A stretch of DNA of 64,000 nucleotides from contig DASXOZ010000072.1 in assembly GCA_036493895.1 (NCBI GenBank), positions 1 through 64,000 of the forward strand, in the 5' to 3' direction. A program made the translations under genes and the position numbers. The stretch's first letter is position 1, and every line of letters starts with the position of its first letter. The stretch comes from Candidatus Binatia bacterium (GTDB lineage Bacteria > Desulfobacterota > Binatia > UBA1149 > CAITLU01). The notes below the pieces were generated by a model. It saw only the letters and a program-made list of their open reading frames with translations. It was not told where the DNA came from and did no database searches. Shown here in pieces: positions 1-64,000 of this stretch.

Positions 1-20
1 CGGCACAGTGTTCCAGTGCC
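1..20. repeat. GGCAC-type palindrome at window edge
   Basis: CGGCAC and GTGCCG arms flank a short loop at the first bases of the window. The core resembles the GGCACC/GGTGCC palindromes near 961, 22426 and 40297. It is cut by the window edge, so membership of that family is uncertain. Confidence 0.35.
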
Positions 21-163
21 GCCGCCGCCGCTCATTCCGGTTCACACACAAGGCATCCCCGGAGCCGCAGGTCTTCGGGGCAGTGTAGTCCTTCTGGTCC
101 TCGCGGAGCCGGCAGAGAGCCCGATCCCTCCACCGGGGCGATCGATTGCGAACGACGTTCGAA

Positions 164-180
164 GTAATTACGGTAATTAC
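164..180. promoter_or_regulatory. Twin GTAATTAC palindromes abutting mazE start (candidate operator)
   Basis: Two copies of the perfect 8-bp palindrome GTAATTAC occupy 164-171 and 173-180, separated by one G, and end directly against the ATG at 181. The block is strikingly AT-rich for this sequence. MazE/AbrB-type antitoxins are known to repress their own promoters through palindromic sites, so an autoregulatory operator is the natural reading. No Shine-Dalgarno sequence fits between this block and the ATG. If TAATTA at 165-170 is the -10 element, the mRNA would be leaderless. Confidence 0.5.
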
Positions 181-513
181 ATGACGACCGTGAAGCTCAA
201 GGTCGCGCGGATCGGGAACTCGCGCGGCGTCCGTCTACCGGCGGCGTCGCTGCGCCGCTATCGGATCGGCGATACCGTGCTGATGGAGGAACTGAGCGAA
301 GGGATCCTGCTGAGGCCATCCGGTCGCGTGACCGAGAAGCTGTCCTGGGAGGAGACTGCCCGTCAGATGGCGAGCCCAGCGGAGAGCTGGAGCGAATGGG
401 ACGTGGCGCTGGGCGACGGCCTGGAGCATCTGCCCTGGTCCGACGGAGCGACGACGATCGCCGAACCGGCGCCGCGCTACCGGAAGGGGACCGGCAAAAA
501 GCGTTCGCCGTGA
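181..513 (+). CDS. mazE: MazE-type antitoxin (AbrB/SpoVT swapped-hairpin fold)
   Basis: Encodes 110 residues. Residues 1-50 are a typical AbrB/MazE DNA-binding domain, with the signature ARIGNSRGVRLP near residues 10-20 followed by a short GDTV/LRP strand pattern. The C-terminal half is tryptophan- and acid-rich (ESWSEWD, LPWSD), as expected of the flexible tail that wraps the toxin. The ATG at 181 was chosen because the frame upstream encodes a proline-rich stretch unlike the family. The stop overlaps the toxin start as GTGA at 510-513, which implies translational coupling. By family knowledge it neutralises the adjacent MazF and represses the operon. Confidence 0.88.
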   Translation: MTTVKLKVARIGNSRGVRLPAASLRRYRIGDTVLMEELSEGILLRPSGRVTEKLSWEETARQMASPAESWSEWDVALGDGLEHLPWSDGATTIAEPAPRYRKGTGKKRSP

Positions 514-830
514 AGCGCTACGAGATCCGCTGGACCGACCTCGATCCGACGAGGGGGGACGAGATCGCCAAGACCCGTCCTGCGGTGATCGTCAGCCTGG
601 ACGTGCTGAACAGGAGCCTTGCGACCGTCGTCGTGTGCCCGCTCACGAGCCAGCTTCGTCCGAGCTGGCGGTCGCGAGTCCAGGTGCGATGCGAGGGTAG
701 ACCGGCGGACGTCGCCGTCGATCAGATCCGGGCCGTGAGCAAGTCGCGGATCGGCGACAGGATCGGAAAACTGAGCGCCGACGAGGCGGCGACTCTGCGA
801 CGAGTGCTCACGGAGATGTACGGGGAGTGA
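510..830 (+). CDS. mazF: MazF-type endoribonuclease toxin
   Basis: Encodes 106 residues from a GTG overlapping the antitoxin stop. The N-terminus has the MazF/PemK hallmark: GDEIAKTRPAVIVS (the substrate-loop G-E-I and K-T-R-P segment), then VVVCPLTSQ and a C-terminal VDQIRAVSKSRI block. MazF toxins are sequence-specific RNases that cut single-stranded mRNA and are held inactive by MazE. Length and order (antitoxin first, overlapping toxin) match type II modules. No truncation is visible. The cleavage sequence cannot be predicted from here. Confidence 0.9.
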   Translation: MKRYEIRWTDLDPTRGDEIAKTRPAVIVSLDVLNRSLATVVVCPLTSQLRPSWRSRVQVRCEGRPADVAVDQIRAVSKSRIGDRIGKLSADEAATLRRVLTEMYGE

Positions 831-916
831 GTCGGCGGCGCCGCTCTGTGCCTGACGACTGGTGTCGCGGCGCCGCCGCTGCAGTCTCGCGATTCTGCCG
901 ACGCCGCGCAAAAAAG

Positions 917-951
917 AAGGGCGCGCCATCCGAGAGATGACGCGCCCTTTT
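917..951. terminator. Bidirectional intrinsic terminator between convergent genes
   Basis: AAGGGCGCG at 917-925 pairs with CGCGCCCTT at 941-949 across a 15-nt loop, followed by T residues on the plus strand and preceded by a run of A (911-915). It therefore works in both directions. It lies between mazF (plus) and the convergent secreted-hydrolase gene (minus). Confidence 0.75.
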
Positions 952-960
952 GTTGCCGGA

Positions 961-988
961 GTCAGGCACCTGCGTTCCGGTGCCTGAC
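961..988. repeat. REP-like palindrome (GTCAGGCACC ... GGTGCCTGAC)
   Basis: A perfect 10-bp inverted repeat, arms 961-970 and 979-988, with an 8-nt loop. It shares the CAGGCACC/GGTGCC core with the palindromes at 22426-22445 and 40297-40365, all intergenic or at gene ends. It may be a dispersed REP-type repeat or a second terminator-like hairpin. Confidence 0.6.
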
Positions 989-999
989 CCCAGGTGTGG

Positions 1000-3684
1000 T
1001 TAGAGCTGCGAGCAGGGCGCTCCGCTGCAGACGTCGACGATCGCTCCGTTCGGCTTGAGGAACTCCGACTTCTGCGTGCGGTTGTCCACATCGCTGCGCG
1101 GGCACGAGTGCGGATCCGAGCCGTGGCCCTGCGGGCAGGGTCCGAGGTCCGACCAGCCCGGATCGGACGGCGTGATGACTGGCGGCGGCTCGTTGCCCGT
1201 CGGCGGCGCCGGGTTGCCGAAGTCCCAGACAACCATCGCCGAACCGTCGAACGGATACGACGGGATCGCCGGGATGCCGTAGTACGGCGTCACGTTCGGA
1301 TCCGGCCTGGTGGGCGCGTTGATGATCGTCGGCGTGTGGATGCTCATGCCGTTGGTGCGCGCGGCGATTTCGACCGTGACGGGCGAGACCTGGTGGTCGC
1401 CGTAAGCCACCGAGTACAGCGCCTTCTTGGCCGGCGTGTTCGCGTCGTATGTATTCGACAGCAGGTGGTTGATGTGCCCGTTCGGATCGGTGCGGTCCCA
1501 GATGAGCTGGGCCAGCGAAAGCACCAGCTCCCGGTCCGTGGAGAGCGGATAGCTCCCTATCAGGACCGCGTCGAAGGTGCCGAAGTCCGAGCTGCGATTG
1601 AGCAGGGTGCTGTAATTCATGCCCGGCACGCCGAGAGAGAAACGCGTGATGTCCTGCTCGATGGCGCCCAGCACGCCGCCGAGGATGCCGCCCTGGCTGT
1701 TGCCGTCGTAGTACAGCTCGGTGTCGTCGATCATCGAAGTGCCGCCGAGCTGGAAGTTCGCGTCGCTCGCGAAACCGGTCGGGTTCAGCAGCAGCTTGCC
1801 GAGGTAGATCTGGTTGATCATTCCCTGGTGCTGGCGGTCGATGAAGTTCGGGAACCGCGAGAAGCTTCCGAGCACCGCGGCGACGAATTCCTGGTCATCA
1901 TCGGCGAATCCGGTCCAGTCGGTGGCGCAGAAGAGGAAGTTGTGTTCCTGCGCCATGTCCTCGACGTTGCCGGAGTCCACTTCGGTGTGGCTGCCGAGCA
2001 GGCCGTGCCCGTACAGTGAAGGACGCGCCGGCTGCGCAGGAGCCGCATCGCCGGTCGTGGCAGCGTGCGGAATTTCACAGCGGTAACTTGCCGTGTACGA
2101 GCCGCTTGCGACAGGCAGCCCGTCGGCACCGGTGTTCAGGATCGAACCGGGGTCGCCGTTGGTTGCGCACTGGTCGTTGAACGCGGGACCGGCCGGCGGG
2201 CAGTGCAGGTAGAGAGGCACCTGGAACGTGCCGTCGATCTCGCGGAAAATGTCGGAATTGGGGTTGGTCGTGACGTGGTCGACGGTGAACGCGGGCACCC
2301 CGCCGGCCAGGCGGGTCGTCGCGTCGTCGCGCATTGCCAGCAGGCGCTTGGAAACGCTCGACGTGCTCTGGGTCGTGAAATCCCATGCCAGGTACAGGCT
2401 GCCGCGCGTGATTCCGTAGGTGGTCAACGTCGAGAAGATACTTTCCATGTGGGCGCGGCGCGCCTCCAACGGAATCACCGTGCCGAGTGGAGCGTTGTCG
2501 CGATAGAATACGAAGTTTGCCGGTGCGGGCAGCTCCACGCCCATCGCGTCCTTCATGTGGCGGAACGCGATGATGTAACGGTGCCCTTCCTTCAGGTCCT
2601 TTGCCACGCGGACGATGATCGCCGGGGTGTCGGCGCCCATGTTGCTGGCGCGCTGGTCACGCTCCACCCACAGCATCTGCTGCTCGCCGTTGGACGCATC
2701 GATCATGATCACGGGGGCGTTCGCGTTCAGGGACTGCGCGATGTCGGTGATCGGCGCCGCGCCGGTCTGGGTCAGGTCGATGCTCGGATTGTTCATCATC
2801 AGCATCGGGCCGATGCTCCAGCCGTCGGCCTCGTTCCAGCGGGTCGGATCCAGCAGGGCGGCGCCGTGGGGCGGCAGCGTCTTGCGGCCGAGTGCGATGC
2901 GGCGTCCCGTCACCTGGCTCGCGTCCGCGATCGTGAAGAAGTCGTTCGGGAACGGCATCATGCAGCGGGTCGTGTCGAGCGCGTCGCAGGGCGACTGCAC
3001 GGACTGGGCGACCTGGGCCGTCGTTGCGCTCATGTAGGTGGCCGTGTCGGTGCCGACGATCGCCAGGAACGTCGGGCACTTGCCGTCCAGCGCCGTCGCG
3101 GCATCGGAAGCGGCCGTCGTGAAATCGAAGGTGCAGCCGGTCGGTGCGCACTTGGCGAGCCCACCGATGGATCCGGACAGCAGCTTGGCAGCCGACTTGG
3201 TGGCGTTCTGGAGGCACTTCTGGCCGTCGGCGTCCGTGCCGCTCCAGTGTGCGCCCGTGCTGCCGAAAGTGCGGTCCGCGACGAGCTGCGATTCCCACTT
3301 GCACTGATCCGCAACCCACGTGCCGATGATGGTCGCGTCGTAAGGCCCGTAACCCGCGTCGGCGACCGCCTGGTTGGTTGCGCACTTGGAAGATGTGCCA
3401 CTGACCGCCTTGCCGTAGGCGCCCTGAAGGTCCGAGTTGTCGGCTGCGCAGTCGGCGTCGACGTCCTTGTAGCACTTGCCGTGAAGGGCTACGGCTTTCT
3501 TCACGCACTTGGCTAGCGTCTTCGCGATCCCCTCCTGGCACGCGATGCCGGGGGATGTCGCCGCCGATGCGGGAACCGCCGGCATTGCGAGCAGCGCCGC
3601 GGCAAGCGCGCCGAGGGCGAATGTTTTCGAGACAGAAGCACACAGCCGGGGCTGCGGCTTCGACGACGCGATACGAATGGTCAT
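1000..3684 (-). CDS. Large secreted alpha/beta-hydrolase-like protein with Cys-rich N-terminal domain
   Basis: Encodes 894 residues. A signal peptide (hydrophobic ALGALAAALLAMPAVPASA) ends near residue 42. The next ~170 residues are Cys- and Lys-rich (CQEGIAKTLAKCVKKA, GKCYKDVDADC), probably disulfide-bonded outside the cytoplasm. The rest resembles a secreted lipase/esterase-type alpha/beta-hydrolase: YGHGLLGS could be an oxyanion strand, YDGNSQGG holds a G-x-S-x-G nucleophile elbow, and GDHQVSP is a possible catalytic His region. The Cys/Pro-rich tail ends CSGAPCSQL. GGGGAGG sits about 9 nt before the ATG. Transcribed alone and convergent with mazEF. Substrate unknown; the hydrolase call rests on motifs only. 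Confidence 0.6.
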   Translation of the reverse strand: MTIRIASSKPQPRLCASVSKTFALGALAAALLAMPAVPASAATSPGIACQEGIAKTLAKCVKKAVALHGKCYKDVDADCAADNSDLQGAYGKAVSGTSSKCATNQAVADAGYGPYDATIIGTWVADQCKWESQLVADRTFGSTGAHWSGTDADGQKCLQNATKSAAKLLSGSIGGLAKCAPTGCTFDFTTAASDAATALDGKCPTFLAIVGTDTATYMSATTAQVAQSVQSPCDALDTTRCMMPFPNDFFTIADASQVTGRRIALGRKTLPPHGAALLDPTRWNEADGWSIGPMLMMNNPSIDLTQTGAAPITDIAQSLNANAPVIMIDASNGEQQMLWVERDQRASNMGADTPAIIVRVAKDLKEGHRYIIAFRHMKDAMGVELPAPANFVFYRDNAPLGTVIPLEARRAHMESIFSTLTTYGITRGSLYLAWDFTTQSTSSVSKRLLAMRDDATTRLAGGVPAFTVDHVTTNPNSDIFREIDGTFQVPLYLHCPPAGPAFNDQCATNGDPGSILNTGADGLPVASGSYTASYRCEIPHAATTGDAAPAQPARPSLYGHGLLGSHTEVDSGNVEDMAQEHNFLFCATDWTGFADDDQEFVAAVLGSFSRFPNFIDRQHQGMINQIYLGKLLLNPTGFASDANFQLGGTSMIDDTELYYDGNSQGGILGGVLGAIEQDITRFSLGVPGMNYSTLLNRSSDFGTFDAVLIGSYPLSTDRELVLSLAQLIWDRTDPNGHINHLLSNTYDANTPAKKALYSVAYGDHQVSPVTVEIAARTNGMSIHTPTIINAPTRPDPNVTPYYGIPAIPSYPFDGSAMVVWDFGNPAPPTGNEPPPVITPSDPGWSDLGPCPQGHGSDPHSCPRSDVDNRTQKSEFLKPNGAIVDVCSGAPCSQL

Positions 3685-3904
3685 TTTGCGGTACCTCCCC
3701 GCGATCGGTCAGAATCCCGGGACTATGTACCGAGGCCGCACGGGAAGAAAGTGAAGATCTCTACGTCCCACCAGGCCGAACAGCGCGAGCGCGCTGCGTC
3801 ACGGAATTCATAACGCCGCGTCGCAACACCGTGTAATGTTGCGCGCGTCGCGGCTAGCGTGGCCAAAAGGTTGAGCCAAACCGCTCCTGGAGGCGGTCGT
3901 TCGT

Positions 3905-5662
3905 TCAGATTTCGAGGCGGCCCTTCGTCGCTTCGTACTGGCTCCAGATTTCCGCCGGGCAGTGCGCGCCGAATTTCGTGAAGAACTCTTTCTGGCTCTC
4001 CAGCTCGCTCGTCCAGTCCTGCTTGTCGATGCGGAACAGCTCGTCCATCACCGGCGGCGGCACCTGCTCCTCGATGCCGCGAAGGTCGAGGCTGCCCGGC
4101 GCCGGAACGTAACCGATCGCGGTCTTGGTGGCCTCGGCCTTGCCGGTGCAGCGGTCGAGGATCCAGCGCAGCACGCGCACGTTGTCGCCGAAGCCCGGCC
4201 ACAGGAACTTGCCGTCGGCCTGGCGGAACCAGTTGACGTGGAAGATCTTCGGCAGCTTGGCCGCGCGCGACGGGTCGGCGCCGAGGCTGAGCCAGTGGCC
4301 GAAGTAGTCGCCCATGTTGTAACCGCAGAACGGCAGCATCGCGAAAGGATCGCGGCGGATGACGCCGACTGCCTGGTTCTGCGCTGCGGCGGTGGTTTCC
4401 GAGGCCACGGCGGCGCCGACGTAGACGCCGTGCTTCCAGTCGAAAGACTGGAAGACGAGCGGCGCAGTCTTCGCGCGCCGTCCGCCGAAGATGAACGCCG
4501 AGATCGGCACGCCGTTCGGATTCTCCCACTCGCGCGAGATGCCGGGGCACTGGCGCGCCGGAGCGGTAAAACGCGAGTTCGGGTGCGCAGCGTTGCGACC
4601 GGAGTCGGGCGTCCAGTCGTTGCCCTGCCAGTCGATCGCGTGTTTTGGCGCGGGGCCCATGCCTTCCCACCAAACGCCGCCTTCGTCGGTCAGCGCGACG
4701 TTGGTGAAGATGCAGTTGGAATGCAGGGACGCCATCGCGTTCGGATTGGTCCTGTTGCTGGTGCCCGGCGCGACGCCGAAGAAACCGGCCTCCGGGTTGA
4801 TCGCGTAAAGGCGACCGTCGGGTCCGAACTTCATCCACGCGATGTCGTCGCCCACCGTCCAGATTTTCCAGCCTTCCTGGCTTTCGGGCGGCAGCAGCAT
4901 CGCCAGGTTGGTCTTGCCGCACGCCGACGGGAACGCGGCCGCGACGTACGTGACTTCGCCCATCGGGCTTTCCATGCCGAGAATCAGCATGTGCTCGGCG
5001 AGCCAGCCCTCGCGCCGCGCCATCGTCGAGGCGATGCGAAGCGCGAAGCATTTCTTGCCGAGCAGCGCGTTGCCGCCGTAGCCTGAGCCGATGCTGATGA
5101 TCTCCTTGTCCTGGGGGAAATGCAGGATGTAGCGGCGCTCGGGCGAAAGGTCGCCGAGCGAGTGCAGGCCCTTGACGAACGTGCCGTGGTCGCCGAGCTG
5201 GTCGAGCGCGATTTTTCCCATGCGCGTCATGATGCGCATGTTCGCGACGACGTACGGGGAGTCGGTGATCTCGACGCCGACCGCCGAGATCGGCGAGCCG
5301 GCCGGGCCCATGATGTAGGGCACCACGTACATCGTGCGGCCCTTCATGCAGCCATGGAAAAGGGGCCGCACCAGCGCGCGGGCTTCGGCAGGGTCCTTCC
5401 AGTTGTTGGTGGGGCCCGCGTCTTCCTGCTTTTCGCAGCAGATGAAGGTCAGGTGCTCGACCCGGGCAACGTCGTTGACGTCGCTGCGGGCCAGGAAGCT
5501 GTTGGGATGAAGCGCGGGGTTGAGCCGGATCAGGTCACCGCGGCTTTCCATTTCGCGGCAGAGCCGGTCGTTCTCCTCTTCGGAGCCGTTGCACCAGTAC
5601 ACCTGGTCCGGCGTCGTCAGCTCGGCAACTTCCTTGACCCACTGCTCGAGTCCCTTGTGCAT
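3905..5662 (-). CDS. pckG: Phosphoenolpyruvate carboxykinase (GTP)
   Basis: Encodes 585 residues from the ATG at 5662, which has purine-rich ribosome-binding sequence upstream; an in-frame ATG 20 codons earlier is less family-like. It catalyses oxaloacetate + GTP to PEP + GDP + CO2, the gateway between the TCA cycle and gluconeogenesis. The P-loop [11 protein letters not shown] lies near residues 246-256. Other family marks are GPTNNW (substrate loop), DDIAWMKFG (metal and nucleotide site), [13 protein letters not shown] and the NPNSRFT segment. Length matches the ~600-residue GTP class, distinct from the ATP class. It stands alone on the minus strand, separated by ~190 nt from the methyltransferase upstream. 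Confidence 0.96.
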
Positions 5663-5856
5663 TTGGCGCCCTTGCCTCCGGTGGTCCCGGATCGCCTCTC
5701 CATCATGAGCCTGCATGATCATGCAGGCGTGAACTCATGACCGGCCGCAGTGGCCTCTCATGGAGGGCAATCCGGACGCAAGAATAAGCGCGCCTTCTAC
5801 CGATTTCGCCTCAGTGAAGCCAGTGCGAATCAAGAGCTGGCCTGAGGCCGGCTTCT

Positions 5857-6576
5857 CTACAGTTGAAGGGGCTTGAATGCTTCGAGAAGCTCGAGAAGCC
5901 CGATGACGGTACGGAACCGCGTGCGCGGCTCGGCGGGGTGGAAGCGGGCGATCGAAATGGCTTCGGCCAGCGTCGGAGCCGCGCCGTCATTGGAGAAAAG
6001 CGAGTCGCGCACCAGGCGCCACGGCCAGGTGACCAGCGCCTCGATGCCTTGCGGCTCCTCTACCCAGTCGGCCACGAGCAGGCGGCCGCCCGGCCGGAGC
6101 ACTCTCCAGGCCTCCCGCAGCGCCCTGGCCCTGCTCTTCGGATTGAAGGCGCCAAGGACGCGGACGGCACAGAGGATGTCGAAGCTCTCGTCGTCGAACG
6201 GAAGCTCCTCGGCCACTCCCTGGTGAAGCTCGGCAGGATGGATGGTCCCGGGAATCTTGTGGGAGGCCAGCTCGAGGGCATCTTCGTCGGGATCGAGGCC
6301 GAAAAGGATGGCACCCGGCTCCTGCGACGCGGCTGCCGCCAAGAGGTCGCCGCTGCCGCAGCCGACGTCGAGGAAGCGGTCGCCCGACTTGAGCACGACC
6401 AGGCGCAGCAGCTCGGCGGCGCAGGCCCGTTCCGGGCTCGCCCACTGCACGAGACGCTCGGTGAAGTCCGAAAGCGTGTCGAGCCCGGCAAGGGCAATCT
6501 GGGTCGGTGGCATCATCTCTGGTCCCTGCGCGCAGGGTGCCGACGTTTCCTGCACGAGCAGCTTCAAGTAAAGCAT
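5857..6576 (-). CDS. Class I SAM-dependent methyltransferase
   Basis: Encodes 239 residues from the first ATG; a start at 6516 (MPPTQIAL region) is equally plausible and has AGGGA upstream. The Rossmann SAM-binding motif I is FLDVGCGSGDLL near residue 68, with an acidic motif II (GLDPDEDAL) and a post-motif region EELPFDDESFDILCAVRVLG typical of UbiE/Ubie-like enzymes. Motif III LRPGGRLLVADW follows. The substrate is not predictable. It is divergent from the sulfatase-fold gene, with the two starts only ~10 nt apart, so they share a promoter region. Confidence 0.8.
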   Translation of the reverse strand: MLYLKLLVQETSAPCAQGPEMMPPTQIALAGLDTLSDFTERLVQWASPERACAAELLRLVVLKSGDRFLDVGCGSGDLLAAAASQEPGAILFGLDPDEDALELASHKIPGTIHPAELHQGVAEELPFDDESFDILCAVRVLGAFNPKSRARALREAWRVLRPGGRLLVADWVEEPQGIEALVTWPWRLVRDSLFSNDGAAPTLAEAISIARFHPAEPRTRFRTVIGLLELLEAFKPLQL

Positions 6577-6585
6577 CGCCCTTCC

Positions 6586-8001
6586 ATGAAATCCATGCAG
6601 TGGATTTGTGCACCCCGGCGCGGTCTTGCCTCATTCGTGCTGCGCGCGCTGGCGTGCCTGGCGGCGGTGCAGGGTGGTTGCCTGCATTCGGCGCCGCCGC
6701 GTCCCGACATCCTCGTCGTGACGATCGACACCCTGCGTAGCGACCACTGCTCCTGCTACGGCTACCCGATCGGGACGACACCGAACCTGGACGCGCTGGC
6801 GGGGAGCGGTGTGCGCTACAACACCGCCTATTCGGAGACCTCGACGACGGCACCATCCCACGCGGTGCTGATGACCGGGCGGCACTTCCGCAGTTTCGGC
6901 CTGACCAAGAACGGCGGGATCCTCCCCGACGACAGCGTCACGCTGGCCGAACGCCTGAAGGACGCCGGCTACGCCACCGCCGCTTTCGTCAGCTCGTTTC
7001 CGCTGATGTCGCGCTTCGGCTTCTCGCAGGGATTCGAAAAGTTCGACGACGCGTTCACGAGCGACGAAGCCTCGCTCGGCAGAAGGAAGCCGGGCGAGGC
7101 GGCGCACGACCGCTATGCCGGCGCGACTTTCGAGCATTTCCAGCGCTGGTTCGACGATTTCCACGATGCCAGGCCCCTGTTCGTGTGGGTACACTTCGTC
7201 GATCCCCATGCGCCCTATCACGCGCCGGAGAAGTTCGACGCGCAGTGGCCGGACGGCACCAGCGGAGCGATCCAGCGTTACGACGGCGAAGTACATTACG
7301 CCGACGAGCAGCTCGGCCGTGTGCTCGGGCTGTTCCGTTCGCGCGCCACCGACCGCGGCCAGCTGATCGTCGTCACCAGCGACCACGGCGAAGGTCTCGG
7401 CGACCACGGCTGGATGTCGCACGGGATCAATCTTTACGAGGAAGCGGTGCGCGTGCCGCTCGTTGCCAGCTGGCCCGGGCACCTCGCGGCTGCGCGCGTC
7501 GTGGACGAGCCCGTCGCGCTGATCGACGTTGCGCCGGGAATCCTCGATTCGCTTTCGCTGGAGGCAGGCAGCTTCACGCACGGTCGCAAGCTGTTCGGTG
7601 CGACCGATTCCGCGAGGCAGGTGTTCCTGCAACGCCGCGACTACAAGAGCAGCTCGGAGGGCGGTCAGAAGATTCGCGGCGAAATGAGCGCGGTCGTGGC
7701 CAACGGCAGCAAGCTGATCCTCGCGCCCGGAGAGAATCGCCGCGAATTCTACGATCTCGCAACCGATCCGCACGAGCTCGTCGACCTGCTCGGCGGCGGC
7801 CCGGCCAACGATCGCGAGAGGGCCGCCGCCGCTGCCGCGCCGCCGGCCAGACTGACGAAAGCCGAGGCCGAGGCGGGCGCTACGAGGCTGGACGGCCTGC
7901 TGCGCCAATGGCACAAGCAGTACCCCGCGGCACTGCGCAGCCACGCGGCGCCCGACAAGGAAACCCAGAAGGCGCTGCGCTCGCTCGGCTACATCGAGTG
8001 A
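6586..8001 (+). CDS. Sulfatase/phosphatase-superfamily hydrolase with Thr in place of formylglycine Cys
   Basis: Encodes 471 residues. The N-terminus is hydrophobic (residues ~14-28) and ends in GGC, so export or lipid attachment is likely. The alkaline-phosphatase/sulfatase fold is clear: VVTIDTLRSDH (first metal Asp), STTAPSHAVLMTGR (nucleophile region), FVWVHFVDPHAPY and VTSDHGEGLGDHG (metal Asp/His). The classical C/S-x-P-S-R signature reads T-A-P-S-H here. The Cys that becomes formylglycine is therefore a Thr, and the Arg is a His. That favours phosphatase/phosphotransferase-like chemistry over sulfate ester cleavage. ATG at 6595 is an alternative start. The C-terminus (RSLGYIE) is common in this subfamily. 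Confidence 0.8.
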   Translation: MKSMQWICAPRRGLASFVLRALACLAAVQGGCLHSAPPRPDILVVTIDTLRSDHCSCYGYPIGTTPNLDALAGSGVRYNTAYSETSTTAPSHAVLMTGRHFRSFGLTKNGGILPDDSVTLAERLKDAGYATAAFVSSFPLMSRFGFSQGFEKFDDAFTSDEASLGRRKPGEAAHDRYAGATFEHFQRWFDDFHDARPLFVWVHFVDPHAPYHAPEKFDAQWPDGTSGAIQRYDGEVHYADEQLGRVLGLFRSRATDRGQLIVVTSDHGEGLGDHGWMSHGINLYEEAVRVPLVASWPGHLAAARVVDEPVALIDVAPGILDSLSLEAGSFTHGRKLFGATDSARQVFLQRRDYKSSSEGGQKIRGEMSAVVANGSKLILAPGENRREFYDLATDPHELVDLLGGGPANDRERAAAAAAPPARLTKAEAEAGATRLDGLLRQWHKQYPAALRSHAAPDKETQKALRSLGYIE

Positions 8002-8013
8002 CGGCCTGTTGAT

Positions 8014-8045
8014 TTGGGGACGCTCCGGGGAAACATTTGCGCATT
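8014..8045. repeat. GGGGACGCTCC-type degenerate repeat
   Basis: The short interval between the sulfatase-fold gene and the glutaredoxin gene begins TTTGGGGACGCTCCGGGG and closes with ATTGTCCC about 20 nt later, giving a weak GGGAC/GTCCC inverted repeat. It resembles decayed REP-type sequence. Weak evidence. Confidence 0.25.
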
Positions 8046-8125
8046 GTCCCGCACGCGATGCGGCCCCCTTGGCTGCTCCGGCCCCTCCGGGCGCGCACTG
8101 CGGACAGGGACGAGGAGACAGAACG

Positions 8126-8449
8126 ATGGCCGAGGACATCTTCCACAGGATCCAGTCGCAGATCGAGAAGGACCGCATCGTGCTCTACATGAAGGGCACG
8201 CCGCTGATGCCCCAGTGCGGGTTCTCGCAGAAGGTGACGCTGGCGCTCAAGGCGGTCGGCGCGAAGTTTGCGAGCTACAACGTCCTCGAAGATCCCCAGC
8301 TCCGCGAGGGCATCAAGCAGTTCTCGAACTGGCCGACCGTTCCCCAGCTCTACGTCAACGGCGAATTCGTCGGCGGCTGCGACATCACGATGGCGCTGTA
8401 CGAAAGCGGCGAGCTCGAGAAGATGATCGCCGTCGAGCACGCGGCGTAG
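8126..8449 (+). CDS. grxD: Monothiol glutaredoxin (Grx4/GrxD type)
   Basis: Encodes 107 residues with the CGFS active site at residues 31-34, the defining motif of monothiol glutaredoxins that carry and deliver [2Fe-2S] clusters with glutathione. Further family features are the WPTVPQLYV cis-Pro segment and GGCDI near the C-terminus, which bind glutathione. GAGGAG lies 8-10 nt before the ATG and fixes the start. Length is normal. It probably supplies Fe-S clusters, fitting a genome rich in Fe-S enzymes, though no isc/suf gene is adjacent. Confidence 0.95.
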   Translation: MAEDIFHRIQSQIEKDRIVLYMKGTPLMPQCGFSQKVTLALKAVGAKFASYNVLEDPQLREGIKQFSNWPTVPQLYVNGEFVGGCDITMALYESGELEKMIAVEHAA

Positions 8450-8492
8450 CCAGACGCGGGCCTGGCGGCGCCAGGCCTTTGCGGGACCGGTC

Positions 8493-10052
8493 TTGCAATC
8501 GCGACACTTTTCGCCGCCTGATCTCGCCGATCTCGAGGCACGCGGCATCGCGCGCGAGACTGCCGAGCGCCAGCTTCGTCTGTACCAGGAGCCTCCTGCT
8601 GCTGCGCGGCTGCTGAAAGCCTGCACTCCAGGCGACGGCATCGTCCGCCTGTTCGACGAACAGGCCGGCGGCTATGCGCACCGCTACGACGAGCAGGCGC
8701 GCTCGCTTTCGATCGCCAAATTCGTCCCCGCCTCCGGCGCCGCCAGCCGCATGTTCCGCTCGCTGCTTGCGGTGGGCTCGGACGCGTCGCTGCGCACGCG
8801 CGCGGATTTCGAAGCGAAAGCTGCCGGCGGCGACTCCGATGCACGCGCGGTGTCGCGCTTCCTGGCGCATCTCGTCGACTTCGCGTTCTACGATGATCTT
8901 GCCGCAGCGCTCGCGCGCGACGGCATCGACATCGACGCGGCGGCCGCGAGTGACGTGCCGGCAGTGCTGGCCGCGCTGCTCGACGACAGTGGTCTCGACT
9001 ATGCGTCGCTTCCCAAGGGACTGCTGAAGTTCCATCGCGAGCACGGCGAGGTACGCACCGCGTTCGAAGAGCACCTCGTCGAGGCGGCGGCGTATGCGCG
9101 CGGCAGCGGCAATCTGTGCCGCCTGCATCTCACGGTGTCGCCCGAGCACGAGCAGCGCTTTCGCGCGCTGCTCGGCGACGTGCGCGAGCGTTACGAGAAG
9201 CGCTTCGGAGTGCACTTCGACGTCGAGTTCTCGTGGCAGAAGCCGTCCACCGACACGATCGCCGTCGAACCGGGGGGAGCTCCGTTTCGCACCGACGAAG
9301 GGCGCCTGCTGTTTCGTCCTGCCGGCCACGGCGCGCTGATCGAGAACATGGCCGACGTCGAAGCCGAGCTGCTGTTCGTCAAGAACATCGACAACGTCGC
9401 GGTCGACGCTTTCCTCGCAGAGACGGTGCTTTGGAAGAAGGCGCTCGCGGGAGTCCTGCTCGAGCTTCGCGAGGAAGTGTTCGCGCACCGGCGCGCGCTC
9501 GAGACGGGGGGCGAGGCGGCGGCCGCGGCGGCCTTCGCGATGCTGCGCTCGCGCTTCGGCGCCGCGGTTCCGGATGCCTCGGGCGGCGAGTTGCTGCGCC
9601 TCGCTGCCGATGCACTGGACCGGCCGCTTCGTGCCTGCGGAATGGTTTCCTCCGATACGAATCCCGGCGGAGGACCGTTCTGGGTAACGGACCGCTCCGG
9701 CCGCGCGAGCGTGCAGGTGGTCGAGACGTCGCAGGTCGACCGCGACGACCCCGCCCAGCGCGCGATCCTGGAAGGCGCACGACATTTCAATCCCGTCGAT
9801 CTCGTCTGCATCACGCGCGACTGGAAAGGCAGGCCTTTCGACCTGTCGCGCTACATCGACCACGAAGCGGTGTTCATCGCCGAGAAATCGCAGGACGGGC
9901 GCCCGCTGCGTTCCCTCGAACGCCCGGGTTTGTGGAACGGCGCAATGGCGGGATGGAACACCGTGTTCGTCGAAGTCCCGCTGGCGACGTTCAACCCCGT
10001 CAAGACGGTGAACGACCTGCTCGAGCCCGCGCACCAGGGCAGCCGGAGCTAG
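8493..10052 (+). CDS. DUF4301 family protein
   Basis: Encodes 519 residues from a TTG that follows the glutaredoxin gene by 43 nt, so the two may be co-transcribed. The family mark is IAKFVPASGAASRMF near residues 72-86, a glycine-rich loop that I read as resembling the N-terminal loop of sugar nucleotidyltransferases. A conserved block FNPVDLVCITRDWKG follows, then WNGAMAGWNTVFVEVP near the C-terminus. Family function is unknown to me; an activated-sugar or nucleotide role is only an inference from the loop. It is soluble, with no signal peptide or membrane segment. Confidence 0.75.
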   Translation: MQSRHFSPPDLADLEARGIARETAERQLRLYQEPPAAARLLKACTPGDGIVRLFDEQAGGYAHRYDEQARSLSIAKFVPASGAASRMFRSLLAVGSDASLRTRADFEAKAAGGDSDARAVSRFLAHLVDFAFYDDLAAALARDGIDIDAAAASDVPAVLAALLDDSGLDYASLPKGLLKFHREHGEVRTAFEEHLVEAAAYARGSGNLCRLHLTVSPEHEQRFRALLGDVRERYEKRFGVHFDVEFSWQKPSTDTIAVEPGGAPFRTDEGRLLFRPAGHGALIENMADVEAELLFVKNIDNVAVDAFLAETVLWKKALAGVLLELREEVFAHRRALETGGEAAAAAAFAMLRSRFGAAVPDASGGELLRLAADALDRPLRACGMVSSDTNPGGGPFWVTDRSGRASVQVVETSQVDRDDPAQRAILEGARHFNPVDLVCITRDWKGRPFDLSRYIDHEAVFIAEKSQDGRPLRSLERPGLWNGAMAGWNTVFVEVPLATFNPVKTVNDLLEPAHQGSRS

Positions 10053-10073
10053 CCCTCGTCCGGTCGCCGAGCA

Positions 10074-10110
10074 GCGGATCGACCGATTGACGACTGCGGG
10101 CTCGATCCGC
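10074..10110. terminator. Hairpin between convergent genes
   Basis: GCGGATCGA at 10074-10082 and TCGATCCGC at 10102-10110 form a perfect 9-bp stem with a 19-nt loop in the 61-nt gap between the convergent DUF4301 and diiron-protein genes. There is no T tract, so it may be factor-dependent or only a structural element. Confidence 0.4.
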
Positions 10111-10113
10111 CGA

Positions 10114-10914
10114 TCAGCGCGGGTCGAGCCCGATCTGCTTCAGCCTGTGCCGGATGTCGGCGAACGTATCGCCGAGAAAAGCCCCGCCGCCGAACATCGA
10201 ACCGAACCCGTGCAGGAGATCCCCGACGAACTTCTCGGTGCGGATCTTCTCTGCCTTCGTCGAGTCGTCGAACTTGTTCGCAAGGTACATCACGCCGAAC
10301 CCTGCGTGCCGCGACTCGTCGCGCAGCACGAGGCGGATGAGGTCGCGCAAAAGCGGATCGGGGCTGTCGCGCTGGAAGACCTGGAACAACCCCACCGCGA
10401 TGCCTTCGAGAAAGATCTGCATGCCGACGATTTTTTCGCCGTAGGAGTCGCTGTCGAGGATGCGGTGCACGATGTCCTCGAGCATCGGGTCGAGCGGCGC
10501 GTCCGCTTCGAGCTTGTCGAGATAGCGGCCGAACACCTCGACGTGGCGCGCTTCGTCGATGATCTGCCCGGCAAGGCACATGCGCGCCTCGAGCTCCGGG
10601 CACAGGTTGACGAGCTGGGCCGACAGCGCGAGCGCGGCCTGTTCGCCGAAGAAAAGCTGAGTGAACGTCATCGCGCGCCTCTCGGCAGCGAGGCGGTTGA
10701 AATCCTCGCGCGAGATGCTCGATGCGAACGGAGCGTAGGACGCTTCCGAGAAGTTGCAGATCGGCCGCGACCAGTCGATCTCGTCGGTCGCGTTCCACTG
10801 CAGCGCTTTCGTCTTCTCGTAGAGGTCGAGGCCGGACGGCATCGTAATGTGCAGCCGCCGGTGCCACAGCGGGCGGTCACGGACGGCGCTCGGACTGGTC
10901 GAAGAGTCGGACAT
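10114..10914 (-). CDS. Ferritin-like diiron carboxylate protein (RNR R2-like oxidase)
   Basis: Encodes 266 residues from the ATG at 10914, inside the gap after the helicase stop. All six ligands of a ferritin-like/R2-type diiron centre are in order and spacing: E91, E121 and H124 (IDEARH), E170 (LEGIA), E200 and H203 (DESRH). It begins near the helicase gene end (29 nt) on the same strand and may be transcribed with it. R2 subunits, R2-like ligand-binding oxidases and N-oxygenases share this pattern. A class I RNR role is unlikely because the window encodes a B12-dependent RNR. Substrate unknown. Confidence 0.7.
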   Translation of the reverse strand: MSDSSTSPSAVRDRPLWHRRLHITMPSGLDLYEKTKALQWNATDEIDWSRPICNFSEASYAPFASSISREDFNRLAAERRAMTFTQLFFGEQAALALSAQLVNLCPELEARMCLAGQIIDEARHVEVFGRYLDKLEADAPLDPMLEDIVHRILDSDSYGEKIVGMQIFLEGIAVGLFQVFQRDSPDPLLRDLIRLVLRDESRHAGFGVMYLANKFDDSTKAEKIRTEKFVGDLLHGFGSMFGGGAFLGDTFADIRHRLKQIGLDPR

Positions 10915-10942
10915 GCCGCTGATTTTCGGCCCGACGTCGCGC

Positions 10943-13828
10943 TCAGTCCAGCAGTACCTTCTCGCGCGCGGCGGCAAGGCCGCTTCGCCTGAGAAAATCC
11001 TCGACGACGGCATCGAGGTCGTCGAGGCGCGCCAGGTGGTGGCGCGCGCCGGGCGGCAGCGATGCCAGCACTTTGCGGAAGTACGGCTTGTCGACGCGAG
11101 GCTCGACCAGGACGATGATCCCCCGGTCGGTGGGGGTACGGATGAGGCGGCCCATCATCTGCTTGAGGCGAAGCAGCATGCGCGGCACCTGGTAGTCCGA
11201 AAAGACGCGGCTGCCGCCGCCGAATAGCACTTCGGCGCGAAGCTGCAGCAGCGGATCGCCCGGAACGTCGAACGGCAGCTTCTCGATGACGACCGCCTGG
11301 CAGGCATCGCCGGGAATGTCGATGCCCTGCCAGAAACCGCGCGAGCCCAGCAGCACGGCGCGCGGGTTCTCGCGGAACGTGCGCACCAGCTCGTGCGGAT
11401 CGGTATTGCCGGCGGCCGGAGTCGTTACCGTGATTCCGTCGGCGGCAAGCTGCCCCGCGAGCAGGTCGGCAACGCGGACCATGCGGTCGCGGCTCGTGAA
11501 CAGGCCGAGGGTGCGGCCCCCGAGTCGCCGCGACACGATCGCAAGCGAGCGCGTCATGCGATCGACCAGCGCGGCCTGGTCGGTCATGTCCTTGATGAAA
11601 ATGACCTCGAGGTTCTTCTCGTAGTCGAAGGGGCTCGGGATCGGCGTGGCGACACGGTAGCGAGACCCTGCGTGCACGGCGAGCTTCAGCTCTCGCAGAG
11701 CCCCGTCGTCCTCGTCGGCGACCGAAAGCGTGGCCGAGGTCGCGAGCATCGTCTGCGCGCGCTCGAGCACGTTGTCGCGAAAATCGTCGCCCGGCAGCAC
11801 CGGCGTGGCGACGAAGCGCCACGACACCGAGGTCGAGCGCGCCAGCCCGCGCAGCCGGTACACGTACGTGTCGGATTTCGGATACGGCAGCGCGTGGTCG
11901 AGCACGGATGCCGCCTCGTCGAGCACTTCGACCAGGCGCATCTTCGACTCGGATTCGTCGTCGTCGCCGCCGCGGAACCTGAGCGAAAGCCGGCGCAGGC
12001 TCGTGGCCAGCTCGAGCGCCGCGTCGGTCAGCTCCTTCCATTCCGGACCGGGACCGGAGCGCGGCACGAGAAGCTCGTCGCGGCCGAACTGGAACGGGCT
12101 CTCCTCGTTCTCGGCCTTGACGATGCGGCGAGAAGTCTCGCCGACCATGGAAACCAGCGTCAGCGCGCGACGCGCCATCATCTGCGTCTCGTCGTCGTCC
12201 GCCAGGGGCGGCGAGCCGCGCATGCCGAGGATCTCCTCCAGGCGGTGCGCCAGCTCGATGCCTTCGGCTGTCCTTGCGTAGGCGTTGTCGGCCTTGTCGA
12301 TCAGCTCGTGGGCTTCGTCGAAAACCAGATGGCGAAGCTCGGGGTAGTCCGGCGGCCAGCGCAGCAGCAGGTCGTGGTTGACGACCGCGATCTCCGCCGC
12401 CTCGAGGCGATGGCGCGCCGCGCGGAACACGCAGTGACCGCCGACGGTCTCGCAGTTCTGGCGGCTGCACTCGTCGGAGTCGCTGCTCGTCACTTCGCGC
12501 GCGAAGCGCTCGAAGCAGGGATTGAGCTGGTAGAGCACCGTCGGCACGCGATCGATCTCGCCGTGCGTCGCGCTGGTCGAGAACGCCGCGATCAGCGCGG
12601 ACGCGTAGCCTTCCTCGGGGTCGAGCGTCGGCCCCTCGCTCTGGCGCGAGCGCAGGAAGCGGTCGAGGCGGCGCTTGCAGATGTAGTTGCCGCGCCCCTT
12701 CATCACGCCGAAGCGCAGGTCCGGATAGCCGAGAAGGCTGGCGGCTGCCGGAATGTCTTTTTCGAGAAGCTGGGTCTGCAGCAGCTTGCTCGACGTGGAG
12801 ATCACGACCTGCTGTCCGCTGTGGCGCGCGAACGGAATGGCCGCGGCAAGGTAGCCCAGCGTCTTGCCGATGCCGGTGCCCGCTTCGCCGACCACCACCG
12901 ACTTGCCGCCGCTGGCTGCAAAGCAGTCGAACACCTGTTCGAAGAAGCGCACCTGGCCTGGCCTCAGCTCGTAGCCGGGCAGCACGCGCTGCACGCCGTC
13001 GACGTCGTGCAGCCTCGCGACGATCGCTTCCTTCGAGAACGGCACCGGCTCCAGAGACACCTCGGGCAGCACCGGGACCGCAGCCGTGGCCGCGGCGTCG
13101 GCAAACTCGTAGCCGACCGAGCGCTCGAGGCGCACCCGCCACGCCGACGTCGGATGAAAATGCGTCAGCGCCGCAACGGCGTTCGCGGCCGCCGGTGAGC
13201 CGGCGTGCGACTCGACCAGGGTGCCGACTAGCACGCGCAGCATGTCGAGAGCGTCGTCGAGGGCGCGGTGCCGCTCCCCGCGCCCGAGGCCGCGGCGGCA
13301 GAACGTATCGAGCTTCATGTTCGCGCTGTCGGGATAGACGAGCGCGAGGATCTCGACGGTGTCGAGGAACGGGTGCGACGCGAAACGGCGGTTGACCGCC
13401 TGCGCGAGCCAGCTCTTTTCGAACGCCGCGTTGTGCGCGACTACCGGCGCATCGCCGATGAAGCGATCGAGCGCGGCTGCGACTTCCGCCAGCGGCGGCG
13501 CGGTTACGACGTCGCGCTGCGTGATGCCCGTCAGTCGCTTGATGAACGGGGTGAGCTCCTGGCCGGTGTGGATCAGCGTGTTGAAGATGCGCGCTTTCGG
13601 CGCTCCGGCGTCGATGCGGATCGCTCCGGCCTCGATCAGCTCGTCGAGCTTCGGATCGAGGCCGGTGGCCTCGAAATCGAGGAAGCAAAGAGGACCGGCC
13701 GCGACGACGGGCTCGATGCGCGCGCGATCGATGCCGAGGCTCTCGAGGTTCACGGTGAACTCGAAGCGGCCGTCGGGCTCCAGATGGAGGTCTTCCTGAA
13801 GGGCGGCGAGGCCCGCCGGACTCAACAC
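10943..13828 (-). CDS. dinG: DnaQ-like exonuclease fused to DinG/XPD-type helicase
   Basis: Encodes 961 residues. Residues ~45-200 are a DEDDh 3'-5' exonuclease: FLDFEATGLD (49-58), VVAHNAAFEKSWL (129-141), and HRALDDALDML near 187-197. A superfamily 2 helicase follows with Walker A GEAGTGIGKT (314-323), DEAH box (504-507) and C-terminal QMMGRLIRT. Cysteines near 384, 438, 454/459 and 466 sit between the helicase motifs where XPD/DinG proteins bind a 4Fe-4S cluster. Expected to unwind forked or R-loop DNA during repair. It follows thiE by 112 nt on the same strand. Confidence 0.88.
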   Translation of the reverse strand: MLSPAGLAALQEDLHLEPDGRFEFTVNLESLGIDRARIEPVVAAGPLCFLDFEATGLDPKLDELIEAGAIRIDAGAPKARIFNTLIHTGQELTPFIKRLTGITQRDVVTAPPLAEVAAALDRFIGDAPVVAHNAAFEKSWLAQAVNRRFASHPFLDTVEILALVYPDSANMKLDTFCRRGLGRGERHRALDDALDMLRVLVGTLVESHAGSPAAANAVAALTHFHPTSAWRVRLERSVGYEFADAAATAAVPVLPEVSLEPVPFSKEAIVARLHDVDGVQRVLPGYELRPGQVRFFEQVFDCFAASGGKSVVVGEAGTGIGKTLGYLAAAIPFARHSGQQVVISTSSKLLQTQLLEKDIPAAASLLGYPDLRFGVMKGRGNYICKRRLDRFLRSRQSEGPTLDPEEGYASALIAAFSTSATHGEIDRVPTVLYQLNPCFERFAREVTSSDSDECSRQNCETVGGHCVFRAARHRLEAAEIAVVNHDLLLRWPPDYPELRHLVFDEAHELIDKADNAYARTAEGIELAHRLEEILGMRGSPPLADDDETQMMARRALTLVSMVGETSRRIVKAENEESPFQFGRDELLVPRSGPGPEWKELTDAALELATSLRRLSLRFRGGDDDESESKMRLVEVLDEAASVLDHALPYPKSDTYVYRLRGLARSTSVSWRFVATPVLPGDDFRDNVLERAQTMLATSATLSVADEDDGALRELKLAVHAGSRYRVATPIPSPFDYEKNLEVIFIKDMTDQAALVDRMTRSLAIVSRRLGGRTLGLFTSRDRMVRVADLLAGQLAADGITVTTPAAGNTDPHELVRTFRENPRAVLLGSRGFWQGIDIPGDACQAVVIEKLPFDVPGDPLLQLRAEVLFGGGSRVFSDYQVPRMLLRLKQMMGRLIRTPTDRGIIVLVEPRVDKPYFRKVLASLPPGARHHLARLDDLDAVVEDFLRRSGLAAAREKVLLD

Positions 13829-13940
13829 GAGGACTGCCTACCGCACGAGAGCCCCGGTGTCACCCGGGCGCTCCCGTTTGTTGCGAAGTACGAAGACGAC
13901 TCCCGCCAAAGACTCCAGGCGCTGCACCGTGCGTCGAGGC

Positions 13941-14567
13941 TCAAGCCCTGACGAGCCTGCGCGCGGCCGCCTCGATGTCCCCCGCATCCCACGCTGCGCC
14001 GATCATGGCGACTGCGTCCGCTCCCGCCCTTCGGCAGGCCGGCACTCTGGCGAAGGTGATTCCCCCGACGGCAATGAGCGTTGCGCGGCAGCCTTCGCGC
14101 ACGGCGGTCGCGGCGTGAGCAAGCTCGGCCAGGCCCTGAGGCGGTCCGAATTCGCGCTTGGATGCCGTGTCGAAAACCGGCCCGAACTGCAGCGCGTCGA
14201 GCTCGCCGGGCGCCACCGTGCGGATCGCCGCGACGCTGTGCACCGAGCGGCCGATCCACGCGTCCCTGCCGAGCAGTTCCCTGGCGTGTCCCGCCGACAT
14301 GCCGTTTTCCGGCAGGTGCACTCCGGCGCCGATCGACAAGGCCACGTCGACGCGGTCGCAGATGACGAGAAGCGCGCCGCAGGGTCGCAGCAGCGGCTCG
14401 ACCGCGACGGCGGCTTCGTGCAATTCGCGCGCGCTGCGCGTCTTCGCGCGAAGCTGAATCCAGCGGATGCCGCCGCGCAGCGCCGCCTCGATGCGGCGGC
14501 GCAGGTCCGGGAGGTCGTGCCACGCTCCGGTGATGAGCTGGACCGGGGGGTTCGGCAGAGCGCGCAT
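13941..14567 (-). CDS. thiE: Thiamine-phosphate synthase
   Basis: Encodes 208 residues with the TIM-barrel signatures of ThiE: GIRWIQLRAKT (pyrimidine-PP site), LVICDRVDVALSIGAGVHL (ICDRVD/GVHLG-like block), IGRSVHSVAAI and FGPVFDTASK. C-terminal IAVGGI is the phosphate-binding loop. It joins HMP-PP and thiazole phosphate to form thiamine monophosphate. Last of the thiS-thiG-thiE set on the minus strand, with 18 nt to thiG. Length is normal. Confidence 0.93.
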   Translation of the reverse strand: MRALPNPPVQLITGAWHDLPDLRRRIEAALRGGIRWIQLRAKTRSARELHEAAVAVEPLLRPCGALLVICDRVDVALSIGAGVHLPENGMSAGHARELLGRDAWIGRSVHSVAAIRTVAPGELDALQFGPVFDTASKREFGPPQGLAELAHAATAVREGCRATLIAVGGITFARVPACRRAGADAVAMIGAAWDAGDIEAAARRLVRA

Positions 14568-14585
14568 CGACGCCCGCCGCTCCGC

Positions 14586-15371
14586 TCAGGCGATCAGGTC
14601 GCCGAGCGGGGAAGATGCGCTTGCGTGCAGTCGCTTCGGCATGCGGCCGGCGCGATACGCGGCGCGACCGGCCTCGACGGCCAGCTTCATCGCGTGCGCC
14701 ATCAGCACGGGATCGCGAGCGCCGGCGATCGCGGTGTTCATCAGCACGGCGTCGCAACCGAGCTCGAGCGCGACGGCGGCGTCGGATGCGGTACCGACAC
14801 CGGCATCGACGATCACCGGCACCTTGGACTGCTCGAGAATGATGCGGATGTTGTACGGATTGCGGATGCCGAGGCCCGATCCGATCGGCGCCGCCAGCGG
14901 CATCACGGCCGCGCATCCGATGTCCTCGAGACGCTTGCAGGCGACCGGGTCGTCGCTGACGTACGGCAGCACGTCGAAGCCTTCGGCGACGAGCACTCGC
15001 GCGGCCTCGATCGTCGCGGCAACGTCGGGAAACAGCGTCTTCTCGTCGCCGATCACCTCGAGCTTGACGAGCTTGCCGATGCCCGCCTCGCGCGCCAGCC
15101 GGCAGGTGCGGATCGCGTCGTCGGCAGTGTAGCAGCCGGCCGTGTTCGGCAGGATCGTGAAGCGTTTCGGATCGAGGAAGTCGAGAAGGTTCGGCTTGGT
15201 CGGATCGGTGATGTTGACGCGGCGGACCGCGACCGTGACGATCTCGGCGCCGGAGGTTTCGATCGCGATCCGCGTCTGCTCGAAATCGGCGTATTTCCCC
15301 GTACCGACCAGAAGCCGGGAACGGTAGCTGCGGCCGGCCAGCTCGAAGACGTCCTGACGCTGCATTTCCAC
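14586..15371 (-). CDS. thiG: Thiazole synthase
   Basis: Encodes about 261 residues from a GTG at 15371 (GGAGG six nt upstream); an ATG two codons later is an alternative. ThiG forms the thiazole ring from DXP, dehydroglycine and ThiS-thiocarboxylate. The family is unmistakable: [54 protein letters not shown] (Schiff-base Lys region), [12 protein letters not shown] and [12 protein letters not shown]. The stop of thiS lies 2-3 nt upstream, so the two are translationally coupled. No dehydroglycine synthase (ThiH or ThiO) is present in the window. Confidence 0.95.
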
Positions 15372-15373
15372 GT

Positions 15374-15574
15374 TCAGCCTCCGCCGACGAAGTGCACGAT
15401 CTCGAGCACGTCGTTCTCTGCCAGCGCCTGGGTGGGCCATGCGGACGCAGGCAGCACTTCGCGATTGCGCTCGACCGCGACGCGGCGTCCTGCCAGGCCG
15501 AGCGATGCGACGAGCTCGCCCACGGTGATGCCGTCGGCGACGTTCTTTCCTTCGCCGTTGATCTGCAGCCGCAT
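15374..15574 (-). CDS. thiS: Sulfur carrier protein ThiS
   Basis: Encodes 66 residues with a beta-grasp (ubiquitin-like) fold and the essential C-terminal Gly-Gly (HFVGGG), the site that becomes a thiocarboxylate and gives sulfur to ThiG. It heads the minus-strand thi set, divergent from alr. The 89-nt gap to alr holds no recognisable TPP riboswitch. The adenylating enzyme ThiF is not encoded nearby; ThiI at 32.1 kb could take part in sulfur transfer. Confidence 0.92.
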
Positions 15575-15663
15575 CGAGCCTGCGTAGCGCCACAGGTGCG
15601 GTTTTACAACCTGCTACCCGCTTGGTATCCGGTCGCGTGGCCGTCTTCGCGGCTCCCTCTGTC

Positions 15664-16890
15664 ATGTCCCCCGAACCAGCGGCCGCAGGTGGCGGCGCCG
15701 CAGCCGGCTCCGCGCCCGCAGAAGGGGCTGATCGCGAGGCCGTTTCCACGGCGGCAGGCGACGCGTCCAGCGTCCCTCGCGCGCTCATCGATACCGCAGC
15801 GCTCGTGCACAATTACCGCGAAGCTTGCCGCCTCGCTTGCGGCGGTGCGGGTGTCCTCGCGATGATCAAGTCCGACGCCTACGGGCACGGCGCCCGCCTG
15901 TGCGCAGCCGCGCTCGAGCGCGCCGGTTGCCGCATCTTCGGTGTCGCCTCGGTCGACGAGGCTCGCCAGCTCGCGGAGTTTTCGGATCGCGGATCGCGGG
16001 TCGTCGTGTTCGGCGGAATCCTTGCCGGAGAGGCCGACGCGGCGCTGGCCGCCGGAGCCGAGGTCGTGACGCAGGAAATCGACGTCGTGCGCGCACTTGC
16101 CGGACGCGCCGCGGCTTCGGGACGCGAGGCCGTCGTCCATGTGAAGCTCGACACGGGCATGCACAGGCTCGGAGTGGTGCCCGACGCCATCGTCGAGTTC
16201 GTCCGAGCCGCCGCGGCGCTGCGCGGCGTCCGCATCGTTGCCGTCTGCTCCCATTTTGCCCAGGCGGAATCGGTCACCGGCGGCGTGACGGCGGGTCAGC
16301 TCGAGACGATGCTGGCGGCCGACGCCGCGCTGAAGGCAGCGGGATTCTCGCTGACGCGCCACCTGGCCAACAGTGCCGCCATCCTCGCGCGTCCCGAGGC
16401 CCATCTCGACCTTGTTCGACCTGGAATCATGCTTTACGGCGTCGCGCCCGATCCGTCGCTGCGGGGTCGCGCGCAGCTGAGGCCCGTGATGCGACTGGTC
16501 GCTCGTGTCGTGCGTGTCGCCGACGTCGCGGCCGGCGAGGGCGTCGGCTACGGCCATACGTTCCATACTAACGGCGCCTCGCGCATCGCGACGATCCGCT
16601 GCGGCTACGCCGACGGATATCCGCGCAACCTCGGCAACGTCGCCGAGGCGGCAATTCGCGGGCGGCGCGTGCCGGTGGCCGGACGCATCTGCATGGATCA
16701 TACGATGCTCGACGTCACGGGCGTTGCCGGAGCCAGCGTCGGTGACGACGTCACGCTGTGGGGTGCCGACCCGCTCGTCGAGGAAGTTGCATCGCGCGCC
16801 GGAACGATCGCCTACGAATTGCTCGCGCGAGTGGCGGCAAGGGTGCGCCGCGAAGAAGCCGGCGCCGCGGAACAAGAGAGGAATTCATGA
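15664..16890 (+). CDS. alr: Alanine racemase
   Basis: Encodes 408 residues from the ATG at 15664. PLP-dependent L/D-alanine interconversion supplies D-Ala for peptidoglycan. The PLP lysine is in [11 protein letters not shown] (K69). The catalytic Tyr region is [10 protein letters not shown] and the substrate-side segment is [20 protein letters not shown] follows. Residues 1-38 form an Ala/Gly-rich extension before the usual start (RALIDTAAL), which may instead mark a later start. The stop overlaps purH as ATGA, so a cell-wall gene is translationally coupled to purine synthesis. Confidence 0.93.
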
Positions 16891-18476
16891 GCGAGGCGTC
16901 CCCCGTGATGAAGACCGCGCTGATCAGCGTCAGCGACAAGACCGGAGTCGTCGACTTCGCAAAGGGCCTGGCTGCTCTCGGCGTCAAGATCCTGTCGACG
17001 GGCGGCACCGCCAAGGCACTTCGCGATGCCGGTCTTGCCGTCGTCGATGTCAGCGAGCACACCGGCTCCCCGGAGATTCTCGACGGTCGCGTCAAGACGC
17101 TTCATCCGCGCGTGCACGGCGGCCTGCTCGGTCGTCGTACGCTCGCGTCGCACGTCCAGCAGATGAAAGAGCAGGGAATCGACCCGATCGACCTCGTCTG
17201 CGTGAACCTCTACCCGTTCGCCGAGGTCACTGCGCGCGGCTGCAGCTACGAGGAAGCGATCGAGAACATCGACATCGGCGGCCCGTCGATGCTGCGCTCG
17301 GCCGCAAAGAACCATGAAAGCGTCGTCGTCGTCGTCGATCCCGCCGATTACGCAGTCGTCCTGGGCGAGCTCCAGGCCACCGGCACGACAACGCTCGACG
17401 TGCGCAAGAGGCTCGCGCGCAAGGCCTATCGCTCGACTGCCGCGTATGACGGCATGATCGCCGACTGGCTCGGCCGCGATGCACTCGCCAACGAAGGCCG
17501 CGCGGCCGAGTTCGGAGAGACGATCCACCACCAGTGGCAGCTCGTCCAGGGCATGCGCTACGGCGAGAATCCTCACCAGCGCGCGGCGTTCTACCGTGCG
17601 CCGCGCATCGACGGACCGTCGATCGCCGCGGCCAGGGTGCTGCAGGGCAAGGAGCTTTCGTACAACAACATCGTCGATGCGGACGCTGCACTGCAGCTCG
17701 TGATGGAATTCGACGAGCCGGTCTGCGTCGCGATCAAGCACACGAACCCTTGCGGCGTGGCCACCGGGCGCGATCCGCGCGACTGTTTCGAGAAGGCGCG
17801 GCGCTGCGATCCCGTGTCGATCTTCGGCGGCATCGTCGGTCTCAACCGCGAAGTGGACCTCGCAGCCGCAGAGGCGATGAAGGACGTATTCCTCGAGATC
17901 GTGCTCGCACCGTCGTTCACGGCCGACGCTCTCGCGCTGTTCGGAAGCACCAAGAAGCTGCAGGCGGTGCGATTGCTCGAAGTGGATCCGCGCGTCAAAG
18001 GCGGCAGCGATGCGTTCGACATGAAGCGGGTGCTTGGCGGCCTGCTCGTGCAAAGCCGCGACCTCGTGCCGTCGCGCGCCGCCGACTGCAAGGTGGCGAC
18101 GCGGCGCGCGCCGACGGGGGCCGAGCTTCGCGCCCTCGATTTCGCGTGGAAAGTCTGCAAGCACGCCAAGTCGAACACGATCGTGCTGGCCCACGAAGAC
18201 CACGTCGTCGGCGTCGGCGCAGGCCAGATGAGCCGCGTCGATTCCGCACGCCTGGCAGTGGCAAGGGCCCGCGAGCACGGTCTCGAGCTGAAAGGCTGCG
18301 TGGCCGCGTCCGATGCGTTTTTCCCGTTTCGCGACGGCCTGGACGTCATCGCCGCAGCGGGCGCCGTCGCTGTCATCCAGCCCGGTGGAAGCCTGCGCGA
18401 CGGCGAAGTCATCGCTGCAGCCGACGAGCACGGAATGGCGATGGTCATGACCGGAGTCCGCCATTTCCGCCACTGA
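16887..18476 (+). CDS. purH: Bifunctional AICAR transformylase / IMP cyclohydrolase
   Basis: Encodes 529 residues, the usual length. It catalyses the last two steps of IMP synthesis. The N-terminal MGS-like cyclohydrolase domain shows ALISVSDKTGVVDFA, LSTGGTAK and RVKTLHPRVHGGLL. The C-terminal transformylase domain (from ~200) shows RYGENPHQRAAFY, GKELSYNN, CVAIKHTNPCG and KSNTIVLA. The ATG overlaps the alr stop and AGAGAGG precedes it. It heads purH-purD-purE on the plus strand. Confidence 0.97.
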   Translation: MSEASPVMKTALISVSDKTGVVDFAKGLAALGVKILSTGGTAKALRDAGLAVVDVSEHTGSPEILDGRVKTLHPRVHGGLLGRRTLASHVQQMKEQGIDPIDLVCVNLYPFAEVTARGCSYEEAIENIDIGGPSMLRSAAKNHESVVVVVDPADYAVVLGELQATGTTTLDVRKRLARKAYRSTAAYDGMIADWLGRDALANEGRAAEFGETIHHQWQLVQGMRYGENPHQRAAFYRAPRIDGPSIAAARVLQGKELSYNNIVDADAALQLVMEFDEPVCVAIKHTNPCGVATGRDPRDCFEKARRCDPVSIFGGIVGLNREVDLAAAEAMKDVFLEIVLAPSFTADALALFGSTKKLQAVRLLEVDPRVKGGSDAFDMKRVLGGLLVQSRDLVPSRAADCKVATRRAPTGAELRALDFAWKVCKHAKSNTIVLAHEDHVVGVGAGQMSRVDSARLAVARAREHGLELKGCVAASDAFFPFRDGLDVIAAAGAVAVIQPGGSLRDGEVIAAADEHGMAMVMTGVRHFRH

Positions 18477-18542
18477 AGCAGAAGACCCCTGGCCGCGACT
18501 CTCGATGTTCGAATCGATTTTGATGCAAGCAGCAGGGACAGC

Positions 18543-19826
18543 GTGAAAGTGCTCGTCGTCGGCTCCGGCGGGCGCGAGCACGCACTGGCGTGGAAAATCG
18601 CAGGCGATCCTCGCCGTCCGGTCGTCTACGCGGCGCCCGGCTCGGCGGCCATGGCAACGCTCGCGACGCTGGTGCCGATCCAGGCCGGCGACATCGATGC
18701 GCTGGCGGCGTTCGCGGCGAGCGAAGGCATCGACCTCACCGTCGTCGGTCCCGAAGGCCCTCTTGCCGCCGGCATCGTCGACCGCTTTCGCGCCCAGGGT
18801 CTTCGCATTTTCGGACCGGATCGCGCGGGCGCCGAGCTCGAAGCGTCCAAGGCATTCACGAAGCGTCTTCTCGTCGAAGCGGGCGTCCCGACTGCCGAGT
18901 ACGGCGAATTCCGCGATGCGGATGCCGCCAGGCGATTCGCGCGCCACCTCGGATTTCCGGTGGTCGTCAAGGCCGACGGGCTGGCGGCTGGAAAAGGCGT
19001 CGTCATCTGCGCGGACGCCGCCGAGGCCGATCGCACGATCGCGGCGATGCTGGAAGACGGCGCGTTCGGCGAAGCCGGTCGCCACATAGTCGTCGAGGAA
19101 TTCCTCGAAGGCGAGGAAGCGTCGTTCATGGCAATCACCGACGGCGTGACTTCCCTGCCGCTGGCGTCGTCGCAGGACCACAAGGCCGTCTTCGACGGGG
19201 ACCTCGGCCCCAACACCGGAGGCATGGGCGCCTATTCGCCGGCGCCGTGCGTGACGCCGGAGATCCACGACACGATCATGGATCGCGTCATCGAGCCGAC
19301 GGTGCGCACGCTGGCGGCGCGCGGAATCGACTACCGCGGCGTGCTGTACGCGGGGATCATGCTGACGAAGCAAGGGCCGAAAGTGCTCGAGTACAACGTT
19401 CGTTTCGGGGACCCCGAGTGCCAGGCGCTGCTGCTCCGCCTGGATTCGAGCATCCTCGATCTTTTCGACGCGGCGATCGATCGCACGCTCGATCGCCACC
19501 GCATCGAGTGGAAACAGGGTCCTTCGGTCTGCGTCGTGCTGACGGCCGAAGGGTATCCGGGAGACATCCGCAAGGGCGACGCGATCGACGGGCTGGGCGA
19601 GGCCGCCGAGATCCCCGGCGTCGAGGTATTCCACGCGGGCACGGCCCGCGACGATACCGGCACCTGGCGCACGGTCGGCGGTCGCGTGCTCGGCGTCTGC
19701 GCCGGCGGCCGCACGGTTGCCGAAGCGGCGGCAAAGGCTTACGCGGCAGTGGACCGCATTTCGTGGAAGGGCATGCACTGCCGGCGCGACATCGCGTGGA
19801 GGGCGCTGGCGCGCGAGCGCGCCTGA
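18543..19826 (+). CDS. purD: Phosphoribosylamine-glycine ligase
   Basis: Encodes 427 residues from a GTG 66 nt after purH, with AGGGA just upstream. An ATP-grasp ligase that joins phosphoribosylamine to glycine. Signatures are [66 protein letters not shown] and [14 protein letters not shown]. Length is standard. Followed at 7 nt by a 15-bp tandem repeat and then purE. Confidence 0.97.
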
Positions 19827-19832
19827 GCCCGG

Positions 19833-19892
19833 CACACCGCAACCGACCGCACCGCAATCGACCACACCGCAACCGACCACACCGCAACCGAC
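19833..19892. repeat. Four tandem copies of a 15-bp unit between purD and purE
   Basis: Units cover 19833-19847, 19848-19862, 19863-19877 and 19878-19892. Three are identical (CACACCGCAACCGAC); the second has two changed bases. The array fills almost the whole purD-purE gap and ends directly before the AAGGAGGAGAG ribosome-binding site of purE. It could modulate spacing or structure of the purE leader, or simply be slippage-prone DNA. Confidence 0.85.
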
Positions 19893-19903
19893 AAGGAGGA
19901 GAG

Positions 19904-20494
19904 ATGGCCGGGAAAGCAGCAGGCAAGGCAGCAAGCAAGGTAGCGTCGGCGGCGACCGCGAAGAAGCCGGCGCAGAAAACGCCTCCCGCGGCGAAGTCGA
20001 AGCCGCTCGTCGCGATCCTGATGGGAAGCTCGAGCGATCTCGACGTCATGAACGAAGCAGCGCGCATCCTCGAAGAGCTTTCGATCGCGCACGAAGTCGT
20101 CGTCACGTCGGCCCATCGCTCTCCGCAGCAGACCGGGGAGTACGCCCGCGGCGCGCGCGACCGCGGGATCCAGGTGCTGATCGTCGCGGCCGGTCTTGCC
20201 GCGCACCTTGCCGGAGCCGTCGCGGCCAACACGACGCTGCCGGTGCTCGGAGTGCCGCTGGATTCCGGATCGCTTCGCGGGATGGACGCGCTGCTGTCGA
20301 CGGTGATGATGCCTGCCGGAGTTCCGGTGGGCACCTTGGCGATCGGTGCTGCCGGTGCACGCAACGCCGCGCTGCTGGCCGCGCAGATCCTCGCGCTTTC
20401 GGACTCGCGTCTTGCGCGCCTTCTCGAGCAGCGCAAACGCAAGATGGCCGAGGCCGTGCCCGGCAGGGTGCGCAGCTGGCCCGAGGCAAAATAG
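19904..20494 (+). CDS. purE: N5-carboxyaminoimidazole ribonucleotide mutase with Lys/Ala-rich N-terminal tail
   Basis: Encodes 196 residues. The catalytic core begins near residue 34 ([16 protein letters not shown]), followed by SAHRSPQQT and the [13 protein letters not shown] and [12 protein letters not shown] blocks that define PurE. It interconverts N5-CAIR and CAIR. Residues 1-33 are an unusual Ala/Lys/Pro-rich extension ([23 protein letters not shown]) resembling a histone H1 tail and the separate H1-like protein at 39.1 kb. AAGGAGGA before the ATG supports this start, so the tail is probably translated. No purK is adjacent. Confidence 0.9.
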
Positions 20495-20522
20495 ACTGTC
20501 GTACGTCGTTGCAGAGCGCGAC

Positions 20523-21149
20523 GTGGACGCAGCAGCCCGGTTCCTCGCGGCCGGCGGCGTCGTGGCCTATCCGACCGAGACCGTCTACGGGCTCGGGGTC
20601 GACGCTCGAAGCAGCGCCGCGATCGCAGCGCTGCTCGTCATGAAGGGGCGCGACGAAGGGCGCGGCATCTCGCTGCTCGTCGAAAACCTCGACGCGGCGG
20701 CCGACCTTCTCGCCGAGCCGCCGGGTGAGGATGCGCGCGCGCTCGCGTCGCGCTTCTGGCCGGGACCGCTGACGATCGTGCTTGCAGCGTCGTCGCGGGT
20801 CGCGCCGCAGGTCGTCGGCCCGAGCGGCGGAGTCGGGCTTCGCTGCAGCAGCGATCCGTGGGCGGCGGCGCTGGTGGCAAGATTCGGCGCTCCGGTTACC
20901 TCCACGTCAGCGAACGCGAGCGGATGCGAGCCGGCACGCTCGGCCGGCGACGTGCGCAGTGCCTTTCCACATCAGGCGAGCGGCGCTGCGCCGTCGCTGT
21001 TCGTTCTCGACGGCGGCGCAAGGACTTCGAGCGAGGTTTCCACGGTGATTGAGTTTTCGAAGGGCCGTGCGACGCTCCTGCGAGAAGGCGCGATCCGCGC
21101 CAGTGATCTCGCTTCCATGATCGACCTGGCAGGAAAAAACCGTGGCTAG
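20523..21149 (+). CDS. Sua5/YciO/YrdC-family L-threonylcarbamoyladenylate synthase
   Basis: Encodes about 208 residues; GTG at 20523 was chosen because it places the family motif GGVVAYPTETVYGLG at the usual distance (~residue 11), and the frame overlaps purE if extended. Further signatures are RFWPGPLTIVLAAS, GGVGLRCSS and VTSTSANASG. It makes threonylcarbamoyl-AMP for the t6A modification of ANN-decoding tRNAs. The stop overlaps the next gene's GTG region, so it belongs to the pur transcription unit. Confidence 0.88.
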   Translation: MDAAARFLAAGGVVAYPTETVYGLGVDARSSAAIAALLVMKGRDEGRGISLLVENLDAAADLLAEPPGEDARALASRFWPGPLTIVLAASSRVAPQVVGPSGGVGLRCSSDPWAAALVARFGAPVTSTSANASGCEPARSAGDVRSAFPHQASGAAPSLFVLDGGARTSSEVSTVIEFSKGRATLLREGAIRASDLASMIDLAGKNRG

Positions 21150-22410
21150 ATTCCGCCCTTTCCGGGCGATCCGTTATGCATCGCGCGCCGGCGCCATGGA
21201 ACGCATCGTCGCTCCGCCCTACGACGTCATCAGTCCCGCCGAACGCGACGCGTTCTACGAGGCCAGCGCGTTCAACTGCACCAGGCTCATCCTCAACAAG
21301 GAAAGCCACGACGCGGCGGCCGCCGAATACCGCGCGTGGCAGGACGAAGGCATTCTCGAGCGCGACGCAGCGCCTTCGTTCTATCTCTATACCCAGGAGT
21401 TCGACGCCGGCGGGCCGCGGCGCCGCGTCGGCGTGCTCGGCGCGCTGGCCCTCGAGCCGTATTCGACCGGAGTCGTGCTGCGCCACGAAAATACGTTCGC
21501 GCACCACAAGCGCGACCGTCTCGAGCTGACCCGGCGTGTGAAGGCCAACCTCTCGCCGATCTTCTGCGTGTACTCGAAACCGGGCTTCGTGCCCGAGCCC
21601 GACGGCGGCTGGCAGAGCGAGCCCGACGTCGACGTGATGCACCAGGGCGTGCGCCACCGATTGTGGGCCGTGCGCAGCCAGGCGGGCATCGCCCGTATCC
21701 GCGACGCCGTGGCCGACGAAGCGTTGTTCATTGCCGACGGCCACCATCGCTACGAGACGGCGCTCAACTACTGGTACGAATGCGTTTCCGCCGGAAAGGA
21801 ACCGCCGGTCGGCGCCGATGCCCCGGGCGACGACGTGCAGCCCGCTGCGCACGTGCTGGCCTTTCTTGCTGCGTTCGAAGATCCGGGTCTCGTGATCCTG
21901 CCGACGCATCGCGAGCTCGTGAGCGCGCCTGGCGTCGGTGCGGCGGCTTTCGAGTCGGCGCTGTCCGAATCGTTCCGCCTCGAAGCCTTTTCTTTCGACG
22001 AGGCCGGTGCCGACAGGCTCGTTGCGGCGCTGGCCAACGTCGGGCCGGATCGCCACGCCTTCGGCATCGCGCTGCGCGGACTGCCGCGGTTCCTGCTCGC
22101 GACCAGGCCCGTCGCGACCGATGCCGCGTCGCCGCTGGAGCGTCTCGACGTCAAGGTGCTCCATGACGATATCGTCGACCGGGCGCTCGCGCGCGCCGGC
22201 GCGAAGCGGCCGGAGCTGGCGTACTCGATCGACGCGAAGGACATCCTGACGCGGGTGCTGCGCGGCGAGCTGCAGGGCGGATTCCTGATGAACGCGACGC
22301 GCGCGGACCAGATGGCCGATGTCTGCCGCGCCGGCGAGCTGATGCCGCACAAGTCGACGTACTTTTACCCGAAGCTGCTGACCGGCCTGGTCTTCCACGC
22401 GCTCGAGTAG
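21142..22410 (+). CDS. DUF1015 family protein
   Basis: Encodes 422 residues from a GTG overlapping the end of the Sua5/TsaC-like gene. Signature segments of DUF1015 are FRPFRAIRY at the N-terminus, IVAPPYDVISPAERDA, the HENTFAHHKRDRLELTR block, KANLSPIFCVYS and ADGHHRYETALNY. The family is widespread in bacteria, and I know of no settled biochemical function. It is cytoplasmic, of normal length, and the last gene of the alr-pur unit. The His/Arg/Glu-rich conserved blocks suggest a catalytic protein. Confidence 0.88.
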   Translation: MARFRPFRAIRYASRAGAMERIVAPPYDVISPAERDAFYEASAFNCTRLILNKESHDAAAAEYRAWQDEGILERDAAPSFYLYTQEFDAGGPRRRVGVLGALALEPYSTGVVLRHENTFAHHKRDRLELTRRVKANLSPIFCVYSKPGFVPEPDGGWQSEPDVDVMHQGVRHRLWAVRSQAGIARIRDAVADEALFIADGHHRYETALNYWYECVSAGKEPPVGADAPGDDVQPAAHVLAFLAAFEDPGLVILPTHRELVSAPGVGAAAFESALSESFRLEAFSFDEAGADRLVAALANVGPDRHAFGIALRGLPRFLLATRPVATDAASPLERLDVKVLHDDIVDRALARAGAKRPELAYSIDAKDILTRVLRGELQGGFLMNATRADQMADVCRAGELMPHKSTYFYPKLLTGLVFHALE

Positions 22411-22420
22411 GCGGGTTTGG

Positions 22421-22450
22421 CGACAGGCACCAGGATCCTGGTGCCGTCCC
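22421..22450. repeat. REP-like perfect palindrome GGCACCAGGATCCTGGTGCC
   Basis: Positions 22426-22445 form a perfect 20-bp palindrome with GACA before and GTCC after it, in the gap after the DUF1015 gene. It shares the GACAGGCACC core with 40297-40315 and the GGCACC core with 961-988. It could also serve as the terminator hairpin of the pur operon, but no T tract follows. Confidence 0.65.
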
Positions 22451-22514
22451 GATTCGCTGCGGGTGCCACCCCGCGTGCAAACGATTGTTGGGTTGTCTCC
22501 CGAGGTCGGGCACA

Positions 22515-23837
22515 GTGCACCGTCACACGGGAAGCACCGACTTGTCGCAGTCTCTTTCCACGTCTTCGTCCTCGTCCTCGCGGGCCACCCGCTGCCGGCG
22601 CGCTCTCGCGATCGCGGCCATCGTCCTCGCGTCGTGTTCGCCCCAGCTCCGCTGGCACACCGACGACACCCAGATCGCACGCGACGCAGCCCGCCTCTTC
22701 CGTTCGGAGGGGGCGTTCGGTGCTCCGCGCGAGCCGTACTCCGACGAAATCGCGCCGGTCCCGATGCGCAGGAACATGCGCCCTTGCTGCGCGTTCGGCG
22801 CCCAGCTACGCGTGCGCGTCGGGCCGGTGCCGATCCCGCTCATCTTCCTCGGCAACATCGTCGACGAGAGACACATCCGTCACCACGTATACGACAGCGG
22901 CAACGCGACGTTCGGTTCCCACGGTTCGGCGGGTCCGGAGATCGTGCACAGCGAAGGCAACGGGCTCGTCTACAGCTGTCGTGCCGGGTTCCTCGATATC
23001 GCGCACATGCGCGACTACTCGGACGCGGCGCTGTACATCATCACCGCGCTGGCGAGGAACCTCGAGAAAGGCGGGCGCATTCCGCTTCCGGACGAAGGAG
23101 CCAAAGTCGCCATCGAGCTGAAGCCTGTCGATCCTTCGCTGATTGCCCAGTACGGGCGCTGGGCCATTGCGACTTCGCTCGGCCAGTGGCTCGCGTTCCA
23201 GTCGGGGCTCTGGCACGAGGTCGCGACGTGGTTCGGATGGTCGACGTTTGCGCTGTTTCCCGAGCGGGTCTCTGCGTTCTCACCCGAAGACCTTTACTCG
23301 AACATCCTCGGCGCGCGCATCGCGGCGGCCGTGGTTTCCCAGAGCGGTGCCCGCGACGAATTCGTCTACAACCGCAACGTCGACCGCTGGCTGCAACGCA
23401 CGCTCGACCTGGTAGAGACGGTGCCCGTCCCTGCAGCCGAAGAGGCCATGTTGTCGGTGGACGGGCTGTGGTGGGATTCGACCAAGCGCTTGCCGGACAT
23501 GTCGCTGGTGCTTCGTCGCAACTTCTCGAGCGGCGATGCCGTCGTGCCCTGGCTGATCCCGAAGGCCCGCGTCGGGCCCAAGCTGCGAGCGGCGTGCGGA
23601 GCCGATCCCCAGCCTCTTCCGGTCGCGAATCCTTCGTCGATCGGAGCGATCGATTTCGCGTCGCTCGTCACTCTCGTCATCGAACCTTCATCTGAGCTGG
23701 CCCGCCAGGAACCGTTCGCCCACCTCTCTCGACGCATCACCCAGAAGGATTTCCCGGCGATCGTCGACTTCGTCCGTCGTCAGAACGAACAGATGTTCGG
23801 CCCCCTGGCTGACCGCCCCGACAGCGAGCTGCCGTGA
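22515..23837 (+). CDS. DUF4056 domain lipoprotein
   Basis: Encodes about 440 residues from a GTG preceded by GAGGT at ~8 nt; TTG starts at 22485 or 22539 are also possible. A basic Ser-rich stretch leads into a hydrophobic segment ending LASC, a lipobox, so it should be an envelope lipoprotein. RPCCAFGAQLRVRVGPVPIP is the conserved DUF4056 opening; SEGNGLVYSCRAGFLDIAHMRDYSD, with its His and Asp, suggests a hydrolase-like active site. Function is unknown. Two further exported proteins follow on the same strand. Confidence 0.7.
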   Translation: MHRHTGSTDLSQSLSTSSSSSSRATRCRRALAIAAIVLASCSPQLRWHTDDTQIARDAARLFRSEGAFGAPREPYSDEIAPVPMRRNMRPCCAFGAQLRVRVGPVPIPLIFLGNIVDERHIRHHVYDSGNATFGSHGSAGPEIVHSEGNGLVYSCRAGFLDIAHMRDYSDAALYIITALARNLEKGGRIPLPDEGAKVAIELKPVDPSLIAQYGRWAIATSLGQWLAFQSGLWHEVATWFGWSTFALFPERVSAFSPEDLYSNILGARIAAAVVSQSGARDEFVYNRNVDRWLQRTLDLVETVPVPAAEEAMLSVDGLWWDSTKRLPDMSLVLRRNFSSGDAVVPWLIPKARVGPKLRAACGADPQPLPVANPSSIGAIDFASLVTLVIEPSSELARQEPFAHLSRRITQKDFPAIVDFVRRQNEQMFGPLADRPDSELP

Positions 23838-23897
23838 TCGCAGTCGTCGTGGTTGACGACGGCGACTTTCCCATACAGGGTCGCCCGCGGGTCCTTG

Positions 23898-24725
23898 ATG
23901 ACGGCACTACGCAGAACATCGTTCCTGTCGGCAGCATTCCTCGTGCTTTTTGCGTGGGCGCTCCCGGCCCCCGCAGATGAGCCTGTTCACATCCTGGTGC
24001 TGAAGGAGCACGGCGTCGGCAGTCCGACGCTGGCCCAGCCCTACCTCGACCGTTTCGTGGCCAACGCCGCGAAAGAGAACGCCTGGGGCGATGCCACAGG
24101 CCAGTACTACGTCACCCGCGCGGCGGCCCAGGAATTCATCGCCTCGCAGAAACCGCACTACGGCATTCTCTCGCTCGCGGCCTTTCTCGACTTCCGCCTG
24201 AAGTACAATCTCGAAGTCATCGGCAAGGTGGCGGTGTCGCTGGTCGGCGGCCAGCAGTACTTCCTCATCAGCAAGACCGCCCACGACCTTGCCGGCTGCA
24301 AGTCCAAGAGGCTGGCGAGCGACCACACCACCGATCAGCGTTTCATCGAGAAAGTCGTCGCGCGCGGCGCTTTCCATTTGTCCGATTTCACGCTCGATAC
24401 CACCCAGCGCCCGCTGCAGACGATCAAGGAAGTCGTCGCGGGAAACGCCGATTGCGCGCTGATCGATGACGCGCAGATGAGCGAGCTTGCCAAGCTGACC
24501 GGCGCCGACGACGTCAAGCAGGTGTGGAAGAGCGAGCTGCTGCCGCCGATGGTCGTCACCGCGTTTCCCAGCGCCCCGACAGCCGAACGGCTGAAATTCC
24601 AGCGCAACTTCAGCAAGGTTTGCATCGCCGACGCCAAACCCGCGTGCGCCGAAGTCGGGATCTCGTCGCTCGACATGGCGAGTGCCGCAGATTACGCAGC
24701 GGTCGTGGCGGCGTACGGGAGTTGA
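23898..24725 (+). CDS. PhnD/SsuA-like periplasmic substrate-binding protein
   Basis: Encodes 275 residues with a signal peptide (hydrophobic FLSAAFLVLFAWALPAPA) cleaved near residue 27. The mature part resembles phosphate/phosphonate-type binding proteins: SQKPHYGILSLAAFLDF, KSKRLASDHTTDQRFIEKVV and GNADCALIDDAQMSEL in the usual two-lobed order. No permease or ATPase of an ABC transporter is adjacent, so it is an orphan that may serve a remote transporter or act as a sensor. The start was placed at the ATG just before the signal peptide. Confidence 0.7.
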   Translation: MTALRRTSFLSAAFLVLFAWALPAPADEPVHILVLKEHGVGSPTLAQPYLDRFVANAAKENAWGDATGQYYVTRAAAQEFIASQKPHYGILSLAAFLDFRLKYNLEVIGKVAVSLVGGQQYFLISKTAHDLAGCKSKRLASDHTTDQRFIEKVVARGAFHLSDFTLDTTQRPLQTIKEVVAGNADCALIDDAQMSELAKLTGADDVKQVWKSELLPPMVVTAFPSAPTAERLKFQRNFSKVCIADAKPACAEVGISSLDMASAADYAAVVAAYGS

Positions 24726-24762
24726 GCCCGCGCCCCCGCACGAGGAGCCCCGGGAGTCGTTG

Positions 24763-25521
24763 ATGATGAGCCACTCGCGCGCACTCCGGATCGCTCGCAC
24801 TGCGACCATCGTCGCGGTCGCGACCTTGCTCTCGGCCTGCGTCGTGCTGAGGCCCCAGGGCTATTCCGAGTTCCAGGGCGCGCTGAAGAAAGGCGACGCG
24901 CTGCAGGTCTACGACCGGCTCGAATTCCTCATTGCCAACGACAACGACACGCGCAACGACCGGCGCGACGCGTTTCGCGCGGTGAAGGACCGCAACGAGG
25001 AGACGGCGGCGTTCCAGTTCGCATGGGCCGGCATCGCCGGTCGCCTCGTGCAGCAGCGCGGGCTGCTCGCGGCCGGAATGCTCAAGGACATCGAGAAGCA
25101 CGCACGGCGCAGCGTCGAGCTGGATCCGAACTTCCGCGACGGCGCCGCGACCAGCCTGCTCGGCACGATGTACGTGGCCGCCCCGTCGAGCCTGCTCGCG
25201 CACGGCGATTCCGAGATCGGCCTGGAAATGCTCGCGGGCCTTGTCGAAAAGTATCCCGACAACCCCGAGGACCACCTGCGCCTGGCCGAAGCCTACATCA
25301 CGCTGAACGACCCCGGTCCCGCGATCTCCCACCTGTGCACGTGCCTGGCCGTCAAGGACAAGATGCGCAAGGACGAGCAGAAGCTGCTCGTCAACCTCTT
25401 CGCCGACGCGGGGCAGGCCAAGTGCGGCGAGACGCCGGTGCCCCAGCCGAAGAAGAAGCACCACTGGCTGTCGTCGTCGAAGTCGTCGTCCAAGCCCGAG
25501 TCTCCCGAGCTCGAGCACTGA
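24763..25521 (+). CDS. TPR-like lipoprotein (TatT/TRAP-associated type)
   Basis: Encodes 252 residues from the first of two ATGs, with GGGAG at ~7 nt. The N-terminus is a lipoprotein signal with LLSAC (lipobox). The body is alpha-helical with tetratricopeptide-like helix pairs (GDALQVYDRLEFLIAND, LEMLAGLVEKYPDNPEDHLRLAEAYITLND). The tail is Lys/Ser-rich. It resembles TatT-like TRAP-transporter-associated proteins or generic TPR scaffolds. It ends 60 nt before the convergent MMPL gene. Confidence 0.6.
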   Translation: MMSHSRALRIARTATIVAVATLLSACVVLRPQGYSEFQGALKKGDALQVYDRLEFLIANDNDTRNDRRDAFRAVKDRNEETAAFQFAWAGIAGRLVQQRGLLAAGMLKDIEKHARRSVELDPNFRDGAATSLLGTMYVAAPSSLLAHGDSEIGLEMLAGLVEKYPDNPEDHLRLAEAYITLNDPGPAISHLCTCLAVKDKMRKDEQKLLVNLFADAGQAKCGETPVPQPKKKHHWLSSSKSSSKPESPELEH

Positions 25522-25581
25522 AGACCCGACAGGCCGCTGCCGGCGGATCTCGCCGCGCAGGCAGCGACAAGCGCAAGTTTT

Positions 25582-27900
25582 CTATTCCTGCGGGGCCGTG
25601 TCGTCCGGCTTCGCGCCGCTGAGGATCCACAGCGCCGCCGGCAGTGCGAAGAAGTCGGCGATCATCGACAATACGAAGGCCAGCGCCGCGAGCACGCCGA
25701 ACTGGCGCATCGAAGGCAGCTCGGCCAACCCGAAAGCCAGGAATCCGCCCGCGTTGATCAGCGTCGCGAAGAAGATCGCGCGGCCGGCCACGACGAAGGT
25801 GTGGCGCAGGGCTTTTTCGGTGCTGCCGTCGGCCAGGCCTTCCTGGAAATGCCAGAAGAAGTGGATCTGGTCGTTCTCGGAAGTCCCGAGGATCGTCGAT
25901 GCGATCAGGATCGTCGCGACGTTGAGCGGGATGTCGGCAAGCCGCATCACGCCGAACATCACGAGGATCGCGAACACCGACGGGATCATGGCCATCAGGC
26001 GAGCCGCACCGTTGCGGAACACGATGAGGAACGCGATGAAAATGATCGCGACGGTGATCTTGAAGCTGTCGACCAGCGTCGGCACCAGGCTCTGTGCCAT
26101 CTTCGCGTTCAGGGGGCTGATGCCGACCATCTGGACCTGGAAAACCTTGAGCGCGGGGTCGCGCGCCACCGCGTCGGCCCACAGCTTGCGGATCGACGCG
26201 TTGAGCCTCTCGAACTCCTCGTGCTCGACGACGTGGCTGATCACCGTGAAATGCGTCTGCGCGAGCTCGTGCGCCTGCACGAAACGCTGCAGCATCGGCT
26301 CGTGGGCCATCAGCCCCTCGAGGTCGCCGGCCAGCTGGTCCATGCCGTCCGGCGTCGTCGGCCACTGCTCCGCCTCTCCGGCGATGTAGCGCATCAGGCG
26401 CAGGATCGTCGTCGGTCCGACCGCGGCGCCGACATCGGGGTCTTTCTCGAGCGCAGACTGGAAGTGGTCGAGCCCGGCGAGCACGTCGGGCTCGGACACG
26501 CTGGCCAGATCGCCCTTGAGCCAGACCTGCGTCACCGAAAGTCCCGGGATCATCTGTCCGAGGCGTTTGGTGTCCTTGTAGAGCTGGCTCTGCGGATTCA
26601 TGTACTCGACAGGGTCGGTCAGGATGCGCAGCGGCGTGACGTAACCGGGCAGCCCGAACAGCGCGACGCCGCCGGCGGCAGAAAGCGCGAGCGCCGCCCC
26701 GACCAGCAGGTAGCGCCAGCGATACGTAAAGCGCGGCAGCCAGGTCGCCGCGGCGCGGACGCGTGCACCGACGGCGCGGTTTTGCGTCTCGGTCGGGGTG
26801 GCCAGCTCCTTCTGCAGCGCCGGGAACAGCGTGAAGACGATGATCCACGTGATCACCAGCCCGACTGCAACCCAGGAACCCATTTCGCGGATCGGGCGGA
26901 TCTTCGAGACCAGCAGCGCCGCAAAACCGACCGCGGTCGCGAAGATCGAAGCCGTGCACGCGACGAATTTGTTCGACAGCGCGAAGAGCTGGTGCTCGGC
27001 AGGATCGCGCCCGGCAGGGCAGTCGACGAAGCGCGAGTGGAGATAGACGAGCGAGGCCGTCGCAGTGACCAGGATCGTCATCGGCACCATCGGCGAGACG
27101 ATCGTGAAGCTGCCGCCGGTAAGCCCGATGTATCCGACCGACATTGCAAGGTTGACGGCCAGCGTGATGAGGAACGCCAGCAGCGTGCGCACCGAGCGGT
27201 ACAGCGACAGGTTGAGCACGATGACGAACGCCGTGAACAGGATGAAATACAGCGGCGCCCTGCGCTGCGTCTCGTCGAGGTAGCGGTTCACGTACGGCTG
27301 GCCGATGCGGAAAAGACCGCGAAGCGGCGCCGGATTTGCCAGCACCGGCGCGATCGCCTTGTCGATCGCATCGAGCGTCGCGGCACGCTCCGCCGTGCCC
27401 GCAACCGTCATCACGATGCCGATCGCGAGGAAGTGATCGCCGACCAGGCCCTGCTTGCGCATGAGGTCGGTGCCCAGGACGAAGTTGCGGAACGCCTCGA
27501 GCTCGGCGGGCGTGGCCTGGAAGCCCGCCTTGGCGCGCCGGTAAATCGACAGCGCCGAGTTCGGCATGATGCCGGGAATTCCGGCCAGCGATTTTTCGAT
27601 CGAATCGATCTTCGCCACGGCGGCCGGCGCCAGGGGATCGTCGGCCTCGGCGAGCAGCACCGCGTATTCGCCCGACCCGAACACCTTCTCGAACTCGCGC
27701 GTCGCGATCGCGTCGGGATCGTCGGCCACGACGAGGCGGTCGATCGAGTTGTCCTGGCCGACCTGGATCGCGTACCAGACCGACGGAACCAGGAGCAGCG
27801 CGTAAAGGACGAGGATCGGACGGCTGCGCGCGACGATCGCGCGGAAGACGCGGGACAGGCCTTTCCCGTCGCTGTGGCTGTCGGGCCCGGTATCGCTCAC
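25582..27900 (-). CDS. RND/MMPL-family exporter
   Basis: Encodes 772 residues from GTG at 27900 (GGAG upstream at 5 nt). Two repeated halves each have one membrane helix, a large periplasmic loop and a block of five helices. Examples are ILVLYALLLVPSVWY, then PLYFILFTAFVIVLNLSLY with MVPMTILVTATASLVYLHSR in half one; half two has FKITVAIIFIAFLIVF and MIADFFALPAALWIL. This is the MMPL/HpnN arrangement, used to move lipids or hydrophobic molecules across the inner membrane with the proton-motive force. GTSENDQIHFFWHFQEG is the typical TM10-region motif. Substrate unknown; no membrane-fusion partner is adjacent. Confidence 0.85.
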   Translation of the reverse strand: MSDTGPDSHSDGKGLSRVFRAIVARSRPILVLYALLLVPSVWYAIQVGQDNSIDRLVVADDPDAIATREFEKVFGSGEYAVLLAEADDPLAPAAVAKIDSIEKSLAGIPGIMPNSALSIYRRAKAGFQATPAELEAFRNFVLGTDLMRKQGLVGDHFLAIGIVMTVAGTAERAATLDAIDKAIAPVLANPAPLRGLFRIGQPYVNRYLDETQRRAPLYFILFTAFVIVLNLSLYRSVRTLLAFLITLAVNLAMSVGYIGLTGGSFTIVSPMVPMTILVTATASLVYLHSRFVDCPAGRDPAEHQLFALSNKFVACTASIFATAVGFAALLVSKIRPIREMGSWVAVGLVITWIIVFTLFPALQKELATPTETQNRAVGARVRAAATWLPRFTYRWRYLLVGAALALSAAGGVALFGLPGYVTPLRILTDPVEYMNPQSQLYKDTKRLGQMIPGLSVTQVWLKGDLASVSEPDVLAGLDHFQSALEKDPDVGAAVGPTTILRLMRYIAGEAEQWPTTPDGMDQLAGDLEGLMAHEPMLQRFVQAHELAQTHFTVISHVVEHEEFERLNASIRKLWADAVARDPALKVFQVQMVGISPLNAKMAQSLVPTLVDSFKITVAIIFIAFLIVFRNGAARLMAMIPSVFAILVMFGVMRLADIPLNVATILIASTILGTSENDQIHFFWHFQEGLADGSTEKALRHTFVVAGRAIFFATLINAGGFLAFGLAELPSMRQFGVLAALAFVLSMIADFFALPAALWILSGAKPDDTAPQE

Positions 27901-27979
27901 GAGTGCTCCGTTTACAGGCAGACGGCAGGGCGGCGCCACGCCCTCACCGCGGTTTGGCGCGGGCGCGCCCGCATCGGTA

Positions 27980-28615
27980 TCACAGATCGGCGCGGGATGC
28001 CTTTACCTGCATCGTACCCGATGGTGATGACGACGGAGTGAAGGAGCTCGCCCCGTCCGGTGCCGCGGCACGCAGTGCATCGGCCAGCGTGTCGGTCACG
28101 ACGAAGCCTGCGGGTCCCTTTCCGCGCCCCATCCTGACCAGCGTCTGGCGAGCTCCCGGCTGCAGCTCGCTCACGATCACGCGCGTATGGACCGATGCAC
28201 AGCGGCGCACGAAGTCGTGCAGCGCCCTTTTCCCGCTCACGTCCACGAGGGGGACCTCCTTCATGCGCAGAATGAACACCGCCGGCGGCTGGTGCGCGGT
28301 CGCTTCGAGCAGGTCGAGCAGGCGTCCCGATGCGCCGAAGAAAAGCGGTCCGCGCAGCTCGAAAATCTCGACGCCGGCAGGCAGGCGCTCGCGCGCGAAT
28401 TCACCGGCGGCGCCGTCCTCTTCGTCGAATTCTTCGTATTCGTCACCGAACAACGACGGTCCGCCCTCGAGCGCGACCGCCTCGGCCATGCGGTGCACGA
28501 ACAGCACGGAAGCAAGCACGACGCCCACCTCGATCGCCATGGCAAGGTCGACGAGAACCGTCAGCGCGAACGTCAGCAGCAGGACGGCGCGGTCGCCGGC
28601 GCTCGCCCACAGCAT
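27980..28615 (-). pseudogene. 5'-truncated SulP-type anion permease remnant with STAS domain
   Basis: A 211-residue frame that matches only the C-terminal end of SulP permeases. It has the last membrane helices (AVLLLTFALTVLVDLAMAIEVGVVLASVLFVHRMAEAV, residues ~10-48), an acidic linker, then a STAS domain (FELRGPLFFGASGRLLDLL, AVFILRMKEVPLVDVSG). A complete SulP protein has ~10-14 membrane spans before this point; upstream lies a different small gene, so ~350 N-terminal residues are missing. Either a decaying fragment or a free-standing STAS protein with a membrane anchor; the fragment reading is simpler. Confidence 0.75.
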
Positions 28616-28689
28616 CGCCCGGAAGCTGGGTATACGCCCGCGGCGCGAGGTTCAAACGCAGGTGGGGAAAAGCGGCCGCGTTCGCAGAG

Positions 28690-28953
28690 CTACTCGACGT
28701 CTTCGCCGAAATGGGCCCTGGCGATGCGAGCCTTGAGGTACTCGAGAGTGCCGAGATCCTCAATGATGTCGCCGCCGGTATCGTAGAAGAAGATCTCGCC
28801 GTCCTTGTTGCGCCCCACCGCAACGAGCCATTCGAGCTCGTCGCGGTCCTCGAGCAGGTAATTGATCGCCTGCGAGACACCCTTGCCGGGGATGATCGTG
28901 ATCTTGGTGCGCGGACCGGTTGCCGTTTTTGCTGCCGGAGTCTTCTTCTTCAT
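28690..28953 (-). CDS. Small conserved-looking hypothetical protein
   Basis: Encodes 87 residues. Lys/Thr-rich N-terminus (MKKKTPAAKT) followed by a compact alpha/beta part: ITIIPGKGVSQAINYLLED, WLVAVGRNKDGEIFFYDTGGDIIEDLGTLEYLKARI. No signal peptide, membrane segment or Cys. I do not recognise the family. It lies between the SulP remnant and the rRNA/tRNA methyltransferase gene on the same strand. Confidence 0.6.
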   Translation of the reverse strand: MKKKTPAAKTATGPRTKITIIPGKGVSQAINYLLEDRDELEWLVAVGRNKDGEIFFYDTGGDIIEDLGTLEYLKARIARAHFGEDVE

Positions 28954-28992
28954 CCGTCGTGACCCGCCTCGAAGCCTAGGAGCGGGTCCGGA

Positions 28993-30255
28993 TCATGTCA
29001 ATTCCAGCGTGCAGACCGTTTCGACGTGGAAAGTCTGGGGAAAAAGATCCACCGGGACGACATCCACGACGCGATAGCCGGAGCCTGCAAAGGTGCGCAG
29101 ATCCCGGGCAAGAGTTGCAGGATTGCAGGAAACGTACACCACGCGAGGGGCAGCCAGGGCGGCTGCGGCGCCGGCTGCCGGGCCGAGCCCGCTGCGGGGA
29201 GGATCGACGAGCAGCACATCGACGCCGTCGTGGGGCTCGGCCAGCCACCGCTCGGCGCGCGCCGCGGCGAAGCGCAGGTTGCGAAGCCCCGCGTCGCGCG
29301 CCGCGATGCGGGCCGCCGCCACTGCATTTTCGTCTTCGTCGACGGCGAGCACGCGGCCGCTTCGCGCGGCCAGCGCGAACGAAAAGTTGCCAGCGCCGGC
29401 ATAAAGCTCGACGAGGTGTGCGGGCGGCGTTTCGGTGCAGCGATTCGTCACCAGTGCGACCAGGTCGAGATTCGCTTCGGTGTTGACCTGGCCGAAGCAA
29501 GCGCCGGGAAAATCGACGACGATGCCAGGGGCTACTTCGAAGCGGCGACGCGCATCGCCCCAGGCCCGCGTCCAGCCGCGCCCCTGCATGACGAGGCCCG
29601 CAATCGGACTTGCGGTGCTGTCGATGATGGCCTTTGCGGCCGCCGTGTCGTTGGGTCGAAGTCGCCCTGCGCTCTGCACGGCCACCGATACTCCCGGCAG
29701 CAATCCGCGCGATGCAATCTCGACGCGCATCACGCGCGTGGTCAGCGCGGCGACGAATTCTTCGACGGGTCCGAGTGCGTCGCGCACGACGTCTTCGGCA
29801 AGCAGGCAGTCGGGCACCGGAACGAGGCTGCGAGTGCGCGCCTGGTAGAAACCGATGCGACCGTTCTCGAAGCGCAGGCTGAGCCGGTTGCGATAGCCGA
29901 AAGGGCGGGGCGACCGGACGATGGGCAGGACGCTCACGCCGTGGAGGCCGGCGATGCGTGTGAGCGCATCGATCACGGCCTGGCGCTTGGCGGCGAGCTG
30001 CTGCTCGCCCGCGACGTGCTGCCAGGGGCAGCCTCCGCATTCATGGACGATCGGGCACGGCGGCGTCACGCGCGAGGGGCCGGCCTCGACCAGCCGGACC
30101 ATCTCGGCCTCGGCCCAGGAGCCGTGGTCGCGGACGACTTTCAGGCGAACGCGGTCTCCCGGAGCCGCTCCGGGAACGAAGACCACGCGCCCTTCGTGGC
30201 GCGCCACCGCGCTGCCGCCATAGGCCAGCGACTCGACCGAAACTTCGAATTCCAC
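28993..30255 (-). CDS. TrmA/RlmD-family RNA (uracil-5) methyltransferase
   Basis: Encodes 420 residues from GTG at 30255; upstream in-frame codons encode a basic stretch unlike the family. It methylates U at C5 in 23S rRNA or tRNA using SAM. An N-terminal TRAM-like domain (VESLAYGGSAVARHEGRVVFVPGAAPGDRV) is followed by 4Fe-4S cysteines CPIVHECGGCPW plus PDCLL, then VELYAGAGNFSF (SAM), LVDPPRSGLG and the nucleophile VSCNPATLARDL. The Fe-S cluster favours an RlmD/RlmCD-like role, but the target cannot be told. Divergent from the MBL gene. Confidence 0.88.
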   Translation of the reverse strand: MEFEVSVESLAYGGSAVARHEGRVVFVPGAAPGDRVRLKVVRDHGSWAEAEMVRLVEAGPSRVTPPCPIVHECGGCPWQHVAGEQQLAAKRQAVIDALTRIAGLHGVSVLPIVRSPRPFGYRNRLSLRFENGRIGFYQARTRSLVPVPDCLLAEDVVRDALGPVEEFVAALTTRVMRVEIASRGLLPGVSVAVQSAGRLRPNDTAAAKAIIDSTASPIAGLVMQGRGWTRAWGDARRRFEVAPGIVVDFPGACFGQVNTEANLDLVALVTNRCTETPPAHLVELYAGAGNFSFALAARSGRVLAVDEDENAVAAARIAARDAGLRNLRFAAARAERWLAEPHDGVDVLLVDPPRSGLGPAAGAAAALAAPRVVYVSCNPATLARDLRTFAGSGYRVVDVVPVDLFPQTFHVETVCTLELT

Positions 30256-30462
30256 GCGCTGCCGGTGTCCTGAGCCGGAAACGCGTCGGTGCCGATGCCG
30301 CGCATTTCCGGAAAGGGCACTACTGGGGCCCGGATGCGGCGCTTGCAAGCCGCGCTCGCCGGCGGGGCTGTGAAGCCGGCTCACAGCCTGTTGCCGAAGA
30401 CGGGCCGAAAGTGCCTGTGTCGCCTTGACTTGCCGCATTCGGGGCCCCTAAGTTTGCGGCCC

Positions 30463-31206
30463 GTGAAACTGACCGTGCTCGGGTCCGGCGACGCATTCTG
30501 CTCGGGTGGCGCGTTGCACAGCTGCAATCTCCTCGAGCATGAGGGCGGAACCCTGATGCTCGAGTGTGGACCCGGCGTGCTCGCCGGGATGAAGCGCCTG
30601 GGCATCCCCACGGGGGCGCCCGACGCCTTGCTCATCTCCCACCTTCACGGCGACCACTTCGGCGGCATCCCGTTCCTGTTCCTCGAGTACCTTTTCGAGA
30701 ACCCTCGCAGCCGGCCCCTGACGATCCTCGGGCCCCCGACGATCCTGGAGCGCAGCTTCGCGCTGTACTCGGCGCTCTACCGCGAGTTGCAGAGCTTCGA
30801 GCTGCCGTTCGAGATCCGCTGCGAGGAGCTGCACCCCGGCTCGCGCACGACGGTGGCAGGCTTCGAGATCGAAGCGTTCCGCGTCACGCACAATGCCGAG
30901 CCGTTCTCGCTCGGCTACCGCATCGTCTCGCCCGACGCGACGATGCTGTTCTCCGGAGACTCGGCGTGGAACGAGGCGTTCGTCGAGCAGAGCAAGGATT
31001 GCGACGTCTTCCTTTGCGAGTGCTGCACGATGGAGCCCACCGTGCCGATGCACACGAGCTACTCCGAGCTGCTCGCCCAGCGAAAGCGCCTCGGCTGCCG
31101 CAGGCTGCTCCTGACTCACCTCGGCGCCGACGTGCGCCTCGCCACGGATTTCCGCTTCGAGCGCGTCGAAGACGGAATGGTCTTCGATCTGCGCCGCGGC
31201 TCCTGA
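30463..31206 (+). CDS. Metallo-beta-lactamase-fold hydrolase (RNase Z-like)
   Basis: Encodes 247 residues from GTG at 30463; no Shine-Dalgarno sequence is visible, so the message may be leaderless. The MBL signature HLHGDHFGG lies near residue 59. Other marks are LTVLGSGDAF at the N-terminus, an FRVTHNAEPFSLGYRI segment, FSGDSAW (metal Asp), and a C-terminal LLLTHLGAD. The order fits RNase Z-like and related phosphodiesterases, but it lacks a clear flexible arm, so a tRNA role is not assured. Confidence 0.75.
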   Translation: MKLTVLGSGDAFCSGGALHSCNLLEHEGGTLMLECGPGVLAGMKRLGIPTGAPDALLISHLHGDHFGGIPFLFLEYLFENPRSRPLTILGPPTILERSFALYSALYRELQSFELPFEIRCEELHPGSRTTVAGFEIEAFRVTHNAEPFSLGYRIVSPDATMLFSGDSAWNEAFVEQSKDCDVFLCECCTMEPTVPMHTSYSELLAQRKRLGCRRLLLTHLGADVRLATDFRFERVEDGMVFDLRRGS

Positions 31207-31258
31207 TCGCATCGATCCTGGTTCCTTCCCCGAACGCACGGACTTGCGGGCCGGAGCT

Positions 31259-31867
31259 TCAGCGGCGTGCGCGCAGCTCGGAGAGGATCGCCAGCAGGTT
31301 GTAGGTAATCTGCAGCGTCGCGCCCCAGATCTCGTGGCGACCGGCGGTGATCACGGGAAGCTCGTAGGAATTTCCGCCCCAGTGGCGCGTTGCCTGCGCG
31401 TGGTGGCGCGGGTCTGCCAGCGCCGAAAGCGGCACTGCGAAGATGTCGGCAACCTCGCGGGGATTGGCGCGGAACGCGTAGCCGGGCGGCAGCAGGCCGA
31501 TCCACGGCGTGATCACGAACTGTCCCGCCATCGTGCTGACGTCGTCGATGCATCCGATGACCTGCACGTCGGCGGGGTCGATGCCGATCTCTTCGGCAGT
31601 CTCGCGCAGCGCCGTCTCGAGCGACTGCTCCTGGCCGCTTCGCTTGCCGCCGGGAAACGCAACCTGGCCCTTGTGGCTCGGCAGGTGCTCGCTGCGAAGC
31701 GTGTAGACGATCTCGTAGTCGTCGCTGGCGCTGTCGGCGGAGACGATCGTCGCAAGCACGAGCGGGATCAGCACCGCGCACGGCGTCGCGCCTGCCGTCG
31801 TGATCGAGAGGCGGCGGCGCGCGCGAAGGTGGTGCGTGAGTGTCTCGGGCAGCGTCACGCCGGTCAT
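31259..31867 (-). CDS. Nudix hydrolase, coenzyme A pyrophosphatase type
   Basis: Encodes 202 residues from the ATG at 31867. The Nudix box GGKRSGQEQSLETALRETAEEIGI (key residues G..E..REUxEE) is preceded by the SHKGQVAFPGG pattern (SxHxGQxxFPGG-like) that marks the CoA-diphosphatase subgroup (YeaB/NudL). It probably hydrolyses CoA or related dinucleotides to limit side products. It converges with the MBL hydrolase and diverges from thiI. Confidence 0.88.
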   Translation of the reverse strand: MTGVTLPETLTHHLRARRRLSITTAGATPCAVLIPLVLATIVSADSASDDYEIVYTLRSEHLPSHKGQVAFPGGKRSGQEQSLETALRETAEEIGIDPADVQVIGCIDDVSTMAGQFVITPWIGLLPPGYAFRANPREVADIFAVPLSALADPRHHAQATRHWGGNSYELPVITAGRHEIWGATLQITYNLLAILSELRARR

Positions 31868-31938
31868 CGTGCGCAGGCGCCCCGGCGCGGGCAAACGGCG
31901 ATCGGACCGCGCTGCTGTCTTTGCTGCGCCATCGCGCC

Positions 31939-32106
31939 AGCAGGTTGCGGAAAAACCCCTCCCGTCGGCCCGCACGCCGCTTGCACGCGACACCGGCGTT
32001 GCGAAAACTTGCTGCAGGATGCAGCTACAGCGGCGTTTTCGCGCCTTGGTGTCGCGCGCAATCGACGCACGGGCCTCGGTCCGGAGTTTTTCCGCAACCT
32101 GCTAGA
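31939..32106. repeat. 168-bp imperfect inverted repeat (MITE-like) upstream of thiI
   Basis: The left arm starts AGCAGGTTGCGGAAAAAC at 31939 and the right arm ends GTTTTTCCGCAACCTGCT near 32103. The arms match imperfectly for ~75 bp (shared inner blocks GCGCGACACC and GCGAAAAC) and meet at GCTGCAGGATGCAGC near 32011-32025. A partial copy of the end sequence lies at 33324-33345. No frame within looks coding. It fits a MITE-like element or a long transcribed hairpin, ending ~10 nt before the thiI start. Confidence 0.8.
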
Positions 32107-32115
32107 CTCCCCGCC

Positions 32116-33327
32116 GTGCGCGCCGACGTCGTCATCGTCCATTTCAGCGAGATCGCGCTCAAGCTCGGTCACCGGCGCATGTTCGTCGAGCGCCTCGTCG
32201 AGAACGTTCGCCGCGGCCTCGTCGGTTCCGGTTCCGGACCGGTGCATCACCGCTGGTCGCGCCTGGTCGTCGAGCTTCGCGGCGCCGATCCTGCTCCCGT
32301 GATTCAGCGCCTGGTCGCGATGCCCGGCATCGCCGCGTGTTTTCCGGCGCGTTGGGTGCCGGCGAGCCTGGACGACCTCGACCGGGCCGTCGAGGCGGCG
32401 ATGGACGAGGGATGGAAGCCGCAGGGGTCGCTGGCGGTGCAGGTCCGCCGCGTGGATCGCTCGTTTCCTTCGACGTCGCCCGAGATCGGCCGCCGCGTCG
32501 GCGCGCTGATCGTCGAGCGCACCGGCGCGCGCGTCGACCTCAAGCATCCGGACACCAGCGTGCACGTGCACATTGTACCCGGCGAAATCCTGCTGTCGTT
32601 CGAGCGCTTCGAAGGATGCAGCGGGCTGCCGGCCTCGACGTCGGGCCGCCTGATGCTGCTTCTGTCGGGCGGCATCGATTCGCCGGTGGCCGGTCTTCGC
32701 ATGCAGAGGCGAGGGGCGCGCATCGACGCCGTGCACTTCCACAGCGTTCCGTATCTTTCGGCAGCCAGCCAGGCCAAGGCGCGCGAGCTTGCCGGCGTCC
32801 TGGCGCGCGGCCAGCAGAGGATGCGCCTGCTGATGGTTCCGTTCGGCGACTGCCAGTCCGAGATCGTCCGCCACGCACCGCGGCCGCTTCGCGTCGTGCT
32901 GTACCGCCGCATGATGATGCGCATCGCATCGGCGCTCTCGCGGCGCTGCCATTGCCACGCGCTCGTCACCGGCGAGAGCCTGGGCCAGGTGGCTTCGCAG
33001 ACGCTGCGCAACATGAATCTCGTCGAGCAGGCAGCGACGTTCCCGGTGCTGCGACCCCTGGTCGGAAGCGACAAGCTCGAGATCAGCCGCTACGCAGACC
33101 GCGCCGGCACGTTCGAGATCTCGATCCAGCCGGACCAGGACTGCTGCACGCTGTTCGTGCCGAAACATCCTTCGACGGCTGCCGGCCGCGAAGAAGTGCT
33201 CGAGGCCGAGGCGCTGCTCGACGTGGACGCACTGGTTGCCGCGTGCGTCGATGCGTGCACCGAGGAGTGGATCGATCCGTCGTGGCCGCACCCGAATGCC
33301 GGACAGAGGCGCGTTGCGCTGGTCTAG
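32116..33327 (+). CDS. thiI: tRNA 4-thiouridine synthetase ThiI (without rhodanese domain)
   Basis: Encodes 403 residues from GTG at 32116. An N-terminal ferredoxin-like/THUMP region (residues ~1-165) binds tRNA; the PP-loop motif SGGIDSPVAG at 184-193 activates U8 with ATP; TGESLGQVASQT and DQDCCTLFVP are further ThiI marks. The C-terminal rhodanese domain present in E. coli ThiI is missing, as in many bacteria where a dedicated cysteine desulfurase supplies sulfur. It may also feed sulfur to ThiS (14-15.6 kb). Confidence 0.92.
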   Translation: MRADVVIVHFSEIALKLGHRRMFVERLVENVRRGLVGSGSGPVHHRWSRLVVELRGADPAPVIQRLVAMPGIAACFPARWVPASLDDLDRAVEAAMDEGWKPQGSLAVQVRRVDRSFPSTSPEIGRRVGALIVERTGARVDLKHPDTSVHVHIVPGEILLSFERFEGCSGLPASTSGRLMLLLSGGIDSPVAGLRMQRRGARIDAVHFHSVPYLSAASQAKARELAGVLARGQQRMRLLMVPFGDCQSEIVRHAPRPLRVVLYRRMMMRIASALSRRCHCHALVTGESLGQVASQTLRNMNLVEQAATFPVLRPLVGSDKLEISRYADRAGTFEISIQPDQDCCTLFVPKHPSTAAGREEVLEAEALLDVDALVAACVDACTEEWIDPSWPHPNAGQRRVALV

Positions 33328-33345
33328 CCGCCTGCGGAAAACTGC
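33324..33345 (+). repeat. Partial copy of the 31939-32106 inverted-repeat terminus
   Basis: CTAGCCGCCTGCGGAAAACTG, directly after and overlapping the thiI stop, matches the terminal CTAGCAGGTTGCGGAAAAAC of the upstream element with a few changes. thiI is therefore bracketed by related sequences. Confidence 0.5.
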
Positions 33346-33365
33346 AGAATCGGCGGCGACGCGGC

Positions 33366-33470
33366 AGCATTGCGACGGCAACGCGACAGCACCGCGACGG
33401 CGTTGCGGGGGCATTGCGGGGGCATTGCGGGATATTGCGCGGCATTGCGCCGGCCTTGCGCAACTTGCGC
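33366..33470. repeat. GCATTGCG-type short interspersed array
   Basis: Between thiI and dciA the sequence repeats GCATTGCG and close variants (GCGTTGCG, ATATTGCG, CCTTGCG, ACTTGCG) at 8-13 nt spacing, including two tandem GGGGGCATTGC units near 33406-33430. No coding frame is convincing. It may be a protein-binding cluster, possibly DnaA- or IHF-like, or slippage DNA. Function is unknown. Confidence 0.5.
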
Positions 33471-33513
33471 GGGCCCATGGGCAGGTTCGTTCGGGATTTG
33501 ATATGGGGGCTGC

Positions 33514-34047
33514 GTGAAGCGGTCCGGCCCCACCAAGCTCTCGGCCATTCTCGAGCAGACGCTGGCGCGATTCGGCCTGGATCGCCGGCTCGACGACTAT
33601 CGCGTCTGGCAAGCGTGGGACGAGGTGGTGGGCCTTACGATCGCCCGCAATGCGCAGCCCGTTCGCCTCGATGGATCCCGCCTGGTCGTCACCGTGCGCT
33701 CGTCGACGTGGCTTCAGGAGCTCAGCCTCCTGCAGCGCGAGCTGATCCTGAGGCTCAACGAATGGATGCAGCGCGAAGTCGTTCGCGAATTGTTCTTCGT
33801 CGTCGGACGCGTCGAAGACGACGGCGCGCGACGGGCGGCCGCGGCGACCGTCGCCAGGAATACCGCGGCGGCCGCGAAGAATGCCGCGCCCACAACTTCG
33901 CGAAGCGTCGATGCGCCGCCGGCGCAGTTGCCGGCCGAAGCGGCCGGGCTCAGTCCCGAAGTCGCGGCGACGTTCGAGCGACTGTGGCGTGCGGCCAGGG
34001 CCCGCGCCGAAACCCATCCGGGCGGCGCCCGCAAGACGCGCGGGTGA
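33514..34047 (+). CDS. dciA: DciA-like DUF721 protein (predicted helicase-loading factor)
   Basis: Encodes 177 residues. The N-terminal ~95 residues are a DUF721 domain: LSAILEQTLARFGLDRRLDDYRVWQAWDEVVG, IARNAQPVRLDGSRLVVTVRSSTWLQELSLLQRELILRLNE. DciA binds DnaB in bacteria lacking DnaC/DnaI and helps load it at the origin. The C-terminal half is Ala-rich, low-complexity and probably disordered. GTG start at 33514 with a purine-rich region upstream. Followed by the nrdJ regulatory region. Confidence 0.82.
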   Translation: MKRSGPTKLSAILEQTLARFGLDRRLDDYRVWQAWDEVVGLTIARNAQPVRLDGSRLVVTVRSSTWLQELSLLQRELILRLNEWMQREVVRELFFVVGRVEDDGARRAAAATVARNTAAAAKNAAPTTSRSVDAPPAQLPAEAAGLSPEVAATFERLWRAARARAETHPGGARKTRG

Positions 34048-34140
34048 GGCGCGGATGACCCGGCCCCGCCGGATGATGCGCACAGTCCCTGGGCGTGGAT
34101 CTGGACAGATCGGGTACGCTCAAGTTTAACGGCCCAACGC

Positions 34141-34201
34141 AGGAGCTCGATTCCGCTAGATGTTGTGGTATCGAGCTCCTGGCAGTACAATATATTGATA
34201 T
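34141..34201 (+). promoter_or_regulatory. nrdJ promoter with hairpin and NrdR-box-like site
   Basis: TTGTGG (34163-34168) and TACAAT (34186-34191) are spaced by 17 nt, a good sigma70 match. The -10 overlaps ACAATATATTGATAT (34187-34201), close to the near-palindromic ACAATATATTGT core of NrdR boxes that repress RNR genes. A perfect 11-bp inverted repeat, AGGAGCTCGAT (34141-34151) and ATCGAGCTCCT (34170-34180), spans the -35 region. This is an AT-rich island in GC-rich DNA. Repression by NrdR is an inference. Confidence 0.55.
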
Positions 34202-34298
34202 TCCCGCTGACCCCGTGGGCTGCTCTCGACCGCAACGAGAGAGCACCCGCGGCATTGCTCGATCGCCCCGGTGCGGCGAAACCATGGAGAAAGTGAGT

Positions 34299-37070
34299 AT
34301 GGCGGAGGAAGCTGTCCCCGTTGCAACCCCAGTGTCCCCCGAGACCGCCGCGGAACTCGCGCGATCGACGGGCCTCGTGTTCACCCGCCGCCTGTCCCGC
34401 CAGGGTGTAGACCCCTGGACGACGGTCGAGTGGGAAACGAGGGACGCGACCATCCAAGGCGAAGGCGGCAAGGCCGTCTTCGAGCAGCGCGGCGTCGAAT
34501 TTCCGACGACCTGGTCCCAGCTGGCGACCAACGTCGTTGCGTCCAAGTATTTCCGTGGCCACCTCGGCACTGCCCAGCGCGAGTCCAGCGTGCGCCAGCT
34601 CATCGGCCGCGTCGTCACGACGATCGTCGGCTGGGGCGAGGCCCAGGGCTATTTCGCCGATTCCGCCAGCCGCGACGTCTTCCGCGACGAGCTGACCCAC
34701 CTGATGCTCCAGCAGGAGGCCTGCTTCAACAGCCCGGTGTGGTTCAACGTCGGCGTCGAGCCCAAGCCGCAGTGCTCGGCCTGTTTCATCCTGTCGGTCG
34801 ACGACACGATGAACTCGATCCTCGACTGGTACCGCAAGGAAGGGGTGATCTTCAAAGGCGGCTCCGGCTCGGGCGTCAACCTGTCGAACATCCGCAGCTC
34901 GCGCGAGCCCCTGGTCGGCGGCGGCACGGCATCCGGACCGGTTTCGTTCATGCGCGCGGCCGATGCGTCCGCCGGAGTCATCAAGTCGGGCGGCAAGACC
35001 CGCCGCGCCGCCAAGATGGTCGTTCTCAACATCGACCATCCCGACGTCGAGGACTTCATCCGCTGCAAGGGTGACGAAGAGAAAAAAGCGTGGGCGCTGA
35101 TCGACGCCGGCTACAACGGCGCGATCGACGGCGAAGCCTACGGTTCGGTGTTCTTCCAGAACGCGAACAACTCGGTGCGCGTCACCGACGAGTTCATGCG
35201 CGCGGTGCTGAACGACGCCGACTGGAGCACCCGCAACGTCACCGACAAGAGGCCGGGCAGCACGCTCAAGGCGCGCCACCTCTGGCAGCTCATCGCCGAG
35301 CAGGCGCACTTCTGCGGCGACCCCGGCCTGCAGTTCGATACGACGATCAACGACTGGCACACCTGCCCGGCCTCGGGCCGCATCAACGCGTCCAACCCGT
35401 GCTCCGAGTACATGCACCTGGACAACTCGGCCTGTAACCTCGCTTCGCTGAACCTGATGAAGTTCACCGACGTGTCGGGCCGTTTCGACGTCGAGGGCTT
35501 CAAGCACGCCGTCGACGTCATCATCACGGCGCAGGACATCGTCGTCGCGAAATCGAGCTATCCGACGTCGGAGATCGAGAGGACTTCCCACGATTTCCGC
35601 CAGCTCGGGCTCGGCTACGCCAACCTCGGCGCGCTGCTGATGTCGATGGGCATGCCGTACGACTCCGATGCCGGCCGCAGCTTCTCGGCTGCGGTCACTT
35701 CGCTGATGTGCGGCGAAGCCTACGTGCAGTCGGCCCGCATCGCCGGCGCGCTCGGTCCGTACAACGGCTTCGCGGTCAACCGCGACGGGCAGATCCGCGT
35801 GCTCGACAAGCACCGCGAAAAATCGCGCGCGATCGATTCGGCCTACGTGCCGCTCGACCTGCTCTCGGCCAGCCGCGAAGTGTGGGACGAAGCCTGCGCC
35901 GGCGGCCGCGCCAACGGCGTGCGCAATTCCCAGGTCACCGTGCTCGCGCCGACCGGAACGATCGCGTTCATGATGGATTGCGACACCACCGGCGTGGAGC
36001 CCGACATCGCGCTGGTCAAGTACAAGAAGCTCGTCGGCGGCGGCATGCTGAAGTTCGTCAACACGACGGTGTCGCGGGCCCTGCGCAAGCTCGGCTACGA
36101 GTCGCGCGAGGTGACCGACATCCTCGAGCACATCGACGAGAACGACACGATCGAAGGTGCGCCGCACCTCAAGTCCGAGCACCTGGCGGTCTTCGACTGC
36201 GCCTTCAAGCCGCGCTCCGGCGTGCGCTCGATCGAACCGCTGGGCCACGTCCGCATGATGGGCGCAGTGCAGCCGTTCCTGTCCGGCGCGATCAGCAAGA
36301 CCGTCAACATGCCCACCGACGCCACGGTCGAGGACGTCGCGGGCATCTACCTCGAGGCGTGGCGCCTCGGCCTGAAAGCGGTGGCGATCTATCGCGACGG
36401 CTGCAAGCGCAGCCAGCCGCTCAACACCGGATCGGACGCCAAAGCCGCGCCGGCGGCCGACGAGGGCGCGGGACGTCCGCAGCGCCGCCGCCTGCCGGCC
36501 GACTGCCGCTCGATCCGCCACAAGTTCGATGTGGCCGGGCACGAAGGCTACATCCACATCGGCTTTTTCGACGACGGTGCACCCGGCGAGATCTTCATCA
36601 AGATGGCCAAGGAGGGCAGCACGATCTCCGGCCTGATGGACACGATCGCGACGCTGACATCGATGGCGATGCAGTACGGCGTGCCGATCGACGCCCTGGT
36701 CAACAAGTTCGCGCACGTGCGCTTCGAGCCGTCCGGGTTCACGAAAAACCCGGAGATCCCGAACGCCAAGTCGCTGACCGACTACATCTTCCGCTTCCTC
36801 GGCGTGCGCTTCGGCGGCGAATCGGGCGTGGCGACGGCAGCGGCGGCGGTCGCGGCCGAGACCGCCCAGACCGGGGCTCGCGCGAAGGCGGCCGCGACGG
36901 CGGCGGCAAGGCCGAAACTCGAGCTGGTCGAGGGAGGTCAGCCGAGGCCGACCGACCTCATCCTGTCGCAGAGCGATGCGCCGACCTGCTCGGACTGCGG
37001 CTCGATCATGATCCGCAACGGCGCCTGCTATAAATGCAACAACTGCGGAGCGACGAGCGGCTGCTCGTAA
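34299..37070 (+). CDS. nrdJ: Adenosylcobalamin-dependent (class II) ribonucleotide reductase
   Basis: Encodes 923 residues from ATG at 34299 (GGAGA upstream); ATG at 34284 is an alternative. It makes deoxyribonucleotides using a B12-generated thiyl radical, with or without oxygen. Signatures are CFNSPVWFNVG, CSACFILSV (redox Cys), IFKGGSGSGVNLSNIR, NPCSEYMHLDNSACNLASLNL and LAPTGTIAFMMDCDTTG. The tail carries a Zn-type cysteine cluster (CSDCG, CYKCNNCG). Length is typical for the long NrdJ form. No class I or III RNR gene is in the window. Confidence 0.96.
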   Translation: MAEEAVPVATPVSPETAAELARSTGLVFTRRLSRQGVDPWTTVEWETRDATIQGEGGKAVFEQRGVEFPTTWSQLATNVVASKYFRGHLGTAQRESSVRQLIGRVVTTIVGWGEAQGYFADSASRDVFRDELTHLMLQQEACFNSPVWFNVGVEPKPQCSACFILSVDDTMNSILDWYRKEGVIFKGGSGSGVNLSNIRSSREPLVGGGTASGPVSFMRAADASAGVIKSGGKTRRAAKMVVLNIDHPDVEDFIRCKGDEEKKAWALIDAGYNGAIDGEAYGSVFFQNANNSVRVTDEFMRAVLNDADWSTRNVTDKRPGSTLKARHLWQLIAEQAHFCGDPGLQFDTTINDWHTCPASGRINASNPCSEYMHLDNSACNLASLNLMKFTDVSGRFDVEGFKHAVDVIITAQDIVVAKSSYPTSEIERTSHDFRQLGLGYANLGALLMSMGMPYDSDAGRSFSAAVTSLMCGEAYVQSARIAGALGPYNGFAVNRDGQIRVLDKHREKSRAIDSAYVPLDLLSASREVWDEACAGGRANGVRNSQVTVLAPTGTIAFMMDCDTTGVEPDIALVKYKKLVGGGMLKFVNTTVSRALRKLGYESREVTDILEHIDENDTIEGAPHLKSEHLAVFDCAFKPRSGVRSIEPLGHVRMMGAVQPFLSGAISKTVNMPTDATVEDVAGIYLEAWRLGLKAVAIYRDGCKRSQPLNTGSDAKAAPAADEGAGRPQRRRLPADCRSIRHKFDVAGHEGYIHIGFFDDGAPGEIFIKMAKEGSTISGLMDTIATLTSMAMQYGVPIDALVNKFAHVRFEPSGFTKNPEIPNAKSLTDYIFRFLGVRFGGESGVATAAAAVAAETAQTGARAKAAATAAARPKLELVEGGQPRPTDLILSQSDAPTCSDCGSIMIRNGACYKCNNCGATSGCS

Positions 37071-37117
37071 GGACGCAAGGACGCAAGCACGTAAGGAAAG
37101 AAAAAACGGACTGGACC

Positions 37118-37141
37118 GCGCGCCGCGCTAGTGCGGCGCGC
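37118..37141 (-). terminator. GC hairpin between convergent nrdJ and ftsB-like genes
   Basis: GCGCGCCGC (37118-37126) pairs with GCGGCGCGC (37133-37141) over a 6-nt loop. The loop contains the stop codon of the ftsB-like gene. On the minus strand a TTTTTT run follows 13 nt after the stem. Probably a terminator for the minus-strand gene, imperfect because of the gap before the T tract. Confidence 0.45.
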
Positions 37142-37481
37142 CCTGGGCCTGGCCTTGGGGCTGGGCCTGGTCGGGCGGCAGGACGATCATGACGTCCCCC
37201 GGCCTGACCCAGTTCTGGGTGGAGCGCAGCTCCTCGTCCAGGGCGCGAGGGTCCTTCTGCAGGGAATCGAGGCGCTGCTCCAGGGCCTGGTTGGCCTGGA
37301 TGCGCTCGAAGACACGGCTGGAACGTTCGGCGACGCTCGCGCGCTGCTCGGCCAGGCCGCGAAAACCGTAGGGTCCGAGAAACAGGGAATAGGCGAGCAC
37401 CAGCGCGAGGGCGCCGAGCGCGCGAACCATCCACAGCAGAAACGTATGCGACGATCGCATCGGGAGCAGGCGCGGCGCCAC
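37128..37481 (-). CDS. ftsB: Septum formation initiator (FtsB/DivIC-like)
   Basis: Encodes up to 117 residues; MRSSHTF at 37460 is a likely start. One membrane helix (LLWMVRALGALALVLAYSLFLGP, ~residues 15-37) is followed by the characteristic short link (YGFRGL) and a coiled coil (ERSSRVFERIQANQALEQRLDSLQKDP), then a Pro/Gln-rich tail. FtsB-like proteins join FtsL and FtsQ in the divisome. In many bacteria ftsB follows eno; here it is divergent from eno across a 141-nt gap. Confidence 0.78.
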   Translation of the reverse strand: MAPRLLPMRSSHTFLLWMVRALGALALVLAYSLFLGPYGFRGLAEQRASVAERSSRVFERIQANQALEQRLDSLQKDPRALDEELRSTQNWVRPGDVMIVLPPDQAQPQGQAQGAPH

Positions 37482-37559
37482 CGCCGCGACCGCCTTTCAG
37501 GATACCGCGTCGAGGGCTACAGGTTCAATGCGCGCCGCTCTCGCGCACACGCCGGATGA

Positions 37560-38897
<1,338 letters not shown>

Positions 38898-38971
38898 CCT
38901 TCGTAACGCGCGCCGCCGGACCCCGGGCTCATGGATGCGTGCAAGAACGCACGGCGGGAGGTTCGTTCTTG

Positions 38972-39001
38972 TTGACTACCTTATGAGAGGGTCACTATAA
39001 T
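38972..39001 (+). promoter_or_regulatory. Near-consensus sigma70 promoter for the H1-like gene
   Basis: TTGACT (38972-38977) and a perfect TATAAT (38996-39001) with an 18-nt spacer. This is the closest match to consensus in the window. The transcript would have an ~80-nt leader ending in AAGGAGG 7 nt before the ATG at 39086, so high expression is expected. Confidence 0.8.
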
Positions 39002-39085
39002 TCGTTTCGCATGCACGGTGTGCATGCGTGTTCGATGCTTCGCCTGCGAGGGTGATCGCGGAAGACAGCTGAAGGAGGCAAACCA

Positions 39086-39298
39086 ATGGCTGGACGTAAG
39101 AAGGCATCGAAGAAAAAGGCCGCCAAGAAGAAGGCGACCAAGAAGAAGGCCGGCAAGAAGAAGGGCGGCAAGAAGAAGGCTGCCAAGAAGAAGGCCACCA
39201 AGAAGAAGGCCGGCAAGAAGAGAAGGGCGAAGAAGGCTGCTGCTCCCGCTGCCGAGGGTGCGGCTCCCAAGCGTCGCCGGGCTCGCCGCAAGAAGTAA
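39086..39298 (+). CDS. Histone H1-like Lys/Ala-rich DNA-binding protein
   Basis: Encodes 70 residues, of which about half are Lys. After MAGRKKA the sequence is built of repeated KKKA(A/T/G)KKK units for ~50 residues, then a short Ala/Pro linker and an Arg-rich end (KRRRARRKK). This is the composition of bacterial H1-like proteins (HctB/AlgP type), which bind and compact DNA without a fixed fold. It has its own strong promoter, an excellent Shine-Dalgarno and a terminator, so it is a single, probably highly expressed gene. Confidence 0.85.
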   Translation: MAGRKKASKKKAAKKKATKKKAGKKKGGKKKAAKKKATKKKAGKKRRAKKAAAPAAEGAAPKRRRARRKK

Positions 39299-39415
39299 GC
39301 CCGAGCTACGGTTCCCAACCGACCAAACCGATAACAACAAAGGTACGGGCGCCCGGTTCGTACCACCGCCAGACACCCTCACAGGCGAACACCGAACCCT
39401 CACGGGTTCGCAAGA

Positions 39416-39444
39416 AGCCCTCCGGAAACTCCGGGGGGCTTTTT
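39416..39444 (+). terminator. Intrinsic terminator of the H1-like gene
   Basis: AGCCCTCCGGA (39416-39426) pairs with TCCGGGGGGCT (39430-39440), with one wobble and a 3-nt AAC loop, followed by TTTTT (39440-39444). A classic rho-independent terminator. Confidence 0.9.
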
Positions 39445-39574
39445 GCTGGCGTCTTCGCATCTGCAGCAGCCATTGCGGAACCCGCGAAGGACACCCACTC
39501 CGGATCAGCGGCCTGGATCACATAGGGATACTCGCCGGATGTCGCCCGGCACCGAAATCCGGCGCCCGGACGCT

Positions 39575-39676
39575 CCGGCGGGCAGACCGGCGGCGGCGAG
39601 TAGCGCCGGGCCGGCCGGGCAGCGCCGGCGAGCCATTGGAGAGCTGCCGGGAACCGGCCGCCGGCCTGCCCGCCGG
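39575..39676. repeat. ~100-bp GC-rich imperfect inverted repeat
   Basis: Within the 534-nt gap 39299-39832, the arms CCGGCGGGCAGACCGGC (39575-39591) and GCCGGCCTGCCCGCCGG (39660-39676) match at 16 of 17 positions, with further internal GC palindromes (GGGCCGGCC). Apart from this, the terminator before it and the promoter-like sequence after it, I see nothing coding in the gap. Confidence 0.55.
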
Positions 39677-39765
39677 CCCGATTCTGCGCGGGCGGAGGTC
39701 CGATCGCAGCGGCGGGATTGGTCCCGGGAGTGGGAAAGCGGATGTCGAAAGTTCTACTATCCGCT

Positions 39766-39794
39766 TTGACAATATCCGGGGCGTCCCGTACGAA
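39766..39794 (+). promoter_or_regulatory. Candidate promoter of the SCP2 gene
   Basis: A perfect TTGACA (39766-39771) is followed after 17 nt by TACGAA (39789-39794), a weak -10. The leader then runs to GGAGG and CAGGAGA just before the ATG at 39833. Confidence 0.45.
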
Positions 39795-39832
39795 ACTGCG
39801 AAATTACCCCTCCCGGAGGATCAGGAGACACA

Positions 39833-40171
39833 ATGGCAGACGCACCTACCAACGCTCAGCAAGTATTCGACATGATGCCCTCGCGCTTCAACGCGACGGC
39901 CGCTTCGGGCGTCAACGCGACGTACCAGTTCGACCTCACCGGCGACAACGGCGGCACCTGGCAGGTCGCAGTGGCCAACGGCGCGTGCAACGTCGCCAAG
40001 GGCACCCCGAACGACAAGCCGAACATCACGATCACGATGGCGGCCAACGACTACCTCGACATGATCACCGGCAAGCTCAACCCGCAGATGGCCTTCATGG
40101 GCGGCAAGCTCAAGATCAAGGGTGACATGAGCCTCGCCCTCAAGATGCAGCAGATCTTCCCGAACGCCTGA
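39833..40171 (+). CDS. SCP2 sterol-binding-domain protein
   Basis: Encodes 112 residues consisting of a single SCP2-like domain: QQVFDMMPSRFN, VNATYQFDLTGDNGGTWQVAV, PNITITMAANDYLDMITGKLNPQMAFMGGKLKIKGDMSLALKMQQIF. The conserved FMGGKLKIKGD block before the final helix is diagnostic. Such domains bind lipids or CoA esters in a hydrophobic tunnel. It is monocistronic, with strong Shine-Dalgarno and terminator, so probably well expressed. Confidence 0.92.
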   Translation: MADAPTNAQQVFDMMPSRFNATAASGVNATYQFDLTGDNGGTWQVAVANGACNVAKGTPNDKPNITITMAANDYLDMITGKLNPQMAFMGGKLKIKGDMSLALKMQQIFPNA

Positions 40172-40202
40172 TCCCAGGCGCGACGGTCGTTTCGAGTTCG
40201 AG

Positions 40203-40230
40203 AAGGGGAGCCCGCGAGGGCTCCCCTTTT
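40203..40230 (+). terminator. Intrinsic terminator of the SCP2 gene
   Basis: AAGGGGAGCCC (40203-40213) pairs perfectly with GGGCTCCCCTT (40218-40228) over a GCGA tetraloop, running into TTTT (40227-40230). Confidence 0.95.
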
Positions 40231-40294
40231 CTGATTGGGAAGCCCGCAACGCCTCCCCTTTTCTGATTGGGAAGCCCGCAACGCCTCCCCTTTT
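40231..40294. repeat. Two exact tandem copies of a 32-bp unit derived from the terminator
   Basis: Units 40231-40262 and 40263-40294 are identical; each ends in GCCTCCCCTTTT, a copy of the 3' arm plus T tract of the preceding terminator. Each unit lacks the matching GGGGAG 5' arm, so it cannot form its own full hairpin. Confidence 0.9.
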
Positions 40295-40296
40295 TC

Positions 40297-40365
40297 ATGG
40301 GGACAGGCACCAGCCCGTCAACTCGCCGCGGACGAACCGTTTATGCGGCTGGTGCCCGTCCCCAT
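40297..40365. repeat. REP-like palindrome ATGGGGACAGGCACCAGCC
   Basis: Arms 40297-40315 and 40347-40365 (GGCTGGTGCCCGTCCCCAT) are complementary with a single mismatch, with a 31-nt loop. The GGGGACAGGCACC core is the same as at 22421-22430. Such elements are typical of REP repeats linked to Y1 (RAYT) transposases, though none is in the window. The 3' end of the following minus-strand gene lies inside it. Confidence 0.8.
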
Positions 40366-40809
40366 TTCGGCAGACGCGCCGGTGCCCGTCCGAAAGGCTG
40401 ACCCCAAGTCCGGCACCGGGTCGACCAGCGCCGCCAGTTTGCGGACGAGCTCGAAGCTGCGCTCGCGCCTTTGCGCGAAATCGGCGGCCTGCCAGCGGAA
40501 CGCGGGAACCGGCTCGAGCGAATGCGGCTCTTCGAACGTGTGGTGGCGTGGATCGGGCGAGACCGCGCTGCGTATCGATTCCAGGAAACGCTCGGCCTCG
40601 TCGGCAACCTTTCCGGCTTCGTCGCCGCCGCCGGCGCGGGCGTGGTCGATGAGGTGCTCCAGCGTGGCCAGGTAGCGCGCAAAGTCGATGCCGGCTCGGG
40701 CCAGCTCCCAGCGGGAACGGCGGTCGCTGGCTTTCTGGTAGCGGCGATGCACCTGCTTGGCCAGGTTGCCCGGGCCGACGTCGACGACGACGTAGGCCCC
40801 GCCCAGCAC
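40318..40809 (-). CDS. Small membrane-anchored hypothetical protein with REP-encoded C-terminus
   Basis: Encodes at least 163 residues. The frame is open back to the stop of the MBL gene (40885). The N-terminus probably starts upstream at a non-ATG codon, giving KKRGTLTLLLAVVLGGAYVVVD, a lysine-led membrane helix. The body is helical and charged (WELARAGIDFARYLATLEHLIDHARAGG, DEAGKVADEAERFLESIRS). I recognise no family. The last ~16 codons (MGTGTSRING...) fall within the REP palindrome, so insertion of the repeat has replaced or extended the original C-terminus. Probably co-transcribed with the MBL gene. Confidence 0.5.
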   Translation of the reverse strand: MLGGAYVVVDVGPGNLAKQVHRRYQKASDRRSRWELARAGIDFARYLATLEHLIDHARAGGGDEAGKVADEAERFLESIRSAVSPDPRHHTFEEPHSLEPVPAFRWQAADFAQRRERSFELVRKLAALVDPVPDLGSAFRTGTGASAEMGTGTSRINGSSAAS

Positions 40810-40884
40810 GACCGCCAGCAGCAGGGTGAGCGTCCCTCTTTTTTTCAGGCGCGCCCCGTCGGCGTGGACGTCAGGGGCGCGCGA

Positions 40885-41916
40885 CTATTCAGCGGGTGGG
40901 AGCGCGGCGGCGCTCGGCTGCTTTTCGGAAAGAGTCGGCATCGAGGCGAAGCCGCGGGAATCGTGGGCCGGCACCAGCGTAAACTCGGGGAAACGCTGCG
41001 CGATTGCCGACATTCTGCGGATGTTCTCGCGCACGGCGCCGGGATCGACGTCGGCCAGCGTTCGCCACAGCCAGGGCCTCTCCTCGAGCTCGCGAATGCC
41101 CTCGAGCTGCCAGACGAGATCGCCGACGAGCGCGTAGCGCTTGCCGCCCGGAACTGCGAGGAAGATGACGACCGAGCCTGGCGTGTGGCCGGGCGCCGGC
41201 ACGATGACGATGGAGCCGTCGCCGTAAACATCGTGGTTGTGGGGAAAGCCGAGATACGGTCCGCCCTCGAACGTGTAGGTCTGGAAGCGCGCTGCCGGGA
41301 TGCTGCGCGCTACCGCCATCACGACGCTTCCTTCCGAAATGAAACGCTGCTCCTGCGGCGTGACGAGGATCGGGATGCCGGGAAGATCCGCGGCGCCGCT
41401 GACGTGGTCCCAGTGCGCGTGGGTCAGCAGGATTGCCGAGATCTTTTTGCCGGGACCGTCGCCGCCGGAAACATCGTAGCCCGCTGCGCGCAACTGGTCG
41501 GCGGCAGGAGTGAGCTTCTCGTACGAAGTCATCAGCCGAAACGGCAGCGGCAGCAGGCGGATCTGCTCGTCGACCGAGCGCCCGAAGCCGGTATCGATCA
41601 GGATGTCTCCCTTCGGATGATGCACGAGCACCGCAGTCATCGAGAAATCGCGCTTGTCGCCGAAGGAGCCGCCACGGTACGCGAATGCAGCGGTTCGGTG
41701 AGTAATGCCGGTCGGAAGCTGGAAGACCTGCATGTCGGCCGGCGGCGATGCCGCAGGCAGGGGATCGGCGAGAGGGGGAGGAACGGGAAGCGGCGCGGCC
41801 GAATCGACCACCGCAAGGGCCAGTGCGGCGACGACGACGGCGGCAACAACGGCAGCGACGATTTTTGCCGCGATGCTCACGGGTGCCCTGCGCCGGGACG
41901 CATGCGTCCCATCCAT
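40885..41916 (-). CDS. Exported metallo-beta-lactamase-fold hydrolase (lactonase-like)
   Basis: Encodes 343 residues from ATG at 41916. An N-terminal hydrophobic segment (AAKIVAAVVAAVVVAALALAVV) anchors or exports it. The MBL zinc motif is THAHWDHVSG, followed by PAPGHTPGSVVIFL and VGDLVW, the pattern of N-acyl-homoserine-lactonase-like and related MBL proteins. The start of the fold (VLVHHPKGDILIDTGFG) is complete. The substrate is unknown. Divergent from the FxLYD-type gene; the two starts are about 100 nt apart. Confidence 0.78.
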   Translation of the reverse strand: MDGTHASRRRAPVSIAAKIVAAVVAAVVVAALALAVVDSAAPLPVPPPLADPLPAASPPADMQVFQLPTGITHRTAAFAYRGGSFGDKRDFSMTAVLVHHPKGDILIDTGFGRSVDEQIRLLPLPFRLMTSYEKLTPAADQLRAAGYDVSGGDGPGKKISAILLTHAHWDHVSGAADLPGIPILVTPQEQRFISEGSVVMAVARSIPAARFQTYTFEGGPYLGFPHNHDVYGDGSIVIVPAPGHTPGSVVIFLAVPGGKRYALVGDLVWQLEGIRELEERPWLWRTLADVDPGAVRENIRRMSAIAQRFPEFTLVPAHDSRGFASMPTLSEKQPSAAALPPAE

Positions 41917-42011
41917 TCCAACTTGCCCATCGTGGCCATCTTTTCCATCTTTTTCATCTTGGCGCTCGCCCTCTCGCCAAGGCCAGCGACGGGGCATACC
42001 TTGGCGCTGCC

Positions 42012-42782
42012 ATGATTCGCGGTGGGACATGGATCTTCATGCTGGTCGTGGTGCTCGCGGCCGCGGTCTCGAGTGACGCGGCTGCCGGGGCGCAACCGGT
42101 CCAGGCGCGCCATCCGAAGTTCCGCGACGGCAGGCTCGAGCCCGGCGAGAAGATCTTTGCGATCGTCGTCCAGGCAGAGCCGCGCGCGTATTGCCTGACC
42201 GAGCTGGGTGCTGCGGGCTCGGTCGTCCACGACTCCGTCGCCAGCGGCGCAGTGGACATCGGCTCGGACGGAGCGACGGCACACGTCGCGCACGCCACTG
42301 TCCGGGTCACCGACAGCGAGACGACGACCTGGTCCGACTGGAGCCGGCGTCATCCGGATACTTCGTTGTGGCATCCCGTCGCCGTCGCCGAAGCGCAGGT
42401 GACGCGGCCGACCAGCGACGTGCGCGTCACCGAGTCGCGCCACTACCGCACCGTGATCGGTTGTGCGCTTTCCCAGTCGCGGCTGACGTCCCCGAACATG
42501 GAGGCACCCGGTCTCGTCGTGATCAGCGGCACGATTCGAAACGTCGCGGCAACTCCTGTCGATCACGTCGTGCTGCGCTACGAGCTGCTCGACGGTCGCG
42601 GTCGCGTCGTCTTTCGCGACGAAGGCTTCAACCGCTCCGCGGAGGACCTGGCCGGACCGAAGCTGACGTCGCCGGTGGTCCCGCTCGCAGCCGGCGCGAC
42701 CGATGCGTTTCGAATGATCCTGCTCGAAGACGAGCTTCCGGATTTCAAGAACGCGCGCGTGAGCGTCGCTCGCATCTACTGA
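42012..42782 (+). CDS. Secreted protein with FxLYD-like C-terminal domain
   Basis: Encodes 256 residues with a signal peptide (WIFMLVVVLAAAVSSDAAAG, cut near residue 27). The C-terminal ~90 residues fit an FxLYD-type beta-sandwich: LVVISGTIRNVAATPVDHVVLRYELLDGRGRVVFRDEGF, then LAAGATDAFRMIL. The middle part (HVAHATVRVTDSETTTWSDW) is not recognised. A periplasmic or extracellular protein of unknown function. The 219-nt gap after it, before porG, shows no gene. Confidence 0.55.
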   Translation: MIRGGTWIFMLVVVLAAAVSSDAAAGAQPVQARHPKFRDGRLEPGEKIFAIVVQAEPRAYCLTELGAAGSVVHDSVASGAVDIGSDGATAHVAHATVRVTDSETTTWSDWSRRHPDTSLWHPVAVAEAQVTRPTSDVRVTESRHYRTVIGCALSQSRLTSPNMEAPGLVVISGTIRNVAATPVDHVVLRYELLDGRGRVVFRDEGFNRSAEDLAGPKLTSPVVPLAAGATDAFRMILLEDELPDFKNARVSVARIY

Positions 42783-43001
42783 TCGCTCGTCACTGCGGGT
42801 GTCGATGCGGTCGGTGCGGCGGCCGCGCGTCGGCAGCCGGACGACGCGCAAGCGGCGCGGCGACCTCTGCGGGCGGCCGACAGGCTGCGCAGGCGCGCCG
42901 TGCTGGTATTTCCAGCGCGCCGCTCCTGATCGCTGCAGCACGATATCAATCTCCGCCTGCCACAGGCATCGTCTGGCGCTGGAGAGGCGGACAAGAGCAT
43001 C

Positions 43002-43598
43002 GTGTACCAGATCCGGATTCACGGACGCGGCGGTCAGGGCGTCGTCACGGCAGCCGAGCTGCTGTCGGTCGCCGCTTTTCGCGAAGGCCGTCATTCCCAG
43101 GCGTTCCCCAGCTTCGGCTCCGAGCGCACCGGCGCGCCGGTCGTCGCGTTCTGCCGCATTCATGACGCAGCGATCCGCCTGCGCGAGCCGGTGCTCGCTC
43201 CCGATGCGCTGATCATCCAGGACCCGACGCTGCTGCACCAGGTAGAAGTCTTTGCCGGGCTCGTTGACGGCGGTTTCGTGCTGATCAACAGCGCGCGCGG
43301 CATCGGCGAGCTCGGACTCGACGACTTCGTAGCTTCGCGCGCCGGCTGCCGCGTCGTCACTGTTCCCGCCACCGAAATCGCGATGCGCTCGATCGGCAGG
43401 CCGCTGCCCAACGCGGCGCTTCTGGCAGCCTTTGCCGCGGCCACCGGTCGCGTCGCGCTCGGCTCGGTCTGCGAAGCGATTCGCGAGCGTTTTCGCGCGG
43501 GCGTCGCGGATGCGAACGTTGCCGCGGCCGAGGCGGCGTTCGAACACGTGCGGGCGGCGCAGTCCGCGACGGAGGGGGAGCATGCTCAAGCAAATTGA
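43002..43598 (+). CDS. porG: 2-oxoacid:ferredoxin oxidoreductase, gamma subunit
   Basis: Encodes 198 residues from GTG at 43002. Signatures are IRIHGRGGQGVVTAAELLS at the N-terminus (the GGQG motif of gamma subunits), AFPSFGSERTGAPV and FVLINSA. In the enzyme it pairs with the alpha and beta subunits to cleave 2-oxoacids with CoA and reduce ferredoxin. The 3' end overlaps porA by 17 nt, so the subunits are translationally coupled. Confidence 0.9.
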   Translation: MYQIRIHGRGGQGVVTAAELLSVAAFREGRHSQAFPSFGSERTGAPVVAFCRIHDAAIRLREPVLAPDALIIQDPTLLHQVEVFAGLVDGGFVLINSARGIGELGLDDFVASRAGCRVVTVPATEIAMRSIGRPLPNAALLAAFAAATGRVALGSVCEAIRERFRAGVADANVAAAEAAFEHVRAAQSATEGEHAQAN

Positions 43599-44835
43599 AG
43601 GATCGGCGGCCGTCGCCGAAGCGATCGCGCTTTGCCGTCCCGAGGTCATCTGCGCCTATCCGATCTCGCCGCAGACCCACATCGTCGAGGCGCTCGGCCG
43701 CATGGTCGATTCGGGGACGCTTGCGCCGTGCGAGTTCATCAACGTCGAGTCGGAGTTCGCGGCGATGTCGGTGGCCATCGGAGCCTCGGCCACCGGCGCG
43801 CGCGCTTACACCGCCACGGCGAGCCAGGGCCTGCTGTTCATGGCCGAGGCCGTCTACAACGCGGCCGGGCTCGGGCTTCCCATCGTGATGACCGTGGCCA
43901 ACCGCGCCATCGGGGCTCCGATCAACATCTGGAACGATCACACCGATGCGCTGAGCCAGCGCGACTGCGGGTGGATCCAGCTCTTCGCCGAAGACAACCA
44001 GGAGGCCCTCGATCTGCACATCCAGGCATTCCGGCTTGCCGAAGAGCTTTCGGTGCCGGTGATGGTCTGCATGGACGGCTTCATTCTCACGCATGCGGTC
44101 GAGCGCGTGGACATGCCGACTGCGCAGCAGGTGGACGAATGGCTGCCGCCTTACGACCCGCGCCAGATCCTCGATCCTGCCGAGCCCGTGTCGATCGGCG
44201 CGATGGTCGGCCCCGAGGCTTTCATGGAGGTGCGCTACCTCGCGCACGTCAAGCAGAAGCAGGCGCTCGAACGCATCCCGCAGTGGTCCGACCGATTTCG
44301 CGAAGTGTTCGGGCGCGACAGCGGCGGCCTCGTGCGCAGCTACCGCGCAGATGACGCCGACGTCATGGTCGTGGCGCTCGGATCCGTGCTCGGCACGATC
44401 AAGGACACCGTCGACGAGATGCGCAGCGAGGGCGTGAAAATCGGCGTCCTCGGCATCACGTGCTTCCGGCCCTGGCCGGCGGCGGCGGTGCGCGGCGCGC
44501 TCGCGCATGCGAAGCGCGTGATCGTGCTCGAAAAGAGCCTTGCCGTGGGTCTCGGCGGCATCGTCGCGAACAACGTCGGCGGGTCATGGACGGGCCCTTC
44601 CGACGACGTGCATACGGTGGTCGCCGGGCTCGGCGGTCGCGCAATCACGCGCCAGTCGCTGCGCCGCGTTTTCGAAGAAGGCTGCCGCGGGCGCCTCGAC
44701 GCGCTCACCTTCCTCGATCTCGACCACGATGCTGCCGGGCGCGTGCTCGCGCGCGAGCGGGAGCAGAGGCGTTCGGGACCCATTGCCGAGAGCCTGCTGA
44801 AAGACCTCGGCGCCGCCGCCACGCGTATTGGCTGA
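43582..44835 (+). CDS. porA: 2-oxoacid:ferredoxin oxidoreductase, alpha subunit
   Basis: Encodes 417 residues from ATG at 43582, with GGAGGGGGAG directly upstream. It has the pyrimidine-binding domain and transketolase-C-like part of POR alpha: ICAYPISPQTHIVEALG, INVESEFAAMSVAIGASATGARAYTATASQGLLFMAE, VANRAIGAPINIWNDHTD. The YPISPQT motif is the hallmark. Domain order and length fit a separate-subunit POR. Related phenylglyoxylate oxidoreductases have very similar alpha subunits, so the oxoacid is not certain. Confidence 0.9.
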   Translation: MLKQIEGSAAVAEAIALCRPEVICAYPISPQTHIVEALGRMVDSGTLAPCEFINVESEFAAMSVAIGASATGARAYTATASQGLLFMAEAVYNAAGLGLPIVMTVANRAIGAPINIWNDHTDALSQRDCGWIQLFAEDNQEALDLHIQAFRLAEELSVPVMVCMDGFILTHAVERVDMPTAQQVDEWLPPYDPRQILDPAEPVSIGAMVGPEAFMEVRYLAHVKQKQALERIPQWSDRFREVFGRDSGGLVRSYRADDADVMVVALGSVLGTIKDTVDEMRSEGVKIGVLGITCFRPWPAAAVRGALAHAKRVIVLEKSLAVGLGGIVANNVGGSWTGPSDDVHTVVAGLGGRAITRQSLRRVFEEGCRGRLDALTFLDLDHDAAGRVLAREREQRRSGPIAESLLKDLGAAATRIG

Positions 44836-44848
44836 AGGGGAGGGGACG

Positions 44849-45856
44849 ATGGCTGACCAGCCGGTGCGATTCTACCAGACGGGGACCTTCACCGTCGGAG
44901 GGCGCCTCCTGCCCGAGGACGAGCGCAGCGTGCAGGCCAACATGCGCCGTACCAACTCGCTCAACTCCGGGCACCGCGCGTGCCAGGGCTGCGGCGAAGC
45001 TCTCGGCGCACGCTATGCGATCGATGCGGCAATGGAGGCGACCGGGCGGCGCATGATTGCCGTCAACGCGACGGGATGCCTCGAGGTGTTCTCGACTCCG
45101 TATCCCGAGACGTCGTGGCAGATCCCGTGGATTCACTCGCTGTTCGGAAACGCGGCAGCGGTTGCCACCGGTGTTGCCGCCGCGCTCAAGGTCAAGGGTC
45201 GCAGCGACGTGCGCGTCGTTGCCCAGGGCGGCGACGGCGGAACCACCGACATCGGCTTCGGCTGTCTTTCGGGAATGTTCGAGCGCAACGACGATGTGCT
45301 CTACATCTGCTACGACAACGAAGCGTACATGAACACCGGAGTGCAGCGCTCGTCGGCTACGCCTCCGGCCGCGCGCACCAACACGACGATGCCGGTGGGC
45401 GCGAGCAGCGGGAACCGCTTCGGGCAGGGAAAGAACCTTCCCCGCCTGGCGATGGCGCACGAGATTCCGTACGTGGCCACTGCCACGGTTGCCGAGCTTC
45501 ACGACCTCGAAGCCAAGGTGCGGCGTGCGATGGAGTTGCGCGGAGCGCGCTACATCCACATCCTCGTTCCGTGTCCTCTTGGCTGGGGCCACGGCTCCGA
45601 AGCCACCGTGCGAATGGCGCGCCTGGCGAAGGAAACCGGCCTTTTCCCCGTGTTCGAGGCCGAACACGGCGAAGTCACCTCCGTGTCGAAGATCCGGCGC
45701 AAGGTTCCGGTCGAGGAGTATCTGAAGCCGCAGATGCGTTTTGCCCACCTGTTCGGAGAAAACCCGAACCGGGAAGTGCTCGACCGCCTGCAGCAGCTCG
45801 CGGACCGCAACATCGCGCGTTACGGCCTCGTCACTCCCGAAGCGGAGGCGTCGTGA
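44849..45856 (+). CDS. porB: 2-oxoacid:ferredoxin oxidoreductase, beta (TPP) subunit
   Basis: Encodes 335 residues from ATG at 44849 (GGGGAGGGG upstream). TPP/Mg binding is by GGDGGTTDIGFG ... NEAYMNTG (GDG-N motif). The 4Fe-4S ligands include HRACQGCGEAL and NATGCLEV. PFOR-type beta features continue in LVPCPLGWGHG. It carries the catalytic thiamine. The stop overlaps the next gene as GTGA. Confidence 0.92.
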   Translation: MADQPVRFYQTGTFTVGGRLLPEDERSVQANMRRTNSLNSGHRACQGCGEALGARYAIDAAMEATGRRMIAVNATGCLEVFSTPYPETSWQIPWIHSLFGNAAAVATGVAAALKVKGRSDVRVVAQGGDGGTTDIGFGCLSGMFERNDDVLYICYDNEAYMNTGVQRSSATPPAARTNTTMPVGASSGNRFGQGKNLPRLAMAHEIPYVATATVAELHDLEAKVRRAMELRGARYIHILVPCPLGWGHGSEATVRMARLAKETGLFPVFEAEHGEVTSVSKIRRKVPVEEYLKPQMRFAHLFGENPNREVLDRLQQLADRNIARYGLVTPEAEAS

Positions 45857-47481
45857 ACCGCAAGCCGTTCGCGATCACGCTCGATCCTGGCTCGAGCCTG
45901 GCCAACCACACCGGCACCTGGCGCACCGTGCGTCCCGAGTACATCGATCGCCTTTCGCCGTGCAACCACGCGTGCCCGGCCGGCGAAAACGTGCAGCAGT
46001 GGCTCTACCACGCCGAATCGGGCGATTACCACACCGCGTGGACCCGGCTCACCGAAGACAACCCCCTGCCGGCGGTGATGGGGCGCGTCTGCTATCACCC
46101 CTGCGAAACCGTCTGCAACCGCGCCCAGCTCGACGAAGCCGTCGGCATCAACGCGATCGAGCGTTTCCTCGGTGACGAGGCGCTGCGCCACGGGTGGCGG
46201 TTCGCGCAGCCGACGACGTTCAGCGGCAAGCGCATCCTCGTCGTCGGTGCCGGTCCGTCGGGGCTCTCGGCCGGCTACCAGCTCGCGCGTGCCGGTCATT
46301 CGGTGACGATCCGTGATGCCGGCCCACTTGCGGGCGGGATGATGCGTTTCGGCATTCCCAAATACCGGCTGCCGCGCGACGTGCTCGACGGTGAGATCCA
46401 GCGCATCGTCGATCTCGGCGTCGCCCTCGAGCTGAACTCGAAAGTCACGAGCGTGCTCGAAGCGAAAGAGAGCGGCGCTTTCGATGCCGTGTTCCTCGCG
46501 GTCGGCGCCCACCTGGCCAAGCGCGCGTACATTCCTGCCGGCAGCGCGGCGCACATGGTCGATGCGATCCAGGTGCTGCGCAGCATGGAGACGGGCGACA
46601 GGCCGCTGCTCGGCCGCCGCGTCGTCGTCTACGGTGGAGGCAACACTGCGCTCGATGTCGCGCGCACAGCCCGTCGTCTCGGCGCCGACGAATCCATCAT
46701 CGTCTACCGCCGCACGCGCGAAAAAATGCCCGCGCACGCGTTCGAGGTCGAAGAAGCGCTCGCCGAGGGTGTGCTCGTCAAGTGGCTGTCGACGATCACC
46801 CAGGCCGACGGCGGCTCGATTACGCTCGAGAAGATGGAGCTCGGCGCCGACGGGAAGGCGGTGGGCACCGGCGAGTTCGAGACCCTGGCTGCCGACTCGG
46901 TGGTGCTCGCGCTCGGCCAGGACGTGGACCTGTCGCTGCTCGACGGCGTGCCGGGCCTCGCGATCGAAGACGGCGTCGTCAAGGTCGGACCCGACATGAT
47001 GACCGGTCACCCGGGAATTTTTGCGGGCGGCGACATGGTGCCGGGCGAACGCACCGTCACGGTCGGAATCGGACACGGCAAGCTCGCTGCGCGCCACATC
47101 GACGCCTGGCTTCGCGGCCTGAAGTGGGTGCATCCGACCGCGCACGAGCTGGCGACCTTCGACAAGCTCAACACCTGGTACTACGCCGACGCACCGCGCT
47201 CGAAGGCACCGCTGCTCGACCTGGTGCGGCGCCAGTCGACGTTCGATGAGGTGGTCGGCGGCTTCGACGAGTCGACCGCGCAGTGCGAAGCGCGCCGATG
47301 CCTTTCGTGCGGCAACTGCTTCGAGTGCGACAACTGCTACGGCGTCTGTCCCGACAACGCGGTGGTCAAGCTCGGCCCGGGTCTCCGCTACGAGTTCAAC
47401 TACGACTTCTGCAAGGGCTGCGGGCTTTGCGTCAGCGAATGCCCGTGCGGCGCGATTCGCAGCGTGCCGGAAAAAATCTGA
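45853..47481 (+). CDS. GltD-like FAD/NAD(P) oxidoreductase fused to 2x[4Fe-4S] ferredoxin
   Basis: Encodes 542 residues from GTG at 45853. An N-terminal 4Fe-4S region has C37/C41 (PCNHACPAG) and C80/C84/C88 (CYHPCETVC). The FAD site VVGAGPSGLSAG is at 130-141, the NAD(P) site VVVYGGGNTALDVA is near 255, and IFAGGDMVPGERTVTVGIGHG is the C-terminal FAD motif. At the end are two ferredoxin clusters, CLSCGNCFECDNCYGVCP and CKGCGLCVSECP. It probably links the PorGAB enzyme to NAD(P)H, in place of a separate delta subunit. PadH of phenylglyoxylate:NAD oxidoreductase has a comparable role. Confidence 0.85.
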   Translation: MNRKPFAITLDPGSSLANHTGTWRTVRPEYIDRLSPCNHACPAGENVQQWLYHAESGDYHTAWTRLTEDNPLPAVMGRVCYHPCETVCNRAQLDEAVGINAIERFLGDEALRHGWRFAQPTTFSGKRILVVGAGPSGLSAGYQLARAGHSVTIRDAGPLAGGMMRFGIPKYRLPRDVLDGEIQRIVDLGVALELNSKVTSVLEAKESGAFDAVFLAVGAHLAKRAYIPAGSAAHMVDAIQVLRSMETGDRPLLGRRVVVYGGGNTALDVARTARRLGADESIIVYRRTREKMPAHAFEVEEALAEGVLVKWLSTITQADGGSITLEKMELGADGKAVGTGEFETLAADSVVLALGQDVDLSLLDGVPGLAIEDGVVKVGPDMMTGHPGIFAGGDMVPGERTVTVGIGHGKLAARHIDAWLRGLKWVHPTAHELATFDKLNTWYYADAPRSKAPLLDLVRRQSTFDEVVGGFDESTAQCEARRCLSCGNCFECDNCYGVCPDNAVVKLGPGLRYEFNYDFCKGCGLCVSECPCGAIRSVPEKI

Positions 47482-47499
47482 AGTCGCGCCGCCGCGGTG

Positions 47500-48252
47500 T
47501 TATTTCGCCGCGGTCGCCTCGGGTTCCGGAGCGAGCTCCAACAGCGCATGGTCGATCGCTGCGGTGTTGCGCTGTTCGTCCAGGAACAACTCCGAAAGCG
47601 GTTTCTCCTTGAAGCCGCCCGCACCGTAGCTGGCGAGCGATTCGAGTCCGGCAGCCTTGGAATAGAGGTCCTTGCCCGTCGTGTCGCCGATCACGACGCC
47701 GATCGCAGTGGCGCCAACGGTCCCGGACACGGTGACGCCGCCGAGCATCCGGAGTGCAAGGCTGCCGCCGGTTTCGATCCTCTGGGACGTTCCGAGCCAG
47801 CTTGCGACCCCGTTGCGGAAGGCCGCCTTGACGGGATAGACCGCCGAGTACAGCACGGCGTCGGCGTGATAGCGCTCGGCTACTTCCGCCAGAGCTTTGC
47901 GATCGGCTTCGTCCTGCTTTTCCTTGTTCCGCTCGCCCGTCGTCGGATCGAAAAGGTTGCCGGACTCTTTCCGGACCCGGTCGAAGACTTCCCCGGCCTT
48001 GTCGGGCGCGAGCGCCGTGAACCCGAGTAGCTGGAGCTTTCCGGCCAGCATCGCGGCGAATTTCTGCTGCACCGCTTCGCGATTCTCGATGTCGGTGGGC
48101 ATCTTCGTCGGCATCAGTGCGATCGTGTGGACGCGCTGGCGGAAATCCGCCTTTTCGATGCGATACGGGTTGTAAGGCTGCTGGGCGGCGCAGCCGTACA
48201 GCAGGCTGCCCGAGCTGATGAGGAGGAACGCTAGTACGGTGCGGGAGCGCAT
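47500..48252 (-). CDS. Lipoprotein of unknown function (GNA1162/LpoB-like region)
   Basis: Encodes 250 residues with a lipoprotein signal ending LLYGC (lipobox). After the anchor, VHTIALMPTKMPTDIENREAVQQKFAAMLAGKLQLLGF and AERYHADAVLYSAVYPVKAAF resemble the alpha/beta pattern of GNA1162- or CsgG/LpoB-like envelope proteins. A Gly-rich segment (ALRMLGGVTVSGTVGATAIGVVIGDTTG) follows. Convergent with the por operon, 18 nt away. I cannot assign a specific role. Confidence 0.6.
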   Translation of the reverse strand: MRSRTVLAFLLISSGSLLYGCAAQQPYNPYRIEKADFRQRVHTIALMPTKMPTDIENREAVQQKFAAMLAGKLQLLGFTALAPDKAGEVFDRVRKESGNLFDPTTGERNKEKQDEADRKALAEVAERYHADAVLYSAVYPVKAAFRNGVASWLGTSQRIETGGSLALRMLGGVTVSGTVGATAIGVVIGDTTGKDLYSKAAGLESLASYGAGGFKEKPLSELFLDEQRNTAAIDHALLELAPEPEATAAK

Positions 48253-48528
48253 GGCCGGGTTACTCCTGGAAGGGGACTTGCGCGCGCAGAGGTAACGGCT
48301 GGCCCGACCAGACTCAAGGAACCCCGCTCAGGTCTCGCCGAAACGCTCGCGCCGGTCCCGGCGCTCCGCTGCAGCCTGCGCACGGAGCTCCGAGCAGCGC
48401 TGTGGGTGTCAGGGTTCCAGTAGGTCGCGATCCGGGTTAACACGCCGCATGGGCCCGCTGCCAACGCTCGCCGCCGGGCTGCTGCCCGGCACCGTATGCC
48501 TCGCTCCTTTACGTGAGCGCCGTGACGC

Positions 48529-49722
48529 ATGAACGACTCCGATTTCGAGCTGTCGGTCGTCATGCCGTGCCTGAACGAGGCGCGCACGGTCGCTGCCTGC
48601 GTCGGGCAGGCGATGCAGATGCTCGCGAGCTCGGCAATTCGCGGCGAAGTGATCGTCGCCGACAACGGCTCGACCGACGGCAGCCAGCAGATCGCGCGCT
48701 CCAAAGGCGCCCGCGTGGTGGACGTTCCGGAGCGCGGCTACGGCGCCGCGCTGCTGGGCGGCATCGCCGCCGCTCGCGGGCGCTACGTGATCATGGGCGA
48801 CTGCGACATGAGCTACGATTTCGGTCATGCGCCGCGCTTCGTCGACGAGCTGCGACGCGGCGCCCAGTTCGTGATGGGAAACCGCTTTCGCGGCGGCATT
48901 GCACCGGGCGCGATGCCGGCGTTGCACCGCTACCTCGGCAACCCCGTGCTGACCAGGATTGCGCAACTTTACTTCGGCGCATGGGAGGTTGGCGATTTCC
49001 ACTGCGGCCTTCGCGCTTTCGACAAGGAAGCGATCGATCGGCTCGATCTCGGCTGCACCGGCATGGAGTTCGCATCCGAGATGGTCGTCAAGGCCAAGCT
49101 CCACCGGCTGCGGATCGTCGAGGTGCCGACGACGCTGGCGCCGGACGAACGCGGCCGGCCGTCGCATCTTCGAACCTGGCGCGACGGCTGGCGGCACCTG
49201 CGCTTCCTGCTGTGTTATTCGCCGCGCTGGGCCTTTCTGATCCCGGGCGTGCTCTGCGGCACCGCCGGTCTGCTGCTGATGCTGCTCGTCCTTCCCGGTC
49301 CGCGCCGCATCGGCGGCGTCGTGCTCGACATCCATACGCTGATCTACGGCGGGGCGATGATCCTCGTCGGTGCCCAGGGCGTCTTCTTTGCGGTGCTCTC
49401 GAAGGTCTATGCGATCACGCAGGGACTGCAGCCGGCGCCGCGCGGCTCGACGCGGCTCTTCCAGCGCATCACTCTGGAGCATGGGCTGGTGGTGGGCCTG
49501 CTGCTGCTCGCCTGCGGCATCGGCGGCACGATCTTCGCGCTCTATGGCTGGGCCGAAGTCGGCCTTGGCCCGTACGATCCGGCTCGCGCGATGCGCATCG
49601 TCGTGCCGTCGGTCGTTGCGCTCGCCCTCGGCGCCCAGACGATGTTCTCGAGCCTTTTCCTGAGCCTGCTCGGCATGGCGACCAAGCGCACGCTGAAGGT
49701 CGAGGAAGCGGAGCGCCGGTGA
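48529..49722 (+). CDS. Family 2 glycosyltransferase with C-terminal membrane domain
   Basis: Encodes 397 residues. GT-A fold of family 2: LSVVMPCLNEARTVAACV, EVIVADNGSTDGSQQIA, GRYVIMGDCDMSYDF (DxD-type metal site), and DFHCGLRAF acceptor loop. After residue ~235 come four membrane helices (WAFLIPGVLCGTAGLLLMLLVLPG, LIYGGAMILVGAQGVFFAVL, LVVGLLLLACGIGGTIFALYG, IVVPSVVALALGAQTMFSSLFLSLLG). The layout is that of dolichyl-phosphate-mannose-synthase-like or GtrB-like enzymes that charge a polyprenyl phosphate. It overlaps a methyltransferase gene as GTGA. Confidence 0.85.
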   Translation: MNDSDFELSVVMPCLNEARTVAACVGQAMQMLASSAIRGEVIVADNGSTDGSQQIARSKGARVVDVPERGYGAALLGGIAAARGRYVIMGDCDMSYDFGHAPRFVDELRRGAQFVMGNRFRGGIAPGAMPALHRYLGNPVLTRIAQLYFGAWEVGDFHCGLRAFDKEAIDRLDLGCTGMEFASEMVVKAKLHRLRIVEVPTTLAPDERGRPSHLRTWRDGWRHLRFLLCYSPRWAFLIPGVLCGTAGLLLMLLVLPGPRRIGGVVLDIHTLIYGGAMILVGAQGVFFAVLSKVYAITQGLQPAPRGSTRLFQRITLEHGLVVGLLLLACGIGGTIFALYGWAEVGLGPYDPARAMRIVVPSVVALALGAQTMFSSLFLSLLGMATKRTLKVEEAERR

Positions 49723-50324
49723 TCGAGCGCACGCTGGATCGCCTGCACGGCGGCATGGTTTTTCGCCGGCGCGTGCGTGTGTTGGCTGCGCACCTTGCGC
49801 GGCTGATTCCGGGCGGATCGACGGTTCTCGACATCGGCGCCGGCGACGGATCGATCGGAAGCGCGATCTGCGCCCAGCGCTCCGGATTGAGGATGCGCGG
49901 AATCGATGTCCTCGTTCGCGGGCACACCGCCTATCCCGTCGATGCCTTCGACGGCCTGCACATCCCGCATCCGGACGGCAGCTTCGACGTCGCGCTCTTC
50001 GTCGACGTGCTGCATCACACGGTCGATCCGGCAGCGCTGCTGGCGGAGGCCGCGCGCGTTGCCCGCACCGTCGTGATCAAGGATCACCTGCTCGAAGGGC
50101 TGCTGGCGTCGCCGACCCTGCGGCTCATGGACTGGGTCGGCAATGCCAGGCACTCGGTCGTTCTTCCGTACAACTACCTGACCCGGCGCCAGTGGGACGA
50201 AGCATTTTCCCGTTCTGGACTGACGATCGAGGAGTGGCAGCAGCGCCTCGGGCTCTACCCTTTTCCGGTCGACCTCCTGTTCGACCGCTCGCTGCACTAC
50301 GTCGCGCGGCTGCGGTCGCGTTGA
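49719..50324 (+). CDS. SAM-dependent methyltransferase coupled to glycosyltransferase
   Basis: Encodes 201 residues from GTG at 49719 within the previous stop. Class I motifs are TVLDIGAGDGSIG (motif I), GIDVLVRG, DGSFDVALFVDVLHHTVDPAALL and VVIKDHLLEG. The VDVLHHT segment is common in methyltransferases acting on lipid-linked or sugar substrates. Translational coupling suggests it modifies the product of the glycosyltransferase. Ends 6 nt before the convergent radical SAM gene. Confidence 0.78.
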   Translation: MIERTLDRLHGGMVFRRRVRVLAAHLARLIPGGSTVLDIGAGDGSIGSAICAQRSGLRMRGIDVLVRGHTAYPVDAFDGLHIPHPDGSFDVALFVDVLHHTVDPAALLAEAARVARTVVIKDHLLEGLLASPTLRLMDWVGNARHSVVLPYNYLTRRQWDEAFSRSGLTIEEWQQRLGLYPFPVDLLFDRSLHYVARLRSR

Positions 50325-50330
50325 CCGGCG

Positions 50331-51407
50331 TCAGCTCCTGGCAGCAAGTCGCGCGGTACGGATGCGCGCGATCTCCGCAGCAAGGTGTTTCTCGAAATAC
50401 GCGTCGCAGCCCAGGCAGACGTTCTCCATCTCGCGGCCTCGAGGATCGACGGCGCGCGACGAGCGCCGGTAATCGGAGCGCGACCAGCCGACGTTCTCTC
50501 CCATCGATTCGGGGTCTCCTGCGTTGATCGCTTCGAATGCCGGATGACCCTTGAGGCTGTCGAGGATCTCGACCAGTCGTTCCTCGCAAAGATTTCCGAG
50601 CGGAGCCTTGGTTTTCAGGCAGCACGGATAGACCGACCCGTCCGGTTCGATCGCGACCTCCGCGCCCGCATCGCCATAGTTCAGGAAGTTCTTGCCGCCA
50701 CTCCAGCGCGCGCAGAAATTGGTTTCGTACGTGGCGTTGGACAATCCGTTCGTCCACGCGCGTCCGCGCGGCCACAGCTCGCCGATCCACAGCTCCGGCT
50801 GGGCGCCGAAGAACAGGAAGAACGGACCGTCGCCGCTTCTTGCGCGCCCGAGTCCCGGACCCTTCAGCCGCGGATCGCGCGCGATGCCGAGATCGACCTC
50901 CTGCACGCCGAAGCTCGCCATCATGCGCCGGACGCGATCCATCAGCGCGAATTTCCCGTCGCCGTTCATGCCGACGTGATAGTCGTCGATGCTCGCGACC
51001 GCGATGGTGCCGACGCCGCGCTCGAGCATCTCTTCGATGTGTCCGGGTTGCATGATGTCGCCCGTCGTCTGGATCGAGACGTGCGGCGCCGCCGCGCCCC
51101 ATCGCGCACGGATCGCGTCGAGCAGCGGGTAGAAGAGCTCCTGGCGGACGCCGTCCATCAGCACTTCGCCGCCGGCCAGGATGAGCGAGGAGCGGTGCCG
51201 TGACGCAGTGCCGCCGGGCCCCGGGCGCGACGGGTCCTGGTACGACATGTCGTCGGGGAGGTTGGCCAGAATGCGGCGGTACGCGTGGCTTTCTTCGGCG
51301 ACGAGGCGCGTCAGGTCGTCGCGAGCGTAAGGCCGGAAGCGGTCGTCGTAGCAGTGCCTGCACTTTCGATGGCAGGCCCAGGTGATGACCCAGTAGATCG
51401 ATTCCAC
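50331..51407 (-). CDS. Radical SAM protein with SPASM-like Cys-rich C-terminus
   Basis: Encodes 358 residues. The N-terminus begins almost at once with the radical SAM cluster CHRKCRHC (C12, C16, C19), then LILAGGEVLMDG (GGE motif) and HVSIQTTGD. The C-terminal third has YPCCLKTKAPLGNL and ENVCLGCDAYF, a SPASM-like auxiliary-cluster pattern that typically follows peptide- or sugar-modifying radical enzymes. The substrate is unknown and no small precursor peptide gene is visible beside it. Its neighbours are envelope glycan-type genes and htrA. Confidence 0.8.
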   Translation of the reverse strand: MESIYWVITWACHRKCRHCYDDRFRPYARDDLTRLVAEESHAYRRILANLPDDMSYQDPSRPGPGGTASRHRSSLILAGGEVLMDGVRQELFYPLLDAIRARWGAAAPHVSIQTTGDIMQPGHIEEMLERGVGTIAVASIDDYHVGMNGDGKFALMDRVRRMMASFGVQEVDLGIARDPRLKGPGLGRARSGDGPFFLFFGAQPELWIGELWPRGRAWTNGLSNATYETNFCARWSGGKNFLNYGDAGAEVAIEPDGSVYPCCLKTKAPLGNLCEERLVEILDSLKGHPAFEAINAGDPESMGENVGWSRSDYRRSSRAVDPRGREMENVCLGCDAYFEKHLAAEIARIRTARLAARS

Positions 51408-51461
51408 GGCGCAGCTCTAGCGCAGAAACGTGCGCGGCGCATCCACGCGAGCCGCGACCGG

Positions 51462-52976
51462 CTACGGCTGGATGACGACGAACGCCGACATTCCCTCGCG
51501 ATTGACCAGCAGCACGACCTGCTGGTTGCCGGCTTCCTTCATTCGCCGCGTGTAGTCGGCCACCGACGTGACCTGCTGGCGGTTGACCTGCTCGATCACG
51601 TCCCCGCGCCGCAGCCCGGCGTCGGCTGCCGGTGTTTCATCCTCGACGTCGGTGACGATCACGCCCTTGACGTCCGCCTTGATGCCGAGGTGACCGCGAA
51701 TGTCGCGGCTGAGGTCCTCGACCTCGACGCCCTGCAGGACGCCGGCGTTCCTGCCCGACTGCGGCTGCGCATTGCCCGGCCCATTCCCGGCAGGCGCTTC
51801 ACCGAGGGTCACTGCAACGTCGCGCGATTGGCCTTCATGATTGACGGTCAGGCGCACTCGCGTTCCGGGCGCCATGTTGCCGACACGCAGCCGAAGGTCG
51901 TTCGGTCCGGTGAGGATCGTGCCGTCGAGCGCGGTGATCACGTCGCCGCGCTCGAGCCCCGCCCTGGCGCCCGGACTGTCGGCGGCGACGCCGCCGACGA
52001 GCGCTCCGGTCTCCGCGGGAATCTTGAAGGCTGCGGCAAGATCGGGTGTCACTTCCTGGATTCCGACGCCGAGATAGCCGCGCACGACCTTGCCGCGCTT
52101 GATGATCTCGGACATCACGTACTTGGCCATGTTGATCGGGATCGCGAACCCGATGCCCTGGTTTCCTCCGGTTGCGCCCGAAAGAATCGCGGTATTCACA
52201 CCGACCAGCTCGCCTGCGGCATTCAGAAGCGGACCGCCGGAGTTGCCGGGATTGATCGCCGCGTCGGTCTGGATGAAGTCCTCGTAGTCTTCGATGTCGA
52301 GGCCATTGCGGCCGGTCGCGCTGATGATGCCCATCGTCGCCGTTTCGCCGACTCCGAACGGATTGCCGACGGCGAACGCGTAGTCGCCGACCTGGAGCTT
52401 CGACGAATCCCCGAGCGTCGCAGTGGGAAGCCCGCTCGCGGGAATCTTGACGACGGCGATGTCCGTCGCCTTGTCCGCTCCCACGACTTTTCCCGTGAAC
52501 TGCCGCTTGTCGGCCAGCGTGATCTTGATGTCGGATGCCTCGTCGACGACGTGGTCGTTCGTGAGGATGTAACCGTCGGGGCTCACGACCACTCCCGAGC
52601 CGAGACTCGACTGGCGCTGCTGCCGCGGCGTTTCGCGGCCACCACGTCCGTGCGGCTGCCCGCCGAAGAACTGCTGGAAGAACGGGTTGACCATCTGCAT
52701 CTCGGGCACCTTGACGATCTGCGATGTCGTGATGCTGACGACGGCGGGCAGCGCGTGGCGAAAGACGGAAGCGAACCCCATCGAGCCCGGGGCCGGCGCA
52801 TCCGCGGACGCGCGGCTCTGGAAGGACACGTACATCGGTACGGGGCGCTCGGGCTCGAACGGCGGATGACCGATCCATGTTGCGGCCAGCGCACCCAGCA
52901 GCGTGCCGGCGGCAACGCCGACGGTACCAGACGAAAGCGCGAATGACGTTCGCGTCGAGCTCGCGAAGGCTCTCAT
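51462..52976 (-). CDS. degP: Periplasmic serine protease DegP/HtrA family
   Basis: Encodes 504 residues with an N-terminal hydrophobic segment (residues 13-35) as signal or anchor. The trypsin-like triad is complete: H142 (LTNDHVV), D172 (ATDIAVVK) and S246 (NPGNSGGPL). Two PDZ domains follow (GYLGVGIQEV ... GVAADSPGARAGLERGDVI and GVIVTDVEDETPAADAGLRRGDVI). It acts in envelope protein quality control under heat or redox stress. AGAGAGG precedes the ATG. Length and domains are standard. Confidence 0.95.
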   Translation of the reverse strand: MRAFASSTRTSFALSSGTVGVAAGTLLGALAATWIGHPPFEPERPVPMYVSFQSRASADAPAPGSMGFASVFRHALPAVVSITTSQIVKVPEMQMVNPFFQQFFGGQPHGRGGRETPRQQRQSSLGSGVVVSPDGYILTNDHVVDEASDIKITLADKRQFTGKVVGADKATDIAVVKIPASGLPTATLGDSSKLQVGDYAFAVGNPFGVGETATMGIISATGRNGLDIEDYEDFIQTDAAINPGNSGGPLLNAAGELVGVNTAILSGATGGNQGIGFAIPINMAKYVMSEIIKRGKVVRGYLGVGIQEVTPDLAAAFKIPAETGALVGGVAADSPGARAGLERGDVITALDGTILTGPNDLRLRVGNMAPGTRVRLTVNHEGQSRDVAVTLGEAPAGNGPGNAQPQSGRNAGVLQGVEVEDLSRDIRGHLGIKADVKGVIVTDVEDETPAADAGLRRGDVIEQVNRQQVTSVADYTRRMKEAGNQQVVLLVNREGMSAFVVIQP

Positions 52977-53439
52977 GAAAAACCTCTCTCCTGCCTGGGA
53001 TCATGTGGCATAGCCGCACCAATGCCGCCCGCTTGCGCCGCCCGCTTGCGGGACCGGAGCGCACGCCGTCGAGGGAAGCTCGTCGGGAAAACGGGCACGC
53101 GACCTTTCAGACAGCCTTCGCGGCGAGCCATTCGACGCAGGCGCGTTGCCAGGCGCAGGCGCCGAGAGTCTGTGGCGGGGAATCTTGCGAGTTGCCCCCC
53201 TCGTGTTCGTCCTGCCGCATCGGCAGATTCTGATGACTTCACGCCGGCATCCATCGTCAGCGGCGTCCTGTCGCCGCCCGTGACTGCGTCGGCCTGTCGG
53301 GGGACCAGCACACCGGCAGACATCCTGGCCAGGCTGGGCAATCTCAACTGCACCACAGGCCATGTGATGGCCGTCGGACGGCTGCTGACGGGAGAGCAGA
53401 CGCCTTGATTTTTCCGCGGCGCGCACAAAAGAACTGCGC
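52977..53439. other. 463-nt intergenic region
   Basis: Region between divergent htrA and a small hypothetical gene. It should hold the htrA promoter. Two exact tandem copies of a 13-bp unit GCCGCCCGCTTGC lie at 53024-53036 and 53037-53049. Open frames on both strands here are Arg/Ala-rich and look like GC-driven noise. Nothing else was recognised. Confidence 0.6.
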
Positions 53440-53871
53440 GTGCGCACCTACCGGATCACCACCGGCGACGGTCGCCCGACCGAAGATCTCGTCGAGGCCG
53501 GGCGCTACGCCTACGCGCACTCGTGCGTATTCTCCGACAATTTCCCGGCGCGGCACCACGGCGGCCCATGGACGCGGGAGATCGTGCTGGTCGAATTCGG
53601 GCGTGACGTTTCTGCCGACGAAGCGATCGAGGAGGCGAAAGCGCTCGGCCTTGCGCGACCACGCTACGAGGACGCGCTCTATTTCGGCATCGAGCACCCG
53701 GACGTGCAGCGGGAGCGGCCCGTCGTTTTCCTGCACGACCCCTGGTACGGCTACTTCGCACGCCGCGACGTGCTGCTGCTGTGGACGAACATGGGCAGCC
53801 GCGAGCTGGGGCTCGAAGGTTTCGACGATCCGATGAGCAGGGACTACTGGTTCGCGTTCGTGCGACCGTAG
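53440..53871 (+). CDS. Hypothetical protein
   Basis: Encodes 143 residues from GTG at 53440. A soluble alpha/beta-looking protein: VEAGRYAYAHSCVFSDNFPARH, TREIVLVEFGRDVSADEAIEEAKALGL, ALYFGIEHPDVQ, PVVFLHDPWYGYFARRDVLLLWTNMGSRELGLEGFDD. No signal peptide, membrane segment or recognised domain. Stands alone and converges with the cytochrome operon. Confidence 0.6.
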   Translation: MRTYRITTGDGRPTEDLVEAGRYAYAHSCVFSDNFPARHHGGPWTREIVLVEFGRDVSADEAIEEAKALGLARPRYEDALYFGIEHPDVQRERPVVFLHDPWYGYFARRDVLLLWTNMGSRELGLEGFDDPMSRDYWFAFVRP

Positions 53872-53943
53872 CCCCGGCTGCGGCTGCATCGGTCGCAAGG
53901 CCGCCCACCAAGGCGCGGAAATCTTCCCGCTCGCGCCGGGCCG

Positions 53944-55311
53944 CTAAGGCGCCTGTTCGTCCGCCCTGGCCACGGCCGTCTTCTTTCCCGGCTTGTCGCG
54001 ATCGTAGAACTTCTGCCGATGGCATCCCGGCGCGCAGCTTCCGCCGGTGTCGGTCTTGTTGAAATTCAGCTTCATCGTCCACTTGCCGAAAGGGATCGCG
54101 TCCTGGATCAGCTTCGGATGGTCGCTGCCGTGCACGGAGTGGCACATCAGGCAGCCGCGGCCCTTGGCGTCGTCACCGACGTGCACGGCATGGAGGTTTT
54201 TCTTCCCGTCGCGGAACCCCGTTGCGGTGGTCGTCTCGCGGTCGGTCACCATCGTGCGCTCGTGGCACGAGAAGCAGAGCGGGTAGGCCTTGTCGTTCCA
54301 CGGGTGATAGTTGCCGTCGGGAAATTCCTTGACGAGCAGGTTGTCGAGGTCGCCTCCGTGCGGCGCGTGGCAGTCGGTGCACTTGCCGTCGTGGTTCTTG
54401 CCGTGGAGGAATTTCGCGTTGGCAGGCATGTCGCCGTCGTGGCATTCGAGGCAGGTCGCCCGCATCGGCTTTTCCAGCAGCGCATCGTTGTCGCTCGCAT
54501 GCGGCGAGTGGCACAGCAGGCAGCTTTTGTCGTCGTCGAGCGCGCCGTGGGAGACTTTCGCGTCCTTGATCTCCTGTTCCTTGGTGTCGTGGCACGAGTA
54601 GCAGACCTTCGGGACCTTTTCGCTGAGCATCGCCGGAAACTTCGACCCGTGCGGGTCGTGGCAGGTGATGCAGCCGTCCTCGACGGGCGCGTGTACGTCC
54701 TTCTTCTTGATCTCGTCGGCCTTCTCGGTGTGGCAGTCGAAGCAGAGCGCGTTGCCTTCCTTGACCAGCAGCGACTTGGTGTCGGTCTCGTGGGGGTTGT
54801 GGCACTCGGTGCAGTCGCCGTCTTCGACTGGCCCGTGCAGCTTCGGACCTTCGTACGGCGCGTCGTGACAGTCCTTGCAGAGCTTGCCGACGGGCTTGAT
54901 CAGCAGCTTTTCCTCCGCGGTCGAGTGCGGGTTGTGGCAGTCCGTGCAGCTTCCGTCCTGCACCGGGGAGTGCACGGTCTTCTTCTTGCCGAACGTGTCG
55001 TGGCACGTGTAGCAGAGGTCCGGCACGTCGTTCAGCAGCTTGAACGTCTTCTTTCCCTTGGCCGGATGCGGCGTCGATACCGACTCGTGGCAGTCGGTGC
55101 AGCCTTCGGCCGGGTCATGGACGTTCTTCTTCGAAAGGATGTCGACGTGGCACTTCGACGTGACGCAGCCGCCGGCTTTCGTCTCGTCGGAGGACGCCGG
55201 ATGAGCAGCGGCAGTCTTCGCATCCGGCGCTTCGGCCGCGACGGCGCCGGGCAGCGGCATCGCAACGAACGCAGCGGCCGCCAGCACCGCGATGAGGAAC
55301 GTCTTCTTCAC
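53944..55311 (-). CDS. Secreted multiheme cytochrome c (~15 heme motifs)
   Basis: Encodes 455 residues from GTG at 55311, overlapping the stop of the upstream cytochrome as GTGA. Signal peptide FLIAVLAAAAFVAMPLPGAVA. There are 13 CXXCH motifs, mostly in paired repeats of the form CTDCHNPH / C..CH (doubled-CXXCH type). A CX4CH (55147-55167) and a CX3CH (54019-54036) give up to 15 hemes. High heme density and short linkers suggest an extended wire-like electron carrier in the periplasm or outside the cell. Last gene of the conduit operon. No lipobox. Confidence 0.88.
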   Translation of the reverse strand: MKKTFLIAVLAAAAFVAMPLPGAVAAEAPDAKTAAAHPASSDETKAGGCVTSKCHVDILSKKNVHDPAEGCTDCHESVSTPHPAKGKKTFKLLNDVPDLCYTCHDTFGKKKTVHSPVQDGSCTDCHNPHSTAEEKLLIKPVGKLCKDCHDAPYEGPKLHGPVEDGDCTECHNPHETDTKSLLVKEGNALCFDCHTEKADEIKKKDVHAPVEDGCITCHDPHGSKFPAMLSEKVPKVCYSCHDTKEQEIKDAKVSHGALDDDKSCLLCHSPHASDNDALLEKPMRATCLECHDGDMPANAKFLHGKNHDGKCTDCHAPHGGDLDNLLVKEFPDGNYHPWNDKAYPLCFSCHERTMVTDRETTTATGFRDGKKNLHAVHVGDDAKGRGCLMCHSVHGSDHPKLIQDAIPFGKWTMKLNFNKTDTGGSCAPGCHRQKFYDRDKPGKKTAVARADEQAP

Positions 55312-57182
55312 GGGTAGGCCGCTCCATCGTGGACGACGCCGTGGCAGACGAGGTCGCAGCTTCCGGCGAACGTTCCCTTGTCGGTGAATACCGGCGCTGC
55401 CGCGCCCGGCTTCGGTGCGACGATGCTGGTGTCGAAATTGATCAGGTGCGTGTGCGATCCGGTCGCACCAGCCAGCGGCGAGCCGGTGCTTTCGATGCCG
55501 TGTGCATCGTGGCAGGCCGAACAGGGTGCGCCGGCTTCCAGGTGGCCGCGGTGTCCGGCGCCTCGAGCATGGCCGTTTCGTGCCGCTCCGGGTCGGAAGC
55601 TGCGGTCGGAAAGGATGCTCTGGCGATCGTGGCAGCGGTAACAGAGCGCGTAGTTCTCGGAGCTCTCGACGGTCATGTCGGCGGTCTCGTAGCGCTCGCG
55701 CAGGATCGGCTTCCACATGGACCCGTGCGGACCCCGCGTCGCACCGTCGTCGTCGGCGTGGCAGCTCGTACACGTGATCATCGACGTTGCCGTCATCGAC
55801 GGCTCGAACGACGAGGGAATGCTCGGTACGTCGGGATCCCTGCCGAGCGCGAATACCGGGTGAAACGAAGCATTGGACGGATCGAACACGCGACGCAGGT
55901 TGATTCCGGGAACGACGCGCGGCGTGCGCAGCAGCGCAGGCGAATTGTCGCCGTGGCACTTGAGGCACACTTCGTACGAGTAGCGGACGCTGGAGACGGT
56001 AATGCCGTTGCGGTCCACCCCGGAAACGCCACGCAGTGCCCCGCCGGCAACAGTCGGGTCGTCGCCGGCAGAAACTGCTCCCTGCCCGGCAACGAGGTGA
56101 GGGTTGTGACAGTCCGTGCAGGTCACGGATCCGGGATCGCCGCCGCGTCCGCTGCGGGTTGCGGCGCGACGTTCCAGCTCGCCGGGAACCTCATGATGCG
56201 CCGACGGCTTGCCGATCGCCGCAGCGATGTCGATACCGCCCGAAACGGAGGCTCTCGCCGACACGCCGCGCGCACCCGCGGCGGTGCGCGCGACGAGATG
56301 GGCAGGCCCGCTCGGATCGGTGCTGTGGCAGCCGCTCGTCGTGCACGAAAACGGAGCGGGCGGCAGGTCGGTGAAGTTCAGCAGTCCGGCGGGCGTCGGC
56401 GCAAAATGCGGAGTGTGGCAGGTCTCGCATCCCCATTCGGCCAGCGTCGGATAGTTCGGCCACGTCTTTGGCGGCCGCGGAAGGATGCCGACGACGGACG
56501 CGGGCGACGTCGCGTGCGCCGAGCCGGGCCATCCCTGGATCTGGTGACACGTGGTGCACAGCGCCGAGTAGCGGTTGTCCTTCAGCAGGAAATCTCCGAA
56601 CTGGTTGTTGTGCGGATCGTGGCACGTCGTGCAGTGCACTTCGTCGCTGCCGCCGAACACGAGGCCCGGCGGCGGCTGCTCGACCAGCTCGGGGTTCGGC
56701 AATGCGGCCTGGTACGAGAACGAAACAGGGTGGTGGGCGGAAAGATCCAGCCCGAAGTTGGAAAGGCTGTCGGGAGCAAAAATGTCGGCGCCTGCCATCG
56801 TGATTCCGGTCGACGGATTGACGACGGAACCCATCGCGATCGTGCCGTCGTGGCAGCTCAGGCACAGCTTGGTGGGACCGAACGGCTGCGGCAGCGGAGC
56901 CGCGTGCAGCGTCGGGCTCGTATAGACGGTGTAGACCTGCCCCGGCAGCTCCTTGTTCCACAGCGGCGTCAGCGGCGTCGAGTTGTGCGGCGTGTGGCAG
57001 AAGATGCAGATGCGCGACTCGCTGGCCGCGCGGATCTGGCCGGTGCCGGACACCGACAGGTTGTGCGGGGTGTTGCGGATGTCCTCGGTTGTCTGCGCGA
57101 GCGCCGGGCCGCACAAGGCGACGAGAGCCGCGACCGTCGCAGCACGCACGATGCTTGCGCTTTCAGGACGCCGCGGCGGCAT
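55308..57182 (-). CDS. Secreted multiheme cytochrome c (~12 heme motifs)
   Basis: Encodes 624 residues from ATG at 57182 (GGAGG, 6-nt spacing), overlapping the NHL gene by 20 nt. The signal peptide ends ALA|QTTEDI. Ten CXXCH motifs include CIFCHTPHNS, CLSCHDG, CTTCHDPHN, CETCHTPHF, CTDCHNPH and CSACHDAHG, plus a CX4CH (56325-56345) and a CX3CH (55341-55358). Larger spacing and many Pro/Ser loops suggest a globular extracellular or outer-surface terminal reductase or wire subunit. Repeated His after CXXCH (PH, HN) may supply distal heme ligands. Confidence 0.88.
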   Translation of the reverse strand: MPPRRPESASIVRAATVAALVALCGPALAQTTEDIRNTPHNLSVSGTGQIRAASESRICIFCHTPHNSTPLTPLWNKELPGQVYTVYTSPTLHAAPLPQPFGPTKLCLSCHDGTIAMGSVVNPSTGITMAGADIFAPDSLSNFGLDLSAHHPVSFSYQAALPNPELVEQPPPGLVFGGSDEVHCTTCHDPHNNQFGDFLLKDNRYSALCTTCHQIQGWPGSAHATSPASVVGILPRPPKTWPNYPTLAEWGCETCHTPHFAPTPAGLLNFTDLPPAPFSCTTSGCHSTDPSGPAHLVARTAAGARGVSARASVSGGIDIAAAIGKPSAHHEVPGELERRAATRSGRGGDPGSVTCTDCHNPHLVAGQGAVSAGDDPTVAGGALRGVSGVDRNGITVSSVRYSYEVCLKCHGDNSPALLRTPRVVPGINLRRVFDPSNASFHPVFALGRDPDVPSIPSSFEPSMTATSMITCTSCHADDDGATRGPHGSMWKPILRERYETADMTVESSENYALCYRCHDRQSILSDRSFRPGAARNGHARGAGHRGHLEAGAPCSACHDAHGIESTGSPLAGATGSHTHLINFDTSIVAPKPGAAAPVFTDKGTFAGSCDLVCHGVVHDGAAYP

Positions 57183-58329
57183 GGGAGCCCTCCACCTGGA
57201 AGAACTGGATCCGGCGATTGTAGGTATCGCAGACGGCCAGGCGTCCGCTGCCGTCGATGGCAGCGCCCGACGGAAGCCAGAACTGGCCGAAGTCGCTTCC
57301 ACGTCCGCCGAGCGTCAACAGGAAGCGGCCGCTGCGGTCGAAGAGCTGCACGTTGTCGAACATCGCGTCGACGACGTAGACGACGCCGTCGCGATCGACG
57401 GCGATGCCTTTGGGCATCGCGAAATCGCCGGAGGCGTCGCCGTGGTGCCCGAATCCGCCTGCGACCGAGCCGTCGGGCGCGAAGATCACGATGCGGAAGT
57501 TGAGCGAGTCGGCCACGTACAGCGAGCCGTCGGGACCTTCGGCGATGCGCGTAGGGTAGTTCAGCTCGCCCGGCCCCGAGCCGCGGCGACCGAACGTCTG
57601 CAGCAACGAGCCGTCGCCGCCGGTCGCGAACACGGCATGTGCAAGAGTGTCGACGACGTAGAGACGGTGCGTGGCGCGGCTCCACGCGAGCCCGGTCGGG
57701 CGCTGCAGCGTGTGGTCGCCGATGCTGCGGCTCGCGGCGAGGAACTTGCCGGAAGCATCGAACGAGAACAGCGCGCCGCTGGAATCGGAAACCCAAAGCC
57801 GGCCGCCGTCATCGAATGCGACGTCGACCGGCGACTGCAGGTGCTCGCGCTCACTGCCCGTCAGGCGCACGTAAGCCGAGGAGGAGGACTTGCCGCCCGT
57901 GTCGGCGGCCAGCAGGTGCACGCAGCGGCAGCCGGTATCGGCCACCGCGATGCGGCCGTCGGCGGAAATGGACATTGCCACGGGCAGTACGAAAGAATCG
58001 TCGCCGGAGCGGGTGCCGAACGCCAGCGCTCCGAGGACGGTAGCGGCGTTGGCATCGCGCACGACGCCGGAGAGCGCGTGCAGGTAGCGGATTCGCGCTT
58101 GCTGCGGCGGCGCCGGCCACTGCAGCGGCACCGTCGGTGTCTTCGTCGTCGGAGTCCAGCTCGACTGGCAACCGGCAACGACGATCATGCCCGCGGCGGC
58201 GGCAAGCACGGCGAGCAGCGTGCCCGCCGTGCGGGCGCGAAGTTCGCGAAGCGGCGCTCCGGACGGGAACGGTCCCGGCGTGCCGCCTTGCGGCCGTTTG
58301 CCCGACATCCTGTTCACGCTCGCATCCAT
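57163..58329 (-). CDS. NHL beta-propeller lipoprotein
   Basis: Encodes 388 residues. A basic N-terminus precedes a hydrophobic segment ending VVAGC (lipobox). From residue ~85 on there are about six NHL-type blades, each with a pattern like GPDGSLYVADSLNFRIVIF / AVDRDGVVYVVDAMFDNVQLF. It begins 2 nt after the beta-barrel stop and overlaps the 12-heme gene, so it is part of one operon. NHL proteins occur next to multiheme cytochromes in metal-reducing deltaproteobacteria; a scaffold role for the conduit is inferred. Confidence 0.82.
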   Translation of the reverse strand: MDASVNRMSGKRPQGGTPGPFPSGAPLRELRARTAGTLLAVLAAAAGMIVVAGCQSSWTPTTKTPTVPLQWPAPPQQARIRYLHALSGVVRDANAATVLGALAFGTRSGDDSFVLPVAMSISADGRIAVADTGCRCVHLLAADTGGKSSSSAYVRLTGSEREHLQSPVDVAFDDGGRLWVSDSSGALFSFDASGKFLAASRSIGDHTLQRPTGLAWSRATHRLYVVDTLAHAVFATGGDGSLLQTFGRRGSGPGELNYPTRIAEGPDGSLYVADSLNFRIVIFAPDGSVAGGFGHHGDASGDFAMPKGIAVDRDGVVYVVDAMFDNVQLFDRSGRFLLTLGGRGSDFGQFWLPSGAAIDGSGRLAVCDTYNRRIQFFQVEGSHAAAAS

Positions 58330-58330
58330 T

Positions 58331-60433
58331 TCACAGAAGCTGCCGCTTGATGTTGATCGAGATCAACTCGTGGTCGCGCCGGAAACTCTCGGGCAGCGAC
58401 GATGGCGGGGCGGTCGACACGACGCCGGTATGGCTGTCGGAGCCGTAGGCGGTGGCCGTCAGGCTGAGATCGAGCTTGCCGATATGCCAGATGATCGAGG
58501 AATTGGCCGACCACGCGTTGCTGTCGGTCAGTCCCGAGATGTTCGAGTAGGAACCGCCGATGGCCAGCACGAGATTGCGGCTGAAGAGCTGCTTGGTGAT
58601 CGTGCCCGAGACCGTGATGATTCTTTCGTAGTACCGCGGCGTCGTGTAGGGCGCCTCTCCTCCGAGGAAGTGACGGTCGAGGAATGTCGCCGTCGTGTAC
58701 GTCGTGATCGTGCGGGTGATCGGGCCCACGTACTGCAGCTCGGCGCGCCACGCGTCGTACGGATTGCTCGCCCATTCCAGGCGCTGGTACTCGCCGCGGG
58801 CGCGCACGGGGCCGTACAGCAGGCGCACTCCGGTGGAATAACTGTCGGAGTCGATCGGGGTGCCCGGATAGACGCCGCTCAGCACGCTGGAGCGCACGGC
58901 GGTGTAGCGAAAATACGGCGTCACGAGCTGGTTGAACAGCTCGACGCTGGCACTGCCGGTGCCGTCGTCGGTCTGCAGCTCGTACTCGCCGGTGCTCTGC
59001 GAGTAGCTGAGGTAGAAATCGTAGCTGCCGGGTACGACGAATTCGACGGGCAGCGAGAGGATCTGGACCTCGAACGGCTCGACCAGCGTGTTGACGAAAT
59101 AATGGACGCCCTCCACCAGCTGGATCGTCTCGAACGGAGGGATCGGCGAACGCAGCAGCACGACGATCGACGAGGGATCGACGTCCGTGCGCCGCAGCGT
59201 GAACGTTCCCGGCACCGCGGTGCCCGTGTAAGGGTCGGCCACGACGTCGGTCATGCCGTGGTTGTCGAAATCGCTGCGCTCGAAGCTGCCGCCGACGAGC
59301 ACGCGCCCGTGCGGGACCTGCTTCGTGTACTGGACGTCCACGCCGTTCGACAGCTCGGTGGAGTTGCCTCCGCTGGTGTCGTGCACGTCGCGAAGGAAGC
59401 GGTAGGTGGTGTCGACGCTTTCGTAGAGCCGGTTGACGACGTCGAACCGCGCGCTGTTGCCGTCGTCGGAATAGTGGCGGTCCGGCAGCGTGATGGGACC
59501 TGGGTTGGCGATGTCGCTGGTGTCGTCGTGCATCCGCCATTCGAGGTCGGTGCGGAAGTTCCACGGCAGGTACAGCGAGAACAGCTCCCACCACGCAAGC
59601 TGCTTGGTGTCGTAGCTGTTCTGGTTGTCCTGCTTCTGGTCGAAGGTGTTGTCGGAGAAGTTCGACGACAGCGTCGCTTTCTTCAGGTCGATCACGTTGC
59701 CGACCAGTGATTCGAGGGAGCTGCCGTCCAGTCCGTTGGAGTCGGTGTACCACGACGGGTGGACCGAGCCGTTGAACGTGAGCTGCCGGCCGCTCTCCCA
59801 GCGCTTGAAGTACTCGCCGTCGACGAGCACGCGCTGGACGTCCGAGTTGCTGCCGGTCGTGTTCATCTGCGAATCGAGGAAGCCGGCATCGAAGAACCAC
59901 GGTTTGCGCCGATAACGAAGGCTCACCCCGTAGTCGTCGGCGACGTTGTTGTGCGACGCCGCAGCCTGCTGCGGATACACGGGCTCGTAGCGCGTGGCGA
60001 ACGTGAGGAGGTTGTACGGATGATCCGGCAGCAGCGTCACGCGCGCGTCGTATTCGAGGCCTTCGCCGATGTCCCATCCCGTCGAGCCGAGGACCGAGCT
60101 GTCGTAACGCTCCTGCTTGACGGCGCCGCCGAGCGACAGCCGGTAGCGAAGAAAGCGCGGGTCGTACGAATAGCCTTCGGTCGACAGCGTGAGCTTCTCG
60201 CGGATGAACGCGTCGTTCCAGGTGCTGTTCGGCGAGATGCCGTGGCTGTCGTCGTTTTCCCACGAGGCGAACGTCTCGAACCACGCGTGGTTCTCGATCG
60301 AGTGCGGCGCGAACAGGCTCCAGTCCCATTGCGCGAACGCGTCGCGAGGCGTGGCGGCGAGCAGCGCGCACGCTGTCGCTGCGGCGAGCGCGGCGACGGC
60401 AGGACGGCGTATCCTGTCGCGCGCCCGCGTCAT
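58331..60433 (-). CDS. Outer-membrane beta-barrel of the cytochrome conduit
   Basis: Encodes 700 residues with a signal peptide ending AFA|QWDW. The mature part has alternating amphipathic strands throughout (FLRYRLSLGGAVKQE, YGVSLRYRRKPWFFDAGFLD, DLSLTATAYGSDS) and ends in a typical C-terminal strand (SINIKRQLL). Large barrels of this type encase cytochromes in porin-cytochrome conduits. The start overlaps the pentaheme lipoprotein stop as ATGA, supporting joint assembly. No CXXCH motif. Sequence similarity to MtrB or Geobacter barrels cannot be judged here. Confidence 0.82.
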   Translation of the reverse strand: MTRARDRIRRPAVAALAAATACALLAATPRDAFAQWDWSLFAPHSIENHAWFETFASWENDDSHGISPNSTWNDAFIREKLTLSTEGYSYDPRFLRYRLSLGGAVKQERYDSSVLGSTGWDIGEGLEYDARVTLLPDHPYNLLTFATRYEPVYPQQAAASHNNVADDYGVSLRYRRKPWFFDAGFLDSQMNTTGSNSDVQRVLVDGEYFKRWESGRQLTFNGSVHPSWYTDSNGLDGSSLESLVGNVIDLKKATLSSNFSDNTFDQKQDNQNSYDTKQLAWWELFSLYLPWNFRTDLEWRMHDDTSDIANPGPITLPDRHYSDDGNSARFDVVNRLYESVDTTYRFLRDVHDTSGGNSTELSNGVDVQYTKQVPHGRVLVGGSFERSDFDNHGMTDVVADPYTGTAVPGTFTLRRTDVDPSSIVVLLRSPIPPFETIQLVEGVHYFVNTLVEPFEVQILSLPVEFVVPGSYDFYLSYSQSTGEYELQTDDGTGSASVELFNQLVTPYFRYTAVRSSVLSGVYPGTPIDSDSYSTGVRLLYGPVRARGEYQRLEWASNPYDAWRAELQYVGPITRTITTYTTATFLDRHFLGGEAPYTTPRYYERIITVSGTITKQLFSRNLVLAIGGSYSNISGLTDSNAWSANSSIIWHIGKLDLSLTATAYGSDSHTGVVSTAPPSSLPESFRRDHELISINIKRQLL

Positions 60434-60960
60434 CGCAGCAGGTTCTCCTTGTCGCTCTGGTGCGGGTCATGGCAATCGGTGCAGCGCTTGTCGGCGTCGG
60501 CGTGGGCAGGCTCGTCGGCAAGAGTTTCGGCTTCGTGACAGCCGTGGCAGATGTCGTTCAGCTTGCCGGCAAGGATCCCGGGATAGGGACCGCTGTGGGG
60601 ATCATGGCAGTCGAGGCACTCGCCGGATTCGAACGGGTCGTGAAGGACCTTCTTGTCGGGCCCGAACGTGTGGCAGTTGCGGCACAGCTTGTCCTTCGGA
60701 AGCACCAGCGTGTTGGACGCGACCGACTGGTGGCACGCGCTGCAGAGCCTGGCCGCGTAGGGTCCGTGCTCGCGGTACGAAGCGCGCATCGGAACCGGCG
60801 CCGAAGCGTTCTTTGCGGCACCGGCCGGCGCCGGCGCTGCCGGCGGCGGCACGCCGTCGAAGAACGTGCTGAGGGTCCGGTAACGCGTCGCGGGATCGCA
60901 CGCCGTGCAGGCGAGCAGCAGTGCCAGCACTGCGATACCCGCGAAGCGAAACGATGCCAC
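60430..60960 (-). CDS. Pentaheme c-type cytochrome lipoprotein
   Basis: Encodes 176 residues. The signal ends LACTAC, giving two possible lipidated Cys. The segment RTLSTFFDGVPPP follows, a motif I associate with conduit-type cytochromes of deltaproteobacteria. Five CXXCH motifs: CSACH, CRNCH, CLDCH, CHGCH and CTDCH. It is the best candidate for the small periplasm-facing cytochrome that docks inside the barrel. Starts 18 nt after the upstream NHL gene. Confidence 0.88.
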   Translation of the reverse strand: MASFRFAGIAVLALLLACTACDPATRYRTLSTFFDGVPPPAAPAPAGAAKNASAPVPMRASYREHGPYAARLCSACHQSVASNTLVLPKDKLCRNCHTFGPDKKVLHDPFESGECLDCHDPHSGPYPGILAGKLNDICHGCHEAETLADEPAHADADKRCTDCHDPHQSDKENLLR

Positions 60961-60978
60961 GACGGACGCCCCGCGTCG

Positions 60979-62139
60979 CTACTTGCCGGCGGGCGCGGGT
61001 GCAGGCGCGGGTGCGGCGGCGGCCTTGGCGCGGCGTTCTTCGATCTGCCGGAGCAGATCCGCCTCCGTGGGATACTGTGCTCCTTCCTGGTGTCCGAACC
61101 CGTAGACGTTGACCCGGTGCGGCCCGAACTGGCTGGTGACGAGCACGAGATAGTCGACGTGAAATCCCGGCTGGACGTACTCGCGCAGCAGTCCCACGTC
61201 GTCGTAGTCGATCGCGACTTTGGCGGGAAGGTCGAGGTTTCCCGGTCCCTGGCCCGGGCCGCCGAAGAACGTCGCGAGATGTCCGCCGGGCATGAAGATC
61301 TGCACGTTGTTGAACGCCGCGTCGACGGCGTAGACGAGCCCGTCGCGGTCGACGGCGACGCCTTTCGGACGTGCGAAGTGCCCGAGGTTGTCGCCGAGCC
61401 GGCCGAACGCGGCGATGTACTTTCCGTCGCGGTCGAGCTTGACGACCTGGAAGCGCGCGACGTCGGTGACGTAGAGAAAGCCGCTGGTGTCGAACGCGAG
61501 GTTGGTCGGGCGCGACAGCCGTGCGTCGCCCTCCGACTTGTCACCGAAGCTGGAGACCTGGCTGCCCGAGGCGATGTCGAAGACGACGATGCGGCCGTGG
61601 TCGAAGTCCGCGACATAGAGACGGCCGCCGAATGCCGCGGCATCGACCGGCTTCCAGTCGCCAGGTTGGCCGTAGGCTCGGACGAACTGGTCACCCCGAT
61701 CGAAGGCGACGACCTGGCCGCGCACCGGATCGGTGACGTACCTGGTGCCGTCCTGGCCGATGCTGATGTTGATCGGCTGCCGCAGCGCCCCCTGGCCCGT
61801 AGCGCCGGCCAGGTAGGAGAACGTTTTCGCCTTCAGGTCGAAGACGGCGACGGTCGAATTGGTGTCGCAGGCATAGATGCGGCCGTCGGCCATCGCGACG
61901 CCGTAAGGTTTGTCGACGATGAGATCCTGCTTTTCGCCGATGACGAAGCGGTTGAAGGCCGACTGCCTCTCGATGTCCTTCAGGCCGGTGAACGACGTCA
62001 GGTACTGAATGCGCGGCAGGTCCGGCGCCGGCGGAAAGAATACCGGCGCCTGTGTCGCAGGTCTGGTTGCGCTGCAGCCCGCCAGGACCAGGGCGCCGAG
62101 GAGGCTCGCTACCAACCGACTTCGCGCTGCACAACCCAC
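60979..62139 (-). CDS. NHL beta-propeller lipoprotein (first of two)
   Basis: Encodes 386 residues from GTG at 62139, with GAGGG six nt upstream; longer frames upstream are basic and unlike a signal peptide. Signal ends LVLAGC (lipobox). NHL-type blades run through residues ~70-350: GVAMADGRIYACDTNSTVAVFDL, NLAFDTSGFLYVTDVARFQVVKL, GVAVDRDGLVYAVDAAFNNVQIF. The Ala/Pro tail (APAPAPAPAGK) may be a spacer. It resembles the second NHL protein at 57.2-58.3 kb closely in layout and both share the phrase FDNVQ/FNNVQ, so they are likely paralogues. Confidence 0.82.
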   Translation of the reverse strand: MGCAARSRLVASLLGALVLAGCSATRPATQAPVFFPPAPDLPRIQYLTSFTGLKDIERQSAFNRFVIGEKQDLIVDKPYGVAMADGRIYACDTNSTVAVFDLKAKTFSYLAGATGQGALRQPINISIGQDGTRYVTDPVRGQVVAFDRGDQFVRAYGQPGDWKPVDAAAFGGRLYVADFDHGRIVVFDIASGSQVSSFGDKSEGDARLSRPTNLAFDTSGFLYVTDVARFQVVKLDRDGKYIAAFGRLGDNLGHFARPKGVAVDRDGLVYAVDAAFNNVQIFMPGGHLATFFGGPGQGPGNLDLPAKVAIDYDDVGLLREYVQPGFHVDYLVLVTSQFGPHRVNVYGFGHQEGAQYPTEADLLRQIEERRAKAAAAPAPAPAPAGK

Positions 62140-62277
62140 GTCCGTCCCTCTCTTTCGTCCCGAGCCGCGTCGTCGCTGCGCGAGGCCTCGTGCCGGCGGT
62201 TGCCCGAAGTCGTCTGTGCCGTCGAGCCTTCGTGGCCCGGGACGCGAAACGACGCCGTTGCTTGGCGCGCCATTCAT

Positions 62278-63486
62278 CTACAGACCGGCTATCGTATCCC
62301 AGGAAGCGCAGCCGCAACCATCGCCGGCCTGTGGGCGCGGCGGCGGCTGGTAGACGCAAAGCGGGTCTTCGGCCAGCGCATCGCCGGTGGCGGCATAGGC
62401 ACGTCCGCGCGAGCCGCCGCAGACTTCGTTCCAGCAACAGACGCCGCAGCGGCCGCCGAACAACTCGGGACGGCGAAGATCGCGAAGCAATGGCGCGTTG
62501 CGATAAATGTCGAGGATGTCGCGTTCACGCACGCTTCCCGCGACGACCGGCAGGAAGCCCGACGGCATCACCTCGCCCTTCCACGACACGAACAGGATGC
62601 CGTTGCCGTCGCGCATGCCGGCTCCGGCCACGGCCGCATCGGGCCCCTGGCCCCGCATTTCGAGCATCACGCGACGGACCATCGGAGCCTCGGTTGCCGA
62701 CGTCACCAGGCCCAGATCGTGGCGCTGTGCGGCAACCCAGTGCAGCAACTCTTCGGCCTGCGCTGGTTCGATCTGCGGCAGCGAAGAGCCGCGCCCCGTG
62801 GTCACGAGGAAGAACAGGCTCCAGCGCTTTGCCTTCATGTCGCGCACGCGCTCGGCAATCGCCGGCATGTCGGCGAGCGTGTCGGCCGTGACCAGCGTAT
62901 TGACCTGCAGCGCAATGCCGGCCTCGGCGATGTGAGCGGCGGCTTTCATCGTCAGCTCGAAGCAGCCCGGAATGCCGCGAAGCGCGTCGTGGCGCGGCGG
63001 GTCCGAGCCGTCGAGGCTGAGCGACATCGCACCGACCCCGCGGCGGGCAAGCTCGAGGATGACTTCCCGCGTCAGCTTCGGCGTGGCGCTCGGCGCCACG
63101 TCGACGTGGAGGCCGAGGCTTTTCGCAAAATCGAGAATCTCCCAGAAGTCGGGCCGTTCGAGCGGATCACCACCGGTGAGCACCACGGCAGGAGTGGGAC
63201 GCGCGGTCGCAAGCGACCGCAGCACGTCGAACGCTTCCTCGGTCGACAGCTCGCCGGGCAGGCGCTGGTGCAGGGCTTCTGCCCGGCAATGCTTGCAGGC
63301 AAGCGCGCAGGCCCTGGTCAGCTCCCAGTAGACTCGCCTCGGCGCGTCATCATAGCGGCGGATCCTGCCGTCCTCGGGATGAGAGCCGGGATGACCGGTC
63401 GCCGCGGCGGCCGGTCGCGAATGACCGGTCGCAGGGGCAGCCGGTCGCAAAGGTCGAGCGGAAATGTCCGTGGTGACAGCAGTCAT
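62278..63486 (-). CDS. Radical SAM/SPASM protein (TIGR04053-like)
   Basis: Encodes 402 residues. A Pro/Ala/His-rich head (residues 1-45) precedes the radical SAM motif CALACKHC (C60, C64, C67), LTGGDPLERPDFWEIL and VDVAPSATPKLT. The SPASM tail has CGVCCWNEVCGG and further Cys. The sequence pattern fits the TIGR04053/heme-biosynthesis-like (AhbD/NirJ) group. It heads the conduit operon on the minus strand, 138 nt before the first NHL gene, which suggests a cofactor- or protein-modification role tied to the cytochromes. The target is unknown. Confidence 0.8.
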   Translation of the reverse strand: MTAVTTDISARPLRPAAPATGHSRPAAAATGHPGSHPEDGRIRRYDDAPRRVYWELTRACALACKHCRAEALHQRLPGELSTEEAFDVLRSLATARPTPAVVLTGGDPLERPDFWEILDFAKSLGLHVDVAPSATPKLTREVILELARRGVGAMSLSLDGSDPPRHDALRGIPGCFELTMKAAAHIAEAGIALQVNTLVTADTLADMPAIAERVRDMKAKRWSLFFLVTTGRGSSLPQIEPAQAEELLHWVAAQRHDLGLVTSATEAPMVRRVMLEMRGQGPDAAVAGAGMRDGNGILFVSWKGEVMPSGFLPVVAGSVRERDILDIYRNAPLLRDLRRPELFGGRCGVCCWNEVCGGSRGRAYAATGDALAEDPLCVYQPPPRPQAGDGCGCASWDTIAGL

Positions 63487-63817
63487 GAGTCACCCGAAGC
63501 CAGAGTCGTGCCACCGAACGGCTGGCGCCGTTCCGCGATCTGGCAAAGCAGTGCAGGTCTGCGAATCCGCGAGGTCATCGGCTGTCGGCAGGTGTCGGCA
63601 GAAGGCTGCGCTCTGTTGCGTCTCTCCTAAATCAGAGAATCCGTGCCGCGCTTTTCCCATCCATGATAAGTTCCAGGATCGCGGGGGCGTCTAAGCCCTG
63701 ACATTTCACGGACCTGCCTAAGGGCACGGATCTTGCGAATCCGGCGCCAGCCACGAAGCTGCAAACTCGGCCCCGGGTGTTCTGGGGCCACTTCAGATCG
63801 GCAAGGAGGAGCCGGCC
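63487..63817. other. 331-nt divergent intergenic region
   Basis: Lies between the minus-strand cytochrome operon and the plus-strand Tat-exported gene, so it should hold both promoters. GGCCCC (63769-63774) and GGGGCC (63784-63789) form a small hairpin close to the Tat gene. I could not identify a riboswitch, regulator site or additional gene. Confidence 0.5.
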
Positions 63818-64000
63818 ATGACGAACCATAAATGCGCCATCGCGACCGCTCCTGCCTCTGCCGGTACAAAGAAGGTGGGTCCCATGACTCCACGACGCCG
63901 GTTCCTGCTGTCCCGCCGCACAGTCCTGTCGCTCGTCGCCGGTATCGCGATCCCGATGCTCGCCACCGGCCCGGCCGCTGCATTCTACCCGCCGGACGGG
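63818..64000 (+). CDS. Tat-exported protein, 5' fragment cut by window edge
   Basis: Sixty-one codons, open at the window end. AAGGAGGA seven nt before the ATG at 63818 is an excellent ribosome-binding site; an in-frame ATG at 63884 is an alternative. It carries a twin-arginine signal: RRRFLLSRRTVLSLVAGIAIPMLATGPAAA with S-R-R-T-V-L as the core, cut near AAA|FYPPDG. Tat substrates often carry folded cofactors, and the position opposite the cytochrome operon suggests redox function, but the mature domain is not visible. Confidence 0.75.
   Translation, partial: MTNHKCAIATAPASAGTKKVGPMTPRRRFLLSRRTVLSLVAGIAIPMLATGPAAAFYPPDG

Follow-up and report, generated by a model that had tools for sequence, protein, structure and literature searches.

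Our results indicate that six genes of this locus probably encode an outer-membrane electron conduit linked to a cytochrome filament of the OmcE type. This reading builds on gene content, co-conservation, homology to OmcE that extends to the heme-ligand positions, the occurrence of one cytochrome in fused and split forms, and a predicted barrel, all of them observed or computed. The informative parts of the locus are a 12-heme cytochrome (c12), in which an OmcE-like tetraheme module is fused to an octaheme domain, and a tetraheme gene that lies outside the window, by which we mean the whole stretch of 64,000 nucleotides analysed. Neither had been recognised in an earlier reading of this DNA, made from the sequence only.

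Organization of the locus

The window lies on contig C72 of a draft genome of 4.5 Mb, composed of 81 contigs and 98.9% complete. Reading of its open reading frames recovered all seven minus-strand genes that the sequence-only reading had placed at 53944-63486 (Table 1), and the gene cluster runs on past the window end. The conserved block comprises six genes, for NHL1, the pentaheme lipoprotein (c5), the barrel, NHL2, c12 and the 15-heme cytochrome (c15), and excludes the radical SAM gene. The starts of the c15 and NHL1 genes were corrected: the first is a GTG at 55311 and not 55968, the signal peptide beginning there and the longer frame being over-extended, and the second is probably a GTG at 62139, because a start at 62277 would make the lipobox cysteine residue 68. 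With these starts the six conduit genes are spaced by -20 to +18 bp, the start of the c15 gene overlapping the stop of the c12 gene by 4 bases and the c5 gene overlapping the start of the barrel gene by another 4. The tight packing described earlier for seven genes is a property of the six from NHL1 to c15, and not of the radical SAM gene, which is about 138 bp away from NHL1 when the latter starts at 62139. No promoter or terminator pattern was found around this gap.

Table 1. Features of the locus and two further cytochrome genes of the same genome. Positions refer to the window unless a locus or contig is named.
Feature	Position	Strand	Details
c15, 15-heme periplasmic-type cytochrome, MtrA-like	53944..55311	-	455 aa; Sec signal peptide; 15 motifs
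c12, 12-heme secreted cytochrome	55308..57182	-	624 aa; N-terminal OmcE-like tetraheme and C-terminal octaheme domain
OmcE-like domain inside c12, about residues 20-214	56541..57125	-	OmcE search of own genome; His columns
NHL2, NHL-repeat beta-propeller lipoprotein	57163..58329	-	Lipobox VAGC; PF01436, E=1.9e-26
Outer-membrane beta-barrel	58331..60433	-	700 aa; about 28 strands predicted
c5, pentaheme lipoprotein	60430..60960	-	176 aa; lipobox LLAC; PF09699, E=3.4e-21
NHL1, NHL-repeat beta-propeller lipoprotein	60979..62139 (start probable)	-	Lipobox LAGC; PF01436, E=2.8e-16; ORF open to 62277
Radical SAM/SPASM enzyme TIGR04053, neighbour gene	62278..63486	-	417.8 bits against a cut-off of 395
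7-heme protein	L010:3819-7103 (G000:C72:63818-67102)	+	1094 aa; PKD domains (two); carboxypeptidase-regulatory-like domain
Fusion of an 11-heme cytochrome and a cytochrome b561-type membrane domain	L104:9807-11801 (G000:C10)	-	

Motif counts fixed the hemes, previously given as 5, about 12 and about 15, at exactly 5, 12 and 15. c5 contains five CXXCH motifs, c12 ten CXXCH plus one CX3CH and one CX4CH, and c15 thirteen CXXCH plus one CX3CH and one CX4CH, whereas composition shuffles yielded a mean of 0.04-0.14 CXXCH per protein, with a maximum of 3, versus the 5, 10 and 13 observed. Pfam searches placed NHL repeats in each of the two lipoproteins and also identified doubled-CXXCH cytochromes and the radical SAM domain. 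Against known structures, c15 matched MtrA (chain 6r2q_A, E=6.6e-22) and c5 showed partial similarity to the same protein (E=5.5e-7). The PDB name list used in this search labels chain A of 6r2q, which is MtrA, as 'Cystathionine beta-synthase', a name that could mislead annotation.

The 12-heme cytochrome joins an OmcE module to an octaheme domain

Residues 19-214 of c12 match the OmcE filament (PDB 7TFS, E=2e-24) and also a second solved tetraheme cytochrome, 9yuq, and a profile of 36 c12 relatives matched OmcE (7tfs) with E=8.7e-50. When OmcE was used as the query against the same genome, only the c12 domain (E=4.6e-24, 39% identity) and the tetraheme gene outside the window were retrieved. 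Alignment of 49 OmcE-like sequences showed 98-100% conservation of the four motif and four distal His columns, the N-terminal one included, and the fused proteins retain this N-terminal His ligand. Judged by homology, the first 214 residues of c12 are a complete OmcE nanowire module.

In OmcE, one heme takes a His ligand from the neighbouring subunit (PMC12307469). The stand-alone tetraheme proteins end a median of 2 residues past heme 4, with 36 of 41 having no His there, and such a short tail is expected if the next subunit supplies one ligand. In c12, an invariant His, H223, lies ten residues beyond heme 4. Loci L046, L048-L052 and L078 encode the tetraheme and octaheme parts in two adjacent genes; such split genes in several genomes show the 12-heme gene to be two units fused, and on the present sequence comparison this fusion occurs in about ten phyla. 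Taken for themselves, these two-gene forms document fusion or fission of the tetraheme and octaheme modules. The octaheme part has weak profile similarity to the multiheme cytochromes 6i5b and 6qvm, and the AF2 model of c12 (36 sequences, pLDDT 56.9) was too poor for placing ligands or for a fold search.

The stand-alone OmcE-like tetraheme protein, of 342 residues, is encoded on the opposite strand past the radical SAM gene, where a 7-heme gene is followed by the tetraheme gene (L010, G000:C72:63818-68150). The same pair occupies the corresponding place in genome G002, and the 7-heme gene is also present in G001. In most Acidobacteriota loci the tetraheme gene stands directly before NHL1, a place held here by the radical SAM gene.

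Sequence does not tell whether OmcE relatives form filaments, and there is dispute over what cytochrome filaments do physiologically (PMC11077965). We weighed a credible though somewhat doubtful alternative, an ordinary Mtr-style conduit in which c15 alone threads the barrel and c12 serves as an extracellular terminal reductase or oxidase with a non-polymerising OmcE-like domain. The octaheme extension could indeed block polymerisation on one face of c12, and the weak resemblance of this part to 6i5b and 6qvm would also suit such an enzyme, but the retention of the N-terminal His ligand in the fused proteins argues against it. Further evidence on this alternative comes from the barrel and from the conservation of the locus.

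The barrel is predicted to be wide

For the barrel, AF2 (22 sequences) returned an all-beta model at a mean pLDDT of 84.5, in which 28-30 strands are at least 10 residues long and a small beta domain is inserted near residues 396-480. Its top Foldseek match was MtrB (6r2q_B, E=2.4e-8), with a low TM of 0.41-0.44, and among the matches listed this was the only one aligned along the whole barrel. With VIA-align, the comparison with MtrB gave a Z of 14.9 over 469 residues (rmsd 6.9 over 45-699), the longest alignment in the list; generic barrels, receptors and porins score a Z as high or higher over shorter ranges, so that Z alone is no proof of kinship. The barrel had no match in Pfam at E 0.01, including the MtrB/PioB family PF11854, and its sequence, used singly or as a profile, had no significant match in the PDB. 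PF11854 was matched (E=1.4e-8) by a different barrel encoded in this genome. MtrB has 26 strands, and the pore modelled here is likely wide enough for a cytochrome.

As in porin-cytochrome conduits, the locus encodes a large barrel, with about 28 strands predicted, next to multiheme cytochromes, the c5 gene overlapping and those of c12 and c15 nearby. The sequence-only reading had proposed a porin-cytochrome-like conduit, vulnerable to a pore too small for a cytochrome or to barrel homologues found consistently without cytochromes. The predicted barrel is wide, with MtrB as its best hit in Foldseek, and cytochromes recur with it, 19 of the 20 barrel-anchored Acidobacteriota loci described below carrying the same ones; the proposal is accordingly sustained. 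The match of c15 to MtrA and that of the barrel model to MtrB also speak for the ordinary Mtr-style arrangement.

The same genome contains a second, Dms/Mtr-like conduit (L103, G000:C4:2000-8309), in which a molybdopterin oxidoreductase, a ferredoxin and a Rieske protein, an unusual partner, are followed by an MtrA-like decaheme cytochrome and an MtrB/PioB barrel whose gene is truncated at the end of the contig.

Conservation of the block

The order NHL1-c5-barrel-NHL2-c12-c15 is identical in G001 and G002, of the same family, and in G091, of another family, with 44-64% identity (62-64% for NHL1). The search for the seven-gene order in other genomes, suggested by the earlier reading, returned six genes in these three genomes, whose blocks are without the radical SAM gene. 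In G002 the conduit cluster is present twice, in differing copies, L151 (G002:C13) and L007 (G002:C17).

A search anchored on c12 gave 46 loci from about ten phyla (Desulfobacterota, Nitrospirota, Planctomycetota, Bacteroidota, Pseudomonadota, Verrucomicrobiota, Acidobacteriota and others), with Thermoanaerobaculia among the relatives; 45 of them had an NHL gene and 28 a separate tetraheme gene. The second search started from the barrel; it covered 395 genomes of the phylum and matched 27, from which 20 loci were read and six further matches, two of them weak, were left out. Because the barrel profile was built from the c12-anchored loci, the second search partly depends on the first; single-sequence barrel searches likewise reached only clusters of this kind. 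As gene calling was incomplete for NHL and barrel genes in GC-rich loci, the tallies of NHL, tetraheme, fused 12-heme and radical SAM genes were redone by six-frame search.

Both the fused 12-heme gene and the separate tetraheme gene were found in 19 of the 20 barrel-anchored loci, and both shortfalls are contig ends. At least one NHL gene was present in all 20 and at least two in 19, while an isomerase was found in 2 and the radical SAM gene in none. In G001, G002 and G091, and in most barrel-anchored loci, the NHL2 gene stands directly before the 12-heme gene. With an NHL gene in 45/46 c12-anchored and 20/20 barrel-anchored loci, the NHL lipoproteins, put forward earlier as extra parts, are supported as constant ones. 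A 15-heme homologue was present in 12 of the 20 barrel-anchored loci and a pentaheme gene in 15; since neither is universal, both are only candidates for the cytochrome that fills the barrel. For the ordinary Mtr-style conduit, these counts are unfavourable: c15, which would have to thread the barrel alone, is absent near it in 8 of the 20 loci, but c12 is absent only at a contig end, and a separate tetraheme gene lies beside almost all barrel-anchored loci.

In a tree of 56 12-heme proteins the phyla were intermixed, with Acidobacteriota at several separate positions, a pattern that would be compatible with repeated transfer and is no proof of it. A divergent variant of the cluster, L009 (G006:C1374), has 12- and 13-heme c12-like proteins and a 606-aa NHL protein, and in the pentaheme position an octaheme lipoprotein with class I cytochrome c domains.

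The radical SAM gene, best read as a neighbour

The radical SAM gene belongs to TIGR04053, scoring above the NCBI cut-off, and reached 275 bits against AhbD (heme b synthase), below the NCBI cut-off of 500. TIGR04053 is near the heme-modifying AhbD and NirJ, and the gene falls under the cut-offs of both. Its position directly before NHL1 on the same strand, together with the closeness of its family to AhbD/NirJ, could suggest a functional part in the conduit, for example in heme modification or in maturation of the propeller proteins. Nevertheless, the six-frame search found it in none of the 46 c12-anchored and none of the 20 barrel-anchored loci, that is, in 0 of 66 related loci. In G004, of the same genus, a 71% identical copy lies among unrelated genes, with the conduit genes not nearby and no match to the barrel in that genome. 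These observations, to which the gap of about 138 bp to the corrected NHL1 start can be added, make such a part very improbable, and the gene, which the sequence-only reading had counted as an extra part of the system, is best read as a neighbour of the conduit.

A second, divergent radical SAM/SPASM gene (50331-51407, minus strand) lies downstream of the conduit, beside an HtrA/DegP-like protease gene (51462-52976).

Proposed electron path and its direction

From these data we infer locations, an order of transfer, filament formation, anchoring and a flow direction, as follows. Periplasmic electrons would be received by the MtrA-like c15, which together with the pentaheme lipoprotein would hand them to the barrel of about 28 strands; a heme chain would pass through the barrel, and the secreted 12-heme cytochrome would take the electrons outside. 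The OmcE-like N-terminal domain of c12 would offer the docking surface to which stand-alone tetraheme subunits add, forming a conductive filament. Its octaheme domain would be the anchor at or in the barrel; on one face it would stand in for the next filament subunit, with the other face left free for tetraheme subunits, and c12 would be the end piece of the filament. Both NHL propeller lipoproteins would act at the outer membrane, as scaffolds of the assembly or in its folding. Within this scheme we only tentatively assign c12 the role of a dedicated anchor, with the octaheme domain in or on the barrel, the OmcE-like domain as the first nanowire subunit and a continuous heme path from the periplasm. 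If this is true, the c12 anchor would be a general nanowire socket common to about ten phyla.

Direction of flow cannot be set from sequence. The 11-heme b561 fusion protein of this genome (L104, Table 1) is similar in layout to CbcL and, by that analogy, could carry electrons from the quinone pool, in keeping with outward flow. This protein speaks against an alternative that we consider unlikely, namely a distinct metal-oxidation system for electron uptake with inward flow, as proposed for Uet in Tenderiales and Gallionella. Homologues are also present in groups of Desulfobacterota and Nitrospirota where reduction or syntrophy is equally likely. The uptake reading is favoured by a part list equal to that of Uet (PMC10734462) and by two heme-copper oxidase genes in the genome, a possible electron sink that would permit inward flow.

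PMC10553843 describes the path that leads from filaments into the cell as poorly understood, and PMC12307469 lists filament assembly and secretion as unresolved. c12, which combines a nanowire module with another multiheme module in a single chain, is a direct candidate for the junction between filament and membrane; in a compact gene set, its gene is almost always accompanied by those for a barrel predicted to be wide and for a stand-alone tetraheme subunit. Presence of the cluster also makes extracellular electron exchange likely for a group of Acidobacteriota and for further uncultured phyla.

Comparison with known systems

MtrCAB (PDB 6R2Q) resembles the present system in its large barrel, the top Foldseek match, and in the partial MtrA similarity of c15 and c5. 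It differs in that the barrel described here falls outside Pfam MtrB_PioB and in that MtrCAB has neither an OmcE-octaheme fusion nor NHL lipoproteins.

The Uet clusters of Candidatus Tenderia and Gallionella contain the barrel UetC, the tetraheme UetA, the NHL proteins UetHI, an isomerase, trihemes and UetJ with 11-12 hemes (PMC10734462). Compared by part list only, they share with our locus a barrel, a tetraheme cytochrome, two NHL proteins and a large doubled-CXXCH cytochrome; the triheme cytochromes and peptidyl-prolyl isomerase of Uet are absent here, and c5 and c15 are added. No peptidyl-prolyl isomerase was found in the six-gene block, although relatives have one (L015, L017, L021, L133 and L138). 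In Aromatoleum (L033), NHL, triheme, barrel, 12-heme and tetraheme genes stand in one row that looks like the Uet layout, so by analogy UetJ may be a relative of c12.

The OmcE filament of Geobacter sulfurreducens (PDB 7TFS) shares the tetraheme module by sequence, with all eight heme-ligand His positions, but in our system the module is fused to an octaheme domain. In the omcE neighbourhoods of OmcE-bearing relatives (nearest OmcE 64% identical; Geobacter sulfurreducens itself lies outside the set), we found two genes that read as ResB/ResC-like and genes for an 11-heme (c15-like) cytochrome, an 8-heme cytochrome, an NHL protein and OmcE, and the barrel profile recognised no barrel there.

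Filament-type cytochromes are also encoded with a porin conduit in OetABI, where the two are paired (PMC10553843), and in the clusters of Candidatus Desulfofervidus and D. ferrophilus, which contain an isomerase, a pentaheme lipoprotein and a propeller (PMC8322314). Compared by description, these systems are alike in that pairing and different in their filaments, which are of the OmcS/OmcX type (PMC10553843, PMC8322314). D. ferrophilus additionally shares the pentaheme and beta-propeller lipoproteins with our locus, and its isomerase has no counterpart in the six-gene block.

The suggestion that the locus may define a distinct type of system is thus only partly upheld: NHL proteins, an isomerase, a barrel and an OmcE-like tetraheme have already been described together in Uet and in Desulfofervidus/D. 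ferrophilus, and what sets this system apart is the OmcE-octaheme fusion. The fusion, as a common hallmark connected with this barrel, was not found in the literature searched, which covered Uet, OmcE and D. ferrophilus through papers later than their primary descriptions. On our best reading, this is a Uet/Oet/OmcE-linked type of outer-membrane conduit whose fusion protein joins a tetraheme filament to the porin.
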